DNA of 64,000 bases from Tranzscheliella williamsii (Eukaryota; Basidiomycota; Ustilaginomycetes; Ustilaginales; Ustilaginaceae): the NCBI GenBank assembly GCA_023212725.1, contig JALBYF010000025.1:62001-126000 (forward strand). Reading direction: 5' to 3'. The translations under genes were made by a program, and so were the position numbers. Under the pieces are notes generated by a model. That model was not told where the DNA came from and ran no database searches. It saw nothing but the letters and a program-made list of their open reading frames with translations. Below, one piece after another: positions 1 to 64,000 of the stretch. Position 1 is the first letter of the stretch. Each line of letters starts with the position of its first letter.

Positions 1-1609
1 CAATTACGACGATTTCGACGCTTCAAAAAGTTACATGGCAAACCCGAGCGGGAAAGCTTCTTTGTAGTGCGTTCTAGTGTTGAGCGCGGACCCACCTCGC
101 TCACGCCTCAAAGCCAAGCTTGTTATGTTGTAGTATGAGTTCCTTTTGAAAAGAAAAACGTCGAATCCACGTTCAGCAGATCGTTCACCATGCGTCTACT
201 GCGACTACAAGCCAAGCAGATGTCGAGCAAAGCAAGCCCAACAGCCGCTAATCACATATCACTTGACGGGGCACGAGTCTCTCTAATCGGAATCAGAGGC
301 AATTGGAGTCCGGCCAAACCAGTCCAAGCAGAGTGGAAGCCACCCACTCAGGAAAACGCAATTATTATCGTTGGGAAGCTTTGATGCATCTGGTTGGTGC
401 ATTTATTGTGTTGGCTATTGGTTGCTGTTTGCATGTTTCGCTGCTGGCTGAACCTCTGCCTTAGTGACAGTGCGAGCTGTTCCTCTGCCTGTTCATCTTG
501 CCGTAACGCCTTTTGGTTTCTCTCCCTTTCCCCTTTCCTCCTAATCACGCGCCTTCCTCCCTACCATCGACGACAACAATCTGGCTCATTTCTCTCCTGT
601 CTGTAGGAGGATCTGTACCAGCTAGGCTCGTGCAACACCTCAACTGCTGTCTGCAGCCATCGCCTTAGCCAGCGACTTTCTGCGTTAGCATCGTCTTTGC
701 TCGCGCTGCCCGGCCGCCATCGTCTAGCACCTGCAGATCCGTACTTTGCTCGCAGCATTGCACTGCTACATCACGCACGCAAGCTACGCATCTTTGATGA
801 GCGCAAGGTGAGTCTCTTCCCGTCTCAGCTGCTCTCTCCCTCGACCTTTTTTCGTATCGCTCTACGCCATAGACCCTGCTCGCACCTTCAGCGCCTTTCT
901 TCCATCGTAGACACCCGCTTAACCCCACCTCTCTTGCTCTCCTCTCTGTCGCGTCCAACAGCAGTTCTCTCTGAACTCGCAACGAATCAAAGGGCCTCGT
1001 CGCCTTTGCACTGTACTACCACCCCCACAAACTAAGAAGGCGCCTTTATCCCTTGCTGATCACAGTACTGGAACCGGCCTCCCTTTTTCCTGTGGACTTT
1101 TGCATTTGAACAACGATATATCCTTTGCATCGTAAGTATCTTGATGTCTATCGGGCCCCTCGCCTGCGCCCAGTCACAATCACTCGCCTCAGTCAAGCCT
1201 GAACCTGGCTATCTCTACTTCCTCGAACAACTTCGTCACTGTCTTGCATCAGTTTTTCGACATTTCGCAAGCCTTGTACAACTCCTGTAACATCACTCTG
1301 GAATATCGTTACACGATATCCTCAGAATCTAGCAAGTGTCATCTCCATCGGCTAGTTAACACCTTATTTGCCATCAGGTAGGTTCATATCTCGGCTTCGA
1401 CCCTCTCACCCAGCTCTTCGAGGCCGGTGTCTTACTCTCTTGCTTTCTCGCATACAGCACGCCACGGATCCTCATCAACTGTTCGATCTAAGCCACAATT
1501 CCAGCAACGCCTCGTCACCCTTCCGTATTCCTGTACTCTCTCGTCCGCCCCTTCACTGCTCCCAATCCTTCGTTGCAACGTCCGTTCTTGACGTCGTGCT
1601 GTACCCGAT
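1..1609. other. Long pyrimidine-rich region upstream of the PUF gene
   Basis: No convincing coding sequence is visible. The plus strand is rich in C/T tracts, as is usual for smut promoters and leaders. Good splice-donor strings occur at 808 (after GCGCAAG) and at 1132 (GTAAGTATC), and acceptor-like CAG strings follow each, for example near 961 and 1378. The PUF mRNA may therefore have a long, spliced 5' leader; this is inference. Confidence 0.4.
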
Positions 1610-4600
1610 ATGTCGACGCAGGAAAGAGCTGACACCGACCACAGCGCCGCAGGTAACAACATCGACTCTACCTCCAATTCTGTCTCTTTATCCGAATCCA
1701 CTCCTTCCATCTTGTATGGTTCGGAGACGAACACTAGCACCCATTCTACTCCTCGTTCCACCTCTCAACAAAGGAGCCCTGCACAGCAAGCCCTCGACCG
1801 CGACCTGGGTAGTCCCGATATGGACGGCGCCAATCCGGACGACATCCAAGCCCGCGTGGAAAAGAAGCGTCTCGAGCACGAGCAGCAGCGCGCCATGCAG
1901 CGCAAGGCATTCGAGCAGCAAATGGCCCTTTTGGAGCAGCAGCAGCGCGAGGAAGAACAGGTTCTCCTGCAGCAACGACAGCAGAGCGAGTCCGATCCGC
2001 CTTCGGCTACCTCGACATCTGCCACTGGCGTCAACGACGTTGAGGCCGAGCAGCTTGTTACGGCCGTCGAAGGAATGGGCCTCGGCTCGGCCGCACAGCG
2101 GCCCACTTCAGGTAAAGGTGTGTCGCAACGAAGCCTCCTGTCTCAAGCCCTCCACAACGACGGAACCGAGCAAGGCGCTACCGCCACTAAGAAGTCCCAT
2201 GGCAACGCGCAGTCCGGTGAGGGTTTCACTCCTGTCTTTAACGAACGTTTTCTCTTTGATGACGAGCTGGATAACGAGGACTCCGCTTTCGTCAAAAAGT
2301 ACAATCTGAAGGGGGACGACGACAAATTTCCTATCCTTGTCCGGGGCGACAATTTCGGTGAACTGCTTTCAACCCAACCCACTGCTATGCAGCTTGGCTC
2401 CCTGTCACAGTCCAGCAAGAGTAACGAAGGAGGTGATGCAACAAGCGCACACCTATCCGAGTGGCCACAATTCACTGGCGTTACCCCTGACTCAGGTGCT
2501 GCCGTCAACCGCAAGGCCGATGGTGCAGGCGACACGTCCTCGAGCTCGCTTCGAGGACCGTCTGTGGCCAAGGCCTCCCCTCCTCACAGTGTTTCTGGAA
2601 TAAGCACTCCCTTCGGACCCGGAACAGCCCGTCAAGGCGCCTTTCCTCTCCCATCACCCTCTCCGCGTCTTTCTCAAACCGGTAGATCCTCTCCAGCTGT
2701 CAATGCTGCTTTTGCAGCCGCTCAGGGTCGACAGGCCAGCGGACCCGTCTCTCCGACGCCAGGTCTGGCCGGTTTGGGTGACGCCCCACGACCCGGCGCT
2801 GGATCTCGATTCGTCAACACCAATGCTGGAGTTCAACAGCCTTCCAACCTGAAACCTCACACGGCTACTTCCGGCCCCAGCTTCCCCAGCTTTAATCTGA
2901 ATGCTTTCTCCGGTGCTTCGACCGGCAGCGAGAGCCCCAGCAGGTTTGGACCCTACTCGCCCAACAGCTACGATGCTTCTGATCCCGGTCGTGGCAGTCG
3001 TCCCTCTTCTGGCTTCTTTGACGCCTTCAACCCTACCGCCGGCGCCAACACTCCAGGGTCCATCTTCCCTGCCGACAAATATTCGCTGGGCATGGTCGCC
3101 TCCGACAGTCACGGCAAGCTTGGGCTCGGACCCCACAGTGCTGCGGGAAAACATGCCCGCAAGGGTGAGCTCGACGCCACCACTCAATTGGAGGATCTTC
3201 AGGGCGACATCTTTGCCCTATGCAAGGACCAGCACGGCTGCCGATTCTTGCAAAAGAAACTGGAAGAGACCAACCCTACTCATCGGGACATGATCTTCTC
3301 CGAGACGTTCAACCACTTTGCCGAGCTGATGACCGATCCGTTTGGCAATTATCTTTGCCAGAAGATGCTCGAGTTTTGCACCGATGAGCAGCGCAACCTG
3401 ATTGTTGAGTCTGTTGCTCCCGAGCTCGTCACTATTTCGCTCAATATGCACGGAACCCGAGCCGTCCAGAAGATGATCGATTTTCTCTCTACTTCGCGTC
3501 AAATCCATTCCATCATCGTCGCCCTATCGATGAACGTGGTTACGCTCATCAAGGACTTGAATGGCAATCACGTAATTCAGAAGTGTCTTAACCGCCTTGG
3601 AGCGGATGACAACCAGTTCATCTACAATGCAGTGGCCGCTCACTGCGTTGAAGTCGCAACCCACCGCCACGGTTGCTGCGTCTTGCAGCGATGCATAGAT
3701 CATGCCTCTGAAAACCAGAGGGTCCAGCTGGTCGCCGAAATCACGTACAACGCCCTGGCTCTCGTCCAGGACCCTTTTGGCAACTATGTCGTACAGTATG
3801 TCTTGGACCTGAGCATTCCGCGATTCACAGATGCGGTGGTTCGCCAATTTGTCAACAACGTATGCTTGCTCTCGGTGCAAAAGTTCAGCTCTAACGTCAT
3901 CGAAAAGTGCATCCGAGTCTCGGAGCCGGGTGTACGAAAGCAGCTCATCGAAGAGCTACTCAACAGGCCGCGGCTGGAGAAGCTGCTGCGAGATTCATTT
4001 GCCAACTATGTTGTCCAAACTAGTCTCGATTACGCCGATCCTGTCCAGCGGATGCGTCTGGTCGAATGCATCAAGCCTATCTTGCCGGTCATCCGAAACA
4101 CGCCTTATGGCAAGCGCATCCAGAGCAAACTGCAACGAGACAATCTCGATCTTGGACCTCCCAACGGTGTGCCTTACTCGGTCTTACAGGCGGCGCACCA
4201 GCAACAGCTGCAAGCTATGGCCGCTATGTCGGGCCATCGGCCTGGTGGCGATTACATGGCGATGAACACTTACGGACACGGTCCTGCACCCGCTCACGGT
4301 GGCCCACAGGGTCAACAACATCCTCTTCCGCCGCACCTGCAGCATCACATGTATCCAGGTGGTCCCACGCATGGGCCTGGGCGACCGCACATGCGAAATG
4401 CGGGTGGAGGCCATCAGCATGGCGGTCTTCCGGCCGGCGGCGCTGGAATGATGGGTGGAGCTCATAATCTACCTTCTCCGAACTTTGGCCAGGCGGCAGG
4501 AGGACCGCATCCAGCGTACGGCATGAACAGCGGCTTCAATGGCAATGTGCCTCCGCCGATGGGTATGGGTGGGCCCCCTTCGGCATCGGGCTTTGCTAAC

Positions 4601-4624
4601 CTAGGTGGCGGCTTTGGCTATTGA
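1610..4624 (+). CDS. PUF (Pumilio-family) RNA-binding protein
   Basis: Predicted sequence-specific binder of mRNA 3'UTRs that represses or localises transcripts in the cytoplasm. The single uninterrupted frame encodes 1004 aa. Residues about 82-124 are a Gln/Glu-rich, coiled-coil-like segment; about 125-500 is Ser/Pro/Gly-rich and probably disordered. Eight PUF repeats span about 525-842. Their recognition helices are readable as KDQHGCRFLQ, DPFGNYLCQ, NMHGTRAVQ, DLNGNHVIQ, HRHGCCVLQ, DPFGNYVVQ, KFSSNVIEK and DSFANYVVQ. A Gly/His/Pro-rich tail follows. The repeat order resembles the canonical eight-repeat Pumilio/Puf3-Puf5 class rather than the Nop9/Puf6 class. The ATG at 1610 is the first in frame with the long ORF. 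Which PUF paralogue this is cannot be told by eye. Confidence 0.95.
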   Translation: MSTQERADTDHSAAGNNIDSTSNSVSLSESTPSILYGSETNTSTHSTPRSTSQQRSPAQQALDRDLGSPDMDGANPDDIQARVEKKRLEHEQQRAMQRKAFEQQMALLEQQQREEEQVLLQQRQQSESDPPSATSTSATGVNDVEAEQLVTAVEGMGLGSAAQRPTSGKGVSQRSLLSQALHNDGTEQGATATKKSHGNAQSGEGFTPVFNERFLFDDELDNEDSAFVKKYNLKGDDDKFPILVRGDNFGELLSTQPTAMQLGSLSQSSKSNEGGDATSAHLSEWPQFTGVTPDSGAAVNRKADGAGDTSSSSLRGPSVAKASPPHSVSGISTPFGPGTARQGAFPLPSPSPRLSQTGRSSPAVNAAFAAAQGRQASGPVSPTPGLAGLGDAPRPGAGSRFVNTNAGVQQPSNLKPHTATSGPSFPSFNLNAFSGASTGSESPSRFGPYSPNSYDASDPGRGSRPSSGFFDAFNPTAGANTPGSIFPADKYSLGMVASDSHGKLGLGPHSAAGKHARKGELDATTQLEDLQGDIFALCKDQHGCRFLQKKLEETNPTHRDMIFSETFNHFAELMTDPFGNYLCQKMLEFCTDEQRNLIVESVAPELVTISLNMHGTRAVQKMIDFLSTSRQIHSIIVALSMNVVTLIKDLNGNHVIQKCLNRLGADDNQFIYNAVAAHCVEVATHRHGCCVLQRCIDHASENQRVQLVAEITYNALALVQDPFGNYVVQYVLDLSIPRFTDAVVRQFVNNVCLLSVQKFSSNVIEKCIRVSEPGVRKQLIEELLNRPRLEKLLRDSFANYVVQTSLDYADPVQRMRLVECIKPILPVIRNTPYGKRIQSKLQRDNLDLGPPNGVPYSVLQAAHQQQLQAMAAMSGHRPGGDYMAMNTYGHGPAPAHGGPQGQQHPLPPHLQHHMYPGGPTHGPGRPHMRNAGGGHQHGGLPAGGAGMMGGAHNLPSPNFGQAAGGPHPAYGMNSGFNGNVPPPMGMGGPPSASGFANLGGGFGY

Positions 4625-7042
4625 TCTGGCTAGATCCACCGTCTGTCGGATCTCTTGCTAAGCGCAGGTCATTTCTTACTGAAGCCTGGTAGCTCTGTCC
4701 CTGCTCGCAACTCAACATGCCTTGGCCTACAAGCTTCTATCCAATTCAGCATACGAACCATCCTCACTTCCTTGGGTGAGCGCGCTTCCATCATCCTAGA
4801 TCGGATGCTGGTTGCGCGTGCCATCAAGAATACAATACCCGGAGCAGCCGCAATCATCTGTACAATCTACCATCATCTTGTCCGCCCTGCTCTTCACCAC
4901 GACAATCATCAACAGCAAGACTAACGAAATCCATCATGCGCAGCGTTGTCAAGATTGTTCTATACTATACTGTTCTATATTACAGCCTGAGCCTATGGGA
5001 CTGGCTTTGCGACCTGGATGGCGCTTTGCAACTCTGGCACTTTGCCGTCCTCGGCCTCGGACTGCATGTCTTGTCAGCAGACGTTGTACTGTTTTACTGC
5101 GATGCGGCTCTCTGGTCCGACTTGCTCCACCGACTTTGCGCCGTACGCACGAGCGGTCGCGGGAGGGTGGTAAGCGGTCCCCATCGCCGATGCGTTCCGA
5201 GTGGCCCTCGATCCGCTTCGTTTGTACTCTTGTGTACATTTTATGCTTCCCTGTCCGGTATCTCGTCTACCCAGCCCCAACCCCTTTCACGCTCTTGCTC
5301 GCGACCTACCATTTTGTACAGAAGTCAATCGATTCCTTGTTTTTACCTTGCCGGGCACGGTGACTGGCTGGATGCAGCGGGGTAAGCAGATGGGCTCCAA
5401 CGCGGGTCGTTGCCAGGTATCTCCGAGATAGCAGCTGCGCTAGAATGGTCGGATCGGTCTTGCGCTATAATGGTCTTACCTCGTGTTGCCACGCTAGCCG
5501 CTAGTGGAAACGTGGGCCTTGGCCGCGGTCTCCGGTCCTGTTCTGTGTGTTAGGGCGTTTATGGTCTCTACCTAGCTCGGATTTAGTCTGACACGGCCTC
5601 TGTTTCGGTGGTTTCGCTCATGATGGCCAAGCCTAGCAGGCGTCTTGGATCGGACTACCGGAGTCGCACTACTCCGCTACCAAGAGGCCGGAGGAGTTCC
5701 GTTTCCCTTCTCGAATCTAGGCAAGTGGCGCAGCTCGAAACTAAGCTCCCACGCTCAGGCAAGGAAAGGTAATGGACGCGAATACAAACTGTGCATCGAA
5801 TTACTTGAAAGCTTAGAGCAACGGGCAAATCGCGATGTGGACGCTGGGGACGCTGCATTGGGAGTGCGATTTGACAAATGTAGTGGGCATATCGGAGCGA
5901 CTGCCGTGACTAAGCTTGTCAGCGTGCACAACAACCACTCCTGCCTCTTGTTTGTGAGCGCTCTGCTTCACTCACCCTTGGCGCTTGCTACTGGCTGCCG
6001 GTGTAGAATAGCGGCCACCGACAACACTGAGACAATAGGGAGAGTAGATTCTGTTGTCGGTTCGCTGCGAATCGACCTTCAAGGTTTCGGCTGTCAACCG
6101 CCTCGGCTGGACCGTCACAGTCACAGTGGCGGTCTCGCGGTCGATAGTGAAATGCAGCTGCGTAGGTGTTTCTGTGATTTCTAAGTTGCCCGCGTCCGCG
6201 TCATAACACCGCAGCTCATCGCTGCTGGTCTGCTGCCAGTTTGGGCCGACGCACGGATTGAGACGGGGCGGCGTGCAGATACATAGCTATTGTGATTCCC
6301 AATGAATACTGTACATATGCGTCTGTTAGCTGTCAGTCGTGCGTACCTGTGGATCCTAGCCAAGCAAGGAACAAGATTCCAAAGCACTGTGAGTGTGACT
6401 ACTATCTCGCCTCGCCTTGCTCATTCACCCGTGCAGAGCGACAGCACTGACAACCAAACTTTACACTCAGTGGGACTTGTGACTGTGCCTGCTTGCGTAA
6501 GGAGACCTCGCACCTGGTAGAGGTAGATCGGGCAAGGGCAGGTGGGTTTGGCAGGGCGGTGGGTACTCACCACCTTGGGGATCGCATGCTTGCCGCCTTT
6601 CGTTCTCACGGCCGTGTGGATCTCGATCGCGCTAGTCTGGCCTCCGGGATACCTTCATTGTCGCGGCGTTCGTCGTTGGCGCTTTCCTTTCCCCTCTTCC
6701 TTCATCACGACCAAGGCGTATCACGCACACAGCCTTCATCTCTCCATTTCCACCACGCCACTTGACCGTTCGCCACCACTCTCTGTCCACCGTTACTTGT
6801 CAGCCTCTTTGCGCTGCAGCAGTACGCACCCAACATCGGCTCGAACTCTAACTTTTCAAGCCTCTTCTGCCGTCTCCTAAACCAGTATACTCTGAACACT
6901 TCACATCCGTCGCTGATCTGCGATTAGCCGTCGCATCTACATCGGCCCCTGCTGGCTTCTCTCTGTTCTGCGCTCGTCCTCTTCCCCACTCACTGTGTTC
7001 AAAAAGGCAGACCAGCTTTCCGCACCCGATGAGCGAAGCGAG
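4625..7042. other. Intergenic region, PUF 3' side to next promoter
   Basis: 2.4 kb without a credible gene. The longest frame (5645-6184, plus) begins at a TTG, has no recognisable motif and no coding-like composition. The last 400 bases are pyrimidine-rich and probably hold the promoter and leader of the gene at 7043. Confidence 0.5.
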
Positions 7043-8674
7043 ATGAGTCGTCCCCCACCCCCTTCAGCCTCGGCACCCTTGCCTGGCTCCTCTTCCGTAG
7101 CTTCTGCTTCGAGGCTTCGCCATCCCTTACCTCAGCCACCAATAGCTTGCGCCCTCGCCCCGGGCACTTCGGCCGTCTCTCAGCCCATCGCCGCTTCGTC
7201 ATCCCGCCCTCGACCGGCGACTCACCGCCAACAGAGTCTGGCCAGGTCCAAGTCCCCCCGCCGTAGCTATTCGTCGGCCGCGCCATCCGCTCCGCCTTCC
7301 CATTCCGTGTCAGCCACACCATCTCCAAGCTTTTACCAGACCACCTCGCCCTTTTACCTCGAGGCGAGGATGTCCGGTTCAAGCTCCCATCCCTCTCCGG
7401 CGTCCACCACTTCTTCGTCTTCCGGCTCTGCCGCCTCTAGCCTACGCACTCCGCCTGACCTCCTCGTCAACGGCAACACCATAGGCCACTCCGGGATCAA
7501 GACCAGCCCGCAACATCATCCCTTGCCCGTCAATTCATGGAATGGTCTGGCCATTCAACCTCGCCTTGCCGCAAGGAACCTGACCACGTCCGATATCAAG
7601 AAGAGGAAGGAACTTCTTCTCACCTTGCCGCAACTGCCCACCTGGGACTTACCAAGTCCTCCGCCTAGTCCCAAACCCGCCGTCCGTGAGCCAAGCATAC
7701 CAGATTCTGCTTCCACAAGACAGCATCACACCGACGACGTGCCCTCGCGAAGCGGTCCGAACAAGCGGCGCAAACTGGAAGAGGATCAAGACCGCCTGCC
7801 TCTACAAGGGGCGACCGCCTCGACGACCACCAAAACATCGATTGTCGGTCACGGCGCGGCTTCGACCCGTCCCGTTTCATGGTCTCCTGCTTACGCCTCG
7901 CAGTTGGCATCCATATACCGTGCAGCAGCACGCGATCTGAAGCATTCGGCGGACGCCCGCACCTCGTCGCAGTCCAGCTCGACGCCTTCTTATCTCGCCT
8001 CGCGGCCGACCGAGCTGTCTGCATTAGAGCAGCTGGACGCAGTGCTGCTTTTTTGCTACGCCTTCTGGCTCGACGACCTGGCGCATGTCCAGGGCCCAAG
8101 TGGAGCTGGTGGCGCCGAATGCATTGCCAAGAACTGGATTTCTCTCTTCGGACTGCTGCGCTACGCCACCAATGCGCACTCGGATCTGGGTAACAATGTC
8201 CTGCTCGGTCTCTGTCGATTGGTCGAGGCAGCCGTGTTGCGCAAGTTGCATGCCCACGACTCGCTGCTGCTTGCCAAAAAGTGCCAGTCGGACTCGACCG
8301 CCGGCGCCTCGTCGGCACAGGTGGAAGAAATGGCCAAGCTGGCGTCGCAGCAGATGGCGGATCTGGAGCGGTCTGATCGGCTCTTGTCCCAGTCGCGAAC
8401 GCTCTTGTCGCTGCCCAGCCTGGCGGCCGCCTATCCCGAGACGTATGACCTTGCGCTGACCACGACGCTGCCCAGCTCCGAGGGCGCGGCGAGGCAGAGC
8501 GTCCTGCTCGATCCTGGCCGCTTCCCCAACTGTAGCCGCTTTGCCTTCCCGCTCGACGCCATCTCGGCCATCCCGCATCTGGTCTGTTTCGGCAGGACGC
8601 TGCTCCGCGAGCACGCCATCGTGCATGCTGTCACGTCCTTCCGCCTCCGCCACCTCGACATCCCACCGCCGTAG
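7043..8674 (+). CDS. Uncharacterised Ser/Pro-rich protein with conserved-looking helical C-terminal half
   Basis: Not recognised. The open frame extends upstream to a GTG at 6995, but the first ATG is at 7043, giving 543 aa. Residues 1-190 are Ser/Pro/Ala-rich low complexity. Around 193-213 is a proline-rich motif (LPTWDLPSPPPSPKP), and around 240 a basic cluster (NKRRKLEE) that could be a nuclear localisation signal. From about 320 onward the sequence becomes ordered and helix-forming (for example LLFCYAFWLDDLA and LFGLLRYATNAHSDLG) and continues to the end. The disordered N-terminus, possible NLS and compact helical C-terminus would suit a nuclear regulatory or adaptor protein, but that is inference only. 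The long open frame and strong third-position C preference make it a real gene. Confidence 0.8.
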   Translation: MSRPPPPSASAPLPGSSSVASASRLRHPLPQPPIACALAPGTSAVSQPIAASSSRPRPATHRQQSLARSKSPRRSYSSAAPSAPPSHSVSATPSPSFYQTTSPFYLEARMSGSSSHPSPASTTSSSSGSAASSLRTPPDLLVNGNTIGHSGIKTSPQHHPLPVNSWNGLAIQPRLAARNLTTSDIKKRKELLLTLPQLPTWDLPSPPPSPKPAVREPSIPDSASTRQHHTDDVPSRSGPNKRRKLEEDQDRLPLQGATASTTTKTSIVGHGAASTRPVSWSPAYASQLASIYRAAARDLKHSADARTSSQSSSTPSYLASRPTELSALEQLDAVLLFCYAFWLDDLAHVQGPSGAGGAECIAKNWISLFGLLRYATNAHSDLGNNVLLGLCRLVEAAVLRKLHAHDSLLLAKKCQSDSTAGASSAQVEEMAKLASQQMADLERSDRLLSQSRTLLSLPSLAAAYPETYDLALTTTLPSSEGAARQSVLLDPGRFPNCSRFAFPLDAISAIPHLVCFGRTLLREHAIVHAVTSFRLRHLDIPPP

Positions 8675-9182
8675 CGCGCACACGCCGGGGGCGCCGCACC
8701 CCGCTTCCGCCGCCATGCCCCGCTCCCTTCCGTCGCGGTTCACGCCTTCCGCCATCGCCCTCCAGCATCGCATACATGACCCTCGGCACCGTACTGCCGC
8801 CCTCCCAACGGTATCTGCCCGCTCTTCTCGGTTACTATACACTCTGTTACTATCCATCCTGCATCGCGCTCGGCATTCCCACTAGCATACGCACATTGAT
8901 TCCCGCCTCGGTCTCGGGCTCCTCCTTTCACGTCTTCTGCATCGCGCGAGCCGCGGTGCGGTGCGCGGCTCGGCTTGCTGCCTGTCTGTACCGCACACTG
9001 CATCCAGGCTCTTGCTTGCGCGTGTCTGTGTCTGGCGCGGCGTGTCTGTCTGTGCACCCGCACGCACTCGTTCAATAGCACAGCGCAGTAGGGAAACAGG
9101 CAGGCGCACGCTTTCGCCGACGGTCAGAGACAGATAAATAAGCCGATGGTACATTGGTGGGTGGAGGTAAGCGAAGGGGGTA
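8675..9182. other. Convergent 3' intergenic region
   Basis: 508 bp between two converging genes. GC-rich at the left, with short TGTCTG/GTGTCTGT strings around 8985-9055. No gene seen. Confidence 0.5.
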
Positions 9183-12100
9183 TCACTTGCGCGGCGGCGG
9201 TTTGGACTTGGGCTTGGGCTTGGGCTTCTTGACCAGCCGGTCCTTGGCGAGGTCGTCGGCGGGCTCGTCCTTGTCGTCGTCGTCGTCGGGCGCGGCCTCT
9301 TCCTCCTCCACCACGTCTTCCAGGTCCGGCACGTCCGCCTTGCCGATCTTGGTCTTGCTCGACACATCCATCGCCTTGTTAAACGCGATGGGGCTGCAGC
9401 ACGCAAGAGCAACACCATACCATGCCTCTGCGTCAGTAAAGCCATCGCTTCTCTGCACACACCGTCTCTCTCTGTTACTTACTGCGTCGCGGCGTTGTAC
9501 TTGCGTGTGAATCCGGCCTTGACAGCGCTCGGTATGCTCTTGGCCAGAGCCTCGGCGTTGTTGGGCTCAATGCCGAGCTCGAGGATCGCATCGCGGTCCT
9601 CGACGCCGAGGTAATAGTCGTCCATCAGCGAAATGACATCATCGACGCCATCGCCGCCGTTGTCCACCATCGGCTTGATCAGCATCGGCCACATGGACGG
9701 CAAGTAATGCTGTCGGAGGTCGTGTCGAGATCCCGAGCAGACCAGACGCATCTTGGCCTGCAGATCGATCACCGCCCGCGTAAGCCGCTGCTGCTTGGAG
9801 TTCTGCCCAAGCCAGGCTGGGAACGACGGGAAGCCGCCGTCGATCCCACCGTAAATGTAAGAACAAGGCCGAACAGACGAGGCGATCGCATGAAGCGGCA
9901 TCAGTGACCAGTGCTGTTCGGTCCCGTGGATCATGCGATCGATCATGTCGCCGTCCGAGATGCTTTCCGACGCTTTGCGCAGCAGCTCGAGATGCTTGTG
10001 CGGTCGCAGCTGTGCCGGAATGTCCGCCCCCACGAGCGACGGCCGCGCTTTGACGTAGTTTTCAGCCACCATGAGCGGTACAAAGGAATGATCCTGGAAA
10101 TAGAGATCCGCCTTGTCGTTCAACGTCTTTCTCGAAGTGCGGCTGAACATGTAGGGTGACGACAGCTCGCTGTATAAGGAGAAAGGCGTATGCATCCCTG
10201 GCTTGGCGTTCTCCGCCCCTAACGCCTTGGATTCGTCAAAATCCATCGAACTCTTTGACAACTTCCACGTGCTGAGCATGTTGATGACCGAACGAATATC
10301 GCCCTGCGAAGCCTCGATCAGTTGAGCCATGACCTCTCCAGGAATCTTGAGCTTCTCCTTGAAGGCAATCGACAACATCCTCGATTTGACGTGCGCAGCA
10401 TCGGGTTTCCGGAAAGTCAGGTTGAAGGTGGTATGGTCAAAGGGCCGCATCTTTTGGTTCTTGCGATCGTTGCAGATACAGATGATTGGCACCTTGGTCT
10501 TCTTGATCAAGGCATTGATGGCCCCGATACCCCCTCGGTCCCCACCAGACATGCCGTCAACCTCATCCATGATAAGAACAGTACGGTCGTGAATACGCAC
10601 TCCATCTGGCGCCACTCCGGAATCCATTCTTCCCCCCGCGTACCAACTGTCCAAAGACTTGTTGTTGATCGTGTCTTGCAACATTGACTCGATGAGCTTC
10701 TTGCTTCGAGTGTCGCTGGCATTGAATTCGAGAGGCGCAAAACCTTCCATTTTGGCAACAAGATGGGCAGAAGTGGTTTTCCCAATCCCAGGCGGCCCCG
10801 AGATCAGGACAGCCCTGTAGATGTTCATACCGGTTGGCCCTGGCTTCTTGAAATTGCTTCGATAGGAGCTAGGCCAGGCCTTGAGCCAAGCCGACAGCTT
10901 TTCCACGGCAGCTTTGTTACCGACGAGATCCTTCATCTGCTGAGGGGCATACTTGGAAGTCCAAAGCATATTACCCAGTGGTGCGGCATCAGTAGAGGAC
11001 TCTTTGGCAGGGCCCATACTTTTGGCAACCTCGATGATTTTCTTTTCCTCCTCCTTCATCTTCTGTTTCGTCTTTTCGTCCAGCTGCCCGGCTCCTCGGG
11101 TACGGATCAGATCGAGAAAGCCATCTTCATCGAGTGTTTTGATCTTGTTCTTCTCGATGGACTGTAATTTCTTGGGCCCCGCGCCATCGCCTAGAACAAC
11201 GTAGGAAGTCTTGGAAGAGGGAGCGCCTGTGATGCGGGCCCCATACCGTTTTGCAAGGTCGGTGGCTTCATCACGGCTGATGGAAGATAGCTCGCCAGTA
11301 AATACCAGCGTCAGACCGGCAAGGCAGTTCGGAGCACCTTGTGGAATCTCTTTCGAGCCGGGAGCCGATGGTCCAGCAGCTCGTTTGGCCGCGATCTCTC
11401 TCCAGGCTGCTTTCTTGTCAGCGGCGGGAGCTGCGCTCGTGCCGTCCTCCACGCTTTGCGTTTTCGCTGGGGTCTGCGGCCTCGAATTGTATGCTGGCAC
11501 CGATGCTTTGGATTCGTTCGCTTTTTTGGCCACCGGTTTGAACTCGCCTTGGTCACTTTCCTCGGAGTCCGGCTCGATGCGCTTGCGAGAAGCGATGGCA
11601 GGTTTCGCACGTGTGCCAGTGGCGGATTTCCTTGGAGGAGGAACAAAGTCATCCTCTTCGTCGTCATCGTCGTCTGGATCATCTTCAGAGTCCTCTTTGT
11701 AGCCTTTTCGCTTCCCTAGTGACTTCCTGGGACTGCGTTTGGGGCCCGTAGCTGTTGGTTTGGTAGGAGGTTCGCCCTGGTCCTGGTCGTCTGAGTCATC
11801 GATGATCATAGGGTCTGCTTTTGTAGCAGCACGACGAGACGAAAGGTCGGATCGGCTCGAAGCCAGTTGCTTGGCTGACTCTGATTTGGCTGAGCTTTTG
11901 CCAGCGGCAGCGGCGGTTGAAGTCTTTTCGTTCGCGCGTACCATTTGGCATAATGTGGTGGTAGGGTTGGTAGCACAGACGGAGAAGGTAAGTGTCCGCG
12001 ACTATCTCCGGATGCACTCGGTCTCAATCCACTTACACGACCATTGACTGCCGACGCGCGATTCGCTGGGCTCCTGTAAGGCTCATCCGCCTTAGATGAA

Positions 12101-12231
12101 GCCGGGCTTGCATTGGCGACAGGTGCCGTTTTTTCTTTCCCACTGAAAAAGCTCGACAGGGAGGCTTGGCCTTTCGGCAGCGTCGCTGCGCCGGCACCTT
12201 TCTTGGGGGCCGTCTTGGGCGCCGATGACAT
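9183..12231 (-). CDS. RFC1: Replication factor C large subunit
   Basis: Large subunit of the RFC clamp loader, which opens and loads PCNA at primer-template junctions in the nucleus. I read three exons: 12231-12037, 11923-9483 and 9393-9183, about 948 aa. Exon 1 starts MSSAPK and carries a PIP-box-like QASLSSFF, as expected at an RFC1 N-terminus. Exon 2 has an acidic/basic disordered region, a BRCT domain (about residues 258-343, LAGLTLVFTGEL), Walker A GPPGIGKT near 440 and Walker B LIMDEVDG near 514, then the RFC collar. The last intron (9482-9394, GTAAGT...CTGCAG) restores a THPIAF join and a Lys/Pro-rich tail. The first intron (12036-11924) is less certain: its acceptor is poor, and an ATG at 11944 could start a shorter product without the PIP box. 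Divergent from RGP1. Confidence 0.93.
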
Positions 12232-12774
12232 GTTGGGCCACGAGGTTGCCACGGTTGACGTGCACAAGTTCAAGGGCAAGGTAGGGAGCCGGTGTCACCA
12301 AGTTCCCTTGAATGCGTCGTTCAAGCTTGCCTTGGCTAAGCTGGGATTGTGATTAAGTGTGATTTTTTGAGCAATTGGATTGTTAAGTATTTAATAGCGG
12401 GGTTCGTTACATCATTTCCTTCTACAAGTCATGAGTCAACCATTCACGCTCACACTCACACTTCACCTGTTCAGATTCACATTGCAAGTGGAGTAGGAAG
12501 CGCTGCCTATGCTTGTTTGGTCACTCAACACTCGTTCGTACACGCGAGCAAGACGCGAACAACCGCGTCGAGATGGAGACGGCATGGGCAATTGGTGTTA
12601 GATCGCCGTCTGGTGGTTGAGTTGTATGTATGCCAGCTTCTGCTAGAGTAAAGCTCGGGCCACGACTCGAGAAGCTTTCCACTTCATGATTGTGTCCTCT
12701 TGCTCTACTCTGGTGTATGTACTGGCAGCGTTGGCATTGCTCATCGTTGCTACGCCTTCTCCTTTCGGCGCAAA
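12232..12774. promoter_or_regulatory. Shared divergent promoter region RFC1/RGP1
   Basis: 543 bp between two divergent start codons, with an AT-richer core near 12350-12420. No specific operator recognised. Confidence 0.4.
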
Positions 12775-15438
12775 ATGACGGATCCCCACGGCAGCCATCC
12801 ATCGCCGTTGAAAGTGTCCATTCGTCCATGTCAGTCCTCCTTCTTCGCCGGCGAAGACTTCGCTTGCGTCATCACATTCACCAATACCAACCTCAATGTC
12901 GTTCATACCCAGCCGATACCGCAAAACGAGTTTGCCCCTTCTCCATCCGTCCAGAACAACGACAGCGCCTCACACCGATCCGACGCAAGTTCAGTTGCCT
13001 CTCATCTTGACGTCTTTCACGATGCACCCTCCGCCAGACGCGTTGTTTCCGGCCTGCCCATGCACTCCAAATCCAGAAGCGCGGATGTAAGGGCTCTGGG
13101 CGTGGACAGTGAGCTTCGAACTACAACTTCATCGGCTTCTTCTCGCTCTGTTCGCGCAAAAAATGCTCTCCGGCAGCTCAGCGGTGAAACCCTGCCGACT
13201 CGAAAGCTTCTTATCGGCAAAGCGGATGCTTCAGACTCTTCATCCCATTCCGTTCACCCCTGGTCGATACAGGGCACGCATCAGCCTGCAACAGCTTCAC
13301 CTCGGCATTCCAAGTCTGCCTCCTTGTCCGTCAAGAAGGCTCAGCCGTTGATGGGGCTCGGCCATCCCTCGGCCCAAGTTGCCCGTCTTCCTACCCATGC
13401 CGCCCGCCCGCTAGACTCAACGCCGGAGCCTCCATTCCGCCCATCCCACTCAGCCTCCAACTCTCCGACGCCTACCTCCAAGAGATCCCCTTCACCTGCT
13501 TTGCGGACATCGTCCGCGCCCATCTCACCACATCATCCGCACTCGCGTAAGAAATCCATCGCTCAAATCCAAGCCGAAGATCTCACCCAGGCTTTCGAAC
13601 TCGAAGAACCCCATCCTCGACCTGCACGCATACCCTCATCCACGCCATCTACACCTGGCGGTGGTGGTCAGGGTGAGTTTACCCAAGGCGACTCCGCCGG
13701 CTTCGATTTCTATAAACTTGGCCGAAATGACACCATGGAGAGTGTGTTTCGTGAGTCCATTACCGATTGGTCCCAATCTACGCGAAAGACCTCTTCAGCT
13801 ACTCCCCTCACCAGCCCCATATACCCGGGTCACAACCCTGCAACGCCAGGGGCCGAGAAAATCTTGTGGTCCTTTGCCCAACTTGGCGGAACCGCTGAGA
13901 TAGATGAAAGCCTGATCAAACCAGGAGACTTTGAAAATCTCAAGAGGCGCCTTGCTTATGGTGAAGTCTCGGGCGCTGCTCCTTCATCTGGCCTTCTCCC
14001 TGGAACGTCGCGAACGGTCGGCGGCGGAGATCTCGGTCATGCACAGACCTCGAAGGATTACAGCCGGAGCGGCTGGAGCTCATATTTGCGAGGGCCGTTC
14101 GATAGTCTCGCTAGTCGCAGAGCTCAGCATAGGCGCACCGGTTCTACCCTGCAAGACTCCCAGGAGCGCACTTTGCAGAGCCGAAGCGTCCCGACCTTCG
14201 CAACTCCCCCAAGCATCCTTGCTGTTGACGTGACGCTGCGGCCGGGCGAAAGTAGAAGCTACGTTTTCACCATCCGGCTCCCCCTGGACCTTCCACCTTC
14301 TCATCATGGCAAAGCCCTTCGCCTTACCTACAACCTCACCCTTGGGACTAACAGACTCGAGACTGACATACGCATGCAAACCTCGCAGAAGAGTAGACTT
14401 ATCCAGATACCTATCCGCATATACAACCACGTTGGAGCGTCCGGGTTTCGCCCGTTTTACGATCTAATGAATCCAATAATACTGACCAAGGAGGAAGCAG
14501 TAGTTACCCTTCAAGGGAGCCGTGATATCTCCCATGATGAACTGTCGTCCAACGCAAGTGGCAGTGACTATGAAAGGTCTGCAAGAAAAAAGTTGCTGCG
14601 CGAAATTGGGGCCAAACGGTCGGATCTGGAGCAATATACCAGGCACCTGTTGAGCAGCAAAGCCGCTGAAGATAGAAACGAGCTGCCACAAGATACGAAC
14701 ACCGCCTTTTCCTTGGCCGTCTCTCCGACAGAGTCTTGTAAAGCAGCTGTCGAAGCCTTGACGCGCTCTTCCACCAAAGTGTCTTACGACATATCGAAGG
14801 ATGGCAAGGTGGCAGCGGTACTGACACTGCTGAGATCCAAGTATCGTCTCGGTGATACCATCGTGGGCGTCATTAGCATCAACGAGATAGGATCGACCGC
14901 AAGGATAGTCAGGTTCGGCGCAACCCTTGAGACAGTCGAAGAAGTGCAGCCAAGCATATCAACGCTACCGAAAGGACGCATGCAAAAAGCTACCAAAGTT
15001 GTACATGCTGAGCATCACGAGAGTGTCCTTGACAAGGGGAGGGCGTGCTTTGCGTTGCCGGTGCCGAGTGGCGCTTCGCCCGAGTTCGTCACTAGTGGTG
15101 TCAAACTCAACTGGCTTGTGAGGCTGTCCTTCCTTACAGCCTCTAGCACAACGCCTAGCTCTAGTTCCACCACGGAGGGTGCGAAGGCTCAGCTTACACC
15201 GCCACCACATCTCATGCCGGGTCCATCCGACGGTTTCTCACGGTACCATGTGTCATTGACGGGCCTAACAAGCCTGGCTGGCTCCGTGACACGGTCAACG
15301 CCAAGTGCGAGCGAGGTCCTAGCCACACTAGGCTGGTCAGCGGAAACAAAGCTTGAGACGGTAGAATGCGCCGTTCCCGTCACCATACTACCCAATAGCA
15401 CAGGGTTCAGTGTCGGAGATGCGGAGTTCTATGCATGA
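12775..15438 (+). CDS. RGP1: RGP1-family arrestin-like subunit of the Ypt6/Rab6 GEF
   Basis: Likely partner of RIC1 in the complex that activates the Golgi Rab Ypt6 (Rab6). The frame opens earlier at a non-ATG codon; the first ATG (12775) gives 887 aa starting MTDPHGSH. The N-terminal block QSSFFAGEDFACVITFTNTN is the hallmark first strand pair of the Rgp1 domain. A long Ser/Pro-rich linker follows (about 60-470). The second half contains arrestin-fold blocks such as LRPGESRSYVFTIRLPLDLPP, cut here to its core RSYVFTIRLP, then YRLGDTIVGVISI and ATLETVEEV. The end (VPVTILPNSTGFSVGDAEF) matches the usual Rgp1 C-terminus. The protein is longer than yeast Rgp1 because of the disordered insert. 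No introns seen. Assignment is from family motifs by eye. Confidence 0.85.
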   Translation: MTDPHGSHPSPLKVSIRPCQSSFFAGEDFACVITFTNTNLNVVHTQPIPQNEFAPSPSVQNNDSASHRSDASSVASHLDVFHDAPSARRVVSGLPMHSKSRSADVRALGVDSELRTTTSSASSRSVRAKNALRQLSGETLPTRKLLIGKADASDSSSHSVHPWSIQGTHQPATASPRHSKSASLSVKKAQPLMGLGHPSAQVARLPTHAARPLDSTPEPPFRPSHSASNSPTPTSKRSPSPALRTSSAPISPHHPHSRKKSIAQIQAEDLTQAFELEEPHPRPARIPSSTPSTPGGGGQGEFTQGDSAGFDFYKLGRNDTMESVFRESITDWSQSTRKTSSATPLTSPIYPGHNPATPGAEKILWSFAQLGGTAEIDESLIKPGDFENLKRRLAYGEVSGAAPSSGLLPGTSRTVGGGDLGHAQTSKDYSRSGWSSYLRGPFDSLASRRAQHRRTGSTLQDSQERTLQSRSVPTFATPPSILAVDVTLRPGESRSYVFTIRLPLDLPPSHHGKALRLTYNLTLGTNRLETDIRMQTSQKSRLIQIPIRIYNHVGASGFRPFYDLMNPIILTKEEAVVTLQGSRDISHDELSSNASGSDYERSARKKLLREIGAKRSDLEQYTRHLLSSKAAEDRNELPQDTNTAFSLAVSPTESCKAAVEALTRSSTKVSYDISKDGKVAAVLTLLRSKYRLGDTIVGVISINEIGSTARIVRFGATLETVEEVQPSISTLPKGRMQKATKVVHAEHHESVLDKGRACFALPVPSGASPEFVTSGVKLNWLVRLSFLTASSTTPSSSSTTEGAKAQLTPPPHLMPGPSDGFSRYHVSLTGLTSLAGSVTRSTPSASEVLATLGWSAETKLETVECAVPVTILPNSTGFSVGDAEFYA

Positions 15439-15747
15439 ACCCGTGGAAAGTACGCCCGCTCGAACATTCATGTGCGAGAGACAGCCCCTCCGTATCACAG
15501 AGGTAGGCAAAAGCAACCGTCAATCAGCCAGGCCGCGGCCAATGAGAGCATAAGACAAGCAGAAAGTGGTCGTATGTGTAGCGAGTGAACGTACGAAACA
15601 GAGTTACAGGTGCTACCTAAAGAGTCATGGTAACGATGATGAGAAACGAAAAAGAATGAAACAGCGGAGAGAAAGGACTGTGGAATATGACCATGTGGGT
15701 ATGACAAGCAGGTGAGAACAGGGAATTATGTAGGAGCGTCTCCTTGG
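15439..15747. other. Convergent 3' intergenic region
   Basis: 309 bp between RGP1 and the lipase gene; no gene or clear terminator seen. Confidence 0.5.
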
Positions 15748-17421
15748 CTAATAGCGGCCCCGCTCCGACATTTCAGGGCCAAGCTCCTCGGGATCGATAG
15801 TCTGCAGAATTGTATCCTTGATCCCGGGGAAGACCGTCCTGTAGGCGTCGACACCGAAGATCATATCCAGATGCTCGTAGTTCTGGAGCTCAACAGTGTG
15901 AATCATTTCGAGATTCTTCTCGTACCTCTGGATGCGATCCACCAGAGGTTTTCCGAGAACTAGGTGATCGATGTCACCATAGAAGATGGAATGAGGTGGG
16001 AAGGTTCTAGGGAACCATGGCTCGGTGATGCGCGGATCGAAGATGCAACCTCGGTGCGAGAAGGAAGACATGTACCAGTAGAGCAGCTCGGAGGACGTGG
16101 AAACAGGCACGGAGCGGAAGATCTTGGGTTTGTGTCGAGCAAGCCAGTTGTGATCGTGGAAACCGAACAAAAAGGCGAAGACGACATATGCGATATGTCC
16201 GAACCAGAAAGCGGGTAAGAATGCTTGGGCAATGCTGATGGCTGGCATGAAGGAACGCACTCCGAACGCCAGACCCCACCACTTGCGAGATCGGAACAAT
16301 CTTAAGAGGGAAAAGGGGAACTTTCGTAGCACGGAGCCAGCGTAGACAGAAGGGCCAAGGGCAACAAAGCAACTGAGCTTGTTGCCAATCTCAGGGCAGA
16401 TACCAGGGCTTAACGCCAGATACATGGACCCTGAGCCTTGCGAATGACCGACGTAAGCTAGTTGGGAACGGCCTGTTGCAGCAGTGATGTAGTCCACGAG
16501 ATCGCGAAGATCGAAGGCCAGTTCTTTGAGACCCCACGCCCAGAATCTGGGATCCGAGGTGGTATACTCAGTGTGGCCGGTCTTGAAATTGGATCGGATA
16601 TTGGTGATCCAGACATCGAAACCCTGGTCAACTAGCCAGAAAGCCATGGACCGTTCTTCGTTGAGTACAAAGTGAGAAGAGTTGCACAGAATCCCATGCT
16701 GAAGAACCACTGGATATCCGACGCCACCACTACGTCGAGGGTCAGAGATTCGGTGAGCTCTCAGAATCCATCCTCCTTCGGTGACAATATCATGTTCGTC
16801 ACATTGATAGCCCCAGAATTCGGCATAGTAGGCCGGTCGGCCAGAGCCTCGTTCACCGGTGATGCGCCGTTCATATTCTCGGTCGGTTTTGGACCGAGGG
16901 GGCGACTTTTTGAAGGGGTTGAAATAGGCTAGATACGCAATGAAGAAGACAGAGCCAAGGGCCATTGTGCTGATGGCAAAGGAGATCCCCTGTCGAACAT
17001 TGAGACGCAGTCGTTGAAAGGCTCCGTAGCGTCCATAGTCAGCTACGACATGGTCGAAGAAGGGCATCTCAAGGGGCGCTTCATCTTGGTAGCCAGGAAA
17101 GGTAGGGTCGAAGAAGGGTCGCTCATCCGTGTGTGGCTGATCCCGAGACGCGCCTGGATCCCTCACAACCTCGACTCTAGAGGGTCTCGACGGTGGTACT
17201 TGACGACCATCGAAGGCGTCGGAAGTGTCTTCGGACGGTTCACGATCATTAGACTGGCGGGGAGTGGCGTCTCGCTGGCGATGCAGGCCCGGAGCGTCGT
17301 CCTCGGGATTAGAGGCGAAAGGATCCTGACCGTCGGTGTCGGCGGGCGCCTCCCTGCTGGTGTCAGATGCAGGGCCGGACGCTCGTCGCCTTCGGCTGTA
17401 GTCGATGAAGCCGGGCGCCAT
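15748..17421 (-). CDS. Membrane-anchored acid-lipase-type steryl ester hydrolase
   Basis: Alpha/beta hydrolase of the lysosomal acid lipase/steryl esterase family (yeast TGL1/YEH1/YEH2 type), predicted to release sterols and fatty acids from steryl esters at lipid droplets or membranes. Start is the ATG at 17421 (the upstream in-frame GTG is disregarded), giving 557 aa. Residues 1-140 are charged and disordered. A hydrophobic segment at about 145-166 (AISTMALGSVFFIAYLAY) can span a membrane. The catalytic part has the family entry motif YQCDEHDIVTEGGW, an oxyanion-side VVLQHGI, and a GHSQG nucleophile elbow with Ser near 325. Asp/His candidates are in FYGDIDHLV and NYEHLDMIFG. A second hydrophobic patch around 405-430 could dip into a membrane. 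No introns. Which of the yeast paralogues it matches is not resolved. Confidence 0.88.
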   Translation of the reverse strand: MAPGFIDYSRRRRASGPASDTSREAPADTDGQDPFASNPEDDAPGLHRQRDATPRQSNDREPSEDTSDAFDGRQVPPSRPSRVEVVRDPGASRDQPHTDERPFFDPTFPGYQDEAPLEMPFFDHVVADYGRYGAFQRLRLNVRQGISFAISTMALGSVFFIAYLAYFNPFKKSPPRSKTDREYERRITGERGSGRPAYYAEFWGYQCDEHDIVTEGGWILRAHRISDPRRSGGVGYPVVLQHGILCNSSHFVLNEERSMAFWLVDQGFDVWITNIRSNFKTGHTEYTTSDPRFWAWGLKELAFDLRDLVDYITAATGRSQLAYVGHSQGSGSMYLALSPGICPEIGNKLSCFVALGPSVYAGSVLRKFPFSLLRLFRSRKWWGLAFGVRSFMPAISIAQAFLPAFWFGHIAYVVFAFLFGFHDHNWLARHKPKIFRSVPVSTSSELLYWYMSSFSHRGCIFDPRITEPWFPRTFPPHSIFYGDIDHLVLGKPLVDRIQRYEKNLEMIHTVELQNYEHLDMIFGVDAYRTVFPGIKDTILQTIDPEELGPEMSERGRY

Positions 17422-18856
17422 GTTGAACAGTATGCGTGAAACGGTACAAGAGGTGTAGTTAAAGCTGGAAACGGGCACTAGATGTCACAGAGCCAGTCTG
17501 AGGCGCCGAGACCGGTGCGCAGGTAGCACCGACGTGATATCTAAGTGACAACACGATGTCAAGTGCGGAGGAAGGAAAATGAGCGTAACCAGGGAGGAGG
17601 GAAAGAGCGGGGGGAAAAGGAACAAAGTAGGGATCGTGGATGGAAAGGCAACGCGGAGGGCTTGGAGCGACAGACCGACGAGACACTAGCGAGTAGCCCT
17701 CGTTCCGTGTCTGGGGAAACGTCTCGCATCCTCCTGGTAAAGCAGGCCGAAGGCGAAGGCGTGGTCCTGCACGGCGAAAGCTAAGTGGTGCATAATAGCG
17801 TATAGGCGCAATGAATTTTGCACAGATCGCCGCCGCCTAAGGTAGGTAAATGGTGCGACCAACCGAAACGCTAGGGCACTTGGCTGCCTGGACGAATCAG
17901 AGGTGCATGCGCAAGCGACTTGCAAATGCGGATGCGGTCGCGGACAACGAAAACAGAAACCATGCGGAGTTGGGCTGGCGGCCCACAAGCGAGATCCCGC
18001 AGCCATATCGTAGTACTAAGGAGGGTTCGCGCTTGACAATTGAAAATTGAACGATAGGTAACAAGCTAAGTGGCTACGACTGCAAATACTAACTGTTCGT
18101 ACCCGTAGCTCGTAACGTAGGGCTGGCTCGCTAGAATACAATCACACAAATCGAGAACTACTAGTGCGGATATTCTTCAATAGGGAACTGGACGTTACTA
18201 GTCACAGAGTGACTAGCGTTCGAGCCGCAACATTACCCTGACTAGCTGCTGCATCTGCTTGTCCAGATGTATGAACTTCCTCACGCTAACGATCGCGGTT
18301 GTAAAATATATTTAGAGTGCTTAGTTATCCATTAATCACTCAGTAGGAGACACGTACGAGTTGAAACTGTTTCCATCTCAGTGACTGGTATTAGCAAATA
18401 ACACCTGCGTCTGTGATATTTTGAGATTTCTCCGCACGCTTCAGTGAATTGTTTCCTTTTCCTTTCACGCGCTCAGATGTGGGGAAATTGCTGAAGCTGA
18501 TGCGAACGAACCAAATCCTGACTCCGCCCCTGCGAACCGTTGAATCCTCTACACGATGGTACCTGCAGCCATATATTTCAATGAGTAGCATTCACATTCT
18601 TGCTTTATGTAGCTCCGACTTCATCATGTGATTCATCAGTTTGGGAAATCACTGTGTCGTACGTATACAGGTACAAGGGCTAAGGTTCTTTTACCTTGAT
18701 CTCGAGTGTCCCGGGTTCTAGACTGATCGGCAGCTACTGTGACTTGCGACTCGAGGTAAAATCACATGGCTTGAGGCACAGCAGAGACATCTCAAGAGGT
18801 ATGGGCGCTTGACACGGAAGATTTTGAGGCAGCAGCGAAAATTGTTGCTTAAGTTC
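17422..18856. other. Intergenic region with a perfect short palindrome
   Basis: 1.4 kb with lower GC content, especially 18000-18700. It holds the lipase promoter (right of 17421) and the 3' flank of the bromodomain gene. No coding sequence supported. A perfect inverted repeat lies at 18198-18216. Confidence 0.5.
18198..18216. repeat. Perfect inverted repeat, 8-bp arms, 3-bp loop
   Basis: CTAGTCAC-AGA-GTGACTAG. It could be a dimer-binding site or a chance palindrome; no function assigned. Confidence 0.6.
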
Positions 18857-21139
18857 CTACTCAGAATCCGAGTCGGAACCGCTCTCGTCAGAGGAACTCT
18901 CCGAATGGACGAGATCGTCGTGGCCGCGAGCCGACACGCCGACGTTGGCAGCATCCGGATTGCCAAATTGTTCGAGCTGCTGTTGAAGACGGGCAATACG
19001 CTCCGCTTCTTCGCCTTCGTCCAGATTTTTCTTCTTGATACCACCGGTACCACGCTTGCGTCCATCTAGCGGTGCTGATTTGCCATTACCTTTGTTTGGA
19101 ACAGGAGCAACTTTCTTCGGTCGTACAACGTACTTGTACAGCTTGTACAGTGTCTTTGGGGACAGCTCATCGATGTCCAATTCGATTTCTTCCTCATCGT
19201 TCTGATTCGGAGGCTTGTCCTCGTTAATGATCCGTATCGCGCCGTCAAGGCGTTCTTCGGAAAGCTCCGTAATTTTGGCTGCCAATTCTTCTTTTTGCTC
19301 ATAGGTCACAGTACGAATGTCTTCGTCACTGTTGTCATCCTTCCGGCTAGATGTGGCCTTCTTTGAAGTTGACGGCGTCGTCTTCTTCGCTACCGGTTTC
19401 GCCTTCTTCGACGGTACATAGTCCGCTGAAGCCGATGCAATTGGGCTGTTGGCAGCTTTTGCCTTGCTCTTCTTCTTGTTCGCAGCGCCTCCGTCGTTGG
19501 CTTTCCTTTTCGTCCCGGCCCCGCCCTTGGATTTGGCCTTTTTGGACCCTCCAGAACTTGCGTAGCTTTCTTGCAGGCTAGCTAGCATTGCCTTTGTGTT
19601 GGCAATCAGACCGGCGTTTTGATTCTTGGCGCCTTCCAAAGTAGCCAAAGTGGCAGATAGACCAGCAATTTGGTCTTGAAGGGTTGCCAGAAACTCAGGA
19701 TCGACACCGTCAACTTCCTCGTCGTCATCATCCTCGTCGACGTCGCTTTCTTCATAGTCGGGAAGCATCGGTGGAGGGACAGGTCTACGCTGCATCTTCT
19801 CTTCGTAAGCTGTCTTGAGCTTCTCTCCCATCGAGTAGACGTCCGAGCCGGGAGGATTGAATGTGAAGCAGTTCTTGAACAGAAGCTGCATGTCGGCATT
19901 GAACTCATCCGCGTCCGCATAGACGCCAGATCTGACGTTCTTCTGAACGTCGCGCAGTGAGATAGGTTTTTTGATCATCTGGAAATAAGCCGGAGCCCAA
20001 TCAAAATCCATCGTTGGAAGATCGTAAAACACCCAAGCAACATTCGAGTAGGTGGGCTTGAGCAGATCGTCAATGACCCTAGTGCAGAAGCGCAACTCGT
20101 CTTGGGCCACTTTGGCCCAATGAGCTTGTTCACGAGCGGTCATACTGGCTCCTTTCTTTGCTGCTTTTCGCCGTGCTGCTTTCCTCATCTCTGACGCAGA
20201 TGCACTCTGGGGCTCGTTAGCCCAAGGGAGATCTTTCGGCGGAGGCGGATGTATTTCTCGTTTTGGACGACCGCCAGCATCCGACGACGATCGCCGTATG
20301 GTAGGTACTGGATTCGAAGGCCGACGCGCACGCGCGACATCAGCATCAGATGATTGTACCAAAGCGTGCTGCGAAGGGGGGACGTCTTTCATATATTTAT
20401 CGAAAGCGGCCTCAAGAATGCGAGCGTTCTGAGTGTAGGGACTGTCCTGACCGTTAAAAGTGGCGCAGTTGAAGAACACCTGCCTTACATCAGCCTCGAA
20501 ATCCTGTATATGACGATACACATCTTTTGCCGGGTCGAGATTCCATTGTGGGGCTTGCCTAGCCTTTTCGCCAGGTTTGGAATTCGGTTTGAGAAGCAGG
20601 GCAGTGAGTGCCAGCTTGATGTCAATCGTACCAAAATCCATTGGCTTTGTGATTATCTGAGGATATTGAGGAATTCCAAGGGCAACCGGATCAACAGGCT
20701 GCAAGAAGGCGATGGCTTCACGCCTGCTTTTCAGAGACTTCAACGTGCTTTGAGCAAACTTAAGCTGAGCCGGAGTCGTCTCCAAAGGACCGTCATAAGG
20801 ACGGCTTGCGGGAGGCTTGATAGGCGTTGCCAGTGGTGCACTTGGCTGCTGTTTAGGCGGACCAGGAGACGGTTGATCCTTTACTGAAGAAGCCCGCAAG
20901 TCTTCTTTCGTGGCTCCGTCGCTCAAGAGTCCATTAGGCTGGACACCCACGCTTGACAACGACTCGGCAGTGGGTGGAGCGGTTCCTGCAGGAACAACAT
21001 CGTTGTCAGAGCTACGCTGGAAATTCGCGTTGTGTGGTACACTTTCTGACTGGGACCCGCTACTGGGGTTGCCGCCTATCTCGGGCACCGAGGTTTGCCG
21101 CCCGTTCAATTGTTCTGCTTCGCGGTAAAGGTCAGACAT
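18857..21139 (-). CDS. BDF1: BET-family double bromodomain protein
   Basis: Reader of acetylated histone H4 that helps recruit TFIID and remodelers in the nucleus. The ATG at 21139 gives 760 aa (an in-frame TTG lies upstream). Bromodomain 1 is at about 120-251 (ITKPMDFGTI, then FFNCATFN with the acetyl-lysine-binding Asn). Bromodomain 2 is at about 345-448 (KKPISLRDVQ, then FKNCFTFNPPGSDVY). A predicted coiled coil follows (about 475-505), then Lys-rich stretches. An NET/extraterminal domain is at about 609-670 (QKEELAAKITELSE ... LYKLYKYVV). The tail is acidic and Ser-rich (SESSSDESGSDSDSE), typical of casein-kinase-2 substrates in BET proteins. Bromodomain 1 carries an insertion of roughly 25 residues between its conserved halves. 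Domain order matches yeast Bdf1/Bdf2. Confidence 0.95.
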   Translation of the reverse strand: MSDLYREAEQLNGRQTSVPEIGGNPSSGSQSESVPHNANFQRSSDNDVVPAGTAPPTAESLSSVGVQPNGLLSDGATKEDLRASSVKDQPSPGPPKQQPSAPLATPIKPPASRPYDGPLETTPAQLKFAQSTLKSLKSRREAIAFLQPVDPVALGIPQYPQIITKPMDFGTIDIKLALTALLLKPNSKPGEKARQAPQWNLDPAKDVYRHIQDFEADVRQVFFNCATFNGQDSPYTQNARILEAAFDKYMKDVPPSQHALVQSSDADVARARRPSNPVPTIRRSSSDAGGRPKREIHPPPPKDLPWANEPQSASASEMRKAARRKAAKKGASMTAREQAHWAKVAQDELRFCTRVIDDLLKPTYSNVAWVFYDLPTMDFDWAPAYFQMIKKPISLRDVQKNVRSGVYADADEFNADMQLLFKNCFTFNPPGSDVYSMGEKLKTAYEEKMQRRPVPPPMLPDYEESDVDEDDDDEEVDGVDPEFLATLQDQIAGLSATLATLEGAKNQNAGLIANTKAMLASLQESYASSGGSKKAKSKGGAGTKRKANDGGAANKKKSKAKAANSPIASASADYVPSKKAKPVAKKTTPSTSKKATSSRKDDNSDEDIRTVTYEQKEELAAKITELSEERLDGAIRIINEDKPPNQNDEEEIELDIDELSPKTLYKLYKYVVRPKKVAPVPNKGNGKSAPLDGRKRGTGGIKKKNLDEGEEAERIARLQQQLEQFGNPDAANVGVSARGHDDLVHSESSSDESGSDSDSE

Positions 21140-21737
21140 GGCCGGACTGCTATGTGCAATGTCAAGCAGCAATCAAATCGCTTCAAATACAAACGGAATG
21201 CGTCGTTTGAACACGCCTCTGTGTACTAGAAGAGTCGTGATAACACTAGGACGACAAGCTGAAAGAAAGGCTTCAAGGCTAACAACGCTTTGTCTGATCC
21301 GCGACGGACTCCCTTCGAATTCACGTATTTACGTTGGCAAGCCTTGCCGCGCTTGGAATGGATGGAGGCTGGTTCGTGGATGTAGGAGGAACGAGAGAGT
21401 ACGATGACTGCGTAGGTGAGTTGTCGTATAGTTGGACGGCTAGGCAAGAATTGAACGAATGGATGGCTGCGAGGGAGGACCTGAACGGTGGATGGATGTT
21501 GTGCGATGAAAGGCAACGTGGGTGCGACAAATGAGAAGGAAAGGAAAGAGTGAAGTCGAAAATAGTGCGTAGAAGACCGTATACTCTTTATACCTCGCCG
21601 TGCCTAAGATTGTGGTTTAATTGCCGGCTTCACGCGTTGATCCGCGCAAGTATGAGAAACTGGCCTGTACAACAAAGCGTTTCTATTTGCTGCGACCGCT
21701 TTCTATTCAAGCAATTGTTTGTCGCGGATCAAACGGT
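21140..21737. other. Promoter side of the BDF1-like gene
   Basis: 598 bp, AT-richer near 21560-21740. No gene seen. Confidence 0.4.
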
Positions 21738-22243
21738 CTAGCAACTATGCACGTATCCGCAAACGGCTTGTAGTGCTCGTCGCGATTTTCCGACGCGCTG
21801 CCCACATCGATCGGACAGAAAACCAATGTATCGGGCTTGACGATGCGATATTTTCTTCTTGCCTTCAGAGAATGCGGGTCCCATATTTGGCCTGCGAATC
21901 CCGAATATAGGCTCGATTGAATAAGCTGTAGCCATAACTATCACGTCTTATACCAAGTATTTTGGTACAAGAAATAGAGTTGCTTCAAATACTTACGTCT
22001 TCGGGTCGCGCTCAGCCACTAGCTTGTCGAACAAGCTGACGTTTTTTTAGTTCGCAGGCAAGATTCCCATACTCACCGGAAGCGGTCAGTCAATGCAGCT
22101 TCCCCTTTGCCTCTGACTCGTCTTGTCGCAGCCACCCCTCCGCACCTTCGGACTCCCAGCTTCAGGTATCGCTTCTGACCTGTATCGCGAGGCACGACTA
22201 GGCCGCTCTTGCTGATCCCGGCGCGGAGACCTGCTGTGGACAT
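21738..22243 (-). CDS. Possible small spliced gene, basic protein of unknown function
   Basis: Not recognised. Three exons can be joined by GT-AG introns without breaking the frame: 22243-22077 (ATG, donor GTGAGT), 22035-21997 (acceptor CGTCAG, donor GTAAGT) and 21891-21738 (acceptor TTCGCAG, stop TAG). The total is 360 nt, 119 aa. The product would be strongly basic (starts MSTAGLRAGISKSG), with an Arg-rich N-terminal part that could be a mitochondrial presequence. Middle exon LFDKLVAERDPKT looks protein-like. Two good donors and an in-frame join argue for a gene; lack of a known family and the short length argue against. The last intron/exon is the weakest part. It lies 185 bp from, and divergent to, the gene at 22429. 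Confidence 0.35.
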
Positions 22244-22428
22244 AATTGCGCTGGAGCGGACACGTAGCCTTGACTTCACGATTTCGTACGCAGCCCTGTA
22301 CAGGAAGAAGGCGCCCTCGCTGTGTACCCGTCGCCCACTCTTGTTAAGCATAGCTGGTGCTGCTCATTCACATCGTCTTGGTTTAAGAGCTGCCGCATGT
22401 TCACATTCCAGCCGGCGGTATCTTGGAC

Positions 22429-24741
22429 ATGGGAGTTAGCTCGACAATCCGAGGAGGCCTTGGCTTTCTCTTGGATCGTCAGCATGGGTCATCGACAACC
22501 GCCAACAGCATCAACATCACCCCGGTCAACACCTTTGAATCTCTCTTCCGTCGTCCTCGCGAAATGCCGTTGCCTCTTACCCCAGTTTCCGTGCTACGGT
22601 CCATGTTGCAGATGGACGACATCCAAGCGCTCCTCTGGGCATGGACGCTGGTTGGTCTGTTTCTTCTGCTCGCTTTCTGGACCAGCCCATCAGAAAGCTC
22701 CTTCAAGCCTTTTCTAACTGACTTCCTCTTCCGCGAACGCCTTCGTGTTCTGCACGACGATGCAGCAATTCTTGCTGAGACTTCGGATCGTGGCCAGATA
22801 AACGAGGTGCCAGGCCACATTGTTGCCGCCAGCGCCTGCAACACACCTCGGTTTTTTGCTTCTCCATCCTTCGGCGCTTCGCCGTTTGCCCTCACGTTCA
22901 GTTCGAAGGTGTCGCTTTCGGTGCGCACGCCTTCTTTCGATCGGAAAGACCTCGGCCTCTTCTCCGTAGTGACCATGTCCCACAGCATGCCTTATCCGCG
23001 ACATAATGCGCCTCAACACTGGACTTCAAGGCCACACAACAAACCCCGAGAGCCCATCGGATCAATTGAGACTTCTGCTTGCACTTCAGTCTTTGTGGGC
23101 GCATTTGGCAAGTGGTGGGTTTTGGGTTATGGAATCCCCGATCTGGTTGATAGCAACGGTCAGACCGTGTTGGACAAGACGGGTGAGCGCCGCGAAGAGC
23201 TTGAAGAAAACCGGGAGGAGTTGTCCTCCTGGGGCATACTAGAAATGCGGACAGCCGACCCCGCGCCAGATACACGATTGGCTACCAGGCAGCATTCCTA
23301 CTCTGATGAAAGTGACACCGGGCACGCTCTGCTGCGCACCTTAGAACTGGAGCAACCTCCCCCGTCTCCACGGACAGCATCACCCAACCTTCAGCTTACC
23401 AGCGACACCAATCCAGATGCTGAAACGGAGGATGCGATCACCCTGTCAACATCGGTATCGAGATCTCGAAGTGATGTTTATGACCTGCAAGAGCAGCTGA
23501 CTCATATCAAAGCAGCTTCTTCACGTACTTGCGAATCCCTTGAAGTCGATCTCGAAGAGATCAGAGCAAAAAAGCGGGAGGAGGAAAAGTCCAGGGCAGA
23601 CATAAAGGCCCGTACGAAAACCCTGGATGACAGGAAACGACAAATCGAAGGGAATCGCAGGGAGGCGGAGCGACGCCTAAAATCCGCCAATGCAGCTCAC
23701 GCCTTGAAACAGAATAACATCGCACAGAAGCAGGAACAAGTTAGATCGTTGTCTAGGCGTCGCATCTCTTTAGCCGCCAAGATCAAGGCAAGCTCAGAGC
23801 GCCGACTTCGAAGAACAGACGAACTCAAACGCCTCGTAAGCGCCTCCAAGGAGCGAAACCTGACGCTGCAAGAGGAAGTGTCGCGCCTGTGCGTAGAGAT
23901 AGCCGCTGCCGAAGATCTCCTCATGCTCGAAAAGGATAATTTGCAGGCCGCGCACGATGTTACGCATTGGCGGAGTTCCCAGAAAGGTGAAACGCTGGCA
24001 CCTCCATGGTCAAAGTACAGAGATCAAGGTCGGGATTCGCGGTATGCGCTCGAACAGGCGATGGCATATATCCCCTATGCTCCAGATCCGCTTGTGGATA
24101 CGTTGGCCCGCATTGATGGCTTGGACCGTAAGCTTTCCGTACCCCTTCAGAGCTACAACTCGGAACTTCTTGCAGGGTCCAACGCTGTTGGAGACTGGAG
24201 CGCGTCCAGATCTTTCCCTGACCCGTCTAGCGAGGTCCCCAGTGCTAATATGACGGATATGAAGGTTCGAAGCTATGGCCCTAACATGCCGCAGTATACT
24301 TCTCAACATTGCACCGCAAGTGTTGAGCCGGATGAGCGGGGCTTGCAAGGCTCTGCATCTGATACGCTATCCGCCTCTGCTCCATGGCAGAATGTCTCCG
24401 ACTTCGAAGCCATCAAGCAAGCCTTCCAGCCCACAGTTGCATCCGAGGAAGATGGACGAAGGTCTTGGTCTGCTTTTGACATGTGGCAGTCCGACATGAT
24501 GGGGGCGAAACATAGGATGCAGTGGGCCGAAGGTAATGGCAATGCTAGTGCAGACTCGCTACCCCAGTTTACGACAGGCTCTGAGTTCTTCCCGCTGGAT
24601 CGCAGTAGCAGTGCTGGAACCGGGAACGCAAAGGGGGACGCAAGTATGCCCGATGTTGAACATATGCGAAACCTGTCCAAAGTCAAGCGAGCCTTCCGGT
24701 GGCCTTTCCGACCGAGCCATGCGCAGGAAGACGTTGTATGA
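22429..24741 (+). CDS. Uncharacterised protein with one membrane segment and a long coiled coil
   Basis: Not recognised. ATG at 22429 gives 770 aa in one exon. A single strong hydrophobic segment at about 68-88 (WAWTLVGLFLLLAFW) is a probable transmembrane anchor. A compact region follows to about 240 (including ACTSVFVGAFGKWWVLGYG), then a Ser/Pro-rich linker. Between about 350 and 507 there is a long charged coiled coil (heptad-like Leu/Ile with many Glu, Arg and Lys). The C-terminal quarter is disordered and aromatic-spotted, ending in a basic patch (VKRAFRWPFRPSHAQ). The architecture resembles membrane tethers or organelle-anchored scaffolds such as spindle-pole or nuclear-envelope coiled-coil proteins, but no family motif supports a specific role. 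Confidence 0.8.
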   Translation: MGVSSTIRGGLGFLLDRQHGSSTTANSINITPVNTFESLFRRPREMPLPLTPVSVLRSMLQMDDIQALLWAWTLVGLFLLLAFWTSPSESSFKPFLTDFLFRERLRVLHDDAAILAETSDRGQINEVPGHIVAASACNTPRFFASPSFGASPFALTFSSKVSLSVRTPSFDRKDLGLFSVVTMSHSMPYPRHNAPQHWTSRPHNKPREPIGSIETSACTSVFVGAFGKWWVLGYGIPDLVDSNGQTVLDKTGERREELEENREELSSWGILEMRTADPAPDTRLATRQHSYSDESDTGHALLRTLELEQPPPSPRTASPNLQLTSDTNPDAETEDAITLSTSVSRSRSDVYDLQEQLTHIKAASSRTCESLEVDLEEIRAKKREEEKSRADIKARTKTLDDRKRQIEGNRREAERRLKSANAAHALKQNNIAQKQEQVRSLSRRRISLAAKIKASSERRLRRTDELKRLVSASKERNLTLQEEVSRLCVEIAAAEDLLMLEKDNLQAAHDVTHWRSSQKGETLAPPWSKYRDQGRDSRYALEQAMAYIPYAPDPLVDTLARIDGLDRKLSVPLQSYNSELLAGSNAVGDWSASRSFPDPSSEVPSANMTDMKVRSYGPNMPQYTSQHCTASVEPDERGLQGSASDTLSASAPWQNVSDFEAIKQAFQPTVASEEDGRRSWSAFDMWQSDMMGAKHRMQWAEGNGNASADSLPQFTTGSEFFPLDRSSSAGTGNAKGDASMPDVEHMRNLSKVKRAFRWPFRPSHAQEDVV

Positions 24742-27700
24742 AGAAGGGGAAAACTAATGCGTGTCTTTCCAGATCCTCGGCCTTGTCTGCACATGTACGC
24801 CTCATACACACTTTACTGCTATCACTTAATGGAATGTCGGTTCATATCAGGACACCAATTCCTTCGGTTTGATTCATGATTGAGATGGCATGATGAGGTT
24901 TTATCGGACGCTCGCACGTCCGCATCCTTGGTTGGCGAAAATGTTTCGAACGATAGCAGCATTTCACATAATGCCTCTATGACTACCGGTTAAATCTAAG
25001 TAGGCGGCGGTTCATGCTGCGCGCGCAGGGGGCGCCGCGCTCGGCATGTTCGACGACCGCGGCGCCCTGCGCCAGCGCGTTGCCGTCCGGGTCATGGTCG
25101 AGATGCTTGGGCCGCATACTACCGAAGGCAACTCATCTGTCGCTCTTGTTGGAAATAGCTCCAATGGAGCGATGGGTCCAGCGCCATCGGTGATCTCTCT
25201 CCCTGGTCAATCGGGAGATCAGGACCGCTCAGGGCACCGGAGAGCCCCTATCATCGTTACCTTCCGGTGACCTCTCACTCACGCTCCCCAGCTCTTGGAC
25301 CTCTCGCTCATAGTTTATAGCTCAGCCACGATACACGCACGAATGTACATAGATACACAGTCTCTACCAGATAGCAATAAAACAGCGTTGATCGCGACCT
25401 AGCGTTGCAAGAGACTAGCGCGACCTGAGAACGCGCCATAAGACGTAACAGCTCTCGTGCGCAGGGCGAGGGCGCCCGCCGTTCGCGCAGCAGCTTCGCA
25501 CCGCCAGATGCGCCGGCACCGCAGACACCTTGCTCTCTGAGTGGTTCGTCGACTTAAAACTCGGGGACGTAGTCGTTCATGTCTGCTGGATGGTACAATA
25601 ACGGTGGTTAGTGCCTGAGCTCAGCTTTGAAGTCATGAGTGTTCTAGGGTAAGAATTCCCCGCAGCAGTCTGGCCGGAAAGAGAAGGAATACTTCCCCCT
25701 AGGCGTCCGAAACCGTTTCATGATTCCGTCGTTCCTTCGGGGATTCTTTCCCCTCGGAAATTCTTCTTCTCCTAGGAGTCCTAGGGGAGTTGTTCGGAAG
25801 GTTTACCCGGAATCCACCGCCCCCTAGTCGTAGAGTATGACTCATACTTTCAACCGTGAGCATCTGCGATTAACCTACACTATGTATCAATAATTCTGAC
25901 ACTGCTCAGGAGACGACGGCCTACGAAAAAATACGTTCTCCGGAATTAACGACAGTCATAGTCATAAATCATAACATGAATACATGACTTGCTTTCCCAG
26001 GCTTTTCACAGGAGCATCAACAATCATACCACGGGGGGTATGGGCTCCGGGGGAAAACTCTCCTTAGGTATTCCCTTAGGACTCATAGGGGAACACTCCT
26101 TCCTGAATCCCTAGCGTTGCCTAAGGGGAGGACTCATAGGGGAACACTCCTTCCTGAACCCCTAGCGTTGCCTAAGGGGAAAATTCCCCTCAAGAACTCC
26201 ATAGACTTTGTGATGATTTACACCCATCACTCAGAAGGTTACCCATCCAGTTCAAGGCAGTGGCTGTAAGATCATACAGAAGCGGTCACAAGCAGCTTGG
26301 TGACCGAGGTGAACCCGTCTGCAGATGCATGTATCTATGACTCATCCAAAGAGTACTCTTGACTATAATGCATCTTATGACTTTTGGCTAGGGAGCGCCC
26401 ATATGCGCGGAAAGTATCGCTACGTGCAGGATATTTGTGGAGCTTTCAAGTAATTCAAGAATTACAAGTTTATATCATATTCATAAACATGGTATATCAC
26501 CGGGATTTTTATGATTGCCAGCAACGTAAATTCACAATCCCATGAGTGCATATTCGAGTCATGATATCTTGATATCCTTTATGACCCACAACATGAATCG
26601 TGAATCAAGAATCCTTTAATTTGTGACTTTTGATGTCCAGCTCACATTCATAGCTGGGTGTGGTGGGTTCCTGGAAAATATCGCGTACAAATTCCCTGGG
26701 ACCCCGGGGGGAAGTTTCTCTAAAAAACCCTAGACTCCCTAAGGGAAGAGACGACGGAGTCTTATATAAGTTGAACTGAATTTTCACCAGACTCAGGACT
26801 CTGGGATCATACTGCTGCGGGCATCTTTATATAGGGCTTCCGCAGGCTTGCTTACCCTAGGACTTGAAAGCTTCAAGGGCTTAAGTTATGGTCATGAACT
26901 ACAATCGCACGAATGAGCCATTCATAACACATGTTCTACGCTTCATGTCCACAACAGAAGAAAGCATTTTCTAGTTAAATAGCCCAGAAGACACGCAGAC
27001 ATTCGACATCGTGTATTTTATATCGCATATTTATGGTCCTGATTGGCGTTCTGCAGCACCTCTGGAATAAATATCGCAGATGGAATCATAGCAGGGAGCC
27101 TGGGGGTTCCAGGGAAACTTCCCTAGTAACTCGGATCCTAACGCGATCATCGCATAAGGGCAGGATCCCTGATGTTCTCAATACTCCATAGCATTCTTGA
27201 TTGCCCCTCAATAACATGACTACAATCGATGTGTGTGTAGTTCTGGATATGTCATCATCGCCCTGGTCTCGGCCGCCTCTGCTATACTTTTCCCAGAACA
27301 CCTCATCTGGAGTAGGTCTGGGAAGCGCGGACAACGCAGACGCCGCGGTCTCTGGGCTTGACCAATTTTTTTTGGGAGTATGAGGATGAGTCGTGAGGGG
27401 TTTGTGCGTATCACATTACATACATGGTACTCGCTGGGGACTTGTTCGCATACTGCATCAGACCATCTTCGTACCACTCCCTCCATGAAAATGCCAGAAC
27501 ATGTCCTATTCTCGAAGGTCTGTCGTTGTGTGGAGCGCTCACAGAGCCTCGATGGTGAGCGGTTCTTCTCATATACAGTTTGGCGGCGGCACAACCGACC
27601 CCAAAGCCAGCCTTTTGTAGCCGCGGTGGAGCCAACATGGGGAGGATCAAGGCAAAGAAGCAGGGCGGAAGCAACGTTTACAACTGCCCGTGCAGCTTTG

Positions 27701-28189
27701 TCGGCCGTGCTGAAGGAGCAGGGTCCTGCGCCGAAAAGTGTCACAGTCATAAGTATGACTGTGTGATGTTGTGGTTCTGGAGACCATAGCGTGCTAACCA
27801 CTTCTTAACGCTTTTCATACGGTGCGGGATCCCTTAGCACCGGGCATCTGCGAAAGGCGCTGGGATAGCCTGTTTTACAGAGTACGCGTTCTTCTGTTGT
27901 GATTGACTCGGCCGAGATTTCTGCAGCCACGTATCCAGAAGTGATGCGTCCAGGCGATGCTGTGGACAGGGCTGATAGGATGTGGTGGATGCGGGGGGCT
28001 TTGTGTGTGCGGTGCGGCGACGACGAGCGAGTCAGAACGGGCGTTATATGGAACAAGCTGTTCTGTTGAGTCATGAGTGGCTGATGATTTGTAATTGTAT
28101 TGTTTATGAACCTACATCTAACGCATGGCTTTTGAATGCTGTTCTCAGAAGCTGTCAACGTCTTCCATCACCTCATCGCGGAAGGTACG
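24742..28189. repeat. Gene desert with dispersed CCTAGGGG/CCTAAGGGG repeats
   Basis: 3.4 kb with no supportable gene. From about 25690 to 27140 the DNA is AT-richer and repeatedly shows short related strings: CCCCTAGG near 25697, CTCCTAGGAGTCCTAGGGG near 25770, CCCTAGCGTTGCCTAAGGGG twice near 26110-26180, CCCTAGACTCCCTAAGGG near 26725, and TTCCAGGGAAACTTCCCTAG near 27110. Many are self-complementary, which suggests decayed copies of a palindromic repeat or transposon ends. TCATGA/CATGAAT strings are also frequent. Flanks at 25030-25270 and 25440-25540 are much more GC-rich. No reverse transcriptase, transposase or terminal repeats recognised. Confidence 0.55.
26081..26182 (+). repeat. 51-bp tandem duplication (two copies)
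   Basis: Two adjacent 51-bp units, 26081-26131 and 26132-26182, each starting ACTCATAGGGGAACACTCC and differing only at a C/T in the middle and at the last bases. The near identity shows a recent duplication inside the repeat-rich desert. Confidence 0.85.
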
Positions 28190-29690
28190 ATGACGCCGGT
28201 CGATTTCGCTCTCCTCGCCATATTGGAAAGAGAATGCACTTCTCTGGGTACATCCTTCATAGCTTCAGGGCAATCTCGCTTTACTGCGCGACCGAGTGGG
28301 GCGCAGTTGTTTGCCAAACTAGGGTCTCCTGCTAATCAGGTTCTTGGCGAAGGGGAAAGCTTGAAGGCAATGCGAAAGCCTTTGTCATCCACTTCCGATA
28401 GTTCAACTCTGATACCGAGAGTGCATGCGAGCGGTAGAGAACCTGAGACCGGAAAGGCATACCTCGTTACAGATTGGCTTAATATGACTTCTCGGCTCGG
28501 AAAGAAGGCTCAAGGGCTCCTTGGCCAGAGACTTGCTTACATGCACAAAGATGGTACTAGTGCAAACGACAAGTTCGGCTTCCATGTCCCAACACACTGC
28601 GGCGTGACAGTAAGCTGATTAGACATGCGTACACGAAGCTGGTTGACGCTGATGTCATATGTCTTGTCGACAGGAACAAGACAACACTTGGACTGGCTCT
28701 TGGTTGGAGTTCTGGGCTGAAAGAAGAATTGGAAGCATCATAGGAAGGATCACACAGAAGCGAGCTGATCCAGAGCTGCAAAATCTTGAAGATCAGTTGA
28801 GGAACAAGTATGTACGGCGAGCAGATACGTGTTCTCGGGTAGAGTAGACTGACGTCCTCTGTCTATAGAGTATATCCACTGTTATTGTCGCCCTTAGAAG
28901 GAAAGATCTCACCTTGCATCTTGCATGGAGACCTCTGGTAAGAATTGCGGAACTGGGTACGTCGAATGTCAGGTACTGCGCTGACGATATCTATCAACGC
29001 CTGCTGGCATCAGGTCTGGAAATGCCGGGGAGGATTTAGTCACTGGTGATCCTGTCATATTTGAGTAAGTGGACATGATACGTCTACTAAATCTACAAGC
29101 AGCTGACATAACTATGGCCGCTTCTTGATTGGCAGTCCGTAAGAAAACACAGATGATCTCTCATTGCTGAGAGCTTCAAGCCGCTGACAACGCATGGCAT
29201 GCATACAGCTCGAGCTACTACGGCCATAACGAAGCTGAGTAAGTCCTATACGGGAACGACTCGCAGTGGTGGTCTAGAGCTCAAATTGTGTTCTATCGCA
29301 GGCTCGGCATCATGCACATGTTTGGAGGTTTCACCTCTGATTTCTTCGAGGCGTACCACCAGGTTCTGCCTAGGTTCGAACCACACTATGATCAGCGTAT
29401 CAAGTTATACGAGCTGTATCATCAGTAAGTCTGTAGATGGTTCGTCAGAATGCTTTGGATGTTGCACTGACATGAACATAATGCGGTTCCTTCTTCATCA
29501 GCCTAAACCGTGAGTATGTCAAGCTAAATATTGCGAGTGCGGCAAACGACGATGCTCACCTGCAGACGCTGGCTATGAGTTCGCAGATGCTCTCATGTTC
29601 GGAAGCAGCTACAGAGGCGGGGCGGTATCTATCATGCGTTCCTTAGTCGCTTACGCAGAAAAGATTGGGGAAGCAAAAGCTGGCATATGA
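28190..29690 (+). CDS. Fructosamine-3-kinase family protein (protein deglycation), intron-dense
   Basis: Phosphorylates ketosamines on glycated proteins so that they break down. I assembled nine exons: 28190-28609, 28674-28807, 28869-28937, 29014-29064, 29136-29138 (3 nt), 29209-29238, 29302-29424, 29502-29509 (8 nt) and 29566- or 29587-29690, giving 320 or 313 aa, usual for the family. All introns are GT-AG and 56-77 nt. Family motifs in order: LFAKLG (Lys43), GEGESLKAM, FGFHVPTHCGV, EQDNTWTGSWLEFW, HGDLWSGNAG (catalytic Asp206), FDPSSYYGHNEAELG, MFGGF and LYELYHHLNH. The FDP and LNH motifs are completed only by the two micro-exons. An in-frame ATG at 28136 is an alternative start. All key residues are present, so the enzyme is probably active. 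It sits beside a repeat-rich desert, and its intron density is unusual for this window. Confidence 0.9.
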
Positions 29691-30052
29691 TGGCATTGAG
29701 GCAGGCACATACAAACATGTACGCTCAGTACTGCAGGTGCATTCATGATTACGCGAGGGCGTCGGCTACTGAGATAGGAAAAGCGTTAACCTCAAGTGAC
29801 AAGGAAACTGCATGCGGCTAACCCAGCTTGTGTGCTCGTAAAACGAACCTGATCCTTCTGTGCAGTGTTTGATGTCGGACTCGACTACGATCGGTGATGT
29901 TTTAGGGAGCTTCGCTGGTGGCAGTGCACCGACTACTTATGAAGTCAGCGTAAGATGCATACAGGCTCAGAGAAGCCTAGCCCCCAGTCGTCATGCTGCT
30001 GCGTCTCTTTGCTCGTTATGGCACGCTATGTTACAAAGGATAGACCGACTGT
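29691..30052. other. Convergent 3' intergenic region
   Basis: 362 bp between the fructosamine kinase and HECT genes; nothing recognised. Confidence 0.5.
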
Positions 30053-31804
30053 CTAGGCGAATCCAAAGCCCTCTCCGCCTTCATTGACGGCTAGCAACAG
30101 GGACGAACGGAGCTTGTCGTAAGAATCGTACTGAGGGAGGTCAAGCTGGTTGAAACACGTATGCGCCGCAGGCAAACGGTCCGATCCATATGCTTTGTGA
30201 ATGTTGAAGCGCTGTGTCCCCTGGACACCTTGCAAGTGAGCGAATCCTTCCAATGGGACCTTACTCGTTCCGGTGATGAACTGGAGTAATTTGGCCTTCT
30301 CGGTTTGATCAAAAGATCTGACCGCACGCCACCACCACTGTATGACGGCATCTCCGGAGGCATAGCCATGCAACTCAGTGTTATTCTTCCATGCCTCAAC
30401 ATCGATGTCAGGCAACCCGGAGATGAGCAGTTCTAGTTCCTGTTCCGAAAATATACGGATGAGCTCTGCAGGGATAATCTCATTAAAGCCTTCAAGAAAA
30501 GAATCGATCTGCAATTGGATTGACATGGTCAATCGTTGCTCGGTAACAGTCCGGACGTACTCTTGCTTATTGGCTTCGGTCACAGCAATGTTAGCACCGC
30601 CGGGCTTGAGCTCGATAACCTTCGTCTCTCCGAATTCCTCGTCATCCACACTGAATGTGAGGTCCAAGTCGGTGATATCATTGTTCAGCATCCACTCAAG
30701 ACTCTTGTAGTATTCCGGATCGATGGACTCCATGTCTCGGTAGTCAACGGCCTTGCCCAGAATGTGCTTATAGAAGCTCCTCGTAAAGTAGGCGTCGAGC
30801 AGTCGTCCATCATAAATGGCCTTTCCGATAATGCGTCCGACGAACTTGAAGAACGATAGATGATCCGGATTAACGTAAGACATCCGGTTTGGTTGATACG
30901 TGGTCCTGTCGGCTGCGCATGGCTGAAAAAGCGCGTAATCGGGGTTGAACATCGCTCTGGCTAAAACCTGAAACCATTCTCTGGTCACGCCTCCAGCATC
31001 AATGCCCTCTTCGTTGTTGAAACGGACGTTGAGCTTACCGTGCTTCACTTCTGGGCCCGATTTGCGGGAAAAGTATCTGAAGCTGTCTTCGAACACAGAG
31101 TTTCTTCTGACAGATATGGAAAGGGGCGTGAAATGGTCTCGCCGACCCTTGTGAAGCTGCTGGGTGAAGTAATTTCTTTTGTTATCGAAGTCAAGGACTT
31201 TTGGGTTGCGAACAAGCAATGCGAAGCTGCCTGACATCAGGGATGGATTCTGTCGCACCATGATATTAAGAATTTTGCGGTGCTTTTCAGTAAAGGCGAA
31301 GAACTTGTCCTCCATGGCTTCACGAGGAGTTTTAGAGCCCCCATCGGTGGAAGTCCTGCTTCTTGGAATCCTACCATCGTTCGGTGATCCAGGAGTCTCG
31401 GTATCAGGCGCTACGTGCTGGGAGACTACCATCATACTTTCGATCAAAGGCAGCAAAATCTGTGCTGCGTTAGGATCGTTCTTCATCCTCGACAAGACCT
31501 CGCTTAATTTGGCCCACAAGGGATCGAACTCGAATTGTTCGTATATACTCGCCAGACGGGCTTCATCTTCCTGACGCTTTTTTATCTGTGCTTCGTTTGT
31601 TGATGAGTCATGTTTGCTGCGACTGGTAGCCGAAGCATCTGCTGCTGCCCCCTGCCTCACGACGTTGCCAAAAAAACCGCTGAATCCATCCCTGGCGACG
31701 AATTCGGGGCTAACGATGGTCGTGACCACACCTCCGTTCACATGAACCTCGTACCCCGCCGGGTCAGGGCCTGTCACGCCCCCCAGCCCGGGTATCTGCG
31801 GCAT
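30053..31804 (-). CDS. HECT-type E3 ubiquitin ligase, short TOM1/HUWE1-like form
   Basis: Transfers ubiquitin from an E2 via a thioester on its own cysteine. Single exon, 583 aa, ATG at 31804. Residues 1-230 match the stretch that precedes the HECT domain in TOM1/HUWE1 (LWAKLSEVLSRM, AQILLPLIESMMVVSQ). The HECT domain runs from about 232 to the end: FNNEEGIDAGGVTREWFQ, FVGRIIGKAIYDGRLLDAYF, and the C-lobe HTCFNQLDLP with catalytic Cys550. It ends in the usual acidic/aromatic tail (GGEGFGFA). TOM1/HUWE1 proteins are normally over 3000 aa with armadillo-like repeats. Here an in-frame TAG lies about 110 bp upstream, so the large N-terminus is absent unless distant exons are spliced in. It is either a separate short ligase or a duplicated TOM1 3' end. 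Confidence 0.92.
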   Translation of the reverse strand: MPQIPGLGGVTGPDPAGYEVHVNGGVVTTIVSPEFVARDGFSGFFGNVVRQGAAADASATSRSKHDSSTNEAQIKKRQEDEARLASIYEQFEFDPLWAKLSEVLSRMKNDPNAAQILLPLIESMMVVSQHVAPDTETPGSPNDGRIPRSRTSTDGGSKTPREAMEDKFFAFTEKHRKILNIMVRQNPSLMSGSFALLVRNPKVLDFDNKRNYFTQQLHKGRRDHFTPLSISVRRNSVFEDSFRYFSRKSGPEVKHGKLNVRFNNEEGIDAGGVTREWFQVLARAMFNPDYALFQPCAADRTTYQPNRMSYVNPDHLSFFKFVGRIIGKAIYDGRLLDAYFTRSFYKHILGKAVDYRDMESIDPEYYKSLEWMLNNDITDLDLTFSVDDEEFGETKVIELKPGGANIAVTEANKQEYVRTVTEQRLTMSIQLQIDSFLEGFNEIIPAELIRIFSEQELELLISGLPDIDVEAWKNNTELHGYASGDAVIQWWWRAVRSFDQTEKAKLLQFITGTSKVPLEGFAHLQGVQGTQRFNIHKAYGSDRLPAAHTCFNQLDLPQYDSYDKLRSSLLLAVNEGGEGFGFA

Positions 31805-32419
31805 GTTTAGATTATGTCTCGCGGCACTGCTTGAGTGTAGCTGAGTGTGATGCCTGGTCAGTGTAGGGGCCTCGGAACCCCTCCTGCGACAAAGCGTCGC
31901 TGCACTGCAAATCTACCTGGCGACCGGCACGAAATGAATGTTGATGTCCCGAGGCAGTTTTTCGCAAAAATGGATAACTCGCTATCGCTACGACGGCTCT
32001 CGAAGACCAAAAAAACTTTACGATTTGTGTTTTTACCCCGACCTTTGTCCTAGCCTCTACTCTCCGTGTCCAAACTCTGTTGAGTGCGCAAATAGGGGTC
32101 CAGAAAAGGAGTAATGAGGAGGAAGAGAAGAGGGAACGACCAAACCTTGGAGAATTTTCTAGAGAAGCATGTGTTGGATCGGAAATGTGGAGCCTCGTGT
32201 ACGAATCAGCTTGGCCCTTTGATCGGTTCCCGATTGCGAAAGTCCGCGTTCCTCCCGTTACACGGTGAGCCCAACTTACAGTCACAGGTGTCATTTCAAG
32301 AATCAAATCTGCAGGGTCCGGCCGCCGACACTCGTGCAAGCAGCTTTCATTCAAGAGCACGAAGCAGACTTCCTGACATACCGACATAGCTTATAACTTC
32401 ACCTCCAACTACGACCAAG
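31805..32419. promoter_or_regulatory. Shared divergent promoter, HECT E3 and UBE2W-type E2
   Basis: 615 bp between the start codons of two divergent ubiquitin-pathway genes. A 191-codon antisense frame across it (31812-32387) has no protein-like motif. No specific binding site recognised. Confidence 0.45.
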
Positions 32420-33049
32420 ATGAGAATCGCTACGAAACGTCTTGGGAAAGAACTGTAAGTCCGTGCATAGCCTCTTGTTTCTTCGCTGAGCTCTTTGCTC
32501 AACCAAACTGATCTTTCCGTCGGCGCAACTGCCAGCTCTGAGCTTCAGCTCAAAGGTCTTCCAGAAGGGTTCACACTGATCAGAGCGGAAGATTTCCGGG
32601 AATGGCAATTCTCAATACAGGTGCTCGGAAACAGTCTGTATGAGGGCCAGACGTTCGGTCTCCGGTTCCGCTTCTCGGACAACTACCCCATGGACAGCCC
32701 CGAAGTTGTCTTCATGGTCACGGACGGTTTTCAGGCGCCTGTTGTAAGTTCCTCCCGGTCTGTGGTCACTGATACGCCTCGAAACAATCATGATGCTGAC
32801 GAAGGCGCCCACCATCGTTGTGCTTCTGTCTAGCACCCCCATGTTTATAGTAATGGGCATATCTGTGCATCCATCCTTGGTTCAGAATGGTCACCTGTAC
32901 TCAACGTCAGTTCCGTACTACTGACCTTGCAAAGCATGCTAGCCAGCTGCAAGAGGCTGGAGTTGCCACCCGACAATGCTCGCTACGTCAAGCGGGCTCC
33001 GCTCTCGCCGAAAGATAGCAAGTTCGTATATGACGATGACACGGTCTGA
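32420..33049 (+). CDS. UBE2W-type ubiquitin-conjugating enzyme (E2)
   Basis: E2 enzyme; the UBE2W class attaches ubiquitin to free protein N-termini. Three exons: 32420-32454, 32536-32743 and 32834-33049; introns are GT-AG and the join is in frame, 152 aa, the normal UBE2W length. Start MRIATKRLGKELSELQ matches the first helix. The catalytic block is HPHVYSNGHICASIL with Cys92. It is followed by WSPVLNVSSVLLTLQSML and the PPDN motif. The C-terminal end (SKFVYDDDTV) corresponds to the flexible WYHDDTC-like tail that sets UBE2W apart from other E2s. No long single frame covers it because the exons are short. It is divergent from the HECT ligase gene. Confidence 0.93.
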
Positions 33050-33255
33050 ATCATTCACCGTGTTGTCTCCCCATTCACACTTTCTACCTGCCAGTCATAG
33101 CATATATCAGACCAACTACGCAACCTTGTATCATATCATATACATGCACCCATTATCACCAGCATCACACGCCTATATCCACGCTGGAGATCTCACAGAC
33201 GGATGGGCTGTAAGATCGACTGTCAATGCGGCCTGGATAGGGAAGGCTCCGTGTT

Positions 33256-34533
33256 TTACACCCTTCCAAAGAACCTTTTCTGTTCGCTACAGACGGGGTT
33301 GACACAACCGGGGCATCTCAGCAGCATCTGCTTGCTGGTATAGCCTTGATTCCAGACACTTTGACCGGGATTGTCGCTGTCGAGTCTGCATGGCGTACCC
33401 TCAACAGCAGAAAGATGCGAAGCACAGATCTCCGCCATTGCTCGGATAAACGTAGGTTCGTCGTTGAGCGACTCGGCCCGCTTGAGGGTGATGCCGTGCT
33501 CCTCCGCTTCTTCTTGCAGCTCGATGTCGATCTCGTATAGCGTTTCGATGTGGTCGCTGGTAAAGGCAATAGGAACCACAACGACATCCTTGTGTCCTTG
33601 CTTTGCCCAACCTTTGATCGTATCGCTTGTTTGAGGGCCAAGCCAGGCGGCTGGCCCCACCTGAGATTGCCAGCTAAGGCGGTAGGGATTGCTCCAATTG
33701 AGGCGAGTCATCACCGCAGCCACGGTCGCGGCCACTTCAGCTGGGTACGGGTCTCCCCGTCCAGAAACTATCTGCATAGGCAGCGAGTGCGCACTGAAGA
33801 TGATGGGGATTGTACGACGAATCTCCTCAGGGTAGGTTTCGAGGACAGCCTGAATCCTATTGGTGAAAGCCTCCACCAGCAAAGGATGAGTTGGCCACCT
33901 ATCAATCAAGGACCAGGAGATGTTGGCTTCAGGTGCACCTTTTTCTTTTCTCCTCTGAATCTCTCTATACAGTTCGTTCAGGTTACTTCCGGTAGTGCTG
34001 CAGCTGTACTGGGGGTATTGAGTGAACCCCACAGCTCGCGTCACGCCGTCTTCGGCCATCTCGTCCAGAGCTTCTTCTGTCAGAGGCCGGGCGTATCGGA
34101 AAGCAACATAGACCTTGTGAGGCGCCGTTTCCGGATGCAACTCATCAAGAAGCTTGATCATGGCCTGACCTTGTGTCCGAGTCCATCGAAGGATGGGAGA
34201 GCCTCCGCCGATCTTCTCGTACTGATCAACGATTTTGGGAGTTCTTCGACGGGCAATAAGGGGGGCAAGACGTGACTGGAAGGGAAGCTGTATGAGCTCT
34301 CGGTCGTGGAAAAGCCGTGAAAGGAAGTCACCCACTTCTTCGCTGGTGGAAGTGGAAGGGCCCCCCATATTCATTAGAAGGATACCCGTCGGGCCTTTGC
34401 TGCTCCTTGAAGGTGCTGCCAGGCCTCGGACCGGTAAAGCAAGAGGGCTTCGAAGCAGGGGTGGCTTCGAGCTTGCTATGGAAGGCCTGCTGGCAGCAGC
34501 CAGCATGCGTACCTTTGCCGGCCCTGCAGTCAT
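33256..34533 (-). CDS. HEM15: Ferrochelatase, mitochondrial
   Basis: Last step of heme synthesis: inserts Fe2+ into protoporphyrin IX at the inner mitochondrial membrane. Start at ATG 34533 (an in-frame TTG upstream is ignored), 425 aa, no introns. Residues 1-45 are Ser/Ala/Arg-rich with few acids, a mitochondrial presequence. Core motifs: GILLMNMGGP, GGGSPILRWT, FTQYPQYSCSTTGSN, IIFSAHSLPM (metal-binding His) and IAFTSDHIETLYEID. Four cysteines match the [2Fe-2S] ligands of animal and fission-yeast ferrochelatases: Cys178 in QYSC and Cys407, Cys410 and Cys415 in CPGCVNPVC. Baker's yeast lacks this cluster. The 3' ends of this gene and the E2 gene converge with about 200 bp between them. Confidence 0.97.
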   Translation of the reverse strand: MTAGPAKVRMLAAASRPSIASSKPPLLRSPLALPVRGLAAPSRSSKGPTGILLMNMGGPSTSTSEEVGDFLSRLFHDRELIQLPFQSRLAPLIARRRTPKIVDQYEKIGGGSPILRWTRTQGQAMIKLLDELHPETAPHKVYVAFRYARPLTEEALDEMAEDGVTRAVGFTQYPQYSCSTTGSNLNELYREIQRRKEKGAPEANISWSLIDRWPTHPLLVEAFTNRIQAVLETYPEEIRRTIPIIFSAHSLPMQIVSGRGDPYPAEVAATVAAVMTRLNWSNPYRLSWQSQVGPAAWLGPQTSDTIKGWAKQGHKDVVVVPIAFTSDHIETLYEIDIELQEEAEEHGITLKRAESLNDEPTFIRAMAEICASHLSAVEGTPCRLDSDNPGQSVWNQGYTSKQMLLRCPGCVNPVCSEQKRFFGRV

Positions 34534-35212
34534 TCTGTGATCTTGTTGCAAGGTCAAAGGTGGTGGGAGCTGAGCAAGGCCACGGATCAGCTTGTAGCCG
34601 GTCGAGAGTCATCTTCTACCAGTTGATCCTACTTCTAGAACCGAAGAATTGATTCGCCGACACGAGCACGAATCAGGATCCGTCTCCACAGGTTCAACGC
34701 GTAATCAGAATGTGAATGGCGGTATGATTAGGTCACTAGCTTTTGAAGCTGAGCTGCTTCGTTCCTGATCGGCGACTCATGACCATCTCACCCCGATACT
34801 CTGTACCAAACTGACTTCTTACAAGCTTCCTCTCCTTCCTCTCCTTCCTCTCCTTCCTCTCCTGCCTCTCCTTTTCCTCTCGATGTTTCTGCTACAAAGG
34901 AGCCTCGCGCAAAAGCTTTGGACATGGACGTCTCCTTGATATATTTTCCGCAATTTCGCGCTTGACAAGGCAGAGGAAAAACTCTGACAGGACGCACGGC
35001 GGGGGGGAGTTGGCTGTGCGTGCCTTCTGTAGGCTAGTCCAGCAAAATCGAACAACCACTAAATCTGGACGTAAGCTGTAGCTCGCATAGTTACAAGGAG
35101 TCGTAAAAGGATATGGTACACGGGTCAGGCTGAAGGATGGTGCAAACGGTTTCAAAGCTCCGCCCTGTAAGAAAGATCTGCTCCCTTCAGGCTTGCTTAG
35201 CACGTCTCTGCT
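34534..35212. other. Intergenic region with a TC-rich microsatellite
   Basis: 679 bp: ferrochelatase promoter at the left and SNC1 3' side at the right. Apart from the TCTCCTTCC repeat, nothing recognised. Confidence 0.5.
34826..34870 (+). repeat. 9-bp TCTCCTTCC tandem repeat, about five copies
   Basis: Pyrimidine-only microsatellite with one variant unit (TCTCCTGCC). It continues into a degenerate CT-rich stretch. Confidence 0.85.
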
Positions 35213-36072
35213 TTAGTGCTTGACAGCGATGGGAACTGTCGTAATGAGTGTAATTGAAGTAATGTCAGCAGGCGGATGAACGCGCAGGTATGCATAGCGA
35301 GGGCGGACACTTACTGATGATAACGCAGAGGAGGATGATGATGCCGACTGCGATAGGTTGCAAGGAGAGATAACAGGGATCAGTAGAGCGAACATAATAC
35401 AAATCGGTTGAAGGAGACCTACCGATGATGATGACTGCAGATAAAGAGATCAAATCAACGGTCACAGTAACGGGAAAGTGTCAACTCTGGTCCTTAGTAT
35501 CTCGCGCTGGTTCCTGAAAAATAGGACTTACTTCGCATCTTCATGTCCTTCCACCACATTTGTTTTCGGACTCGGTTGGCACCACGACGGAATCCTTGAG
35601 CGGAGACAGCCAGATTGTCTGTTGTGGAAAGGTTTTAGAGAAGCCTTGCCGTGTCAGCACTAGGTTGCAATCAAGAGTCATGCTAGCGATGTGATCGGCG
35701 TATCCCTTTGGGCCGACATATCAAGCAAATTACTAGTGAGGCAAGCAAGAAGTTCTGAGGACCACGTACCCGTCTTGTCTTGAAGGCTGTTGAGGTTCTC
35801 TCCTCGCTCGTTCACTGTGTAGATAAGTGTGCAAATGAAAGTTGGTGTAACAGGTCAGAACCTTGGGGCTGCACCTGTTGCGAAGCGACAGATCCTCGTC
35901 CGCACGAACCCTTGTTAATGTTATCCCGCATGATGGAGATGGTGTTGTCGATTTCCGAATGGATCCGAGCCGTCTTGGAGTTGGAGAAGTTGTTTCCACC
36001 ACCAGAGGGGTCAGAACTTGCATTTCCCGAAGGAATGTAAGGGTCATAGCGGCTTTCGTTCGGAGCAGACAT
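35213..36072 (-). CDS. SNC1: Synaptobrevin/VAMP-type v-SNARE
   Basis: R-SNARE of secretory vesicles, pairing with Sso/Sec9 t-SNAREs at the plasma membrane. Six exons: 36072-35910, 35814-35770, 35618-35532, 35434-35423 (12 nt), 35347-35315 and 35235-35213; all introns GT-AG, joined frame 363 nt, 120 aa, the usual Snc1/2 size. Residues 1-30 are a Gly/Ser/Asn-rich lead. The SNARE motif runs [52 protein letters not shown], with the zero-layer Arg in NER. Juxtamembrane [12 protein letters not shown] is followed by a C-terminal membrane anchor of Ile/Val/Leu ending IPIAVKH. The anchor is split among the last four exons. The first donor is GTTCGT, weaker than the others. Confidence 0.94.
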
Positions 36073-36680
36073 TGTGGCTTTTAAGATGCGTAGGTGCTAC
36101 TGATCCGTAGAGGTAGTTGAATGGTGGCGAAAGAGGAGAGTAAAGCCGAGAGAGCGACGTTGACAAGTTAAGCCAAGGGGCAGTTGGTGTAAGCACAGTG
36201 GGGAAACGTGAGCAGTAGAGCCGGTGAAGCCTCAGGTTCAAAGGCATGCAGTTGCAGTACAGCCACACAGGATGTTAATGATATTACAGAGGATCCCGTC
36301 TCGCTCAGTATTTAGCTATTTCAAATTTCAGGATCGAAACCTTGTCCTGATGGATACCATGCACGTTGGAAACAGAGCCAACCCGCCAGGGGTTGGTTGG
36401 CTTCATCCACTTTCTCGTCCGAGAGCGGCAGTGGATAATTAGTGGCACGTGCGCCAGATCGCCTCCACCCGCATCGTCCCATTAGGGCTTTGGCAAGCTT
36501 GGCACTCGGAAAGGACGGGGGTTGAGTAACCACTAGCTGAGACGGGAACTTGCGAGTGGCCTTACTACTGGTAGACCTTGCTCGAAGTCGTCATCAAATC
36601 CCAAAACTGTGCTTGTCTTATCAATCAACCACCATCATACTCCATTGACTACGTCTACCGTCTTTGCCTCGAAAAACACG
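36073..36680. promoter_or_regulatory. Divergent promoter region SNC1/MAPEG
   Basis: 608 bp between divergent starts; no gene or recognisable operator. Confidence 0.35.
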
Positions 36681-37357
36681 ATGCCTCTCTTCGTCCTCAG
36701 TCCCGTGAGTCTATGCCCAGCATGCGACTGCTCTATCACCTGCATGAGGTGAGCAGGGCAGCAGAACCGCTGACCATTTCATTTTCGTCTGCGCCCCTAC
36801 ACAAAGGCCTCTCTGGCGCACTCAGCCCTCTTTGCTGGGTACTATTCGTACCTTTCCAGCAACGTGATTGCCAACCGCATCTCAACCAACATCATCCTCG
36901 GTACTAGCGGGCCTAACGTCGTCCGTGGACCTGGCGAGAAGAAGGTCGTCAGCCCCGCTGACGAGGCTAAGCTCGAACGAGCTGTGCGCGCCCATGGCAA
37001 CTTCGCCGAATCCACGCCCTTTGCCTTCTTGATGATCTTCCTCGCCGAATTGAACGGTGCTCCCACTTCTCTTGTCCATGCTGCCTACACTACTCTCTTC
37101 GTGGCTCGGGTCGGCCACGCTAGCTTCGGCATCCAGGAAGAAACTGCAGACGGTGTTGGCCGTCCGATTGGAGCTGTGGTGACTGTCGCTGTCACTCTGG
37201 CCGCCGGTCTGTATAACGTGAGTATCCTGCAGCCCTGCCGTGGCATACTCGCTTGCGTTTCGCGCTTACTCACCAAAACAATCCACTCCGCTTCTTCCTT
37301 CGTCTGCAGCTGAACCTCGGATGGGAGCCGCTCAAGTCCTTCCTCGGTTTCAAGTAG
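36681..37357 (+). CDS. MAPEG-family membrane protein (microsomal glutathione S-transferase-like)
   Basis: Small four-helix membrane protein of the MAPEG superfamily, which conjugates glutathione to lipophilic or peroxidised substrates in ER or outer mitochondrial membrane. Three exons: 36681-36704 (8 codons, MPLFVLSP), 36807-37217 and 37310-37357; total 160 aa, normal for the family. Signature features: short first helix ending YYSYLSSNVIANRIS, then RAVRAHGNFAESTPFAF (the conserved RAHxNFxE block), FVARVGHASFGI and a last helix VVTVAVTLAAGLYN. A Pro/Gly-rich loop with GPGEKK lies after helix 1. Introns are GT-AG. The catalytic specificity (glutathione transferase or peroxidase) cannot be told from sequence. 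Confidence 0.92.
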
Positions 37358-37825
37358 GCGTGTATGTGATGAACAAACTCATCTCGCATCATTGTGGCAT
37401 CGTCGCCGCCTCCTCCTACGATATCTAGCTTGAAATGTGAAAGTGCAATCTGCTTGGCCTCGGACGCACAAGTGACTGATTGCTTGATCTGAGTAGATGC
37501 CATGATACGAGAGTTGTATAATACAGTGTAGTCCGAAAACGGCCAGCGACGAAGTCGATTGAGAAAGCGACGACTTGCTGTTGTCGTATGTTTTACTAGA
37601 CCTACGACCGCATTCCGTTCTGTTCTAGCGACTGCTGTGCTAGAACTGTTGGTTTCTGCGCGGTCCACTCCTTGTGCTGCCGTGAACGTACCTTACGCAA
37701 AGTGCCAGGAAGGTCAAGCCCGATCGTAAAAGGGAGATATTCATTCACAAAGCACAAGGAAAATACCCTTACCAGCCTCGGCTTGCAGTAAGGGAAGTTC
37801 ATGCCCCAGAGGTCAGAAAGCCGGC
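37358..37825. other. Convergent 3' intergenic region
   Basis: 468 bp; no gene seen. Confidence 0.5.
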
Positions 37826-40270
37826 CTAGAAAATCCGGAATGCCTTGCTGGGCTCCTGGAGATGCACATCGTGGGCCATGTCGAGATGATCGGTTGAAGA
37901 ACTACTGTAGAAATGGCCAGAGACGTCCAAAACGGACAAGTCTGAACTAGCGCAGCTCAAAGGTGAAGACTCTCCCTCCGCGGGATCCGCATTCCTTTCG
38001 GCTATGCCTGGCGCCGCCATGGCGAAATGCTGGCTTCTTTCGTTGCCAAAGATTCTTTGTGGATTCAAGTGACTAGGCAAAGGAGTAGTTGCAGCGCAGA
38101 TTTGCACTCCGTCGATATCAGGCAGACCGGCTGGCCCCGGCAGATCGTCCAGGTCCGACTCAGATTCGCTATAGTCCGCTGCGCCTCGGACCCAGACGTT
38201 TTTCTCCACCTCCTTGTAGGTCGGAATTCTCTTTTGGGCTGGTAAAGCTGATTTAGCATGAGCTTCGCCAGCCGTTCGATCTAAGCGTGGTCTCTTGAGT
38301 TTGACGATAAGCCTTCTCCTTATTGGTGCTTCAGAGGGACTTGAGCCTTGCTCCCTAGGCCCGGTCGGAACAAGAAGCGTTTTGTATTGCGTCTGAACCG
38401 GATTTTGACCATCTTTACCATTATTTGGCGAGCTGAGAGCAGTGGCAAGTGCGGAAGCTTGCTTTCGTGGCCTCCCGCGCTTCCTCTTCATCGTGCCATT
38501 CTGTTGATCTTGTCCACCTCTTTTGAAAGCATAGGTCGAATGCTCGTCTTCATCTTGTCCACCTTTTTTAGAGGAATAGGTCGAATGCTCGTCCTCGTCT
38601 AGTACTCGCCTAGGCTTCTGCTTCCTATAGCCAATAACGCGTTCAGAAGATCGCTGCACGTTGTTTGAATTGGGACGGCGCTCTGCACCACGATCACTGA
38701 GCTTTTCGTGACTCAGTGACATAGCGTCTAGGTATTCTCTGACACTGTGGTAGCGCATCTTACCGTCTTGGCGCTTGATCTTTTGAGAAAGCGAAACCAT
38801 CCGCTGTTTTCCCTCCTCCAACAGGTCACCCAGACCTGAACGCTTTAGACATATCGAGCAGTTGCAGTAATCTAGACACTTAGGACATTCGAAGTGTTTG
38901 TTGTCTTGCTCGTATGCAATCCCATATCGAATGGAGAGGCACCTTTGGCAATAGCTCAAGGGACATTGGACACCTTTTCTAAACCTTTGGCACCGCATCT
39001 TGGCGTGTGCGTTCTTGCGACGACACTGGTGGCAATTGATCCTGGCCGAGTCATTTACGACAGGGCAAGAGCGCGTAACGACCTCTTTTCTTCTTCTGGT
39101 CCTTTTACTGGGCGAGATCTCTTCAAGCGAGAATACTGAACCCGCTATATCCTCTCCCTCCGACTGAGTAAGCCGATCTTCATCACCGCTCCAGACCTGA
39201 CGGTCGTCTGGATTGACGGGCGGCATGTCCTTGATGAACAGATACTCGCTGCGCGCGCGTTCCCGTAGAAGCGGAAGGTCAGCATAAGCGAGGGTAAAAA
39301 CTTCGCCAACATTTGGCAAATCTTTTGTGGTTCCGTCATCTGCGAATCTTATGCGACGATCTTGGTTCTGTTTACGTCGAGACTCAAGAGCTAGTCTTTG
39401 CTCCCGAGAGGGCGAATCAACACGCTTGCGTTTAGGGCGACCGCGTGGCTTTTGTGGTAGGTCCGGAGTTGAAGCTGGCATCGTGGATGCCTCGACCGAA
39501 TCCATGGTAGGAGCCAGTGCACTGTCAGAGGGTTGGGCGGTAAGACCAAGCTGGGCCAAAAGGGCTTCGTTGGCTCGCAATTTCCTCTGGCGGCGTTCTT
39601 CGTAAGTCTCGCTATCGCCTTCATCTCCACTCGCGCGTTCCGACTCGAGCAAAACCTTAAGCTCATCATATAAGGAGGTCAGTTCCAAATCTTCGGGCTT
39701 AAACAGCGGAGGTTGATCAGCAAGCGGATCAGACAGTGGATTGACCGGGGCGGTTGCAACTGTCTCCTCTGAAGATGCTCTTCCGCCGCTTTGCCGATGT
39801 TCAACATCGTCGTGAACATCAAACAAGAGCTTTCTACGTCGTTTCTCTCCTTGGCTGCGAGCCTTAGTCTTCTCGTTGTCATGCGGGGACTCGGCTGCAG
39901 GGAGGAGTTCCAACGCGGCCAGATCGATCTTGTCACCCTCCTCAGCGAAAGGTGTGGCTGGAAGGTCCGGAGTGCGTATGCCATCTTCATCATCGAGCTG
40001 GTCAGGCTCGGGACTAGAGTCTACGAGATTGATCGTCGTTGAGACGATCGTCGAAGCGAAAGAAGAGCCGTTTAAGGCATCCCTCAACGTTGGGCGAGCG
40101 GTGGCACGATTAGAGTAGCTGGAAGGGACATGGGCGCTGACACTGACCGGGAGAGAATAGGTCCGGATCGAATCGGAAGGGTTCAACTTGGCATGGTTCT
40201 TTGACTGTCTATGTAAGGGCGCGGGCGTCGGATCGGTGCGTTTTCGATCTGAGAGCCGTGTCCGTGGCAT
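37826..40270 (-). CDS. zf-4CXXC_R1 (CDCA7-like) zinc-finger protein with AT-hooks
   Basis: Probable nuclear DNA-binding protein. 814 aa, one exon, ATG at 40270. A Cys-rich domain at about 408-480 reads INCHQCRRKNAHAKMRC, then CPLSYCQRCLSIRYG, then FECPKCLDYCNCSICLKR: the zf-4CXXC_R1 fold found in CDCA7, a HELLS/LSH chromatin-remodeler partner. The CHQC...RYG skeleton is kept, but the KT(x)TKT segment of vertebrate CDCA7 is not, so this is the more divergent fungal/plant class. Two AT-hook-like cores (PRGRPKRKR near 277; KRKRGRPRKQ near 594) would bind the minor groove. A 15-residue tandem duplication (DEDEHSTY...KGGQ / DEDEHSTY...RGGQ) lies near 556-585. The rest is acidic and Ser-rich. Role in remodeling or transcription is inferred from the family. 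Confidence 0.88.
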   Translation of the reverse strand: MPRTRLSDRKRTDPTPAPLHRQSKNHAKLNPSDSIRTYSLPVSVSAHVPSSYSNRATARPTLRDALNGSSFASTIVSTTINLVDSSPEPDQLDDEDGIRTPDLPATPFAEEGDKIDLAALELLPAAESPHDNEKTKARSQGEKRRRKLLFDVHDDVEHRQSGGRASSEETVATAPVNPLSDPLADQPPLFKPEDLELTSLYDELKVLLESERASGDEGDSETYEERRQRKLRANEALLAQLGLTAQPSDSALAPTMDSVEASTMPASTPDLPQKPRGRPKRKRVDSPSREQRLALESRRKQNQDRRIRFADDGTTKDLPNVGEVFTLAYADLPLLRERARSEYLFIKDMPPVNPDDRQVWSGDEDRLTQSEGEDIAGSVFSLEEISPSKRTRRRKEVVTRSCPVVNDSARINCHQCRRKNAHAKMRCQRFRKGVQCPLSYCQRCLSIRYGIAYEQDNKHFECPKCLDYCNCSICLKRSGLGDLLEEGKQRMVSLSQKIKRQDGKMRYHSVREYLDAMSLSHEKLSDRGAERRPNSNNVQRSSERVIGYRKQKPRRVLDEDEHSTYSSKKGGQDEDEHSTYAFKRGGQDQQNGTMKRKRGRPRKQASALATALSSPNNGKDGQNPVQTQYKTLLVPTGPREQGSSPSEAPIRRRLIVKLKRPRLDRTAGEAHAKSALPAQKRIPTYKEVEKNVWVRGAADYSESESDLDDLPGPAGLPDIDGVQICAATTPLPSHLNPQRIFGNERSQHFAMAAPGIAERNADPAEGESSPLSCASSDLSVLDVSGHFYSSSSTDHLDMAHDVHLQEPSKAFRIF

Positions 40271-40986
40271 ACCCTATCTCGCTCAGCTTCAGCAGGCTAC
40301 GCAATGGGTGATGCGTTAGTCATGCCATACGTGGTGAGTGAGGGGCAGATCGGAGGTGCGCTTTAGGATCTTTGAAGGTCTGCACTTCTGTAGACGCTTT
40401 CCCTCTGGTGGATTTGAGGCCTGTTGAGAAAAGGGCCTTATCACCAACGCTGCCTTCGACTTTGCAAAGCGTTCTCTGTGCTCGCGTGGCGAAGAGCGGG
40501 CAGTAGACAAGATCAGAGAAGGAAGACAGAAGTGAAGCGGTTAACACATCTAAGATAACTTCGCACAATCTCCGATATTTTCGATCTGTACGTTGTATGT
40601 ATGTCACATCCGCTACTCTCTTAATCACAACAATCTGCACCCGCCACCGTGTTATTTACATGCCTACTGTTAAGTTAAGAGTCTTGCCCGCGCAAAAGCG
40701 ACTGGGCATCGAGGCATCGACACACCGCCAATAGAATCATGAATGTCTTTGTGAAGGCGAGTGGGGCCACCGAACTTTGCTTCATCACGTTAGTGGAGGA
40801 TCCACCCGTTTGGCACAGCAATTGGACACGGCAAAGAGTTAGTTAATAGCTTGCGACGTCAAACCTAGAAGCGATGAAAGGAGAATGGCAAGGCGGAGTC
40901 ACAGGTAGGGCATGCGGCTCGAAATTCGTACTGGGTATAAGGACATCAGAGTCATAGTAGGTTCGTCTACGCGACTGATTGAAGGG
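40271..40986. other. Intergenic region, zinc-finger promoter and DBF2 3' flank
   Basis: 716 bp, AT-richer near 40520-40680. No gene recognised. Confidence 0.45.
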
Positions 40987-42687
40987 TCAGAACATGGTCG
41001 CAAAGACATCAGAGGCATCCTTGACGCCGCTACCGGATGCATAAAGCGGTTGTCCGTTTGCCCCTACACCGTTTTTGCCAAACGTGAATCCGGCCCAGAG
41101 CCCCCGTCCGCCAGCGCCGGCACCAGTCCCTTGCACTGCTTCTACATTCTTCTGTTTCTCGTGCACATCCTTGTATCTCGCCATGTCGGCGGGGTCTTCG
41201 AAGTTGTCAAAGTAGCCGGTATCTGTCTCGCTCTCCAGTTCGGGGATGAAGGGTGCCTTGATCTCTCGCAACTTGTTCAAGTCCAGTGAGCGGAAGAAGG
41301 GGTGCGTCTGTATGGCGTCCAAGTTGCTGTAACGTCTGTCGGGCGCATCCACCAGCTTGGTGATCGCGTCCCAGGCAACATCCGACAGGTTAAACTGAAG
41401 GTTTTCCGGCGTGTCGTAGACCGGACGCTGGAGCACCTTCTGCCAGTTTTTGAGATTTGCAAATGTCTCGTCCGGGTTACTGCCGCTGAACGGAGGGAAG
41501 CCACACAAGAACTCATAAAGAATGCATCCCAGGCTCCAGTAGTCGACGCCAAAGCTATATTGTCTTCCTCTGAGCATCTCGGGAGCAATGTAGTCCGGCG
41601 AGCCAACGATTGAATTGGCGCGATGCTGGTTGTGCTGAATCATCTTCTTGTATAGCGAGCCTCGCTCTGCAGGTGTGCGGTAGACGAAATCGGTGTCTTT
41701 AACCGCATCCAGTTTGGCTTTCATCGACTCAATCTTGCCAGGATTCAGCGCACCGGAGGCAAGCCCAAAGTCTGTCAGCTTGACATGCCCAGACGAATCC
41801 ACAAGGAAGTTTTCGGGCTTGAGGTCTCGATGAATATAACCCAGTTTGTGCAGCTCGTTGACCGAGACGAGCATCTCTGCCATGTAGAAACGAGCATATT
41901 CTTCCTTGAGTGCACCATTGTTGCAGAGCAAGGTACGGAAATCACCTCCGGGAACGTACTCCATGGCGAGGAAAACATGGTCTGGATCCTGAAAGGCGTA
42001 GAGCAGCCTGACGAGCCAGGGCGTCTTTGTAGCTGTAAGAATGTCACGTTCTGTCAAGACGTGTCGGACCTCGTCCATCTTGACCAAGATGCGCTTCTTC
42101 AGCTTTTTCAGCGCGCAGATTTCGCCGGTATCCCGCTTACGGGCCAGGAAGACCTCGCCATATCCGCCGGCTCCAACCTGGGCGATGATATGGAACTGAT
42201 CGACGCGCAGTTTGGTGCGCCGTTTGCGCAACAAGACACGCTCTCTGCCATAGTACGAGGAGCGTTCCTTTAGAAATTCTGGACTTGGCTCCTCTTCATC
42301 CTGCTTGGGCAGCAGGCCGCGAGCTGAGGTGGACTCGTAGAATCGGTCGAGCCTAGCGCGTCTATCGGCCAGATACTTGAGATTGTCAAAGTAGTGGTTG
42401 AGAAAATAAAGCTGTGCTACGTTTGCTTTGCGCTGCACCTCGGTGCTCCTGGCGATCTCGTTCTCCCAGGGTTGCAGACCTTCTCCGCGACGCCAGCTTC
42501 TCCAACTTCCCTTAGGGTCGGGCTGGGCATCTGCAGGTGTCTGGTTCACACGGGATACATCGTGAGCCTTGAGTGGCTTGGCCATCTCCGAGATTGGCGG
42601 CAGCTGAGGGTAGCTGTTTTCCTTCTTGGAAGTGCTGAGTGGCGAAGGTGGCAATGGCGCCCCTACCGCAGAACGTGTTACGGCCAT
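40987..42687 (-). CDS. DBF2: NDR-family protein kinase of the mitotic exit/septation pathway
   Basis: Ser/Thr kinase of the LATS/NDR group (yeast Dbf2/Dbf20, fission yeast Sid2), activated by Mob1 and acting in mitotic exit and cytokinesis. 566 aa, one exon, ATG 42687. The N-terminal regulatory segment (about 60-160) carries the Mob-binding helices (QRKANVAQLYFLNHYFDNL). The kinase domain starts near 164: GAGGYGEVFLARK, ALKKLKK, HRDLKPENFLVD and DFGLASGALNPG, with the long NDR insert before the activation segment NSIVGSPDYIAPEML (phosphorylatable Ser). The C-terminal hydrophobic motif is GFTF with Thr at about 535. The GYFDNFEDPADMARYKD block is typical of Dbf2/Sid2 rather than of Cbk1/Orb6. 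Confidence 0.94.
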   Translation of the reverse strand: MAVTRSAVGAPLPPSPLSTSKKENSYPQLPPISEMAKPLKAHDVSRVNQTPADAQPDPKGSWRSWRRGEGLQPWENEIARSTEVQRKANVAQLYFLNHYFDNLKYLADRRARLDRFYESTSARGLLPKQDEEEPSPEFLKERSSYYGRERVLLRKRRTKLRVDQFHIIAQVGAGGYGEVFLARKRDTGEICALKKLKKRILVKMDEVRHVLTERDILTATKTPWLVRLLYAFQDPDHVFLAMEYVPGGDFRTLLCNNGALKEEYARFYMAEMLVSVNELHKLGYIHRDLKPENFLVDSSGHVKLTDFGLASGALNPGKIESMKAKLDAVKDTDFVYRTPAERGSLYKKMIQHNQHRANSIVGSPDYIAPEMLRGRQYSFGVDYWSLGCILYEFLCGFPPFSGSNPDETFANLKNWQKVLQRPVYDTPENLQFNLSDVAWDAITKLVDAPDRRYSNLDAIQTHPFFRSLDLNKLREIKAPFIPELESETDTGYFDNFEDPADMARYKDVHEKQKNVEAVQGTGAGAGGRGLWAGFTFGKNGVGANGQPLYASGSGVKDASDVFATMF

Positions 42688-42860
42688 GGTGAGGCGTTGA
42701 GCAGCTTCGAAATCAGGATACGCAGCAGCTGTGTAGATGTGGTAGTCGGATGAGAAAGAGGCTCGGCCAAGGTTATGCTTCAGACAAACAAGGAATGTGG
42801 GAAAGGGTAGGGGGTCAGGCCAAGGGTTGAAGGACGTAGGCCAGGGGTCGGAGGACGTTT

Positions 42861-43253
42861 CTATTCCGACGGCAGCTTATACTGAGCCTTTGAGACTGGA
42901 AATGCGGAGTGCACAAGCAATCATAAATAGTCAACCTTGACAACCAGCAAGCAAGAGAGGCTGAGAATTGCTGCAGGAGCCAGAGATGTTGATGTTGCTT
43001 GGAATTCCCAATGGGCAGGGCTCCTCTTTTTACAACGCCGACTAAATCCCAAATACTTACCTGTGACTGCAGATAGATCACGAATATCTGTAGCATAACT
43101 TTGAACTGCAAAGACGGTCTTGTAGGCACCATCTAGGGCCGTCAAAATTTCTGGCAAGCTTTCATAAAGTGCGATCGACGCTGTGTCAGAGCGCATCGTA
43201 GTGTCGAGGCCCTCACCCGGAAGCAGGGTGAGGTGCCCGAGGAAGCAAGCCAT
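42861..43253 (-). CDS. Possible 75-aa protein, two exons
   Basis: Not recognised. Exon 1 (43253-43061) starts at an ATG (MACFLGHLTLL) and ends in a strong donor CACAG|GTAAGTATT. The acceptor TTTCCAG gives exon 2 (42895-42861), ending with TAG. The join is in frame (228 nt, 75 aa). The central part is a helix-like ASIALYESLPEILTALDG followed by AYKTVFAVQSYATDIRDLSA, which has the even hydrophobic spacing of a small helical-bundle subunit such as DASH or BLOC-type components. No family could be named. The 165-nt intron is longer than most here. It sits between DBF2 and SPC25. Confidence 0.4.
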
Positions 43254-43586
43254 GTTGGACCGGTGGACGAGGGGTCTCAACCACCGTGTGATTAGACTTT
43301 AAAGGCTCGCGTCGCGGTCACGTGTCTGGACATGAAATCAAAGTGGTTCGCGCAAGGATACCGTTGCATATTCAAGGGAACAACACTTTCCCCATCCGAA
43401 AGCCAGACGGGTAAGTTAGTAGAGCTTAGCAAGTGGAAATGGGCAATGACAAGGCGCTTGTTCACACCGCATGGCTGCTTGCTTGACTGATTGATGTTGC
43501 GTGACAACGTTGCCTCTTCAATACCATCACGCGCTATCCACGCTTACTGTCCTCGATAGTGCAATCCCTACGTGCACCACGCAGTC
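43254..43586. promoter_or_regulatory. Divergent promoter upstream of SPC25
   Basis: 333 bp; no specific site recognised. Confidence 0.35.
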
Positions 43587-44669
43587 ATGAGTACAGCCGC
43601 TACCCCGCGCGCTTCCGCGGCGGCGACTCCACGACGACCGCCCGCGGCGAGCTCTTATTCCAGCGCCGAGATGCGCAAGGTATATGCGGATTTGGACAGC
43701 AACGCCATCTTCGATTTCTCCGCGATTGTCGGCACTGTCAGGTCTTTTCAATCGCGCTTCAGAGCATACACCGAGAATGCCATATCCAACATCAACGACG
43801 ACAAGGCCGAGTTTGATGCGAATCGGATGGAGCACAGAAACCAGCTCAGTACGCTAGACAGGGAGATCGAAGATGCCAAGGCCACTCAGCGAGAGCTCTG
43901 GGATAGTAAGTTTACATCTGAGGGGTGTTCAGAAGCGCTGCGCAAAGACTATCATGCTGATCTTTTCCACCACTTGCGCTGTACAGCTATTGCTCAAGAG
44001 CGAGACCAGGACACGAGTCTTCGAGCTCGACAACAAACCCTTCAGTCCCAGAAAGCCTCGGTTGCTCAACGCTGCACTGAGCTCCAGGCTGAGATCGCCG
44101 AGCTCAAGCAGAAGCTTGAATCCAAAAAAGTGTCAAAGGAAGCCCAAAGGGAGAAGCTCAAGGAACAGATGGACAGGAATGGCCCCGAACTCAGACTTTT
44201 GGAATCAAAGACTGGATGCTCCATCACACCTACCAAAATCGGTGAGTGCTGGATGCAGCTGTATGAGAGTAGGCCAATATTGTATGCTGATCGTAAAGGT
44301 GGTTTTCTGCTACTGCCTCCTTTTAGGTGATCAACTCAAGTTCACTTTCAATCTGATGAATCCCGACGACTGGTCGCAAGAGTGCCATTTTACTATAGAC
44401 GTGAGCTCGAGCAAATACAAAAGTAAGATGATCTCCTCCGCATTGCAGTCTTCGCAAGTTCCTTACTGATTCCTATCTACTCGCAATTGACTGCAGTCAT
44501 CTCCCTAACACCAACGTTGCCAAGTTCGGTAATAGATCAGCTGCTGGAGGAGTTGAATGCCTCGCGAAAGTTCTATACGTTCGTCAAGAAGATGCGATCG
44601 GCGCTGCGGGCGCAAGTCGAGAAGCAACGACTTGAGGCTCGGGACACTGCCAGGAGAGGAGGTCACTAG
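43587..44669 (+). CDS. SPC25: Kinetochore protein SPC25 (NDC80 complex)
   Basis: Subunit of the outer-kinetochore Ndc80 complex, pairing with Spc24 to dock on the MIND complex and CENP-T. Four exons: 43587-43905, 43987-44241, 44327-44422 and 44497-44669; joined frame 843 nt, 280 aa. Introns have donors GTAAGT, GTGAGT and GTAAGA with CAG/TAG acceptors. Residues 1-25 are Ala/Thr/Pro-rich; about 60-190 is a long coiled coil (AELKQKLESKKVSKEAQREK). The C-terminal globular RWD domain begins LLESKTGCSITPTKI, continues GDQLKFTFNLMNPDDW and ECHFTIDVSSSKYK, and ends ISLTPTLP...LLEELNASRKFYTFVKKMR. This is the Spc25 pattern. Length and architecture fit fungal orthologues. Confidence 0.92.
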
Positions 44670-45112
44670 ACTATGTCTAGACCTTCGACTAAATTGCGGT
44701 TCCCGCAGAGGTCCCTTGCCCTCCTATCCTCATGCCGCATCACCGCTGTGTGTTGTACGCTGCGGTTGTCACTCCTGTCGTCTGTATTTATATGTAAACG
44801 AGTCTCTGCCCTATCCCGCTTCAATGCCCTGTCCCGCTTCAATGCTCCCAGAATATACCAGATTTTATGTTACGGCAATACCCCATATGCTTACTCACAC
44901 GGTGATAGTCGATAGTCGATTGTGGTGTTGGAGCTCGCGCCCATGCAAAGTGGAGTATTTTCAAGGTCCGGTACGCTATATGCACTTCGTATCAATCAGT
45001 CTTTGTCTTCTTCGTCTACGTACATTGCCCTGGACGAAGGTCAGATCTTCACATTTGCGTTGTTGGAGGTAGGGCGGCCGCAAGGTAGCTGGTTGCGAGG
45101 TTGAGATACAAG
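44670..45112. other. Intergenic region with an 18-bp tandem duplication
   Basis: 443 bp. Two 18-bp copies GCCCTATCCCGCTTCAAT / GCCCTGTCCCGCTTCAAT lie at 44808-44843. Otherwise nothing recognised; it should contain the SPC25 terminator and the promoter of the next gene. Confidence 0.5.
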
Positions 45113-47485
45113 ATGGCGCCCCCTCGAATGTCGATCAAATTTCTCGGCACCTCTTCCATGCCAAACTCGTCTCGAAACTACTCTTCTCTCCTGTTCAAGG
45201 CTGACAATCATACCGTTATGGTAGATTGTGGAGAGTCCACGCAGCGCCAGCTACTATCGCGCTATGTTGGTTCTGACGAGCGTCTATCCAATATAAAGAC
45301 TATCCTAATCACCCACCTGCACGCAGATCATGTGCTTGGATTGGTGCCACTCCTAATGACCATGATGGGCCCGTCCGGTCTTACGACTGGCGATTCGCAC
45401 GAGCCGAGGGTAGAAATATTTGGACCTCGCGGACTCAGAGCCTTGGTGCGGACTACCCTGACGTTATGCTATTCCCAGCTCGGTGGCAAGTACGTCGTCC
45501 ACGAATTTGCTTGGCCATCATCCGACCGTACCCCCGAAGGGCAACCCCACGCCCTCCATGACCTTCCCACCAGATCGATACCCAATCTCCCCCTGTATGA
45601 AGGAGAAGCGGATTCTGGCAGAGAAATCCGAATAGACGAAAGGTCTTTCAGCTGGCCTCGATTTCACACTTTTCAGCCGACGCCTCAGAGCCCCAAGATT
45701 CACATCAGTGCTGCGCCTATCTCCCACAGATGCCCAACACTGGGCTACGTTTTTGAAGAGGAACCCTCATCCTCGCCGATAAGCTCCAGTGTCAATGACA
45801 TCCTCAACGAAAATGGGCCGGCGCTACGAGAGCAGGGCATTCGGCATCCTCTCTCGCTGCTCTCTCGTTTGGTAGGCAAACGGGAAACACTTGAGATGCC
45901 TGACGGTAGGGTGTTAAACCCACCTGCACTCGACACACCAGGAAGGAAAGTAACCATCATGGGAGACACTAGCGATGGCACCGGCGGATTTTCGCCCGCT
46001 CAGCTGCAAAAAGGGTACGGCTTGCCTACGCTAGCGGTCGATTCCGACGTTCTGGTGCATGAAAGCACGAACATCGCATTGCCAGGACACCTCAACAAGA
46101 ATGGGAAGGCAGACATTTTTGAACATGTTGCTGCGAAAGCTGCCAGCAGGGGTCATTCCGTTCCCCAGGTAGCGGGGCGATTCGCGGCTCTTGTAAAAGC
46201 CCGGAGGCTTGTTCTCAACCATTTTTCGACCAAGTATCCCAGCCCACCACATTACTTACTCGATAACTCCGGAGTAAATGGAGAGGAGACGAAACAGCCA
46301 CATGGCCAGAGGCCCGCGACGAACAAGCAATTAGGAGGGCCCGAGCGGAAAGCATTGATAATGAAGGAATTTGAGACCCAAGCACACGAAGCCTGGAAGG
46401 AAGTCTCAGGCCTATATGAAAACCTTGAGATCTACGCTGCCTACGACGGATTCTCGCTCGAGGTGCCCATTCACAGCATCAAAGGCCCGAATATGGTTAC
46501 GAAGCCTAGACACAACATGTTTGAAAGACCATGGGAAAGCCCGGCTCCGGGTCATACACCCACACCGAATGCTGGTGATCTTAAGCGGAAGTATGCAGAC
46601 AGGGCCGAAGATACTTCGTCGGGAGAAGAATGGAATCCGTCACTTTACCTGTTGCCAGGCGCGCCGGCAACAACTCCGCCACACGCCCTGATCCTGCTCA
46701 ACTCGCCCATCGATGCTCAACAGAAGCAACACTTCCTGCGGCTTTGGAAGTCGGCAGCCGTGCGGCTCTGCGCAGACGGCGCGGCCAATAGACTGATTGA
46801 TGCGTTCGGATTCGATGCCTTCGTCGGGCCCCAGCAAGCATCATCAGTCCCACTCCCCCATGCTGTCGTCGGAGACCTTGATTCGATACGTCCAGAAACA
46901 CAGACATTTTTTGCAAATCAGGGGGTTGACATACATGTGAGGCCTTCACAATATGCAACGGATCTTCAGAAGTGCATTCAAGAGGTCGAGGATCAAGAGC
47001 AAGATCAAGGCAAAGCGGAGCATACACTGATGATCTATGGCGGACTGTCCGGGCGGCTGGATCAGAGCGTACATACGCTCCATGTTCTTTGGCAACTGGC
47101 TCCCGGCGTGGAAGGTTTGGGACTAGTGGAGGATCCCGAGGGTAGCAATGAGAGAGGCGGAAGGCTACGGAAGCGGCGCCGCACGTTTGCTATTGGCGAC
47201 AGTAGTGTGGCTTGGCTCCTCCCCAAGGGGAAGCATCGGCTAAGGATGGCGCGCGAGGTGATGGGCAAAACGTGCGGCATCCTGCCACTAGGCGTCGGCA
47301 TCAGTGGCGCCAAAGTATCGACGACGGGCCTAGAATGGAATCTCGACGGCGAAGCAACGACTCTGGGAGGCTTCTTGTCGACGTCCAACCATCTCAAGGA
47401 CGAGCTGGGTCGAGTGAAACTAGAAACGGATCGACCCATCTACTGGACAGTGGAACTTCGTCCAGACAGCGACTGTGCCTTTTGA
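45113..47485 (+). CDS. Fusion protein: RNase Z (tRNA 3' endonuclease) + thiamine pyrophosphokinase
   Basis: One uninterrupted frame of 790 aa, ATG at 45113. The N-terminal half (1 to about 480) is a metallo-beta-lactamase RNase Z of the short ELAC1 type, which trims tRNA 3' trailers: FLGTSSMPNSSRNYSSLL, metal motif THLHADHVLGL (His68, His70, Asp72, His73), ISHRCPTLGY, TIMGDTSDG (Asp near 284), HESTN and LNHFSTKY. After a short linker, residues about 509-790 are thiamine pyrophosphokinase (THI80/TPK1): CADGAANRLID, VVGDLDSI, IYGGLSGRLDQ, STTGLEWNL and GGFLSTSN, which makes thiamine pyrophosphate from thiamine and ATP. Both halves keep their catalytic motifs and are near normal length. No stop, intron signal or internal promoter is evident between them. 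Confidence 0.93.
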   Translation: MAPPRMSIKFLGTSSMPNSSRNYSSLLFKADNHTVMVDCGESTQRQLLSRYVGSDERLSNIKTILITHLHADHVLGLVPLLMTMMGPSGLTTGDSHEPRVEIFGPRGLRALVRTTLTLCYSQLGGKYVVHEFAWPSSDRTPEGQPHALHDLPTRSIPNLPLYEGEADSGREIRIDERSFSWPRFHTFQPTPQSPKIHISAAPISHRCPTLGYVFEEEPSSSPISSSVNDILNENGPALREQGIRHPLSLLSRLVGKRETLEMPDGRVLNPPALDTPGRKVTIMGDTSDGTGGFSPAQLQKGYGLPTLAVDSDVLVHESTNIALPGHLNKNGKADIFEHVAAKAASRGHSVPQVAGRFAALVKARRLVLNHFSTKYPSPPHYLLDNSGVNGEETKQPHGQRPATNKQLGGPERKALIMKEFETQAHEAWKEVSGLYENLEIYAAYDGFSLEVPIHSIKGPNMVTKPRHNMFERPWESPAPGHTPTPNAGDLKRKYADRAEDTSSGEEWNPSLYLLPGAPATTPPHALILLNSPIDAQQKQHFLRLWKSAAVRLCADGAANRLIDAFGFDAFVGPQQASSVPLPHAVVGDLDSIRPETQTFFANQGVDIHVRPSQYATDLQKCIQEVEDQEQDQGKAEHTLMIYGGLSGRLDQSVHTLHVLWQLAPGVEGLGLVEDPEGSNERGGRLRKRRRTFAIGDSSVAWLLPKGKHRLRMAREVMGKTCGILPLGVGISGAKVSTTGLEWNLDGEATTLGGFLSTSNHLKDELGRVKLETDRPIYWTVELRPDSDCAF

Positions 47486-48248
47486 AGCTATCTCGACATT
47501 GGCAGCGTCTCAAATACCGTCATCAGACAAACCCTGGGTTACACGGATGAAAGAAAGAAACATATCGTTGACGGACGATCAGGCATCCCACCATTCATAG
47601 GTAATAGATTACCTCTGAGGAAAAGAGAAGCCTGGGTCTGATGAAGCGACTGCAACCTCATAACACGAGACTACTATGGTTGCTTATTGCCATCACTGTT
47701 CCCGCTGATCGTGCTTGCTGGCCTTCTGATCAGAAGTCGCGCTTTGAATCAACGATGAGTCTTAGCCGGTAGCGAATTGCTTTACTGTGACTGTTCTGAT
47801 CGGCCCACCGCGCCTGTTTTCGTAGTTGAAGGGAAGCTTTAGCAGCAACGTACAAATACAAAATGAATTCAACACGCACGCAGGTTGGTTGGATTTCAAA
47901 ATCGCGTTTCAAAGGAGCGTAGGCTTGCAGAAGAAAGCTAAGTAAGGTAGGAAAGAGCAAAGTGCTCGTGCGCACGCCTCGCACCGCGCAACACTCAGAC
48001 AAGGGCGCTCGACGACACATCGCAGCGTGTGTGCAACACGCACAGCTTCTCATACTTCTGCGGGCCAGGCTCCTTCATCGTTGTCCACTTCCTCTCTTTA
48101 CTAACGCCAGCCTCAGTCGACTTTTTCCGTCCGCCATCTGTCACCTTCTGCGCCGTACCCTCCCGTCTCAGTAAGGCGTCCCTCTACCGCTTCCAGTGCT
48201 CCTTCCACTTCGATCATTGCCACCATTTCGTCGATCGTCAATCCCAAA
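47486..48248. promoter_or_regulatory. Septin promoter and leader
   Basis: 763 bp; the last 250 bp are pyrimidine-rich (CTTCCTCTC-type), as in leaders of well-expressed smut genes. No gene seen. Confidence 0.45.
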
Positions 48249-49432
48249 ATGGCCTCACGAAGACGTGCTGCCAAGAAGGGTGTCTCCTTCTGCCTCATGG
48301 TTGTTGGTGCTTCGGGTACGGGCAAAACCACCTTCGTCAACACGCTCTGTGATTCCGAGGTGATCGGCCACAAGATCAGTGATAACCCGGAGACAGCTCA
48401 CATCGAAGAAGGCATCCGAATCAAGCCCGTCCACGTTGAATTGGAGGAAGATGGCATGCGCATCGGCCTGACCATCGTCGACACCCCCGGCTTTGGTGAC
48501 AACATCGACAACGAGTATGCGTAAGTATTCCGTCTGCTGCCTTCCAGCGCAAACGAAGCGCGCCGCTGTCACCAGCCGGTCGGAGCTGACTGGGTTTGTT
48601 CCGCTTTCCCACCCGCCTGTCTAGCTTCTCCGAGATCGTTGGCTTCCTGGAACGACAGTATGACGACATCCTGGCCGAGGAGTCACGTATCAAGCGAAAC
48701 CCCCGTTTCCGAGACAACCGAGTACACGCTTTGCTGTACTTCATCACCCCTACTGGACACTCTCTTCGCGAGATGGACATTGAGCTGATGCGAAGGCTCT
48801 CGCCCCGAGTCAATGTCATTCCCGTCATCGGTAAGGCCGACTCCATGACGCTGACTGAGAAGCACGACTTCAAGAAGCGCATCATGCAGGACATCGAACA
48901 CTACGGCATTCCAGTCTACAACTTCCCGTACGATGTCGAGGAGGACGACGAAGAGACGATCACTGACAACTCTGAACTCCGAACGCTGATGCCTTTCGCT
49001 ATCGTAGGCTCGGAAGAGGAGATTGTCATGAATGGCGAGCCGGTTCGAGCCAGGAGATACCCTTGGGGAGTGGTCGAGGTCGACAACCCGAAGCATTCGG
49101 ATTTTGCTAGACTCCGCTCTGCCCTGCTCAACACCCACCTCACCGACCTCAAGGAGATCACTCACGACTTCCTCTACGAGAACTACCGAACTGAGAAGCT
49201 GTCTAGAACTGTTCACAGCGACTATGCCGATACCTCTATTCCTGGCGAAGAACTGGCGAACCAGTCCGTCAGGTTGAAGGAAGAGCAGCTGAAGAGGGAA
49301 GAGGACAAGCTCAAGGAGATCGAACTGCGCGTGCAAAGGGAGATCCAGGAGAAGCGACAAGAGCTTTTGGCGAAGGAGGAATCTCTCCGCAACCTCGAGA
49401 GTCGACTTCAGGCGCAGAATGTCAACGAATAA
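48249..49432 (+). CDS. CDC3: Septin, CDC3/AspB-like
   Basis: Filament-forming GTPase of the septin ring at bud necks, septa and hyphal tips. Two exons: 48249-48520 and 48625-49432; intron GTAAGT...GTCTAG; 359 aa. G1 P-loop GASGTGKT at about 21-28, G3 DTPGFGDN near 78-85 and G4 GKADS near 200. The septin-unique element lies around YPWGVVEVDNPKHSDFARLR. A C-terminal coiled coil (EEQLKREEDKLKEIELRVQR) ends the protein. The run LERQYDDILAEESRIKRN and the G1 sequence are closest to CDC3/AspB septins as I know them, but this copy lacks the long N-terminal extension of yeast Cdc3. Subgroup assignment is moderate. Confidence 0.9.
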
Positions 49433-49674
49433 GCCCAGTTCGTTTGTCTTTTATACGTTGTATCATCTCCGTCCGGTCCCCTGCCATACAGCTCCAACAG
49501 TCTTTCTCTGAAGGGCTGCTGCTATTCCCTGATCTCTTCTGTCCCCAGTCTGTATGTTTCTCTACGCCAGAATCAAAACACTATCATGTGATAACCAGGT
49601 CATCTGTAGGATGACAATGAACGTGCGCTTATGTGGCTATGTAAAGTTCAGGAGGAGGCGGTAAGTAACGGCAC

Positions 49675-50411
49675 TCAGTCTAGGCCTCTAGACTGTCTCC
49701 ACGAGTGGATCCACTGGATGATGCGGTCGACATTCTCCTCTACGTCGCCTGACTCTTGACTTGTCAGTTCGACGACGGCCTCTGCTGGGTAGCTCGATCT
49801 GGCGTCATCAGCGACGACTCCCATGATCTCTGCTTCGTTGTTTTCTTGGATTTTCTTGGTCGGGTACCCTCTGTGAGGGTCGTAGCGGCCAGAGGGGCGG
49901 ATGCGGTCAGTGAAAGTGCCGGAGCGACTGTAGGTCCGACGGCGGATCGGATCGGCGCGGCGACTTACCTCTTTTCTAACCGTTGCCAGAGAACGGCATG
50001 GTCGCAGCGCAGTACGACGACGAGGTCGACCCATCTCTCCGGCCAGACGTCGCAGGTATGCCAGTCGAGGATGAGGCCTCCTCGGGTGTCGTCGTCTTCG
50101 GAGAGTGCTCTGGCCTGTTGCGTCTCGGCCTCGTCGTGGTCTTCCGAGTCCAGCGGCTCGGGCGCATTGGTTCCCGTCAGCGGTTCCAGATGGTCGAGCA
50201 GCTGGTCCTCGTTGACCTCGTACGACTGCCATTCCTCCAGATAGTTGTTGTAGAACCCCTCCTTCTTGACCAACTGGCCGACATCGATCTGCCGCAGCGG
50301 ATGGCTGGACGATCCGGACGCACTGTACGTCGATGCGAGCAAGCTCGAGTGCGTCGACTTGCCCGTGCCCGGCGTCCCTGTGATCACGACGTTCGGAAAG
50401 CTGCGCACCAT
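49675..50411 (-). CDS. FAP7: FAP7/hCINAP-type adenylate kinase, 40S ribosome maturation factor
   Basis: Atypical nuclear adenylate kinase/ATPase that acts with Rps14 in final 20S to 18S rRNA processing. Two exons: 50411-49969 and 49870-49675; intron GTAAGT...CTCACAG; 212 aa. Walker A GTPGTGKS at 12-19, then GQLVKKEGFYNNYLEEWQS (the NMP-binding part), LILDWHTCDVWPERWVDLV, and after the splice RGYPTKKIQENNEAEIM, the family's LID-region signature. It ends with a helix VDRIIQWIHSWR. Compared with yeast and human proteins there is an extra acidic segment of about 30 residues (roughly 80-112, EPLDSEDHDEAE...ALSEDDDT) before the LILDWH motif. The 3' end faces that of the septin gene. Confidence 0.93.
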
Positions 50412-50778
50412 ATCTATAGAAGCCAGGTTCCGTGATGTAAGGAAGTGTGATCTTCGGCGCCTTCCAGATGAGTATACTAGACAGCGTAAAATAGCAAGCT
50501 CGAGTCCTCGTTCTAGAGACTCTTTCCAAAATTTTGGACCCGGCTTTGGTGGTTCAGGCTTTGTTCTGCATAAGTGCGGAGAAAGAGAGCAGGATCCGAC
50601 GCTTGAAATCTAACATGACCCATGACCCGCCAGGAGACTTCAGTCATGTACGTTCGCGAGGCAGACTGCGACGACCACTATGGCACACTCAGAGTATGGA
50701 GCGTAGAGCGACATGGTGTTTAATGGCGTGAGGAGGCTATCGACTATGAGCCTGACGGTGCCAGCTTGCTAGCATCGA
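50412..50778. other. Intergenic region, FAP7 promoter
   Basis: 367 bp; no gene seen. Confidence 0.45.
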
Positions 50779-51956
50779 TCAGAGGCGAGCGCCCTGACCG
50801 ACAAGAAGTTGGTTTCCATTGCGCAGCACCTTGGCCGCCTCATCAACCATCTCGTCAACAATTTCCTTGGCTGGCTTGATGTCGTCAATGACAGAAGCAC
50901 ACTTGCCGAGCAAGAACCTCTGTCGCGCGGCTTTTTCTTTGGTACCCTGCTCATCGTCATTCTCGACATCGTGGTAGGCGGGGATGATGCCTTGATCGGT
51001 CAGCTTCTTGATGTCGTGGGGTCTGGACTCCCACTCCATGATGTAGGGGGTCTTGTAGACACGCAGAGGGCGGCCCGTGAAGATGATGGTCCGGATGTCG
51101 GTCTCGTGGGTAGACTTGAGCAGAGCCTCCTTGTGCGCCCTGGGCGCACCGGACTCCTTGGAAGCGACGAAGCGGGTGCCGACCCAGACGCCGTCGGCAC
51201 CCCAGCAGAGAGCAGCGGCAAGACCTCGTCCGTTGAAGATGCCGCCAGCAGCGACAGTGATGATAGGCTTGCCCGTCAAGGGCGATTTGTGACCGCGGCA
51301 GATGTCGACGACCCGAGGAGCGATAATGGACAGCGGAACATCGCCCGTATGTCCACCCCCCTCGCCTCCTTGGAAGATAATCATGTCGACACCGGCCTGG
51401 AGAACCTTGGGAGCATGCTTGGGATGTCCAATGATGCCAGCAACAACGATGCCGGCCTTGTGCAGTTTCTCGACAACTTGCTGCGGCGGCACACCGACAG
51501 CGGAGACGAAGAGCTTGGCTCCAGACTCAATAATGATGTCAATCAGTTCAGGCAGCTGCCCGTTAGTGTAGTCGGTGTTGGTCTTACGGGCTCCCTCTCC
51601 AACCTTGGGCAGAAGAAGATCGACGCCGAACGGGCCGTCCTTCTTGTTGAGATATCCCTTGAGCTCGTCGATCTGTTGTCGCAGAAACTTGGGAGTGTAT
51701 CCGACGCCGCCGATAACGCCGATGCCGCCCGCATTGGTGACAGCAGCGGCCAGCTCCGGACCGGCAGCGACATTCCTGCAAATCAAAGAGGAGGCCCACG
51801 TCGATAATCAAACAGTATCAGTATTTCGTCAAAGGAGAACATGGACCGTGGCGGCTACACAGCGCCGCGAGATACCTACATGCCAGCAAGCATGATCGGG
51901 TGCGTGAGCCCGAACTGCTCAGTGAGCGGTGTCTTGATCCGCTGTGGCGAGGTCAT
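50779..51956 (-). CDS. Nitronate monooxygenase (2-nitropropane dioxygenase family)
   Basis: FMN-dependent TIM-barrel enzyme that oxidises toxic alkyl nitronates to carbonyls and nitrite. Two exons: 51956-51880 (MTSPQRIKTPLTEQFGLTH, PIMLAGM) and 51775-50779; the intron splits the Met codon (GGCAT|GTAGGT ... TTTGCAG|G), 357 aa. Family motifs: AGPELAAAVTNAGGIGVIGG, FGVDLLLP, FQGGEGGGHTGDVP (with the conserved His that can act as base) and AAGGIFNGRGLAAALCWGADGVWVGTRF (phosphate-binding end of the barrel), cited here in shorter pieces as AAGGIFNGRG and GVWVGTRF. Length fits the fungal class. No nearby nitroalkane-related partner except possibly the nitrilase 3 kb away; no operon logic applies. 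Confidence 0.93.
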
Positions 51957-52408
51957 AGTGTCTATTCTGCAGTATGGTGTGGTGGTGGTGGTGAATGCAA
52001 GGGGAGACAGCGGTGAAAGATAGCAAGGAAAGCGCTGAAGGCGGCCACTTAATATGAATGTGGCAGACGATGTTTGCACTGGCCTAGCGTATGTAAAGCG
52101 TGGTGGGGAAAGCCGAACCCCACAGAACGAGCGTTGCTGTACTGAAGGACGGCTCGCCTAACGACCCTGGCTCAAAGGCGGGCTTTGCCTGGCCCCACAG
52201 GCCGGCAAACGACCTGCCGAGCCGGCTTCCCGCTGCCGGTTCCTGCCCAAATTCATAGGAAATTAAGTTCCCACCGAAGCAAAGAGCTTGTCCAAATGGC
52301 TGTTAGGGCGGCGACGGAAGACACGAAGACACCGGCATTTTACTCCGTCTCCAGTCAGAGTGAGTTGCTTCCTTCCAAGCTCTCTAGCCATCACAAAGCG
52401 CAGACGCC
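51957..52408. promoter_or_regulatory. Divergent promoter region, nitronate monooxygenase/NAA38
   Basis: 452 bp between divergent start codons; no recognised site. GGTGTGGTGGTGGTGGT-like purine/T-rich run near 51975. Confidence 0.35.
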
Positions 52409-52774
52409 ATGTCGGCGCATGATTCGACCGCAGCGCAAGACGCAGCGGCATCCCTCATAGCAGACAAGTTTGTTGGACGCACCGCCATCGTGCACATACA
52501 GGATGGTAGGAGATTTCGCGGGTCGTTCCTCTGCATTGACTCAGGGGCCAACCTTATTCTTGCCAATACCGACGAACTACGGTCCATACCCAGTGGAAAG
52601 GTGACCAGCCGAAATGTAGGGATGGTGATGGTGCCTGGAGAACGTATCACAAAGGTGGAAGTGCAGGAAGACGCTCAGATCGCCAACGGTTCGGAAACGT
52701 TGCAACCTAGTACGCAGCTCTCCGACTCCGCTGCCCATGCCGGTTGGCCTGAGGACGAGTCGTTGTACACTTGA
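52409..52774 (+). CDS. NAA38: LSM-domain protein, NatC N-acetyltransferase auxiliary subunit
   Basis: Probable Naa38/Mak31 (LSMD1) subunit of NatC, which acetylates N-terminal Met followed by hydrophobic residues. 121 aa, one exon, ATG 52409. Sm fold: helix ASLIADKFVG, Sm1 strands RTAIVHIQDGRRFRGSFLCID with SGANLILANTDEL, and Sm2 RNVGMVMVPGERITKVEV. The GERI in Sm2 and the lack of a second RNA-binding Asn/Arg pair suit the LSMD1 group rather than spliceosomal Lsm proteins. The last 100 bp of its coding sequence (52675-52774) are also coding on the other strand for the next gene, in a tail-to-tail overlap. Confidence 0.85.
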   Translation: MSAHDSTAAQDAAASLIADKFVGRTAIVHIQDGRRFRGSFLCIDSGANLILANTDELRSIPSGKVTSRNVGMVMVPGERITKVEVQEDAQIANGSETLQPSTQLSDSAAHAGWPEDESLYT

Positions 52775-54033
52775 ACTGCAGCCATGATGCATCCGGTCTG
52801 CCAACCCTCCTCTTTCTTCCAGCAAATCTCGAGCATCCACATCAGTACCTCGTCCAGGCGAAGTAGCCATGAGTCGTCCTGCGATGCCGTCTTTCGACTG
52901 AGTGTGGTCCCGAGCATTTGTGCTAGCGAGCCTCGTAGGACGTTTTCGCAAAATGCCGTCCCTTCAAGGTGATCCTCGATGAACACCATCTGAAGACCTG
53001 TTTCGAACAGTCGAGCTAAAAGATCAAGCTGTAGCTTTTTCCCCTGGATGTCGCCACCCAAGCCGGCGAGCTCGTCAGCAAGCTTGTGGACAATGGAGGA
53101 TGTCAAGATTCTCCCCACTCCTACCGCCAGAGAACTACCACGCTGAGTCAAGCGTACTAGGCTGTACTCAAGTAGCCTGCATTCCCTCAGCGAGCAGAGG
53201 TGGAATATCATCGGGCTCAGGGTTTCTCTCTGGAAAGCGTCCAAGCATTGCTCCGTTAAGCCGGCATGGTTGAGCTCGGCACAAGAATCCCAGACAAGCC
53301 CGAGCAGCGCCCAAACAATGCTGTCGATGTGCCCGTCTGCGGTCAAGAAAGCTTGCCCCAGACAGCCAAGTATGTGCTCGACATGGTTTCCGACGCCGGC
53401 AACAATGGCTTCTGGGCTTCCAGACTGATAGTAGTCCAGAAGGAGTTCGAGAAGGACCCCACTTCGTCGGCAAGGGCCTGGCAAGCCGTTGGGACCGCGC
53501 CAGATGTCGCAGTCTCTCTGCCCAATTTCCTCGTCTGACGCTACCGCCAGCCATTGTCGTACCGATTCTATGCAGTGTAACTGCTGGCACTCGCTACGGT
53601 CCTCCAGCCCTGGCATCTCAACTAGGCCCCTATTGTCAGCTGAGCCCGAAGCGACACGCTTTAGACGCATTTAACTTACCCTGCGTTTGCTCTGCTGCCG
53701 CCGCGAAAAAGCAATTGTAGATAGATGCTTCGAATCGATCCTCAGCCGACGGATAGTGCAACAGAGATTGCAAAAACTGTTTCACATTGACTACGAACAG
53801 ACGCCTCTCATGCTGGCTGGACGGGTTGGGCAGGCCCAACTGGCCGACGGCGAACTAGACTCCCAGTTGCGGTACCGTCATTGTCAGTGCGTAGCCGTTG
53901 TACAGAGAAGCCCGATTCGTCAGCTTACCACAGCCGCCTTGAGGATACCGTCCGCATTCATATTGCCAAGCACGTCCAGAGCGGTGGGGGATTGTTTGCA
54001 CGTCGATTCGAGCAAGGCGAAACCAAGCAGCAT
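52675..54033 (-). CDS. Uncharacterised helical protein, three exons
   Basis: Not recognised. Exons 54033-53929, 53854-53680 and 53621-52675 join in frame to 1227 nt, 408 aa. Both introns are GT-AG with clear CTGAC branch-like strings (CACTGACAATG; GCTGACAAT); intron 2 is 58 nt. The joins read ILKAAV|FAVGQLGLPN and AEQTQ|VEMPGLED. The protein is almost all helix-forming, with Leu/Cys-spaced segments (RRSGVLLELLLDYYQSG, SIVWALLGLVWDSCAEL, VHKLADELAGLGGDI), suggesting an armadillo/HEAT-like solenoid. It ends CVLGCNVSEPLAI inside the NAA38 gene on the opposite strand. A start further upstream cannot be excluded, as the frame is open above the ATG. Function unknown. Confidence 0.75.
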
Positions 54034-54188
54034 GCTCACGAAAGAGGAAGCTGAGCAGAGCGGAGCTGTGTTTCAGGCGAGCGCGACGACGTGGGCGCCA
54101 CTGTTAAGTCCGATCGGGCGTGCGGGGAAGACCTGGCTAACTAATCACAATCCCGAGTGTGACTTGTGACTCTGACCCTGACATCGCG

Positions 54189-54205
54189 GTCCCCGCTACG
54201 GGGAC
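54189..54205. promoter_or_regulatory. Perfect GTCCCCG-CTA-CGGGGAC palindrome in a divergent promoter
   Basis: Seven-bp arms with a 3-bp centre, inside the 263-bp gap between the divergent starts at 54033 and 54297. It contains CCG-N3-CGG, the spacing style of zinc-cluster (Zn2Cys6) factor sites. Regulation of the nitrilase or its neighbour by such a factor is inference. Confidence 0.45.
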
Positions 54206-54296
54206 GGGCGATTCGAACATGTAATCAACATCATGAGGTCGCGAGCTTTCTAAGATCAAGCTCCCACGCCACGCTGAGAATCGGTGCTGCTCCGAC

Positions 54297-55403
54297 ATGA
54301 ATCAAGCGAACGACGAAATCGTCCTCTGCTGCGTGCAAGACTCGCCCAAGGCGTTTGACCTGCCTGCTTCGCTCGACAAACTTTCGGCGCTAGCGCGAGA
54401 AGCTGCAAGCAAAGCACGAGCAGCCGCTTCATCCGCCGCTGTGCCTGTCGTCGTCTTGTTTCCAGAGGCTTTTTTGAGTGCTTATCCGCGCGGCCTCGAC
54501 TTTGGTGCTAAGATTGGGTCCCGCACGCCGGAAGGTCGCAGCTGGTTCGCAAGATATCATGCCTCCTCGATCCCGGTGTGCGATGTGGACGGACCAGAGA
54601 TGTCGGCCATCCGCAGCATTGCACGCGAAAACAAGATCACCTTGGTGATCGGCGTCATTGAAAGATGTGACCGCGAAGAATCAGGCAAGAGGCGACAGGA
54701 TTATGGAAGCAACGCTGTCGGAGGAAGCGGAACCATATATTGCACGGCGCTCACCATTGCTGAAGACGGAGAGCTGCTCGCTTCTCATCGAAAATTAATG
54801 CCTACGGGCACCGAGCGTCTGGTGTGGGGCCAAGGAGATGGACAAGGCATTCGCGTCTCTCCCACATCCGCTGGTAAAGTCGGTGCGGTCATCTGCTGGG
54901 AGGTAAGTGCCGCGCAAGGCTTGCTTGCCTACGCCAAATGACTACATCTACTTGGCCGAGCTGACTTGCCCGTTCGTCTCTCCCTCCTCTCTGCTACGGT
55001 GCAGAACTACATGCCGCTTCTCAGGACGGCTATGTACGAGCGCGGTGTTGAAATCTACTGTGCGCCGACGGCCGATCCCAGACCAACGTGGACCGCTAGC
55101 ATGCAACACATCGCCATGGAAGGCAGGTGCTTTGTGATCTCATGCAATCAGTTCAACACGCGAGCTGACTTCCCGGCCGATTATCCTGGCCTGCACGATA
55201 TGAAGCCAGACGAAATTGTCACCAAGGGCGGCAGCGCAATCATCGGTCCACTCGGGGAGATCTTGGCTGGACCCCTATGGGATCAAGCTGGGATCCTCGT
55301 CGCCAGGGTTAACAGGAGCGATCTCGTGGAGGCCAAGATGGACTTCGATGTTACAGGACATTACGCTCGGAACGACATATTTCGTCTTTCCGTCAACTCA
55401 TGA
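54297..55403 (+). CDS. Nitrilase (C-N hydrolase superfamily)
   Basis: Predicted to hydrolyse organic nitriles to acids and ammonia. Two exons: 54297-54902 and 55005-55403; intron GTAAGT...GGTGCAG; 334 aa. The catalytic triad is visible: Glu57 in [13 protein letters not shown], Lys166 in [18 protein letters not shown] and Cys200 in VICWE|NYMPLLR, where the intron falls just after WE. Downstream PTADPRPTW and [16 protein letters not shown] are typical of branch-1 nitrilases, including the GDG (WGQGDGQGI) segment. The end [18 protein letters not shown] is also standard. Whether it prefers aliphatic, aryl or cyanide substrates cannot be told. Confidence 0.95.
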
Positions 55404-56223
55404 CCAGTCAATGTCGAAACCGCAGAATTCCGCGAATGCTTTGTAGGTCATTCCGCGGAACTCGAGATGTTTCTGTGGCTTATGACGATGCTAATAGAGC
55501 TGGATGGGCTCTGCTCCCAACCAGCGCAGTCCCAACAGAAGGTGACGGGCAGTACGTTTTGCTCTTCCGCGCATCTTGCGCGTTCTTGGCGATCCGATAT
55601 CCGATGCCTGGAAGCTTTGATTGCACGGCTTTAGTTGATTACACCATGCTTCCCAGCTTGGCACGTGGTTACGTTAACTACAGAAGTCATAGGTGGTTCT
55701 GTACTTGCCTTACCCGCTTCAATCGCATTAACATCGGCACATCTTGGTTGTATTGTGGAGATCTTGATGGGCACTACTGGCTACGAGCTGGAGAGATGGA
55801 CTGCCCAGCTGAGTGTGCACTGTCTGTCGGGCTAGTGTATAGGTGAAGGTCATAAAAGCCGGGCAGTGGTCGGGTTGCATGTTTAATGTCCGCTCATGTC
55901 GCTCCAGGCTTCTCTGGGCTAAGTCTGATTCGGCACTTGCCTTGCTGTGTTGCGGTATTCTGGCACTGCATCATCGCGACTGCCACGCTCTCCTACACAA
56001 TCACTTTGATGGATCTCAACATCACCGCCGCTGTCTCGGTCTCCTTTCCTTGCATGTCTCACTGCCTCGGCGCTTGCCTCTCTTCCAACGTCTGTGAAGG
56101 CCACTAGAAGGTTATCTCTGCTTTTTAGCATGTGTGACCGACCTCCCCACAGCATTCTTCCACGCTTGCTTCCGCCTATCTCTTAAGCTCTTCCTTCTGC
56201 CTGCCCGCGCATTTCGACTCATC
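55404..56223. other. Intergenic region
   Basis: 820 bp; frames here are short and without motifs. No gene supported. Confidence 0.45.
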
Positions 56224-56515
56224 ATGGGACAGAAGGCCGACGCTGAGATCGTGTCTGCCAAGTCAGCATCAGGCCAGACACACGAGAGGGAATCTAAGCC
56301 GTCCGACCTGAATGCAGACGCCATCTTCGAGCGGTGCCTCAATACTTGGCTGGTGGCAGCCCTCGGACCAGGAGCTTGTTCTCACGTCTCGCCAGATCCA
56401 GTGCAAACAGTTTGTAGCTTTCACCAAAACAAAATTGGAGCGTCTTGAGGAGCTACTGGGTCGTCTTGAGGGACTATTGACTCGTCAACCTGCTACGTTG
56501 CCCTATCGTCCCTAA
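56224..56515 (+). pseudogene. Possible small gene with a +1 frameshift
   Basis: Not recognised. ATG at 56224 opens MGQKADAEIVSAKS ... DLNADAIFERCLNTWLVAA, but this frame then turns into non-protein-like sequence and stops. At the same point (the CCC at about 56359-56362) the next frame continues as SDQELVLTSRQIQCKQFVAF and KTKLERLEELLGRLEGLL, a convincing helical segment ending at a stop at 56513-56515. One surplus C would explain the break. Either the gene is decaying, or the assembly has a one-base error, or an unseen short intron exists. The intact product would be about 97 aa, helical. It lies just upstream of an ABC-transporter relic. Confidence 0.35.
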
Positions 56516-56599
56516 CGCACACCATATCTTCTTAAGCGAGGCGAAGAATTTGTTCAACACCACAAACGATCTTGGTCTCGGGCAGCCCGTACCCGTCCG

Positions 56600-57060
56600 T
56601 AAATTGTGCTGCTGGAAGAGCTTTCGTCCGGTGCGGATTCGTGGACGAAGAGCTGTCTATGGCAGACGTTGCGGAGGGTGGGGCACGGGCGGCCTACGCT
56701 TCTTACGTCGCACAGCACGGAAGAAGCCGCTTGTTGCTGGGCAGCATGGGATCTCTCGAAATATAGCAACGACGCGCATGATTCGTCCAACGGCTCTTCC
56801 CCGACGCAGTGCCAACCAACGAAGCCAGCACGAGATACGAAATCCCCTTGTCGAGCCATGAGAGCGTCGCATACAGGTTTCGAGCGCTCGAACAAGCATA
56901 CGAAGAGAGGCTGGCCGCTGGGGTGGCGGGCTACCAGACATCGCCAGCTTCTCTCGAAAGCCTCTTCCTGCACATTGCGCGGGAGGCGCAATCGCTTGCT
57001 GCTAAAGACGAAATGAGTATGACACAAGAAGGCGTCAACTTTCGACGTCATATAAAATAG
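56600..57060 (+). pseudogene. Relic of an ABC transporter (ABCA-like), C-terminal nucleotide-binding domain
   Basis: Pieces of one NBD appear in changing plus-strand frames. First frame: LLEELSSGADSWTKSCLWQT, a degraded Walker B/D-loop, then RPTLLTSHSTEEA, the H-loop His and the usual (S/T)MEEA string. Second frame: LLLGSMGSLE, the post-H-loop strand. Third frame, from about 56795 to the stop at 57060: LFPDAVPTNEAS, then AYRFRALEQAYEERLAAGV, then YQTSPASLESLFLHIAREAQ, the typical end of ABCA-type NBDs. Walker A and the signature motif are not visible upstream, and the Walker B acidic pair and proline are altered. At least two frameshifts and a small deletion are implied, so this is a dead gene fragment. 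Confidence 0.65.
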
Positions 57061-57687
57061 ATAATGGCATGATCCCACAGTTTCAGCACTAATAGCAATA
57101 GAGAGCAGTGTTCATCAATCAATGCTGTATATGCCGAGAGCACTTGTCGTATGCCGATGGCACTTGTCGCATCGAAGCGTTGCCGGCTTGTTGTGTCTAT
57201 GATTGACACTTAAAGGTACGACTAGCAATATCGCACGTGTCTTTCCTTCTATTACACTATGGTCTCTGGAATTGACATCATTCGTTCGACGGTATGGAGC
57301 AGCAGTACATGTATATATAAACAGATACCAAATTGCTTTCTCTGCGTGTTGTGTGATGAAGTCACGGATGACAGTGGTCTGTCATCCGCTGTCGTTCATG
57401 TGGCGATGTCGGTAGTTGGGCGTGGCGTCGATATATCGGCCGACAAAGCAGTACGAACAGTTGTTGTATCTCAACTTTGACTCACCTAGCTAGGGTTCGA
57501 GGTGTGCATGCGTTGTTAGAGTGGCTGTATATGTCCGCGGAGCATCTCGCTGAGTGCCTGAGCCAAGCGGGACCCTGCAGGCAGCGCCGAGCGCGGACGT
57601 TATCTCTGGTCCTCGCGCCACTCATCTTGGGGGTCTTTGCTCGGCCTCTCTGACAAGCTCTCTCCCAGCATCCCAGGCGTGGTCGCG
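57061..57687. other. Intergenic region with a 20-bp tandem duplication
   Basis: 627 bp. ATGCCGAGAGCACTTGTCGT and ATGCCGATGGCACTTGTCGC are adjacent at 57131-57170. The right part is the promoter of the LPL1-like gene; nothing else seen. Confidence 0.5.
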
Positions 57688-59361
57688 ATGAGGTCCAGCA
57701 GCGTGCATCTCGTAGTCATCCAACATGGGCTGTGGGGGTCCGCCGAGAACACATCGTTTCTCGCCACCAGTCTGGCGAGGTACCACGGTGGCACTGTGTC
57801 GCCGCGGTCGAAGCTGCAGGCGCCCGAGTCGGTGGCGACCGTCAGCGCGGGCGCGGCTGACCATATCAACGCCTCGCGCTCCGACATCCGCCTGGTTGTA
57901 CTCAACGCAGCCGTCAACCAGAACGAGCATATGTACGACGGTATCGACTGGTGCGGCGAGCGTCTGGTCCGAGAGATCCACCACGAGATTGTGCGTCTCG
58001 AGTCGGAAGAAGCAGCGCGCGTCACCCGGTTCAGCATCATCGGCTACTCGCTAGGCGGCCTGGTGGCTCGCTACGCCGTCGGGCTGCTGTATGCCGAGGG
58101 CTTCTTCGCTGGCACTTCCGGTACGGATGCGGAGGAGCGCGGCGCCGAGCGCGGCGCAGACACGTCGGGCTCGAGCACGCCTTCAGCGTCCGGAAGTCAT
58201 CGTGGCTCCAGCCTTGCCTTCCAGTCCCGACCCAAAGCGTCATCGCTGTCGACGCTGGCGACCCCGCATTTGGGCGTCACTCCAGGCAGCTCGGCGCTGA
58301 GCAGCTTTGCCAAGTATGTCGGATCGTCGATGCTGGGCCGCTCGGGAAAGCAGCTCTACCTTGCCGATCGCGGCTGGACTACCGATGCCGACGTCAAGGG
58401 TGGCTTGGGCGGCAGAGGCGAGTCGGCGGGGAGCTGCTTAGTAGAGGCAATGGCGGACCCGCGGTTTCCGTTTATCAAGGCGCTGCGTCTGTTCGAGCGG
58501 ATCGACGTGTATGCCAACGCGATTGCCGATCTCACCGTGGCGTACCGGACGGCAGCGTTCGAGGTGCACGATCCGTTTGGCGTGCCGGGTGCTCTGGCGG
58601 TGGAGCGGGATCCGGCGTGTCCTGAGCTGCTGCTCTCGGTGGCGTACGTCGACGTGCTGCCGCCGCGGAAGCCGCTGCTGCGGCGGGCGGCGGCAGGGCT
58701 GTCGCCGAACAGGCTACCGTGGATGTTGAATCCGCAGCGCTTCTCGCTGCGCTTTCCGCTGAACTACATTGCTTTTGTCGGCCTGCCGCTGGTTCTGCCC
58801 GTGATGCTCACCCTGGCGCTGCACAAGCTGAGCAATGATGCGCGCAGCTCCGATCGGCGCGTGGGCGAGTTCGAGCGGCTCTGGGCCGTAGAGCACGGCC
58901 AGCTCGACGACGCGCTCCCGCCAGCCAAGCACAACTCCCGCCCCGCGCCGCTCGACCACCCGACCCAGGCTCACATCGAGCGCACCCGCCTCTCGCGCCT
59001 CCTCGCGCTCGCCGAGCAAGACGCACAGCTCGCCGCCCGCCAACTCGCCGAAGACAACTTGCCCCTCGCCCCCCCCCCCCCGCGCGCTCCCTCCGCCGCC
59101 CATTCCCCCAACACCCCTACCTCCCTCCCCCCCTCCCACCCCCACCAAGACCCCAAACAATCCCCTCTGTCTCCATCCCAGCTCCGCATGGCCGCTCACC
59201 TCAACGACGCCACCCTCCTCCCGCGCGTAAAGAAACACCTCGTCTATCTCGACAATGTCCCCAACACCCACCCCGCCATCATCGTCCGCTCCCCCGCCAT
59301 AGACGCGCACAAGAGAGGCATCCCCGTCGTCAACTCCTTTGTCGCCCGCTTCGCCCTATAG
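57688..59361 (+). CDS. LPL1/ROG1-like serine lipase (DUF676 family)
   Basis: Alpha/beta hydrolase of the DUF676 group; yeast Lpl1 is a lipid-droplet phospholipase and Rog1 a monoacylglycerol lipase. ATG 57688 (an in-frame TTG at 57637 is ignored) gives 557 aa starting MRSSSVHLVVIQHGLWGS, the family's oxyanion strand at the very N-terminus as in Lpl1. Nucleophile elbow is GYSLGG with Ser121, followed by LVARYAVGLLY and LATPHLGV. A Ser/Gly-rich insert lies between (about 150-180). A hydrophobic hairpin near 355-380 (NYIAFVGLPLVLPVMLTL) may bind membrane. The Pro-rich segment after 450 includes a run of 13 C in the DNA. The C-terminus LDNVPNTHPAIIVRSP holds the likely catalytic His. Third codon positions are almost all C or G in the last 500 bp. 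Confidence 0.9.
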   Translation: MRSSSVHLVVIQHGLWGSAENTSFLATSLARYHGGTVSPRSKLQAPESVATVSAGAADHINASRSDIRLVVLNAAVNQNEHMYDGIDWCGERLVREIHHEIVRLESEEAARVTRFSIIGYSLGGLVARYAVGLLYAEGFFAGTSGTDAEERGAERGADTSGSSTPSASGSHRGSSLAFQSRPKASSLSTLATPHLGVTPGSSALSSFAKYVGSSMLGRSGKQLYLADRGWTTDADVKGGLGGRGESAGSCLVEAMADPRFPFIKALRLFERIDVYANAIADLTVAYRTAAFEVHDPFGVPGALAVERDPACPELLLSVAYVDVLPPRKPLLRRAAAGLSPNRLPWMLNPQRFSLRFPLNYIAFVGLPLVLPVMLTLALHKLSNDARSSDRRVGEFERLWAVEHGQLDDALPPAKHNSRPAPLDHPTQAHIERTRLSRLLALAEQDAQLAARQLAEDNLPLAPPPPRAPSAAHSPNTPTSLPPSHPHQDPKQSPLSPSQLRMAAHLNDATLLPRVKKHLVYLDNVPNTHPAIIVRSPAIDAHKRGIPVVNSFVARFAL

Positions 59362-59714
59362 CCCCGCCCCGCCACCGCCACTCCCATCCGCGCGGCTGCA
59401 CTTGCATTATGCCGACGACGCTCTCCCACCAACGCTGGTAGCTACGTTGGCGTACATCCTGCATTTCAAGCCAACTCAGCTCGCAGTCACAGCGAACAGA
59501 ATGCGATAAATGGAATGGTCAAGAAAAGGTATGGTCATAGGTGTACACGATGGGTGATGCCGAAATGCAGCCGGATCGGATGAGACAACAGGAAAGCTAA
59601 GACGACAAACAACGGAAGCAGGTGCAGAGCAGAACATGCGAGCGAGAGTGTTGGGGCCGGGATAGGATGGAGACAGGGTAAGCAAATAGGGAAGGACGCA
59701 GAACGGAAAGCGCG
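59362..59714. other. Convergent 3' intergenic region
   Basis: 353 bp; no gene seen. Confidence 0.5.
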
Positions 59715-61175
59715 TCAAGGCTGGAAAAGATAGGCACCCCAGTTGCCGAAATAGTCATTCGGTGCAGTGCGAGTGAACGGCCGCAGAGGAGGAGACAATT
59801 CAGGCAGGCTGTCTTCAACCGGATCGCCATACGCGCCTGGTCGGACGACACGGCCACTCAGCGATCTGAGGGTCCGCTGTCCAGGGAAGCCGGCGCCGTC
59901 CGAGCTGCATGGCGAGAGCAAAGAGCTGTCGTCGGATTCGTCTTGCCCATCCTCCAGATCCCGCAGGCGCTCCTGCTCTTCTTGACACTGGTGTCCACGT
60001 CTGGTGAGGCGAATGATAGTGGCTTGCGTAGAGGAAGGCGACATGCCTCCCACCGCTAGGCCGTTACGTGACAAGGCGCCGGACGCAATGGACCGCTGCG
60101 CCGATGTCATCTCTCTTTCTGGCGTTTTTGTCTGACCCTTTGGTTTGGCCGCGCCTGAACAAAACTTGTTTCCGGTGCAGGCGAGAGCCGAGTCTGCGGA
60201 AGACGATTTCGGTGAAACCGCATTAATGGGAGGCACCATGATTGAGCATGAACGGACATGGAAGTCGGTATGGAAGCGGGCCTTTGGCCGTTCAGGACTG
60301 CTATACCGAGCTGCTGCGCCGCTGGTGACAAGGGAGAGCATACGTGCCCCGGTGTAGTCGAGCTGACAGTCTACAATCGGCCAGTATCGCTGACGTTCTG
60401 GAGCGAACGCAGATTGAGCCGAGTCGCAAGCTTCGGCATTGTTAGGCCAATGGCTAGACGAGTCAGCCAGCTGTGACCAGCCAAGAGGCGCAGTGCGGGT
60501 AGCTGACAGCAATCGGAGCTCAGGCAGGTAACCAGCACTGTTGTGCTGGCTGGTCTCCTTTATCCCTCCGCTTGTGGAAGTTGGAGAGGGGAGGTCAAAG
60601 GATGAGGCGCTACCAGACGATCTTTGCAACAACTCTGGGCGGCTGAACTCCTGGCTCGGTCGTTGCCGTGACGATAACGGCGGCAGATCCATTTCATAAG
60701 CCGCTAGACCGGTAAGCGGCCTTTTGAATGGCCTTCGCGAGCTGCCAAGCTTGACATGGGACCCTACAAGAGTAGCAGTGGACAGTCCAGCTTTTGTTCT
60801 TCGCTTATGGCTGGAAGAGTGCGCGCTGGATTCAGAAAGGGCCCTCTTCAAGCCGGGCATCTTCCTGCGCACCTCGCCGTTGACGAGCGAATTACGTTGT
60901 CGCTCCGAACTGGCGTTTTGATGCATGGCTTGCCGACTCGGGCCGACATCGGAATCGGTATCATTAGGTGAAGAGTCCAGTTGGTGTTCCGCAACATTGC
61001 TGAGGCCTGTGAAGTGGGCTGATGCTGCGCTAGCCGAGGGACTGCCCTGTTCCGAAGAAGTCCCATCGTCAACCGGGGTCGACAGCAGCTGCAGCCTAGA
61101 CTCAATACCGGCGTCGGACTCGCGTGGGCCGGGGTGGCACTGAGACGAGCCCGGCTGCACACTGGCGTCGATCAT
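59715..61175 (-). CDS. Uncharacterised Ser-rich protein
   Basis: Not recognised. First ATG in the frame is at 61175, giving 486 aa; the frame is open upstream to a TTG at 61232 and is preceded by a TTTCAG acceptor-like string, so an upstream coding exon is possible. The protein is Ser/Pro/Arg-rich with little ordered structure. Two basic patches (KRRTKAG and RRPFKRPLTG, about 125-155) could be nuclear signals. There are ordered-looking pieces in the middle (RYWPIVDCQLDYTGARMLSL, RFHTDFHVRSCSIMVPP) and at the end (PNDYFGNWGAYLFQP), which may be conserved short motifs. An acidic segment EEQERLRDLEDGQDESDD precedes the tail. It could be a transcription co-regulator or scaffold; no family motif supports a role. 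Confidence 0.7.
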   Translation of the reverse strand: MIDASVQPGSSQCHPGPRESDAGIESRLQLLSTPVDDGTSSEQGSPSASAASAHFTGLSNVAEHQLDSSPNDTDSDVGPSRQAMHQNASSERQRNSLVNGEVRRKMPGLKRALSESSAHSSSHKRRTKAGLSTATLVGSHVKLGSSRRPFKRPLTGLAAYEMDLPPLSSRQRPSQEFSRPELLQRSSGSASSFDLPSPTSTSGGIKETSQHNSAGYLPELRLLSATRTAPLGWSQLADSSSHWPNNAEACDSAQSAFAPERQRYWPIVDCQLDYTGARMLSLVTSGAAARYSSPERPKARFHTDFHVRSCSIMVPPINAVSPKSSSADSALACTGNKFCSGAAKPKGQTKTPEREMTSAQRSIASGALSRNGLAVGGMSPSSTQATIIRLTRRGHQCQEEQERLRDLEDGQDESDDSSLLSPCSSDGAGFPGQRTLRSLSGRVVRPGAYGDPVEDSLPELSPPLRPFTRTAPNDYFGNWGAYLFQP

Positions 61176-61334
61176 CGACAGCTCTGCCTTTGAACGCAGC
61201 GCTGTAGCAGCTGACGAAAGCGATGGAATCAAGAGCTGAAAGAGGCGCCACTACGATCCAGGTAAGCAGGCCGGATCAGAGCAAGGTGAACACAGGAACG
61301 CGGAGACAGTAGCGACTTCACCACTAAAATGGCG

Positions 61335-61436
61335 GTGGTGTTGCGAAGGCAGTGGTGTTGCGAAGGCAGTGGTGTTGCGAAGGCAGTGGTGTTGCGAAGG
61401 CAGTGGTGTTGCGAAGGCAGTAGTGTTGCGAAGGCA
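61335..61436 (+). repeat. 17-bp minisatellite, six units plus a partial
   Basis: Six head-to-tail copies of GTGGTGTTGCGAAGGCA (unit 6 has GTAGTG), continuing into a partial GTGGCGTTGC to 61447. It lies about 160 bp upstream of the start codon at 61175 in the promoter or leader of that minus-strand gene. Units are nearly identical, so recent expansion is likely. Confidence 0.95.
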
Positions 61437-61699
61437 GTGGCGTTGCAGAGAGGGCTGGTGTGAATGAACGTAGCAATGATATAGACAGATAGTAAGTAAG
61501 TCAAGTGGCAAAGAACTGGGGATTCAAGGAGGTGGCAAATACGCACAGGGTGGGTCGAATGCACACAATACAGGAGCGGTAGCTGTTGGCTCGCGCATGC
61601 ATATGCGTATGAACAAGCGCAGACGAGCTGGCCGTGGGCGCGTACAGACGCCACCTCAAGGCGGTAAGAACGGACAGTGCGATGTGGCAAGAGATCGGG

Positions 61700-62674
61700 G
61701 CGACCACAACGGCCGTCACAGTTTCTTACTGAACAGCATCGACCCAGATGTGTGGGCATCGAGAGACGTACCAGTCAATGTGGCGACATCTTTGGACGTT
61801 ACGATAGGCTTGTTGCAGTAGCGAATGGGACTGCTTTCAGGTGCCTTACGATGGAGACGGGCAGTGTGGCCTTGAAGCTGCCAATTTTGCGTGGCCATCG
61901 CCAAAACGTCAGATTGGGGGTCAACACCCAGGATTCAGCACCAGCCAGCCGATCGGCACCCGACAAGGGGACGGCCCACTATATTCGCGGTAGAAAACAC
62001 TCAGCTCATTCGGCTCGCTACGAAGGCGAGTGTTGCGGTAGTTTGCAAAAACCTACAGTACGTTCGTCCCTGCAGTGACCCGTACTAGAATTCCTCTGGC
62101 GAGCCAAATTGAAGGGCAAGGTGATGGGAGCGCTGGGACTGTGACTGCTGCGACGCTCATGGAGAGGCAGAACATGTGAGACACCGCTCCCGATCGGGCC
62201 AATACTAGCCGAGGAAAGCACCGCTGCCGCGCCACTTGCTCCCTGAGAAGCGAATATCCAAGAAGACATCCTACGGCGGCCTATCGCGTCGCGTTGCAGC
62301 CGCGAGAAAGAAGCAGCTGCGATACATTGGCTGGCCAAGCACAGAGTGCCATCGTTGCTTCATCTGAGCTCTTGGCCGAGAACCGACGTTCACGGAGGTC
62401 GCGCAGCGGACTACAGGGCACTATACTGACCTACAATTTGGTAATTGTGAGTGGCGAAGCTCGATTTGCCACTCGGATAGCTGCCAAACCCGTCAGTCGA
62501 TGGCCATTTACCTGGATATTTTCTGCGAAGTGTACCCAGAACTTGCCGCCACTTGTGTTATGTTCCGCTTCGGATGATCCTGTGCGACTTGCAATTTTTG
62601 GAAATGGCTTGGTACTTACTCAGCTTCATACAAAAATGACGTTTCCGCTTTGGCACGACGATCGAGCTCAGTAA
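61700..62674 (+). pseudogene. Possible decayed WD40-repeat gene
   Basis: Fragments with WD40-like texture appear in different plus-strand frames with stops between: GRYDRLVAVANGTAFRCLTM followed by ETGSVALKLPILRGHRQNV near 61800-61910 (a beta-propeller blade with a terminal GH), a basic ISKKTSYGGLSRRVAAARKK near 62250-62310, and FSAKCTQNLPPLVLCSASDD then PVRLAIFGNG near 62520-62610. The blade spacing recalls U3 snoRNP proteins such as Utp17/WDR75, but that name is a guess. No open frame or simple splice pattern connects the pieces, so a relic is more likely than a gene. Confidence 0.3.
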
Positions 62675-63791
62675 AAGCATACATCGGGATCCACATTGGT
62701 TTTGTCTCATCGGGATGTTTGCCACTGTATCAACTTGCACGACCACACAGCGGCACGAGAAATAGGTTAGGTCATGCCACAGATCCTCTACTGTTTTGTT
62801 AGAGTACGTACCGTGAACGTATTGTACTCGTGCGTACGCTGCCACAGGATTGTAATCAAGCACGGGTTGGTTTAAATCGAAACAGGTGTGTTATACTCAG
62901 TTGTTCAGATGGCTCTAAGCGACGAGATCCGCATGTAGCACTGCGAGGGGAAGAACCCGCTACTAACACGCCATTTTCGCAACATTGAAACTTGTCTTCT
63001 TCGCAAGTCATGTAGAAGAGGATGTGCATGATCTGAGCTGAGATAGTAAGGGCAGATGGGGAATACAGGATCAGGGACGAACTCCGAACTTACTGTGACC
63101 AAGAAGGCCTAGAACGTTTCGGTCGGTTCCGATTAAGCATGGAAACCGAACCCTGCAGGACAAGTGGGGTTTTCCTATCCAGCCATTGTCCATAATAGAA
63201 GGCGATCCCGACTTTCTATGCAAAAGGGGGGACACATTTCAAGCCCCGCAGATCTCAGCACGTAAACTGGGTGAGGGAAATTATTGGACGGACAATCAGT
63301 TTTGCAACTTAGACCGCGCGCAGCTGCTCCACGCAGGCTTGGCAAGTGAGACTCACAATTAAACTCATTGCTCATCGGGTGCCTGGTGCAGGATCTTAGT
63401 CACTCACACTATATCTACCAAAGCGGAGAGACTCGATGGATTCACCAAGAGACGCCAGACACATCTCGAAAAAGAGTCTAACTAGAGTAGCAAAGCAACA
63501 GTTGAACAAATGACTTGGTGGCGTGGTCCGTTGCTTGCCCACTGCCATGTTGCCACCAACTAATAGCAGCTCTGGGCGTAGGATTGGGGATGTTGACCTG
63601 TGTAGAGAGCAAGTCGCCACACCGATAGCCTCGTTACATGCAAGGCTTATACTTCGCATCGCTACATCCGCGGATCGCGCGACAAAGAAGCGAATAGCGC
63701 GAGTGTCCTTTCTTTCATCGTTGATTCCACAGATCACTAGAGTTTGACGCACCTCTGGAATAGCGATATCACGCACACCGCTCCTGCTGAA
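62675..63791. other. Intergenic region
   Basis: 1.1 kb, lower GC than the surrounding genes; no gene supported. The last 200 bp are the probable promoter of the partial gene at 63792. Confidence 0.4.
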
Positions 63792-64000
63792 ATGTCCCCA
63801 ATGCCTCTGGACGCCCGCTTCATCGGGGCATGGAATCGCGATTGCAAGGGTGCGTCAGACGATGAGATTGAGCACCAATTCGATATCGTTTCTGACCATG
63901 TCAATGGAAATGAATGTACCGCCCCGCCCCCTTCCTCCGATTTGTCATTTGAGACACAAACCTCATCATCGATTTGCAGTCGTGCAGAACGAAGGCCTTC
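63792..64000 (+). CDS. Partial CDS at the window edge, uncharacterised
   Basis: ATG at 63792 opens a frame that stays open to the last base (69 codons), starting MSPMPLDARFIGAWNRDCKG and continuing acidic and Ser/Thr-rich (DDEIEHQFDIVSDHV). Composition and lack of stops fit a real N-terminus, but it is too short to place in a family. The 3' end lies outside the window. Confidence 0.45.
   Translation, partial: MSPMPLDARFIGAWNRDCKGASDDEIEHQFDIVSDHVNGNECTAPPPSSDLSFETQTSSSICSRAERRP

What the first reader, a model, noticed from the sequence alone, without database searches (positions are those of the whole stretch)
45113..47485. Single ORF fusing tRNase Z to thiamine pyrophosphokinase
One frame without stop or splice signal encodes a complete short-form RNase Z (HLHADH site, later Asp and His ligands) followed by a complete thiamine pyrophosphokinase (ADGAANR, GDLDS, GGLSGRLDQ, STSN). 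These are normally separate genes. A fusion would put tRNA 3'-end maturation and cofactor synthesis under one promoter and in one compartment. It suggests either shared localisation (ELAC1-type enzymes are cytosolic, as is Thi80) or coupling of thiamine status to tRNA processing. I do not know of this fusion being described; that is a statement of my knowledge, not a search result.
Basis: partly seen in the sequence, partly recalled or inferred. Interest (0 to 1): 0.8.

Follow-up and report, generated by a model that had tools for sequence, protein, structure and literature searches.

The report
Smut-class tRNase Z–thiamine pyrophosphokinase fusion
In this smut-class fungus the one detectable enzyme that makes the active form of vitamin B1 is encoded as a single protein with a tRNA-trimming enzyme; the fusion is real and shared by its relatives, but nothing yet shows that the two activities influence each other.

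Summary
Window 45113-47485 (+) is one uninterrupted 790-codon frame: an ELAC1-type short tRNase Z (about residues 1-452), a poorly conserved 54-residue tether and a complete Thi80/TPK1-type thiamine pyrophosphokinase (507-790). It is no accident of sequencing: 20 of 120 listed database relatives span the same junction. Nine named sources are all class Ustilaginomycetes, in three orders; the tenth is a plant record, probably contaminated. The other 100 listed carry no TPK label. In sister classes (Tilletia, Exobasidium, Malassezia and others) the enzymes are separate genes. The fused RNase Z halves form one clade (SH-aLRT 97); the TPK halves group only weakly (51). One fusion in the ancestor of the class fits best. 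In the window's own genome this ORF is the only TPK detected, while an ELAC2-type long tRNase Z lies elsewhere, so the fused half is probably a secondary enzyme rather than the main pre-tRNA processor. In Testicularia the last in-frame Met before the kinase is 440 residues upstream, which argues against an internal AUG. Best reading: a tethered bifunctional protein with two independent activities. Coupling of thiamine status to tRNA processing is unsupported. Sporisorium reilianum's protein already bears both names in NCBI; seven paper searches listed no description.

The parts
45113..47485 (+). Fused gene: tRNase ZS - tether - thiamine pyrophosphokinase, 790 aa, one open frame
45113..46468 (+). 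N-terminal ELAC1-type short tRNase Z, residues 1-452; HLHADH at 68-73, H205, D285, HEST 316-319, H348, NHFST 369-373
46469..46630 (+). Tether, residues 453-506: 54 aa here, 40-63 aa in the 16 aligned fused proteins, low conservation, rich in disorder-promoting residues
46631..47482 (+). C-terminal thiamine pyrophosphokinase, residues 507-790; its W-N-P-S start resembles the W(D/N)-containing start of stand-alone basidiomycete TPKs; CADGAAN 553, GDLDS 587, SQYATDLQK 612, GGLSGRLDQ 643, STSN 756
46361..46363 (+). In-frame internal ATG (Met417), present in 15 of 16 aligned fused proteins but not in Testicularia; the only widely shared candidate internal start

Best explanation
One gene makes one bifunctional, probably cytosolic protein. 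Its N-terminal half is the fungus's ELAC1-type short tRNase Z, a backup or tRNA-repair enzyme beside the ELAC2-type long form encoded elsewhere. Its C-terminal half is the cell's only detected thiamine pyrophosphokinase (thiamine + ATP to TPP + AMP). A flexible tether of about 50 residues lets each half fold and form its own homodimer. The two genes were joined once in the ancestor of the Ustilaginomycetes, and the activities most likely work independently. Because TPK is needed for TPP, the fusion keeps the otherwise losable tRNase ZS in the genome. Shown here: the frame, the domains, the key residues, the clade distribution, a single TPK match, the separate long tRNase Z. Inferred: activity of both halves, localisation, quaternary structure, independence, retention effect.
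For: Single frame with both domains and their key residues. Same junction in 20 of 120 listed proteins, P0001-P0020 (same set). The nine named fungal sources fall in three orders of Ustilaginomycetes. Fused tRNase ZS halves form one clade, SH-aLRT 97. Both halves diverge at the same pace: mean pairwise identity 0.752 and 0.751 over 78 pairs of 13 proteins, Spearman 0.886. One TPK_catalytic and one TPK_B1_binding match in the 18.18-Mb genome. Separate long tRNase Z with Lactamase_B_4 and ELAC2 match 2.8e-64. In Testicularia no Met lies between residue 84 and the kinase core. Both enzyme families are homodimers: RNase ZS (PMC9181182, passages), Candida and yeast TPK (PMC2515308, passages). TPK is essential in S. 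cerevisiae and S. pombe (same passages).
Against: No RNA or protein evidence was available. TPK halves group together only weakly (SH-aLRT 51; 84 for 13 of 14 rows without Violaceomyces, whose gene model lacks the C-terminus). The RNase Z half stays below NCBIfam's RNase_Z cut-off (130.8 against 292.95 bits). Its P-x-K-x-R-N loop lacks the Lys (human ELAC1 lacks it too). Two smut-class entries carry TPK without the RNase Z start: P0121 (Melanopsichium, 373 aa, starting at Met417) and unnamed P0128 (250 aa, N-terminus apparently out of frame); they look like cut models but were not checked on DNA. Genome completeness is not given, so a second TPK could be missed.
Confidence: 0.72

Rival explanations
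1. The gene also (or mainly) makes a separate TPK, by an internal promoter or start at Met417, by splicing or by cleavage in the tether, so that the fusion is only partly a protein-level fact.
For: Met417 is kept in 15 of 16 aligned fused proteins; the Melanopsichium model P0121 (373 aa) starts at that Met; the tether is variable and disorder-prone, hence easily cut.
Against: The same Met is found in 5 of 10 aligned stand-alone tRNase Zs, so its retention needs no role as a start; Testicularia has none and its previous Met is residue 84; no Met of the tether is shared.
Confidence: 0.15
2. The halves are functionally coupled: thiamine or TPP status, or TPK dimerisation, tunes tRNA processing or repair, or tRNA binding tunes TPP synthesis.
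For: The fusion has persisted through three orders with both sets of catalytic residues kept wherever sequence is present, apart from short or disturbed gene models.
Against: No shared metabolite (established pathway knowledge); no TPP riboswitch in the window and one sub-threshold candidate on another contig (where 49 of 707 first-look candidates were scored); the tether shows no class-wide motif; persistence is also expected if TPK is essential and fission is rare.
Confidence: 0.08
3. The RNase Z half has lost tRNase activity and serves as a dimerisation or solubility domain of TPK, or acts on a different phosphodiester.
For: Fungal tRNase ZS flexible arms are atypical and the 2010 survey considered pseudo-genes as one option (PMC2942849, passages); the NCBIfam RNase_Z cut-off is not met.
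Against: All zinc ligands and HEAT/HST-loop residues checked are unchanged wherever sequence is present in 16 fused and 10 stand-alone proteins, except S372 in one stand-alone protein; the half diverges as slowly as the TPK half. The survey's authors favoured a back-up or different role.
Confidence: 0.1
4. Artefact: an assembly or frame error, or a merged gene model, joins two genes.
For: Gene models can merge neighbours, as perhaps in the mannosidase-RNase Z entry of Tilletia horrida, P0032 (unchecked).
Against: The window is raw DNA with no intron needed; 20 database proteins from many sources span the junction.
Confidence: 0.01

Closest known systems
Sporisorium reilianum 'related to Ribonuclease Z / related to thiamin pyrophosphokinase 1' (P0002) and its class-mates
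   Same: Same domain order, 66% identity over the whole length
   Different: Nothing of substance; it is the orthologue, already labelled in a public record
Human ELAC1 (PDB 3zwf), short tRNase Z
   Same: Aligned over residues 6-376 at E 1.2e-28, with matching histidine motif and HEAT/HST stretches
   Different: The solved chain is 368 aa without a TPK; the flexible-arm region differs
Thi80 / TPK1 thiamine pyrophosphokinase (PDB 1ig0, 1ig3, 2g9z)
   Same: Catalytic and B1-binding domains; four Mg-binding Asp and the conserved Asn described in PMC2515308 matched by motif
   Different: Those chains are 247-368 aa at most and stand alone; here the N-terminus carries a tRNase ZS
Schizosaccharomyces pombe Tnr3 (Nudix-TPK fusion; identity and domain order recalled)
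   Same: A TPK fused to another catalytic domain; PMC4921024 lists 'Tnr3/Nudix' as a fusion to a thiamin gene (Table 4, passage)
   Different: The partner there acts in the same pathway (pyrophosphatase); here it belongs to RNA metabolism
ELAC2-type long tRNase Z
   Same: Same superfamily; present in this genome at C69 (L022)
   Different: 1115-aa frame with Lactamase_B_4 and Lactamase_B_2, ELAC2 match 2.8e-64, no TPK

Membership tests
tRNase Z, short form (ELAC1 type) | HxHxDH motif and the further His/Asp zinc ligands | tested here: met
   H68, H70, D72, H73 in 15 of 16 aligned fused rows (P0016's model lacks the N-terminus); H205, D285, H370 in 16 of 16
tRNase Z, short form (ELAC1 type) | HEAT and HST loops | tested here: met
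   HEST at 316-319, NHFST at 369-373; H316, E317, T319, H370, S372 in 16 of 16 aligned fused rows
tRNase Z, short form (ELAC1 type) | PxKxRN loop | tested here: inconclusive
   P-N-S-S-R-N here: Lys absent; the aligned stretch of human ELAC1 (P-S-P-T-R-G) lacks it too
[quoted passage not shown]
   By eye an insert lies between H205 and D285 without a clear Walker A-like stretch; the survey reports the lack of both motifs for Malassezia
tRNase Z, short form (ELAC1 type) | NCBIfam TIGR02651 curated score | tested here: not met
   130.8 bits against 292.95; a cut-off for naming bacterial and archaeal proteins, not a definition of eukaryotic tRNase ZS
tRNase Z, short form (ELAC1 type) | Endonucleolytic tRNA 3' processing activity | not testable with these tools
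   needs purified protein
Thiamine pyrophosphokinase (Thi80/TPK1) | Catalytic and B1-binding domains above curated cut-offs | tested here: met
   Pfam 96.3 against 30.7 and 52.3 against 22 bits; TIGR01378 101.6 against 76.4
Thiamine pyrophosphokinase (Thi80/TPK1) | Four Mg-binding Asp and the STSN Asn | tested here: met
   D555, D588, D590 in 16 of 16; D617 in 15 of 16 and N759 in 14 of 16 aligned fused rows, the rest gaps in short models P0017 and P0019; correspondence to PMC2515308 numbering by motif only
Thiamine pyrophosphokinase (Thi80/TPK1) | Enzyme activity and homodimer | not testable with these tools

The most novel reading that the evidence does not exclude
The fusion is selected, not frozen: the TPK dimer acts as a TPP-responsive hub that positions and gates an ELAC1-type tRNA-repair enzyme, so that in smut-class fungi vitamin B1 status and repair of tRNAs from stalled ribosomes are physically coupled.
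Probability: 0.06. Interest if true: 0.8.

Novelty: new variant of a known kind. Interest (0 to 1): 0.4.

Why it matters
It ties a dispensable-looking RNA enzyme to an essential cofactor enzyme across a class of fungi, a clean natural case to ask whether long-lived fusions of unrelated enzymes are functional or merely frozen. It also marks the Ustilaginomycetes against their sister classes, and it probably explains a visible annotation error: several Malassezia stand-alone TPKs are named 'ribonuclease Z'.

Tried and rejected
Assembly or gene-model artefact: rejected, 20 database proteins span the junction.

Hidden intron at the junction: only a chance-level donor at 46591, no frame-keeping combination among 7 (crude patterns).

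TPP riboswitch control: no Rfam match in the window; in the genome one match at E <= 1, below the gathering score (C57:89977-90048, 30.6 against 54.3 bits; 49 of 707 candidates scored), with no ORF over 167 aa in the 3 kb around it. Not pursued.

Thiamine auxotrophy as a reason for the fusion: THI4-like matches (best 7.7e-68) and NMT1-like matches (best 1.1e-17, one stretch read across a TGA) are present exon by exon, so the fungus probably makes thiamine.

Structure prediction and fold search: not possible. Selection tests on the tether: no DNA of relatives was obtained, so dN/dS was not measured.

Neighbours look ordinary: septin (48596-49432), protein kinase (40987-42687), AAA_18 NTPase (49965-50411), nitronate monooxygenase (50779-51786), zf-4CXXC_R1 protein (37826-40270). 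The upstream ORF 43572-44330 matched no Pfam family and nothing convincing in the PDB (best E 0.14); ORF 52675-53670 matched no Pfam family.

Papers: the nearest precedent is Tnr3/Nudix. The ELAC1 repair paper (Yip et al. 2020) is not held; I saw it only as a citation.

Full report
What is there. The frame 45113-47485 (+) is open for 790 codons. Pfam finds a metallo-beta-lactamase domain at the N-terminus and both TPK domains at the C-terminus. Against solved structures the N-terminal half is closest to human ELAC1 and the C-terminal half to mouse and human TPK1. The TPK part is over the curated cut-offs of Pfam and of NCBIfam's thiamine diphosphokinase model; the RNase Z part is below NCBIfam's RNase_Z cut-offs but carries the zinc ligands and the HEAT and HST loops. 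The TPK looks complete: the stretch W507-N-P-S resembles the N-terminal W-containing stretch of stand-alone TPKs of Malassezia, Tilletia and Sporobolomyces.

Is it real and shared? One search scored the 7991 candidates sharing most words and listed 120 of 127 hits. The first 20 (P0001-P0020) all reach across the junction: 17 carry Pfam labels of both kinds, and three (P0015, P0016, P0018) lack part of the N-terminus but keep the later RNase Z part (all 20 sequences read). None of the other 100 listed has a TPK label. A profile search with eight fused proteins (7993 candidates scored, 120 of 168 hits listed) again showed TPK labels only in these. The named sources are Sporisorium reilianum, Pseudozyma hubeiensis, Testicularia cyperi, Sporisorium graminicola, Ustilago nuda, Pseudozyma flocculosa, Thecaphora frezii, Ustilago loliicola and Violaceomyces palustris, all class Ustilaginomycetes, in the orders Ustilaginales, Urocystidales and Violaceomycetales; P0020 is filed under the plant Cichorium endivia and is presumably a smut contaminant. 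The other ten of the 20 have no name.

Sister lineages. Stand-alone RNase Zs of Tilletia, Meira, Tilletiaria, Exobasidium, Parajaminaea, Sympodiomycopsis, Microstroma and Malassezia were listed, and stand-alone TPKs of Tilletia, Jaminaea, Sympodiomycopsis, Parajaminaea, Acaromyces, Exobasidium, Tilletiaria and Malassezia (120 of 280 hits listed). Look-ups put Tilletia, Exobasidium, Tilletiaria and Sympodiomycopsis in Exobasidiomycetes and Malassezia in Malasseziomycetes; the rest is recalled. Eight of these organisms have both proteins listed. In five, each protein lies on a single listed contig and the contig lengths differ (Tilletia maclaganii, Tilletiaria anomala, Sympodiomycopsis kandeliae, Parajaminaea phylloscopi, Malassezia sp. 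CBS 17886). Tilletia controversa and T. horrida also list different lengths, but over several contigs. In Exobasidium rhododendri both lie on a contig of the same length, with locus tags about 500 apart. So where it can be seen, the two genes are not neighbours outside the class.

Trees. With 15 fused and 25 stand-alone RNase Zs (my pick from the listed hits), the fused form one clade (SH-aLRT 97), beside Tilletia and Tilletiaria (support 88) (quick method, no bootstrap; Ascobolus and Puccinia are long branches and Ascobolus falls outside the chosen outgroup). With 14 fused and 25 stand-alone TPKs the fused are one side of a branch with support 51 only; 13 of them without Violaceomyces reach 84. 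Of the 20 fused hits, 15 went into alignment A1 (P0012, P0013, P0015, P0018 and P0020 left out as truncated or disturbed); P0006 was further left out of both trees and P0017, whose model ends early, out of the TPK tree. In the RNase Z tree the window's nearest row by path is Testicularia (0.55). One fusion in the stem of the class is the simplest history.

Is it one protein? Tether lengths are 40-63 aa in the 16 aligned fused proteins, with 5-26% identity to the window. Disorder-promoting residues make up 80-92% of the tethers, against 70% and 68% in the window's two domains. The frame is kept across this divergent stretch. No Met of the tether is shared. Met417 is shared by 15 of 16, but it also occurs in 5 of 10 aligned stand-alone RNase Zs, and Testicularia lacks it: its last Met before the kinase is residue 84, 440 residues before the first kinase strand. 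At least there, TPK needs the fused reading, short of a non-AUG start or splicing. Against this stand two smut-type entries without the RNase Z start: Melanopsichium P0121 (373 aa), which begins at the Met417 equivalent, and unnamed P0128 (250 aa), whose N-terminus looks out of frame (Melanopsichium is Ustilaginomycetes). They are either cut models or a hint of a separate product. No RNA or protein data were available.

What else does the genome hold? G000 (18.18 Mb, 135 contigs, completeness not given) has one TPK_catalytic and one TPK_B1_binding match, both in this ORF. The search is exon by exon and scores only the best candidates. Of 10 RNase_Z matches at E <= 1, two fall on this ORF, four on C69:147697-150693 and four weak ones (23 bits or less) on C77, C84, C112 and C1; the Lactamase_B_2 search shows that several other genes of the superfamily exist (13 matches). 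The C69 frame has Lactamase_B_4 and an ELAC2 match of 2.8e-64; its N-terminus looks like a mitochondrial presequence by eye. THI4-like and NMT1-like matches are present. Thus a long tRNase Z can cover nuclear and mitochondrial pre-tRNA work, and the fused enzyme is the extra short form. The 2010 fungal survey found a long form in all fungi examined and short forms in all sequenced Basidiomycota, with a back-up or different role favoured (PMC2942849, passages); a review assigns maturation to the long and recycling to the short form (PMC9181182, passages).

How it most likely works. Both halves belong to families that act as homodimers (passages). A flexible tether lets both dimerise in one assembly. 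There is no shared metabolite, and no riboswitch in the window, so I take the activities as independent; the consequence of the fusion is equal expression and the retention of tRNase ZS through an essential partner (inference). TPK is essential in S. cerevisiae and S. pombe (PMC2515308, passages).

Is it known? NCBI already names the S. reilianum protein for both halves. Paper searches combining tRNase Z or ribonuclease Z with thiamin(e) pyrophosphokinase gave 0 papers, as did two with Ustilago and Ustilaginomycotina. Looser ones listed 2, 3 and 15 papers, none of which by title or abstract opening concerns the fusion. Only open-licence papers are held. A compilation of fusions in metabolic pathways lists Tnr3/Nudix for thiamin and has no word beginning with 'RNase' in its main text (PMC4921024, passages; its tables of thiamin fusions are in supplements I could not read). 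Verdict: a real, class-wide domain architecture, already labelled in databases but, as far as searched, not described; moderately interesting.

Noticed in passing
P0122, P0123, P0124, P0125, P0178: Five Malassezia stand-alone TPKs are named 'ribonuclease Z' in NCBI although only TPK domains are labelled in them; the name was probably carried over from the smut fusion.
   Followed up: partly
P0066, P0248, P0249, P0250, P0253: ELAC1-like short tRNase Z relatives are listed for Ascomycota (Ascobolus, Choiromyces, Tuber; phylum checked for Ascobolus only), whereas the 2010 survey (PMC2942849) reported none in that phylum.
   Followed up: no
P0021, P0026, P0027, P0041: Four of ten aligned stand-alone short tRNase Zs end in Arg/Gly-rich (RGG-like) tails, in the place where the fused proteins carry tether and TPK; three are from the sister class or thought to be, P0041 is unnamed.
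   Followed up: partly
P0037, P0043: Two Malassezia RNase Zs carry an N-terminal PF02970 domain (tubulin cofactor A, name recalled); another fusion or a merged gene model. In P0043 the RNase Z start is missing, which favours a merged model.
   Followed up: no
P0087, P0032, P0046: Short tRNase Z joined to a protein kinase (Mycena indigotica), a mannosidase (Tilletia horrida) and PF13862 (Ceratobasidium): perhaps merged gene models, unchecked.
   Followed up: no
P0020: A Cichorium endivia (plant) record encodes a smut-like copy of the fusion whose frame looks disturbed; probably fungal contamination of the plant assembly.
   Followed up: no
L021 (G000:C57:89977-90048): Sub-threshold TPP-riboswitch-like match (30.6 bits, E 0.0032), the only one listed for the genome at E <= 1.
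   Followed up: partly
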